Below, piece after piece: positions 1 through 10,389 of a stretch of 10,389 bases of DNA (the first letter of the stretch is position 1; each line of letters opens with the position of its first letter). The position numbers and the translations under genes are program-made. The DNA comes from Candidatus Woesearchaeota archaeon (GTDB lineage Archaea > Nanobdellota > Nanobdellia > Woesearchaeales > ARS49), in contig JAHFPE010000012.1 in NCBI GenBank assembly GCA_023261345.1, forward strand, positions 1-10,389. Reading direction: 5' to 3'. The notes under the pieces were generated by a model that worked only from the letters and a program-made list of their open reading frames with translations, was not told where the DNA came from and made no database searches.

Positions 1-87
1 AAAACGCTTCCAACCAAGCTTTTTGGCAAGGAGTTTAGCAACTGTGGACTTTCCACTTCCGGGCTTACCTCTTATCGTGATGATCAT
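1..87 (-). CDS. cmk: Cytidylate (CMP) kinase, N-terminal 29 residues only
   Basis: The reading frame starts with ATG at 87 and runs off the left edge of the window. It encodes MIITIRGKPGSGKSTVAKLL followed by AKKLGWKRF. The P-loop GKPGSGKST at residues 7-15 binds the phosphates of ATP. A protein that begins directly with the strand MI-I-T-I and a GxPGSGKST loop, followed by an AKLLAKKLG helix, matches archaeal cytidylate kinases, which phosphorylate CMP and dCMP in the cytoplasm. A TATA-like box at 111-117 lies about 27 bases upstream, so the mRNA is probably leaderless. It is divergent from the next gene. Other small P-loop nucleotide kinases such as adenylate kinase-like proteins cannot be fully excluded from 29 residues. 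Confidence 0.75.
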   Translation of the reverse strand, partial: MIITIRGKPGSGKSTVAKLLAKKLGWKRF

Positions 88-110
88 TTGTCACGTAATC
101 AGTTGTAAGT

Positions 111-117
111 ATAAAAT
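111..117 (-). promoter_or_regulatory. TATA box of the CMP kinase gene
   Basis: On the minus strand the sequence reads GATTTTATACTT. The box centre is about 27 bases before the ATG at 87, which predicts transcription starting at or next to the start codon. Confidence 0.5.
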
Positions 118-161
118 CTTTTGTGTAAAAAATCAACAGTTAATCGAAAATTCCAACCATC

Positions 162-169
162 TTTTTAAG
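162..169 (+). promoter_or_regulatory. TATA-like box for the 331-residue gene
   Basis: TTTTTAAG is centred about 28 bases before the GTG at 194. This would make the GTG a leaderless start. The match to an archaeal TATA box is moderate. Confidence 0.35.
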
Positions 170-193
170 CAACAGTATTTTCTAATAAGTTGA

Positions 194-1189
194 GTGAAGA
201 ATATGCTTGAAACAACTATAGAATTACTTTTCAGTACAAAAGGACTTGCGAGTTACACAAGCGAACAAGATAAAGTTGCGGTTCAAAAAATTTTAGACTC
301 ATTACCTTTAATGGATACTGAATTTCTTGATACATTGAAAAACATACAGCGAGCTGATCAGAAATTTCACGTGACTCATGTTTTTGCAAAAGTAGGAGAA
401 GAATTGAGAGAACGACTTCATCTTGATCAATATATTCCTGGCAAAGATCATAAAAAGGACGAAATTGCACTTGCGTATGCTGTTACTTCAGTGTATGCTG
501 CGATCTTTATGGAGTCTTGTTTCACTGAAATACTTCCCTTCTTTAAACATCGAGAAACTAGAGTACCAAGTCCTGCAAGAGCATATCTGAAAAGAAAAGA
601 CAAACATGACTTTGCCTCTCACGCATGCGCTCTAGTTGCAGATGCACGAAAAAGCCCTGCAGAAAGAACTTTTTTCCTAGAATGTTCACGGTTTCATGCG
701 AACAAAAGCATTCTTCTTCATCAATATCATCTCGGAAAAGGGAGCGCGTTCACGCAATTGTATTTACGCAGAGCACAAGCAAACTATGGTCTTGCATTAA
801 TGAACAATCCTGCAGAGTGGAAGTTTCAAGCAGTTGCAGCAGATATTCTACTTGCTCTTGAGAAAGATGCTCAAGTTGGCGAAGCAAGATGGAGAACCTC
901 CACATTTCTCTCAAAAGGCGCGTGCTTTCTTGCCAATGTCGCACTGTGCTTTGATCAAAAATCTCACATAAAATACAGTACAGCACAAGGAATGCGAGTT
1001 TCTTATTCTGCAAAAGAAATTTTTTATCAGGACGCACTAGACTATTTAGCACAAGCCAAAATTGCATTGACGAAAGAACGAACAGCACTCACTGGAGAAA
1101 GTGTTCAAAACTCAAGCAAATTATTCGACTATCAAATTCCAGATTTTAATTCTTGCCCAAACATTGGTAAGTTACCCGTAATATTTTAA
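194..1189 (+). CDS. Unknown helical protein, 331 residues
   Basis: I do not recognise this protein. It is soluble, with no signal peptide or membrane segment, and appears almost entirely helical. Two stretches (about residues 185-225 and 270-295) have the alternating small and large hydrophobic pattern of TPR-like helix pairs, for example LYLRRAQANYGLAL, so a scaffold role is possible but unproven. Cysteines occur singly and do not form a zinc motif. The start is either GTG at 194, supported by a TATA-like box about 28 bases upstream, or ATG at 203, which has a weak GAGTGA sequence before it. The gene is divergent from the CMP kinase and convergent with the 108-residue gene, so it is probably transcribed alone. 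It ends with TAA just before a T-rich hairpin region. Confidence 0.75.
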   Translation: MKNMLETTIELLFSTKGLASYTSEQDKVAVQKILDSLPLMDTEFLDTLKNIQRADQKFHVTHVFAKVGEELRERLHLDQYIPGKDHKKDEIALAYAVTSVYAAIFMESCFTEILPFFKHRETRVPSPARAYLKRKDKHDFASHACALVADARKSPAERTFFLECSRFHANKSILLHQYHLGKGSAFTQLYLRRAQANYGLALMNNPAEWKFQAVAADILLALEKDAQVGEARWRTSTFLSKGACFLANVALCFDQKSHIKYSTAQGMRVSYSAKEIFYQDALDYLAQAKIALTKERTALTGESVQNSSKLFDYQIPDFNSCPNIGKLPVIF

Positions 1190-1211
1190 TGATTGTACAA
1201 GTGCTATTTTC

Positions 1212-1237
1212 TTGAGAATTTTTAAGAATTTATTCTT
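1212..1237 (+). terminator. T-rich hairpin between convergent genes
   Basis: A run of five T (1219-1223) is followed by a perfect 6-base inverted repeat, AAGAAT (1224-1229) and ATTCTT (1232-1237), with a 2-base loop. It lies 22 bases past the stop of the plus-strand gene and overlaps the stop codon of the convergent gene. Archaeal termination depends mainly on T tracts, so this is a plausible terminator for the plus-strand transcript. Confidence 0.4.
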
Positions 1238-1556
1238 CACTGCGTGCAGAAAGCCCAATAGTTTTGCCACGATATGTGTGCACACAAATCAGTTTACCCT
1301 TGAGAGAATCGACATCACTTGCATTTGTATCATTCATCAATCCGCGAATATCAGGCATACGTGTATACAACGCAACTCCTTTTTTTGTTCCATCATATGC
1401 CACGTGCAATTCCAGACCAAAATTCTTCCAGCCATCTTGGTCCCCAAATGACGCTTCAAAAATGCATCCTTTTCTTAGTTTCGATTCTTCAACAATTTCT
1501 GATAATGGTTTGTTGCGTTTAATCGAAAGAGAACGCGCATACTTGCTTACATACAA
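1230..1556 (-). CDS. Unknown small protein, about 108 residues
   Basis: I do not recognise this protein. It has a basic, probably helical N-terminus (KYARSLSIKRNKPLSEIVEE) followed by a mostly beta region with many Gly, Val and aromatic residues (IFEASFGDQDGWKNFGLELH and onward), ending in HTYRGKTIGLSARSEE. There is no signal peptide, membrane segment or zinc motif. The start is uncertain. The first conventional start in frame is TTG at 1556, but the frame stays open upstream, and the TATA box at 1611-1620 predicts transcription from near 1588, where only a non-standard ATA lies in frame. It is convergent with the 331-residue gene and probably monocistronic. Confidence 0.6.
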   Translation of the reverse strand: MYVSKYARSLSIKRNKPLSEIVEESKLRKGCIFEASFGDQDGWKNFGLELHVAYDGTKKGVALYTRMPDIRGLMNDTNASDVDSLKGKLICVHTYRGKTIGLSARSEE

Positions 1557-1610
1557 ACGCGCAGGTTGATCACGTGGCGGTGTAGATATTCTCTTTAAAA
1601 TTAAAAAGAG

Positions 1611-1620
1611 ATTTATAAAT
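1611..1620 (-). promoter_or_regulatory. TATA box of the 108-residue gene
   Basis: On the minus strand, ATTTATAAAT is preceded by a purine-rich BRE-like GAAAG. It is a strong match to the archaeal TATA box and predicts a start of transcription near 1588. The box is palindromic, but no plus-strand gene follows within range. Confidence 0.5.
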
Positions 1621-1639
1621 CTTTCAGATTAAAAGAAGA

Positions 1640-1780
1640 CTAAACATTACCCTTCAACTCTTTCAATCGCTCAATAAATACATTGACTACTGCTCGAAAT
1701 TTTTGGGCAAACTCATACGGATTTTATTGTATCATTTCTAGAATTTCTTCTACCTGAAACGACTTTAATTCTTCCTCACA
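1640..1780 (-). pseudogene. Possible broken short ORF after aIF2 alpha
   Basis: In a frame different from aIF2 alpha, the minus strand reads ELKSFQVEEILEMIQ, then an in-frame TAA at 1724-1726, then NPYEFAQKFRAVVNVFIERL followed by KELKGNV and TAG at 1640. The two halves look like one amphipathic helical protein interrupted by a single stop codon, where a T in place of C would turn CAA into TAA. No usable start codon lies at the head. It may be a decayed small gene, or chance. It does not resemble Nop10. Confidence 0.25.
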
Positions 1781-2553
1781 AAATCAACAGAACCATGATC
1801 TTTAAATGCAGACGTGACGCGTTCAGTCACAGATTTTAGCACGCGCTCAGCTTCCTTAAACTCTTTTGCAGTAATCGTCACATGATAATTTCCAGCTCCA
1901 GCATACGCAATTTTCACAGCGCTCTTTGGAGGTAGTTTTGTGGATAAACCCTCAGATAATGCCTGCTTAATTAATAGAACTCCATCTGGCAAATATGTTG
2001 CAAGCTTCATATCACCAGTAATTGCAACTTCAGGAGGCTTAATACGCTCCTTCACCGCATCAGTTACTTGCTTTGCAAGAACTTTATCAACACCAAGAGC
2101 TTCCAAAGAAATACCATCGAGAGCAACAGCAGTTAAGCACGGAAACACGCCTGCATATTTTTTTAACACTAACGGCGCAATCTTATCATAAAACTTCTCA
2201 GGATCATCTCCTCGTTGTTTTGCAACTTGCTCAAGAATACGCTCAGCTAGTTGCTCTTCTTTGACTTGATTTAATTTCTCGCGCTGCTGCGTCTCAGTCA
2301 CTCGACGAATGCTGAGGTCAATATGCCCTTTCTCCAGATCGGTGCGAAGAACTTTACAAACAATCTTTTTTCCTTCTTTCACAAAATCACGAATGTTACG
2401 AATACGCCCCGGCGCAACCTCAGAAATATGAACAAGCCCAGTGCGTTTGCCATACTCATCAAGAACAGCAAAAACAGAATGTGGAGTTATGCCTGTGACT
2501 GTACACAACACTAACTCTTCTTCGCTTGGAAGCCCTTGCCGTTTTAGTAGCAT
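1765..2553 (-). CDS. eif2a: Translation initiation factor 2 subunit alpha (aIF2 alpha)
   Basis: This is the alpha subunit of the heterotrimeric factor that brings initiator Met-tRNA to the small ribosomal subunit. At 262 residues it has the usual archaeal length. Residues about 12-84 form an S1-type OB fold, with the family stretch GLVHISEVAPGRIRNIRDFV followed by KGHIDLSIRRV. A helical middle domain follows (about 90-170), then a C-terminal alpha-beta domain (about 175-255) that in this family contacts the gamma subunit. The phosphorylatable Ser51 region of eukaryotes is replaced by the archaeal form. The ATG at 2553 has a TATA-like box about 27 bases upstream and no Shine-Dalgarno sequence, so it is probably leaderless and able to be transcribed apart from the upstream gene. 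In many archaea the order is L44e, S27e, aIF2 alpha, Nop10. Here Nop10 is not seen and an unknown gene intervenes. Confidence 0.95.
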   Translation of the reverse strand: MLLKRQGLPSEEELVLCTVTGITPHSVFAVLDEYGKRTGLVHISEVAPGRIRNIRDFVKEGKKIVCKVLRTDLEKGHIDLSIRRVTETQQREKLNQVKEEQLAERILEQVAKQRGDDPEKFYDKIAPLVLKKYAGVFPCLTAVALDGISLEALGVDKVLAKQVTDAVKERIKPPEVAITGDMKLATYLPDGVLLIKQALSEGLSTKLPPKSAVKIAYAGAGNYHVTITAKEFKEAERVLKSVTERVTSAFKDHGSVDFVRKN

Positions 2554-2576
2554 GAACCAAAAGAACTGAAGACGAG

Positions 2577-2584
2577 TTAATAAA
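2577..2584 (-). promoter_or_regulatory. TATA box of aIF2 alpha
   Basis: TTTATTAA on the minus strand is centred about 27 bases before the ATG at 2553. This supports an independent leaderless promoter for the factor. Confidence 0.45.
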
Positions 2585-2640
2585 GATAGCTCTTTGATGA
2601 GTTGTACGTATTGCTAAACATCCGTAAGAACAAAAAAGTA

Positions 2641-3714
2641 TCAGCACGCCTTTCCCAGATGCGTAACTTCTTTTGCTTCCGCCACACAAAATCTATGAAT
2701 TGCGTATGTTCCAAGAAAATGCAGCCACGTGTTTGAATAACTTCTTAACCCGCTCCCTTCATGCAGAAAATTCAAACGATTAGGTGGAGCTCGTTCATTC
2801 ATACCAAAATGAGATTTATCATTTTTCTCCCACATACCTCTTGCGTATCCAGAAGCAATTGCTCCCCAATACATATCGGAATGGTATCTTGCTTGTTCTT
2901 CACTTGACCAAAACGACCCTTCTTCAATTGAATTTTGTTCTGGCTTTCCGATTCTATCTTTGTTTTCTTTTTTCAAAAAATTATGAGCCTGCACTTTGAC
3001 ACCACCCAGTATGTATTGAACACGTTGTACTGCCTCACACGCAATTCCTTTTGAATCAAGTATCCACAGTGGAGAGCAACCTTGCGCCATTTCCTCAAGT
3101 TTAACACTCAGATACTGCAACAACGGACGAACTCTCAAATAACCACTCTCAGATAATTCTTTTTCTGTGATGCCCGCACCAAACATGCCCAAGGTTTTCG
3201 GTTCTTCTTTGACGTTTCCTTGATACATTTCTGCGAGTCCAGCAACCATACGTTCCATCAAACCAAATATGTTGTAAACTGATCTACCATATTCCTCTTG
3301 TTCGGTTCCTAGACGAGAAGTTGAAATTCGCGGAATCTTAATCGCCCCGCATTTTTCTTCGAGACGACTACGACCTTCTCCAAGATTTTTCTTCAATTGA
3401 TCAAGAAAACCTTTGCATTTCTGCCAGTCTTCAGCTTCAAGTTGAAGCTCATGAAAAAAAGAGTATTGATCGTTATCCACAAGCCCGAAATAGCAGAAAT
3501 CTTCTTCAAACGCATGAGGAAAAGCAATGCTAGTTTTCGCATATGCGCCAGGAGCGGTTCTTGCGAGAAAAGGGCTATTAGAATCCTGCCAAGTTCCAGT
3601 GTCCAAATGAATTGCGAACATATCATGACGTTCAAGACAACCAGAGGCTGAAACACGCCTTATTTGAGCGAGTGCTTCAGCGACTTTTCCTGGCAACTCA
3701 AGTTGTGAAGGCAT
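2641..3714 (-). CDS. Unknown protein inside the translation cluster, 357 residues
   Basis: I do not recognise this protein. From ATG at 3714 it has 357 residues (MPSQLELPGKVAEAL at the start). The frame extends upstream to a TTG at 3846, but the ATG is preferred: a TATA-like TTAATAAG is centred about 28 bases before it, and the extra segment overlaps a structured RNA region. It appears to be a soluble mixed alpha-beta protein rich in aromatic residues, with single scattered cysteines and no signal peptide. Recognisable patches include HDMFAIHLDTGTW near the N-terminus, PLWILDSKG in the middle and SNTWLHFLGTYAIHRFC near the end. It sits between S27e and aIF2 alpha, which are often adjacent in archaea, so a link to translation is possible from context only. 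Confidence 0.7.
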   Translation of the reverse strand: MPSQLELPGKVAEALAQIRRVSASGCLERHDMFAIHLDTGTWQDSNSPFLARTAPGAYAKTSIAFPHAFEEDFCYFGLVDNDQYSFFHELQLEAEDWQKCKGFLDQLKKNLGEGRSRLEEKCGAIKIPRISTSRLGTEQEEYGRSVYNIFGLMERMVAGLAEMYQGNVKEEPKTLGMFGAGITEKELSESGYLRVRPLLQYLSVKLEEMAQGCSPLWILDSKGIACEAVQRVQYILGGVKVQAHNFLKKENKDRIGKPEQNSIEEGSFWSSEEQARYHSDMYWGAIASGYARGMWEKNDKSHFGMNERAPPNRLNFLHEGSGLRSYSNTWLHFLGTYAIHRFCVAEAKEVTHLGKAC

Positions 3715-3738
3715 TTGTGTAGAGAATAACTGAAGCTG

Positions 3739-3746
3739 CTTATTAA
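3739..3746 (-). promoter_or_regulatory. TATA-like box for the 357-residue gene
   Basis: TTAATAAG on the minus strand is centred about 28 bases before ATG 3714. The match is weaker than for its neighbours, but the spacing fits the leaderless pattern of this window and decides the start. Confidence 0.35.
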
Positions 3747-3834
3747 CATTTGTACAGTGAGCAGTGGCGAACTCGCAAATTTCTGCGAACAGCAGAATCT
3801 TATTGAGGAGTTTAAAAAACTTATCAAAAATAGT

Positions 3835-3891
3835 CAAACTCCTCAAAGAAGAGGTTTGAATCCAACGTAAAACAGGTTTTATTCAAACCTC
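3835..3891 (-). promoter_or_regulatory. Three-arm hairpin region after S27e
   Basis: In the transcript, GAGGTTTGAAT (3891-3881) pairs perfectly over 11 bases with ATTCAAACCTC (3861-3851), leaving a 19-base loop. The second arm can instead pair with GAGGAGTTTG (3844-3835) across a 6-base loop with a two-base bulge. The first arm begins 1 base after the S27e stop codon. The two pairings exclude each other, so the region could be a terminator, an attenuator or an mRNA processing site. Confidence 0.5.
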
Positions 3892-3892
3892 T

Positions 3893-4078
3893 CTACTCTA
3901 GAACTTCAAGCACTCGCGCCTTAACTCGTGCCTTGCCACCAGTTGGTTCTGCAAGAAGTTTACTGCACACAAGACAGTGCACAAGCGAACTTGCCTTTCC
4001 AAACATGATCTGCTCGTTCTTACATTTTGAGCAACGAATTTTAATGTACTTACCTTGCGGTTCTTGTAATGGTTTCAT
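3893..4078 (-). CDS. rps27e: Ribosomal protein eS27 (S27e)
   Basis: This is a small zinc-binding protein of the 30S subunit, 61 residues, the typical archaeal size. Four cysteines in the pattern C-x2-C-x15-C-x2-C (residues 16, 19, 35, 38; CSKC and CLVC) form the zinc ribbon. FGKASSLVHC, the adjoining EPTGGKA and the basic tail are typical of the family. The ATG at 4078 overlaps the TGA of L44e as ATGA, which implies translational coupling and one transcript. The frame is open further upstream to 4147, but that part is the antiparallel-frame shadow of L44e and is not used. The perfect inverted repeat at 3851-3891 starts directly behind its stop codon. Confidence 0.95.
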   Translation of the reverse strand: MKPLQEPQGKYIKIRCSKCKNEQIMFGKASSLVHCLVCSKLLAEPTGGKARVKARVLEVLE

Positions 4079-4383
4079 GTGAACTCTACCTTTCGCAAGC
4101 GAATTCCTCCACTTGAAGAACTCCACGTTTTCTTGCACTGCGAACATGTATATCTGAAATCAGTCTTTTTGGTTTGCTTTTTCCCATACATCTTTCCACC
4201 GCCAGGAGGACGTGAGTATCTGCCTGCATTACCCATCCCCGCAAGATGACGCCACTTACGACGAGTACCCGCACTCATTGTGTGCACACTACCCATTGTC
4301 CTCTTTTTTGCCAATTCATTATTATGAAGGGTATGCTTTTTGCACTTCTTACAAAACCGCATTCGCTGCTTTGGAACTTTCAT
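4075..4383 (-). CDS. rpl44e: Ribosomal protein eL42 (L44e)
   Basis: This is a large-subunit ribosomal protein at the tRNA exit (E) site, 102 residues. Two Cys pairs, CKKC at 11-14 and CSQC at 80-83, make the zinc site. MKVPKQRMRFCKKCKKHTLH and SAGTRRKWRH followed by a glycine-rich basic stretch (GNAGRYSRPPGGGKMYGKKQ) and a TKKTDFRYTC segment are family hallmarks. ATG at 4383 is chosen over in-frame ATGs at 4395 and 4422 because it gives the family N-terminus, and because the TATA-like box at 4406-4413 would place the transcript start at or next to it. It is followed by S27e with an ATGA overlap. Upstream, the unknown 319-residue gene ends 57 bases before, so the L44e promoter lies in that gap. 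Confidence 0.95.
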   Translation of the reverse strand: MKVPKQRMRFCKKCKKHTLHNNELAKKRTMGSVHTMSAGTRRKWRHLAGMGNAGRYSRPPGGGKMYGKKQTKKTDFRYTCSQCKKTWSSSSGGIRLRKVEFT

Positions 4384-4405
4384 AACAGCAACCATCAGGG
4401 AGTGG

Positions 4406-4413
4406 TTTTTAAA
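4406..4413 (-). promoter_or_regulatory. TATA box of the L44e-S27e unit
   Basis: TTTAAAAA on the minus strand is centred about 27 bases before the L44e ATG at 4383, in the short gap after the upstream gene. It indicates a promoter separate from the diguanylate cyclase unit. Confidence 0.5.
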
Positions 4414-4440
4414 GGTTTGCACAAAACATTTACAAATTTT

Positions 4441-5400
4441 TCATGCAACTGCATTATATCCGAATTCAGCTGGAACATACCTACGTTCTGAAACAAGCCC
4501 ACAAATACCAAGCTTTTTTAGTTTAGGATTTAGAACTATTTCTTCTTCCATTCCCCTGCTTACTTGTGATGCCAAATCCAAAGAAGGACAAATAAGTGCG
4601 CAGATCAATTCTTCTTTAGACCACTCGCAGAAAGACTCTTCTTTCTGATACAAAAAATTCTCTCCTCGGGGATTCGCTTTTTGAATAACCAGTTCTTGCT
4701 TTCTTGGCTTAAAGGAGTCATACGCTTCCCAGAGATAATCACCGCAAATCCCTTGAATTGTATTTCGAACAAACGCACCTTCTTGTGCGGAGTAGCTTAA
4801 AGGCCAATTTGTGTCCCGAAATTTTACACGCACTTCATAAACATTTCCAGTTAAGATTTGAAGAAGCGGAAATAAAACTTGCTCCACATAATTGTGCGAC
4901 TTAATTTCTCGTTCACTAGCAAGCACATATTCCGGAACTGATTCCTGCTTTCGAATTGCGTTAATTGCAGAAAGCACACAACGTTTTGTTTGAAACGGGA
5001 GTTCAGCAGCAGTGGTTTCTCCCACCACACAATTTAATTGAGGGACTTTGGTTGAGAGCAATAATTCAAGCGCAGAACTAATTGATGCTACCTTTTTTCT
5101 TTTCAGATATATTTCTTCAAGAACAAGCTGCTTCACAGAAATCATACATTCAGAAGGACTCAGACAACACGCGTCGATCCCATTAATAGAACCGCCAATT
5201 CCCGGAAAACCACCCCCTGCTCCCGGAAATGGGGCCTCCTCTGAATGAGTATAATCGCGCGGAATAATCCGCCGCGCGACGGCGTCAGGCAGGCACGCGT
5301 ATTTCGCGTTTCCTAATTTCTTCTCCACTCCCCACATAAAAATTCCACCCGCGCCACTTCCTTGCGACGCGGGGGCACCTCTTAATCCCACATTGATCAT
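4441..5400 (-). CDS. Unknown partner of the diguanylate cyclase, 319 residues
   Basis: I do not recognise this protein. Its ATG at 5400 overlaps the TGA of the GGDEF gene as ATGA, so the two are almost certainly translated in a coupled manner from one mRNA. The N-terminal 80 residues are unusual: low in secondary structure, glycine-rich (PFPGAGGGFPGIGG at 58-71) and with cysteines at 36, 78, 79 and 85. The remainder looks like an ordinary alpha-beta or helical soluble domain (VKQLVLEEIYLKRKKVASIS, later KPRKQELVIQKANPRGENFL). I see no PilZ, EAL or HD-GYP motif, so it is not a known c-di-GMP receptor or phosphodiesterase by inspection. The DNA for residues about 40-60 is locally very GC-rich with an 8-base hairpin at 5255-5279. 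The pairing suggests it acts with the cyclase as effector, sensor or target, which is inference from context. Confidence 0.75.
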   Translation of the reverse strand: MINVGLRGAPASQGSGAGGIFMWGVEKKLGNAKYACLPDAVARRIIPRDYTHSEEAPFPGAGGGFPGIGGSINGIDACCLSPSECMISVKQLVLEEIYLKRKKVASISSALELLLSTKVPQLNCVVGETTAAELPFQTKRCVLSAINAIRKQESVPEYVLASEREIKSHNYVEQVLFPLLQILTGNVYEVRVKFRDTNWPLSYSAQEGAFVRNTIQGICGDYLWEAYDSFKPRKQELVIQKANPRGENFLYQKEESFCEWSKEELICALICPSLDLASQVSRGMEEEIVLNPKLKKLGICGLVSERRYVPAEFGYNAVA

Positions 5401-6680
5401 TTGTTGTACTCTACTAATCTAGGAGTTACTACCTGTGCTACAACACGAGACGCGACAGGGCCAAGGAAATTGTACGGACAGATGGAAGATCCCACTTGCT
5501 CAAGAGAAAATTTTTCTGCTTGAGGAACGACAACGTATGCAGTTCCATTTTTTCCATTGCCCTTAACTGCATATAATGCGTTGTCCGCAACTTTACCAAG
5601 TGCGCCCGAGGGGATCTGAGATAGATTATCTCTATTTATTGGGACTGAATCGGGGCGAACATATCCTGCTACTCCTGCACTAATCCCAATATGGTATATT
5701 TCACAGTCTCCGTTTTTTCCAACAAGTGGAATGAATCCCTCAGTAATAGCCTTCCTTGCACGCTCCACTTTTATTGCGCCTGATGAAATATCTTTTACAT
5801 CAGATAATATGGCCGCGAACTCGTCACCTCCAATACGATACAGAGCATCTCCTCTTCTTTTGAATTCTAATCGAAGAGAACTCGCTACGTAGCGAAGGAC
5901 ATTATCTCCTGCATGATGACCTAATTTGTCATTGATTTCTTTGAAGCCATCAAGATCCATATACACTACAAGGAGTGACCCCCCTGTGCGAGATGAAACA
6001 GTTCTTGTAAGATCTTGATCGAATGCGCGCCTATTCAACAGTCCAGTAAGTGCATCAGTTGTGGAGTTTTTTTCTAGTTCACTAAAAGCACTCACGATCG
6101 CAGAATAGACTTCGCGAACCGCTTGCATGGCATTCGGAGTGTATCTTCCACTAAGTTGTTTTTTAGCAGTTTGCAAGCGCTCTTTTTCCTCCGGGGAAAG
6201 ATGTCTTTCGATGGTTTCTCCAGTGATCGCTAGAAGAGATGCTGCTTGCATCACAAGACCAGAATATTCTTCGCCAACCCTCTCAGGAGTAAGACCTGTT
6301 AAACCCTGAATTGAATGAAGACGCAGCGAAAGATCCTCAAGAAGTTCTCCTGAACGACCGGTACGCTCTTGAGCAATTTTAAGTGATCGCTCGGCAACAG
6401 CTAAGCGGTGTTCGAGTACTCCTCGACCAAGGCCTTCATATTCTTGTAGCGGTTCATAGACTGCAATTCCCTGATTATCTCCTGATTCTGATACTAATTT
6501 CGCACTGGGAGTCGATCGAATTGGCGGACTTCTTGAACCACTACCGCTTAGTCCATGATACAGTTCACGCTGCGCATCTTGCGCTTCACGAACAACTTTA
6601 TCCGATAACTCCTCACCAATTCTTTCCTGTTGGCCTGGCTCTGGAGCACCTTTCGCTGTCAGTATTGGTATTGAACTCAT
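5397..6680 (-). CDS. GGDEF-domain diguanylate cyclase, 427 residues
   Basis: This predicted enzyme would condense two GTP into cyclic di-GMP. The C-terminal half is a complete GGDEF domain: TTDALTGLLNRRAF (about 207-220), the metal-binding MDLDGFKEIND (241-251; Asp242 first), LGHHAGDNVL, the signature RIGGDEF with GGDEF at 284-288, ISAGVA, and the closing ADNALYAVKGNGKN (about 365-378). RRGD at 275-278 fits the inhibitory I-site in RxxDxxxRxGGDEF, so product inhibition is expected. The N-terminal 200 residues are cytosolic and mostly helical, without a membrane segment or a sensor domain I recognise; the stretch before the GGDEF domain could be a dimerising coiled coil. A 40-residue tail follows the domain. 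ATG at 6680 is chosen because AAAGGAGGTGA ends 5 bases before it; an upstream in-frame start at 6719 lacks such a site. It overlaps the next gene by ATGA. GGDEF proteins are common in bacteria and rare in archaea, so bacterial acquisition is plausible. Confidence 0.93.
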   Translation of the reverse strand: MSSIPILTAKGAPEPGQQERIGEELSDKVVREAQDAQRELYHGLSGSGSRSPPIRSTPSAKLVSESGDNQGIAVYEPLQEYEGLGRGVLEHRLAVAERSLKIAQERTGRSGELLEDLSLRLHSIQGLTGLTPERVGEEYSGLVMQAASLLAITGETIERHLSPEEKERLQTAKKQLSGRYTPNAMQAVREVYSAIVSAFSELEKNSTTDALTGLLNRRAFDQDLTRTVSSRTGGSLLVVYMDLDGFKEINDKLGHHAGDNVLRYVASSLRLEFKRRGDALYRIGGDEFAAILSDVKDISSGAIKVERARKAITEGFIPLVGKNGDCEIYHIGISAGVAGYVRPDSVPINRDNLSQIPSGALGKVADNALYAVKGNGKNGTAYVVVPQAEKFSLEQVGSSICPYNFLGPVASRVVAQVVTPRLVEYNK

Positions 6681-6685
6681 AATCT

Positions 6686-6696
6686 TCACCTCCTTT
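6686..6696 (-). promoter_or_regulatory. Strong Shine-Dalgarno site of the GGDEF gene
   Basis: AAAGGAGGTGA on the minus strand is followed by 5 bases and the ATG at 6680. It is the best ribosome binding site in the window and fixes the start of the cyclase. Most other genes here seem leaderless. The TGA within it also ends an upstream short ORF. Confidence 0.85.
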
Positions 6697-6757
6697 GTTC
6701 TTGTAATCGCAGTCTGCAAACGCAGACGCTTGCGTTATGTTCGTTTGTTTTCATCAT
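6686..6757 (-). CDS. Possible 23-residue leader peptide ahead of the GGDEF gene
   Basis: ATG at 6757 opens a 23-codon frame, MMKTNEHNASVCVCRLRLQE followed by QRR, whose TGA stop lies inside the Shine-Dalgarno sequence of the cyclase. The TATA-like box at 6782-6794 predicts transcription starting at about 6760-6763, so this ATG would be the first codon of the transcript, read as a nearly leaderless message. Ribosomes ending there would sit over the downstream binding site, which suggests translational coupling or attenuation. The peptide has two cysteines (VCVC) and a basic end. It could equally be chance, since a 23-codon open frame is short. No homology is recognised. Confidence 0.35.
   Translation of the reverse strand: MMKTNEHNASVCVCRLRLQEQRR
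6712..6736 (-). promoter_or_regulatory. Two overlapping alternative hairpins in the GGDEF leader
   Basis: GTCTGC (6712-6717) pairs with GCAGAC (6722-6727) around a 4-base loop. AACGCA (6719-6724) pairs with TGCGTT (6731-6736) around a 6-base loop. The stems share bases 6722-6724, so only one can form at a time. They lie in the predicted 5' leader, upstream of the Shine-Dalgarno sequence. Confidence 0.35.
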
Positions 6758-6760
6758 AGA

Positions 6761-6880
6761 AGTACGTACTGATTTAAGTTCAATATATATTTAACGTACT
6801 TATTGTACTAAAAACAGTATTGTACTTACTGTGGAGAAAAGTACGTATTTGAAGATGTTCGCGAAATTAACATCGTACGC
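6761..6880. promoter_or_regulatory. GTAC-rich operator cluster in the GGDEF promoter
   Basis: GTAC occurs seven times in about 117 bases (6762, 6766, 6796, 6805, 6822, 6841, 6875). Read on the minus strand, four copies fit a common box: TAAGTACAATA, TTAGTACAATA, TAAGTACGTTA and TCAGTACGTAC. One is the perfect 10-base palindrome AGTACGTACT at 6761-6770, covering the predicted transcription start. Others lie just upstream of the TATA box, where an archaeal regulator would act. One copy is also framed by the inverted repeat CAGTA (6815-6819) and TACTG (6827-6831). Confidence 0.5.
6782..6794 (-). promoter_or_regulatory. TATA box of the GGDEF operon
   Basis: TTAAATATATATT on the minus strand is a strong TATA box that predicts a transcription start near 6760-6763. 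It is flanked on both sides by GTAC-containing sites. Confidence 0.55.
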
Positions 6881-6958
6881 ATGGCAAACATCAAAACTAC
6901 ACTAAATCCAACTCGCAATTTAAGACTTCACACTGGACGCACCTCGAATTGAGAAATA

Positions 6959-7795
6959 TTACGCAAGTGCATCAAAAAATGAAAACAACAACGATTCTTT
7001 GTTCGGACATTTTCCTGCACAATCAACAATCGCATTCCACGACGAAGAAAGCTGCGTTTGATTCGACTGCGAAACAGACCGATCAACAGATGTTACTGCC
7101 TCAGAAAACCGAACAGTGTTATCGGTTTGCCAATACTGATTAACCGCAAGAAGATTCAAAATGAGGCTGCCAGAAGCACTGCCTAGACGATCCGCTTCAG
7201 TTGCAACGGCAGTGACGAAACGCAAGAATTCTGCGTTAGCACATTCTCTAGCAAGACATAACGCAACTGCATCCCAACGTTCACCAAGCACACTACTTTT
7301 TTGCGCGGCCACTAAATCTTGAATTTTCGTGACGAGTAATGAAGTTTTCACGGTATCATTTTTTGCTGCTGCAATACGCAAATCAAGAACCTGCCGTAGC
7401 AATATTGGAATTAACGCTGCCTGCGCAGAAGATGGAGAAAAAACAGAAGAACCTGACGAAACAGAAGCAGAACCGATCTGCGAAGACAACCCCGCACTTG
7501 AACCAGTTGAAGAAGCGCTCGATGAATTGACCACACTCGCTCCAAGTAACGATGACCCACTCACAGTTGCGCCTCCTTCTCTTGCAATAATTCCAGAAGA
7601 TGGCTCAAGCTGTTGCACTGAATTTCCAGTTGTACTAAGTGACCTTCCGCCCATCCAGTAACCGCTCAAGAATAGAACAACAGCCAATGCAGCAAGACCG
7701 ATAAACAATCCAGAACGACTCCGCGACTCATTCATATTCGAACGAAGCCCAGTTGAGGTATTTAAATATTGCCCATTGGATAAATCCTTACTCAT
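6959..7795 (-). CDS. Single-pass membrane protein with duplicated Trp/Cys-Cys repeat, 278 residues
   Basis: From ATG at 7795 the protein has a short cytoplasmic N-terminus with several basic residues (RSRSR), one membrane segment at about 30-47 (LFIGLAALAVVLFLSGYW), a Ser/Gly/Ala-rich stalk (about 50-125), and a C-terminal domain made of two similar repeats at about 129-193 and 210-273. Each repeat reads TV[KR]xSxxVT, then about 19-20 residues later W[DN]A[VI]xxC, then a second Cys 4 or 5 positions on, then NxExLxF. By the positive-inside rule the stalk and repeats lie outside the cell, and the paired cysteines could form a disulfide. GAGGTG just before the ATG serves as ribosome binding site. 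The gene overlaps the end of Gins51 by 8 bases, so the two are co-translated. The domain is not one I can name. Confidence 0.8.
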   Translation of the reverse strand: MSKDLSNGQYLNTSTGLRSNMNESRSRSGLFIGLAALAVVLFLSGYWMGGRSLSTTGNSVQQLEPSSGIIAREGGATVSGSSLLGASVVNSSSASSTGSSAGLSSQIGSASVSSGSSVFSPSSAQAALIPILLRQVLDLRIAAAKNDTVKTSLLVTKIQDLVAAQKSSVLGERWDAVALCLARECANAEFLRFVTAVATEADRLGSASGSLILNLLAVNQYWQTDNTVRFSEAVTSVDRSVSQSNQTQLSSSWNAIVDCAGKCPNKESLLFSFFDALA

Positions 7796-8450
7796 CACCC
7801 ACCTCAACTGCTTTACCACTACTTATTAAAATGTCAGCGAGGTTAGGAGGAATTGCTGCAAGATCCCTAGGGTGAAAAGGGCCGTACTGCTCAAGTTCCT
7901 CGCCCACAAACTGCTGTACTTCTTCAAGAAACCGAACGCGTTTTGAAGACTTTTGTTCAGTCGTATTTAAAGAACGTTGCGGTACAGCTTGCTGAGAGAA
8001 TGTGTGTGAATTATTCACTGCTGAGTGTTGCACCTCTCCTTGTAATGCAAGCACACGAACAAGCACACGATCACGTGCTTCATTAAGTACTGTAGTAAAA
8101 CGATCATAAAGCGCAATTTCTTCAGCAAGCAATTGCGCAGTATTAATCAAACCACTATTTGTTCTACTTTTGTTAAGCGCAAGATCAATTATTTTTTTTT
8201 CACGACGCTCATAGAGCTCCCTTAACAATCTTTTTGCATTCTGAATCTGCTGCAATGTTTTCTCACGTTCACTCACGCTAAATAAATCACTCTTCGCCAA
8301 GCACGCATCAAGATACTGCTGTTTTTCGCGCAAATACAAAAGAACATCATCATAAAACGAAGGATCTAACTGCTGAATCTCCTCACGATTTTTTTCCTGA
8401 CGCATCAACTCATAAAGCGTCTCATACGTGACCTTAATACGATCACCCAT
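7788..8450 (-). CDS. gins51: Archaeal GINS subunit, Gins51 type
   Basis: This is a subunit of the GINS complex, which joins MCM and the Cdc45/RecJ-like protein in the replicative helicase. The 220 residues are arranged as a helical A domain first (about 5-130), a variable linker (140-170) and a small beta B domain at the C-terminus (about 171-217). That order is the Gins51 (Sld5/Psf1-like) type; Gins23 has it reversed. Family signatures are ITYETLYELMR-like residues 6-17, EKNREEIQQLDPSFYDDVLL, NAKRLLRELYERREKKIIDL, and in the B domain VRFLEEVQQFVG and YGPFHPRDLAAIPPNLADIL. ATG at 8450 is preceded by GGTGGT as ribosome binding site and by TTTAAATA about 40 bases upstream. The stop overlaps the start of the membrane protein. 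An array of repeats lies just upstream of the TATA box. Confidence 0.88.
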   Translation of the reverse strand: MGDRIKVTYETLYELMRQEKNREEIQQLDPSFYDDVLLYLREKQQYLDACLAKSDLFSVSEREKTLQQIQNAKRLLRELYERREKKIIDLALNKSRTNSGLINTAQLLAEEIALYDRFTTVLNEARDRVLVRVLALQGEVQHSAVNNSHTFSQQAVPQRSLNTTEQKSSKRVRFLEEVQQFVGEELEQYGPFHPRDLAAIPPNLADILISSGKAVEVGDE

Positions 8451-8485
8451 ACATTACCACCACAAAACAAAACCAGCGAAAGGCG

Positions 8486-8493
8486 TATTTAAA
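8486..8493 (-). promoter_or_regulatory. TATA box of the Gins51 unit
   Basis: TTTAAATA on the minus strand predicts a transcript start near 8462, leaving a short leader of about 12 bases that carries the GGTGGT ribosome binding site ahead of ATG 8450. Confidence 0.55.
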
Positions 8494-8496
8494 GCT

Positions 8497-8558
8497 AACG
8501 TTCATGAGTTCGCAAACGTTCTGCAGTTCGCTCTACGCCCACAGCAGAACGTTGAACT
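8497..8558. repeat. Operator-like 18-bp tandem repeat with inverted copy upstream of Gins51
   Basis: AACGTTC-3 bases-AGTTCGC-1 base occurs twice in tandem (8497-8514 and 8515-8532; 14 of 18 positions identical). An inverted copy, GCAGAACGTT plus GAACT, lies at 8544-8558. The second and inverted copies form a 10-base perfect stem (8515-8524 with 8544-8553), extended by 5 more pairs (8507-8511 with 8554-8558) after a 3-base bulge. A further inverted TGCGAACTC is at 8608-8616. The array abuts the upstream side of the Gins51 TATA box. It could be a regulator-binding site or a structured RNA. The rest of 8559-8690 shows nothing I can assign. Confidence 0.5.
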
Positions 8559-8693
8559 GATGCTCGAGGAGGTGTAGTCGTATATCAAGAATCTCTGAAT
8601 GAGTATGTGCGAACTCGAGAATCTTTGCTCACACAACGAACTTTTCTCCAAACTACGACAATTCTGCACGCCAACAAGCGCTAACGTGAAAAA

Positions 8694-8703
8694 TTTATAA
8701 ATA
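8694..8703 (+). promoter_or_regulatory. TATA box of the 92-residue gene
   Basis: TTTATAAATA preceded by an A-rich BRE-like GTGAAAAA is centred about 27 bases before ATG 8725. This is a strong leaderless promoter. Confidence 0.6.
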
Positions 8704-8724
8704 CAGAAGAAAGATAATTAGTAC

Positions 8725-9003
8725 ATGATTACACTACAAATATGTCACAATCCTACAACACACGAACACACAATTTATCGAAGGACACAATACCGCAGAG
8801 GAAGTATTACCACAACTTATCCAACATATTTAGCGATGATAACTGGTTTAGTTAGAGAGTTCAAAGATACAGAACACGAGTTAAAAATTGAAGGTGCAAT
8901 TCCAAACAAAACAGACTGGGGAAATTTTGATACTCGCAGGGTTCAACCCTTGCCAGACATCCAAGTAAGAGTTTTGTGCACATTTTTGGAAAGCATGCTG
9001 TAA
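8725..9003 (+). CDS. Unknown small protein, 92 residues
   Basis: I do not recognise this protein. It starts MITLQICHNPTTHEHTIYRR and is polar and basic in its first third, followed by a probable helix (YLAMITGLVREFKDTEHEL) and a C-terminal strand-helix segment (IQVRVLCTFLESML). There is no membrane segment or metal motif. A well-formed TATA box with the right leaderless spacing supports that it is a real gene. It is divergent from Gins51, and the sequence behind its stop is the decayed tail of another gene on the opposite strand. A regulator, antitoxin-like protein or other small accessory protein are all possible; nothing in the sequence decides. Confidence 0.6.
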   Translation: MITLQICHNPTTHEHTIYRRTQYRRGSITTTYPTYLAMITGLVREFKDTEHELKIEGAIPNKTDWGNFDTRRVQPLPDIQVRVLCTFLESML

Positions 9004-9007
9004 ATCT

Positions 9008-9172
9008 ACTTTTTGAAATCTTCCAAAGATCCAAAAAGAACTCGCGCAATTGATTTGCAAATACTTCACTTTCAATTTTAATTGCTATGGGAGTGTTAAG
9101 CCAAGAAAGAATAATTACATAATTTCCATACATGGCTATTCCCTGCGGAAGATTCCAGAAGATGAAAAACTG
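9008..9172 (-). pseudogene. C-terminal remnant resembling a TrmB-type regulator
   Basis: The minus strand encodes about 55 residues without a proper start: QFFIFWNLPQGIAMYGNYVI, ILSWLNTPIAIKIESEVFAN, QLREFFLDLWKISKS. An in-frame TAA at 9173-9175 cuts it off upstream. The pattern LPxGIAxYG, then VxIxSW, then PxAIxIxSxxxAxxxRxFFxxLW resembles the very C-terminus of TrmB-like and related archaeal helix-turn-helix regulators, which end at such an FFxxLW. After KISKS the frame reads on, but a TAG lies in the +1 frame at 9006-9008 directly after a run of A, as if one A had been lost. I infer a 3' gene fragment in decay. Family assignment is from memory of the motif only. Confidence 0.45.
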
Positions 9173-9177
9173 TTAGA

Positions 9178-9190
9178 ATTGTACTACAAT
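9178..9190. promoter_or_regulatory. Palindrome ATTGTA-C-TACAAT upstream of the ParA gene
   Basis: This is a perfect 6-base dyad around one base, 24 bases before the TATA box of the ParA gene. It contains ATTGTACT, also found twice in the GGDEF promoter (6802-6809 and 6819-6826). Confidence 0.35.
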
Positions 9191-9214
9191 AAAATTCACT
9201 CTTTCACTTCAATC

Positions 9215-9221
9215 TTATAAA
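9215..9221 (+). promoter_or_regulatory. TATA box of the ParA-family gene
   Basis: TTATAAA is centred about 30 bases before the ATG at 9248 and predicts a leaderless or nearly leaderless message. Confidence 0.5.
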
Positions 9222-9247
9222 CGCCATCTCAATTCATTAAAGAACGA

Positions 9248-10389
9248 ATGACAACAACAATTATTCTTCCAGTAAATAACAAAGGCGGAGTTGGTAAGAC
9301 TTCAGTTCTCGCTGATTTAATTTCAATGCTCTCAAGGAGTTATACCACAGCAGTTATAGATTTTGATCGTCAAGGAAGTCTAGCAGGAACATTCCTTCAT
9401 GACCATGCCATTGGAAGTAAACCCTTGCCATGGTATGATGAATTTCAACCAAGAAAAGTTACACTTCAAGAACGTACCAGTTTCTCGTTTGCTGATGCAA
9501 TACGAACACTAACGATTAGCCTAGAACCTGCTGAAACTAAAGTCGCAATATTTCCAGTTGGTATACTCTACCACAATCCGCAACAACGAAAAAAATTAGA
9601 ACAGATTATTACTAAAGATTTTGAAGGAGTTGACATTATTGGTGTTGACTTACCTCCTGTTCCAGACGCAGCACTCATACTTGACCATTCTCTTCGACCA
9701 CTACTGGAAATTTTGAAGGATGTGCGGTTAGTACCAATCATTGTTACTACACCCGAAAAAAACACAATCGAAATTGGACTAGAACAATACCCTGAAATTC
9801 ACAATTACCTTCAAACACTTGGAGTTGAAAAACAACGCATTAATCCAATACTTTTGGTAAATAAATTACGAATAGAAACTGCAAATACGCAATATCCACG
9901 AGGGTTTAATGATCAAGACCTTGATAAATTACTAAAAAGCAGGTTAGTAAAGGGGGCCTGGATTAAGCGACAAGAGGATTTGCACCGCAGTTCTTTGGGT
10001 GGAACTCCTGACGGGATAGCAGGAATAATAGTGGGCGGTCTCGAAAGAGACGGAATTTCGTATGACGTACGCTGGCTGCCGATATTCACTCATCTTTCAG
10101 AAGGGAGACGCGAAACATCTACAGATAAAAACTTTTCATTCTACTTTGGAACAACACCTGAATTATTCCATTACCCACAACTTCTGGAGCTTGTGAATAA
10201 ACAAGGATACCATGGATTTCGAGATGGACCGACAGAACATCGCGTCTTTACAGAACAAATGAGCAAATTCCTCGAATATATATCCTCTCGAATCTGCAGG
10301 GAAGGACGAGAATTTTATGTGGCTAGCACCGTGCGAAAATCAACCATAGAAGTTCAAGCAAGACTCATCGAAAGTCTCAATGAAGGAAT
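9248..10389 (+). CDS. ParA-family ATPase, partial (C-terminus missing)
   Basis: The frame opens at ATG 9248 and stays open for 380 codons to the right edge. It begins MTTTIILPVNNKGGVGKTSV. KGGVGKTS (12-19) is the deviant Walker A motif, with signature Lys12 and catalytic Lys17. VIDFDRQGSL (about 37-45) is the A' motif, and VDIIGVDLPP (about 128-137) is the Walker B region. These mark the ParA/MinD/Soj superfamily, dimerising ATPases that position DNA or protein cargo. At over 380 residues it is longer than a minimal ParA (about 250-270), with extra sequence after about residue 210 (LLKSRLVKGAWIKRQEDLHR and onward) that I do not recognise. No ParB-like partner or centromere repeats are visible in the window. 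It may serve chromosome or plasmid partition, or another positioning task. Confidence 0.88.
   Translation, partial: MTTTIILPVNNKGGVGKTSVLADLISMLSRSYTTAVIDFDRQGSLAGTFLHDHAIGSKPLPWYDEFQPRKVTLQERTSFSFADAIRTLTISLEPAETKVAIFPVGILYHNPQQRKKLEQIITKDFEGVDIIGVDLPPVPDAALILDHSLRPLLEILKDVRLVPIIVTTPEKNTIEIGLEQYPEIHNYLQTLGVEKQRINPILLVNKLRIETANTQYPRGFNDQDLDKLLKSRLVKGAWIKRQEDLHRSSLGGTPDGIAGIIVGGLERDGISYDVRWLPIFTHLSEGRRETSTDKNFSFYFGTTPELFHYPQLLELVNKQGYHGFRDGPTEHRVFTEQMSKFLEYISSRICREGREFYVASTVRKSTIEVQARLIESLNEG

Follow-up and report, generated by a model that had tools for sequence, protein, structure and literature searches.

The window, meaning the whole stretch of 10,389 nucleotides that was analysed, is a single contig (C162) of a 0.93 Mb assembly with 166 contigs, rated 76.55% complete and 0.23% contaminated. 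Its genes of interest all lie on the minus strand, in the order Gins51, an orphan of 286 codons (the upstream orphan), a gene for a GGDEF-domain protein, an orphan that directly follows it (the partner), the ribosomal proteins L44e and S27e, an orphan of 401 codons, and aIF2 alpha (Table 1). The first-pass annotation had named L44e, S27e, aIF2 alpha and GINS as archaeal neighbours of the GGDEF gene, and Pfam bore out all of them, the GINS gene as Gins51.

Table 1. Genes, motifs and putative signals of the locus, in minus-strand order (positions are those of the window)
Feature	Position	Strand	Basis and remarks
Gins51 (archaeal GINS)	7788..8450	-	Pfam PF22090, 5.5e-13; upstream border of insertion
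Upstream orphan, 286 codons, one N-terminal hydrophobic stretch	6959..7819	-	Maximum KD19 2.16; part of insertion
GTAC tetramer, seven copies in 120 bp surrounding TATA-like TTAAATATATATTG (6794-6781, minus)	6762..6878	.	TATA by eye; putative promoter with operator repeats
GGAGGTG, Shine-Dalgarno-like	6687..6693	-	Sequence; 6 nt upstream of ATG 6680
GGDEF-domain protein, 427 aa, predicted cytosolic diguanylate cyclase	5397..6680	-	Pfam PF00990, NCBIfam TIGR00254; TTG alternative start 6719
MDLD with metal-binding Asp D242	5949..5960	-	Translation; D242 invariant in 50-protein alignment
RRGD, the RxxD I-site, five residues ahead of GGDEF	5847..5858	-	Translation
GGDEF signature (active half-site), residues 284-288	5817..5831	-	Translation
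ATGA, GGDEF stop overlapping partner start	5397..5400	-	Sequence
Orphan partner, 319 aa	4441..5400	-	ATG 5400, TGA 4443-4441; alternative start codon 22 (ATG 5337-5335)
Ribosomal protein L44e	4075..4422	-	Pfam PF00935, 3e-10; downstream border of insertion; likely ATG 4383
Ribosomal protein S27e	3893..4147	-	Pfam PF01667, 3.2e-21
Orphan, 401 aa, between S27e and aIF2 alpha	2641..3846	-	No match in 21 related loci
aIF2 alpha	1765..2553	-	Pfam PF07541, 1.7e-16

The GGDEF domain was matched by Pfam with an E-value of 3.5e-29 (102.1 bits against a cut-off of 23.8) and by NCBIfam TIGR00254 with 106.7 bits against a cut-off of 37.4, and 48 distinct PDB sequences, including WspR and PleD entries, matched the protein. 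We aligned 50 of the 56 GGDEF proteins found in the order; the six omitted were short or cut-off proteins, degenerate frames and one GGDEF-EAL protein. D242, F246, G285 and E287 were invariant in this alignment, and N250, D259 and K373 were conserved in at least 90% of its members. The window protein carries the active half-site (A-site), the metal Asp D242, N250, D259 and K373, and we take the roles of D242, N250, D259 and K373 on the metal, guanine and phosphate sides to be those of PleD. The GGDEF signature, the MDLD metal Asp, the substrate-side residues and the RxxD site that had been read at this locus were all confirmed in place. The RxxD I-site serves product inhibition and is found in many, but not all, GGDEF diguanylate cyclases. 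With these residues kept, the enzyme looks catalytically intact and would carry a product-inhibition site, as had been suggested. Replacement at the D259 position marks cGAMP-making enzymes; since D259 is kept here, c-di-GMP rather than cGAMP is the product expected under this rule.

Compared with the diguanylate cyclases WspR and PleD, the protein has the same domain, A-site, metal Asp, guanine-side residues and I-site. However, it is archaeal, and its N-terminal part of ~200 residues showed no Pfam domain up to an E-value of 1. The first 198 residues were also absent from the other 56 of the 57 genomes of the order at an E-value of 0.1. No membrane-like stretch was observed in the protein, the highest 19-residue hydrophobicity being 1.14. 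The start at ATG 6680, which gives 427 residues, was preferred to TTG 6719 because a Shine-Dalgarno-like GGAGGTG precedes it. Judged by its domain and residues, the gene probably encodes a genuine archaeal diguanylate cyclase that is predicted to be active.

Next, the partner was searched against ~5.8 billion proteins, where 1836 candidates that shared words with the query were scored. Two matches were obtained up to an E-value of 1, namely the window's own protein and a homologue, P0002, which is identical at 266 of 298 residues (89%) in a gap-free alignment. Because of this gap-free identity, the partner is very likely a real, protein-coding gene. Among the 57 genomes of the order, it was found only in the window's own. 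Pfam gave no family up to an E-value of 1, so PilZ, EAL and HD-GYP are missing, as the first-pass annotation had said, and MshEN likewise gave no profile match; NCBIfam gave no match up to 0.1, and the PDB sequences none up to 1. Membership in a known family was rejected, since Pfam, NCBIfam, PADLOC and PDB gave nothing convincing and the one PHROG match (E 0.15) was at chance level. Likewise, the partner was not a paralogue of other window genes, the best match being no better than an E-value of 0.15. Convincing matches were also lacking in plasmids and phages (tblastn) and in GTDB genome contigs and viral contigs, collections that may omit the nearest kin of the window.

The ATGA overlap, from which translational coupling of the two genes had been read, is present in the window, but P0002 starts later. 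Its start corresponds to codon 22 of the partner, 21 codons downstream of ATGA, and the overlapping start is therefore without confirmation in the homologue. A GGTGG run lies just 5′ of the codon-22 ATG. Furthermore, GC3 calculated stepwise along the gene ranged from 0.45 to 0.57 in the first ~80 codons of the partner, compared with 0.23 to 0.45 downstream, although codons 22-80 are clearly coding by comparison with P0002.

Gene order was then compared in 21 related loci. GINS and L44e were both present in 15 of these, together with S27e and aIF2 alpha; the other six gave no GINS match, and some of them are short contigs or contig ends. Measured between match borders, GINS and L44e lay ~8-1750 bases apart at the 15 loci with both genes, compared with 3365 bases in the window. 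None of the GGDEF gene, the partner, the upstream orphan and the 401-residue orphan had a tblastn match (E 1e-3) in any of the 21 loci. In a genome of the same genus with a completeness rating of 100%, only ~56 bases separated the matches to GINS and L44e, and neither the GGDEF gene nor any window orphan was found between them; the partner was absent from this genome, although it has six GGDEF matches. The upstream orphan, the GGDEF gene and the partner are a lineage-specific insertion in an otherwise conserved archaeal block. Thus, the expectation that the GGDEF gene and its partner would stay adjacent in relatives was largely not borne out: the pair is absent from the relatives read, with the partner in its own genome alone of the 57 and missing from the same-genus genome. 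This lack of co-occurrence is softened by one further assembly that seems to hold both, with a GGDEF protein of just 39% identity.

In that second assembly, homologues of the upstream orphan (P0124, 87% identity; 7999 candidates scored), the partner (P0002, 89%) and the GGDEF protein (P0004, 39%) each come from a contig of 19611 bases with the same source, and, judged by this identical length, the three probably lie on a single contig. In that case, the cassette would predate both genomes. P0004 was the top match of the GGDEF protein search among the best 8000 word-sharing candidates that were scored, with its 39% identity extending over 89% of the protein. By segment, the identity between the two was 63, 45, 29, 37, 47, 34 and 22%, with 63% over residues 1-60, 47% over residues 206-300 and 22-37% over four other segments. 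RxxD and GGDEF are intact in both homologues, and in the MDLD metal motif P0004 keeps the first Asp and has Asn in place of the second. The two proteins are thus alike in the N-terminus, GGDEF and RxxD, whereas the core is 34-47% identical and the flanking genes 87-89%. The pair may therefore persist while the cyclase diverges far faster than its neighbours, and because the divergence is so large, the function of P0004 could differ from that of the window protein. A clean swap of the GGDEF domain between the assemblies was rejected, because the segment identities showed no sharp border and the nearest row of P0004 in the tree was the window protein, which joins it with a support of only 77. 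This pattern points to fast divergence or paralogue exchange; each of these, or differential loss from a tandem pair, would explain the difference between the cyclases.

A stretch of 278 bases separates the upstream orphan from the ATG of the GGDEF gene, and the TATA-like element and GTAC tetramers of Table 1 lie within it. Seven GTAC in 120 bp were reached in none of 2000 first-order Markov simulations, a test that is generous because the motif was picked after viewing the sequence. A TTTAAA was also seen by eye ~28 nt upstream of the likely L44e ATG. By eye, the GGDEF gene and the partner would make up a unit of two genes that has a promoter to itself and would be transcribed separately from GINS upstream and L44e downstream.

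We also searched the order for receptors, hydrolases and riboswitches of c-di-GMP. PilZ and MshEN were each found in 0/57 genomes of the order compared with 5/14 control genomes, and EAL in 1/57 compared with 6/14. HD_5 was found in 17/57 genomes, and a model made from four proteins of the window's family in 18/57. An HD-type hydrolase was rejected as the matching phosphodiesterase, since it did not co-occur with GGDEF: HD_5 was present in 13 of 40 genomes with GGDEF and 4 of 17 without (Fisher p 0.75), and the HD model in 13 of 40 and 5 of 17 (Fisher p 1.0). When nine HD_5 matches were read, four were canonical or near-canonical HD-GYP (L066-L069) and five were not (L131-L135). The HD_5 protein of the window's genome, one of these five, has HDVGK and HHWFQEQGYP, so that part of the usual HD-GYP pattern, HHExxDGxGYP, is missing. 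The c-di-GMP-I riboswitch was found in 0/57 genomes, but also in 0/14 control genomes, so that this negative carries no weight, and Rfam gave three matches on the window, every one under its gathering score.

Of the 57 genomes of the order, 40 contained the GGDEF domain itself, including 23 of the 26 from the window's family; across the phylum the count was 125 of 279, with 124 scoring above the cut-off. Hence, the view that GGDEF enzymes are rare in archaea, held by the first-pass annotation, fails for this lineage. A tree of 97 domains was built, with 49 archaeal rows that passed a length filter out of the 56 found, themselves a subset of the matches in the order, and 48 of 118 database rows; the profile was made from 46 matches of the window protein, and the rows lean towards it. 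In this tree, 22 archaeal GGDEF proteins fell in one clade (SH-aLRT 91); 21 of these each came from a separate genome of the window's family, which corresponds to 21 of its 26 genomes. One GTPase cluster, YGR210-like in the one member checked by Pfam, was found in 19 of the 21 clade neighbourhoods and lay on the strand opposite to GGDEF in 18. A DHH-DHHA1 protein (one member checked) was found in 10 of the 21; in 9 it was on the same strand as GGDEF, and 7 of these 9 genes lay within 50 bases of GGDEF or overlapped it. Because these positions are so fixed, contamination is disfavoured as the source of the clade. Among the 50 GGDEF proteins of the order that were scanned, PocR was found in 8, GAF in 6 and GAF_2 in 6.

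The window protein shares domain, lineage and catalytic residues with the clade, whose members have GGEEF and, in some cases, PocR or GAF. However, its locus is different, its N-terminus is its own, and it has the RxxD that 20 of the 22 clade members lack ahead of GGEEF. The quick tree placed it outside the clade. Nevertheless, trees constrained to join it with the clade scored better than the free tree, by 8.76 log units with P0004 and 14.22 without, and the AU test left them unrejected (p-AU 0.598 and 0.654), which argues against a firm claim of an origin outside the lineage. Among the rows of the tree, P0010 was the most similar to the window protein, at 45% identity. In the window's genome, about three-quarters complete, one further GGDEF match was found, cut off and degenerate at the end of another contig (C117).

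On balance, we favour the reading that the locus encodes a soluble, product-inhibited cyclase in a lineage-specific cassette, with the partner co-expressed and the enzyme feeding a general pool of c-di-GMP. The GGDEF protein would most likely dimerise, with its GGDEF site condensing two GTP molecules to c-di-GMP, and c-di-GMP bound at RxxD would shut the cyclase off, while its own N-terminal 200 residues probably control its activity. The upstream orphan, predicted to be membrane-anchored, would form with the GGDEF gene and the partner the cassette inserted between GINS and L44e, and the partner would probably be co-expressed with the GGDEF gene. The usual bacterial receptors were not detected in the group, and the enzyme would most likely supply a general pool.

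The relation between the two genes can also be read in other ways. That they are coincidental neighbours, the partner being a separate, fast-arising orphan with its true start at codon 22 and the overlap an artefact of taking the longest frame, is possible, though we doubt it. The start of P0002 and the GGTGG run just upstream of that ATG fit this account, as do the GC3 of the first ~80 codons, unlike the rest even though most of them are clearly coding, and the further orphans of 286 and 401 residues within the same block. However, the GGDEF gene and the partner are directly adjacent on the same strand, and a link between them is somewhat favoured because a GGDEF seems to stay by the partner in the second assembly. 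A closer relation had been proposed in the first-pass annotation, namely a minimal c-di-GMP module in which the partner serves the adjacent cyclase specifically, as its receptor, effector or regulator. The four-base ATGA overlap, the apparent retention of a GGDEF beside the sole other known partner, itself 89% identical without gaps, and the lack of any PilZ or MshEN match in the 57 genomes are consistent with such a module, but we regard it as unlikely. The partner is in 1/57 genomes compared with 40/57 for GGDEF, has no domain, PDB or family match beyond the chance-level PHROG one, and begins in P0002 21 codons past the overlap. Moreover, the GGDEF protein is at 39% while the orphan is at 89%, which argues against tight pairing of the proteins, though c-di-GMP itself stays constant. 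The partner may thus act in c-di-GMP signalling, but this is not the favoured view. More speculative still is a wider version, in which the order would run a c-di-GMP network of many catalytically intact GGDEF enzymes, with no PilZ or MshEN detected and hence with receptors of unknown kinds, the 319-residue orphan being one of them, and the cyclase would have been exchanged or diversified (39%) beside a near-constant receptor and membrane gene (87-89%).

Two further alternatives concern the GGDEF protein itself. Among GGDEF proteins there are cGAMP producers and members with a regulatory role, and the window protein might likewise not make c-di-GMP in vivo, having another product or serving as a regulatory domain that binds GTP or c-di-GMP. 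The fast divergence would suit this account, and the evidence for activity here is that of sequence; we nonetheless hold it improbable, as the catalytic residues including D259 are kept, and both homologues have RxxD and GGDEF intact together with the first metal-motif Asp, although the second is Asn in P0004. Bacterial contamination or misassembly, which might be suggested by the identity to P0010 and by the bacterial origin of the listed database matches labelled with an organism (a minority of those listed), is very improbable. Archaeal genes flank the GGDEF gene on both sides, the contamination given for the bin is low, and the flanking orphans recur in another assembly with a GGDEF protein whose N-terminus is related (63% over residues 1-60). 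The GGDEF clade in 21 of 26 family members, with its similar neighbourhoods, also stands against it.

The distribution of GGDEF bears on earlier views of archaea. In the part of PMC5847659 (2018) available to us, one archaeal GGDEF, from Methanocella, was known, and whether others were contamination was left open. The accessible text of PMC10086821 (2022) described GGDEF as almost absent from archaea, while that of PMC8646023 (2021) gave more than 300 archaeal GGDEF BLAST hits, many of them in Asgard and DPANN. According to an excerpt of PMC9938205 (2023), cyclase genes were 1.7-fold more abundant in sediment-enriched ultra-small prokaryotes, with bacteria and archaea pooled. Among the literature titles searched, where subscription journals are thinly covered, none dealt with a conserved GGDEF in this archaeal group or with the partner. 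Because the order has GGDEF in 40 of its 57 genomes and the phylum in 125 of its 279, with one clade in similar neighbourhoods in 21 of 26 genomes of the family, contamination is unlikely as a general cause of archaeal GGDEF. Of greater interest than the pair in the window, a minor and less typical case, is this wider distribution. With it, c-di-GMP in archaea becomes testable, through expression of the cyclases and a search for the receptors that are missing.

Upstream of the window's GGDEF gene, seven GTAC tetramers fall within 120 bp and surround a TATA-like box. Among them, AGTACAATA was present on the minus strand as two direct repeats. Judged from this arrangement, the GTAC repeats look like operator sites. 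Downstream, third-position G+C in the first ~80 codons of the 319-aa partner was high, at 0.45–0.57 by window of calculation, and the rest of the gene is not enriched in this way. A 401-aa orphan was also observed between S27e and aIF2 alpha, and tblastn comparison gave no match to it in any of the 21 related loci. The ParA/MinD-like ATPase matched Pfam CbiA (E 4.5e-08) and a ParA-like PHROG (E 1.8e-14).

Locations of the features described in the text
Feature	Location	Remark
401-aa orphan	window 2641-3846	
Partner, first ~80 codons	window 5160-5400	
GTAC tetramers	window 6762-6878	
ParA/MinD-like ATPase	window 9248-10387	frame incomplete at contig end
Degenerate GGDEF	L058:2-394 (contig C117 of the window's genome)	FGSEF; truncated at contig end
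HD_5-type hydrolase	L131:128-814 (contig C24 of the window's genome)	HDVGK and HHWFQEQGYP

Elsewhere in the same genome, a degenerate GGDEF was found, near which lie orphans whose N-termini appear pilin-like by eye. This genome also encodes an HD_5-type hydrolase, which, on its motifs, is a predicted variant of HD-GYP; HHExKKxxYPR replaces HHWFQEQGYP in three f1 relatives. Four further archaea of this order (L066, L067, L068 and L069) carry HD-GYP proteins whose motifs are canonical or nearly so, and one of these proteins is fused to a region read by eye as PAS-like.

A recurring GGDEF clade was compared across 21 neighbourhoods from as many f1 genomes (L091-L110 and L059). A GTPase cluster, whose single member checked was YGR210-like, adjoins the clade in 19 of them. 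A DHH-DHHA1 phosphoesterase occurs near the clade GGDEF in 10/21 and, in seven of those 10, lies on the same strand, overlapping it or no more than 50 bases away. We therefore propose that these clade GGDEF and DHH-DHHA1 neighbourhoods are a better candidate than the window's own pair for a putative archaeal c-di-GMP turnover pair.
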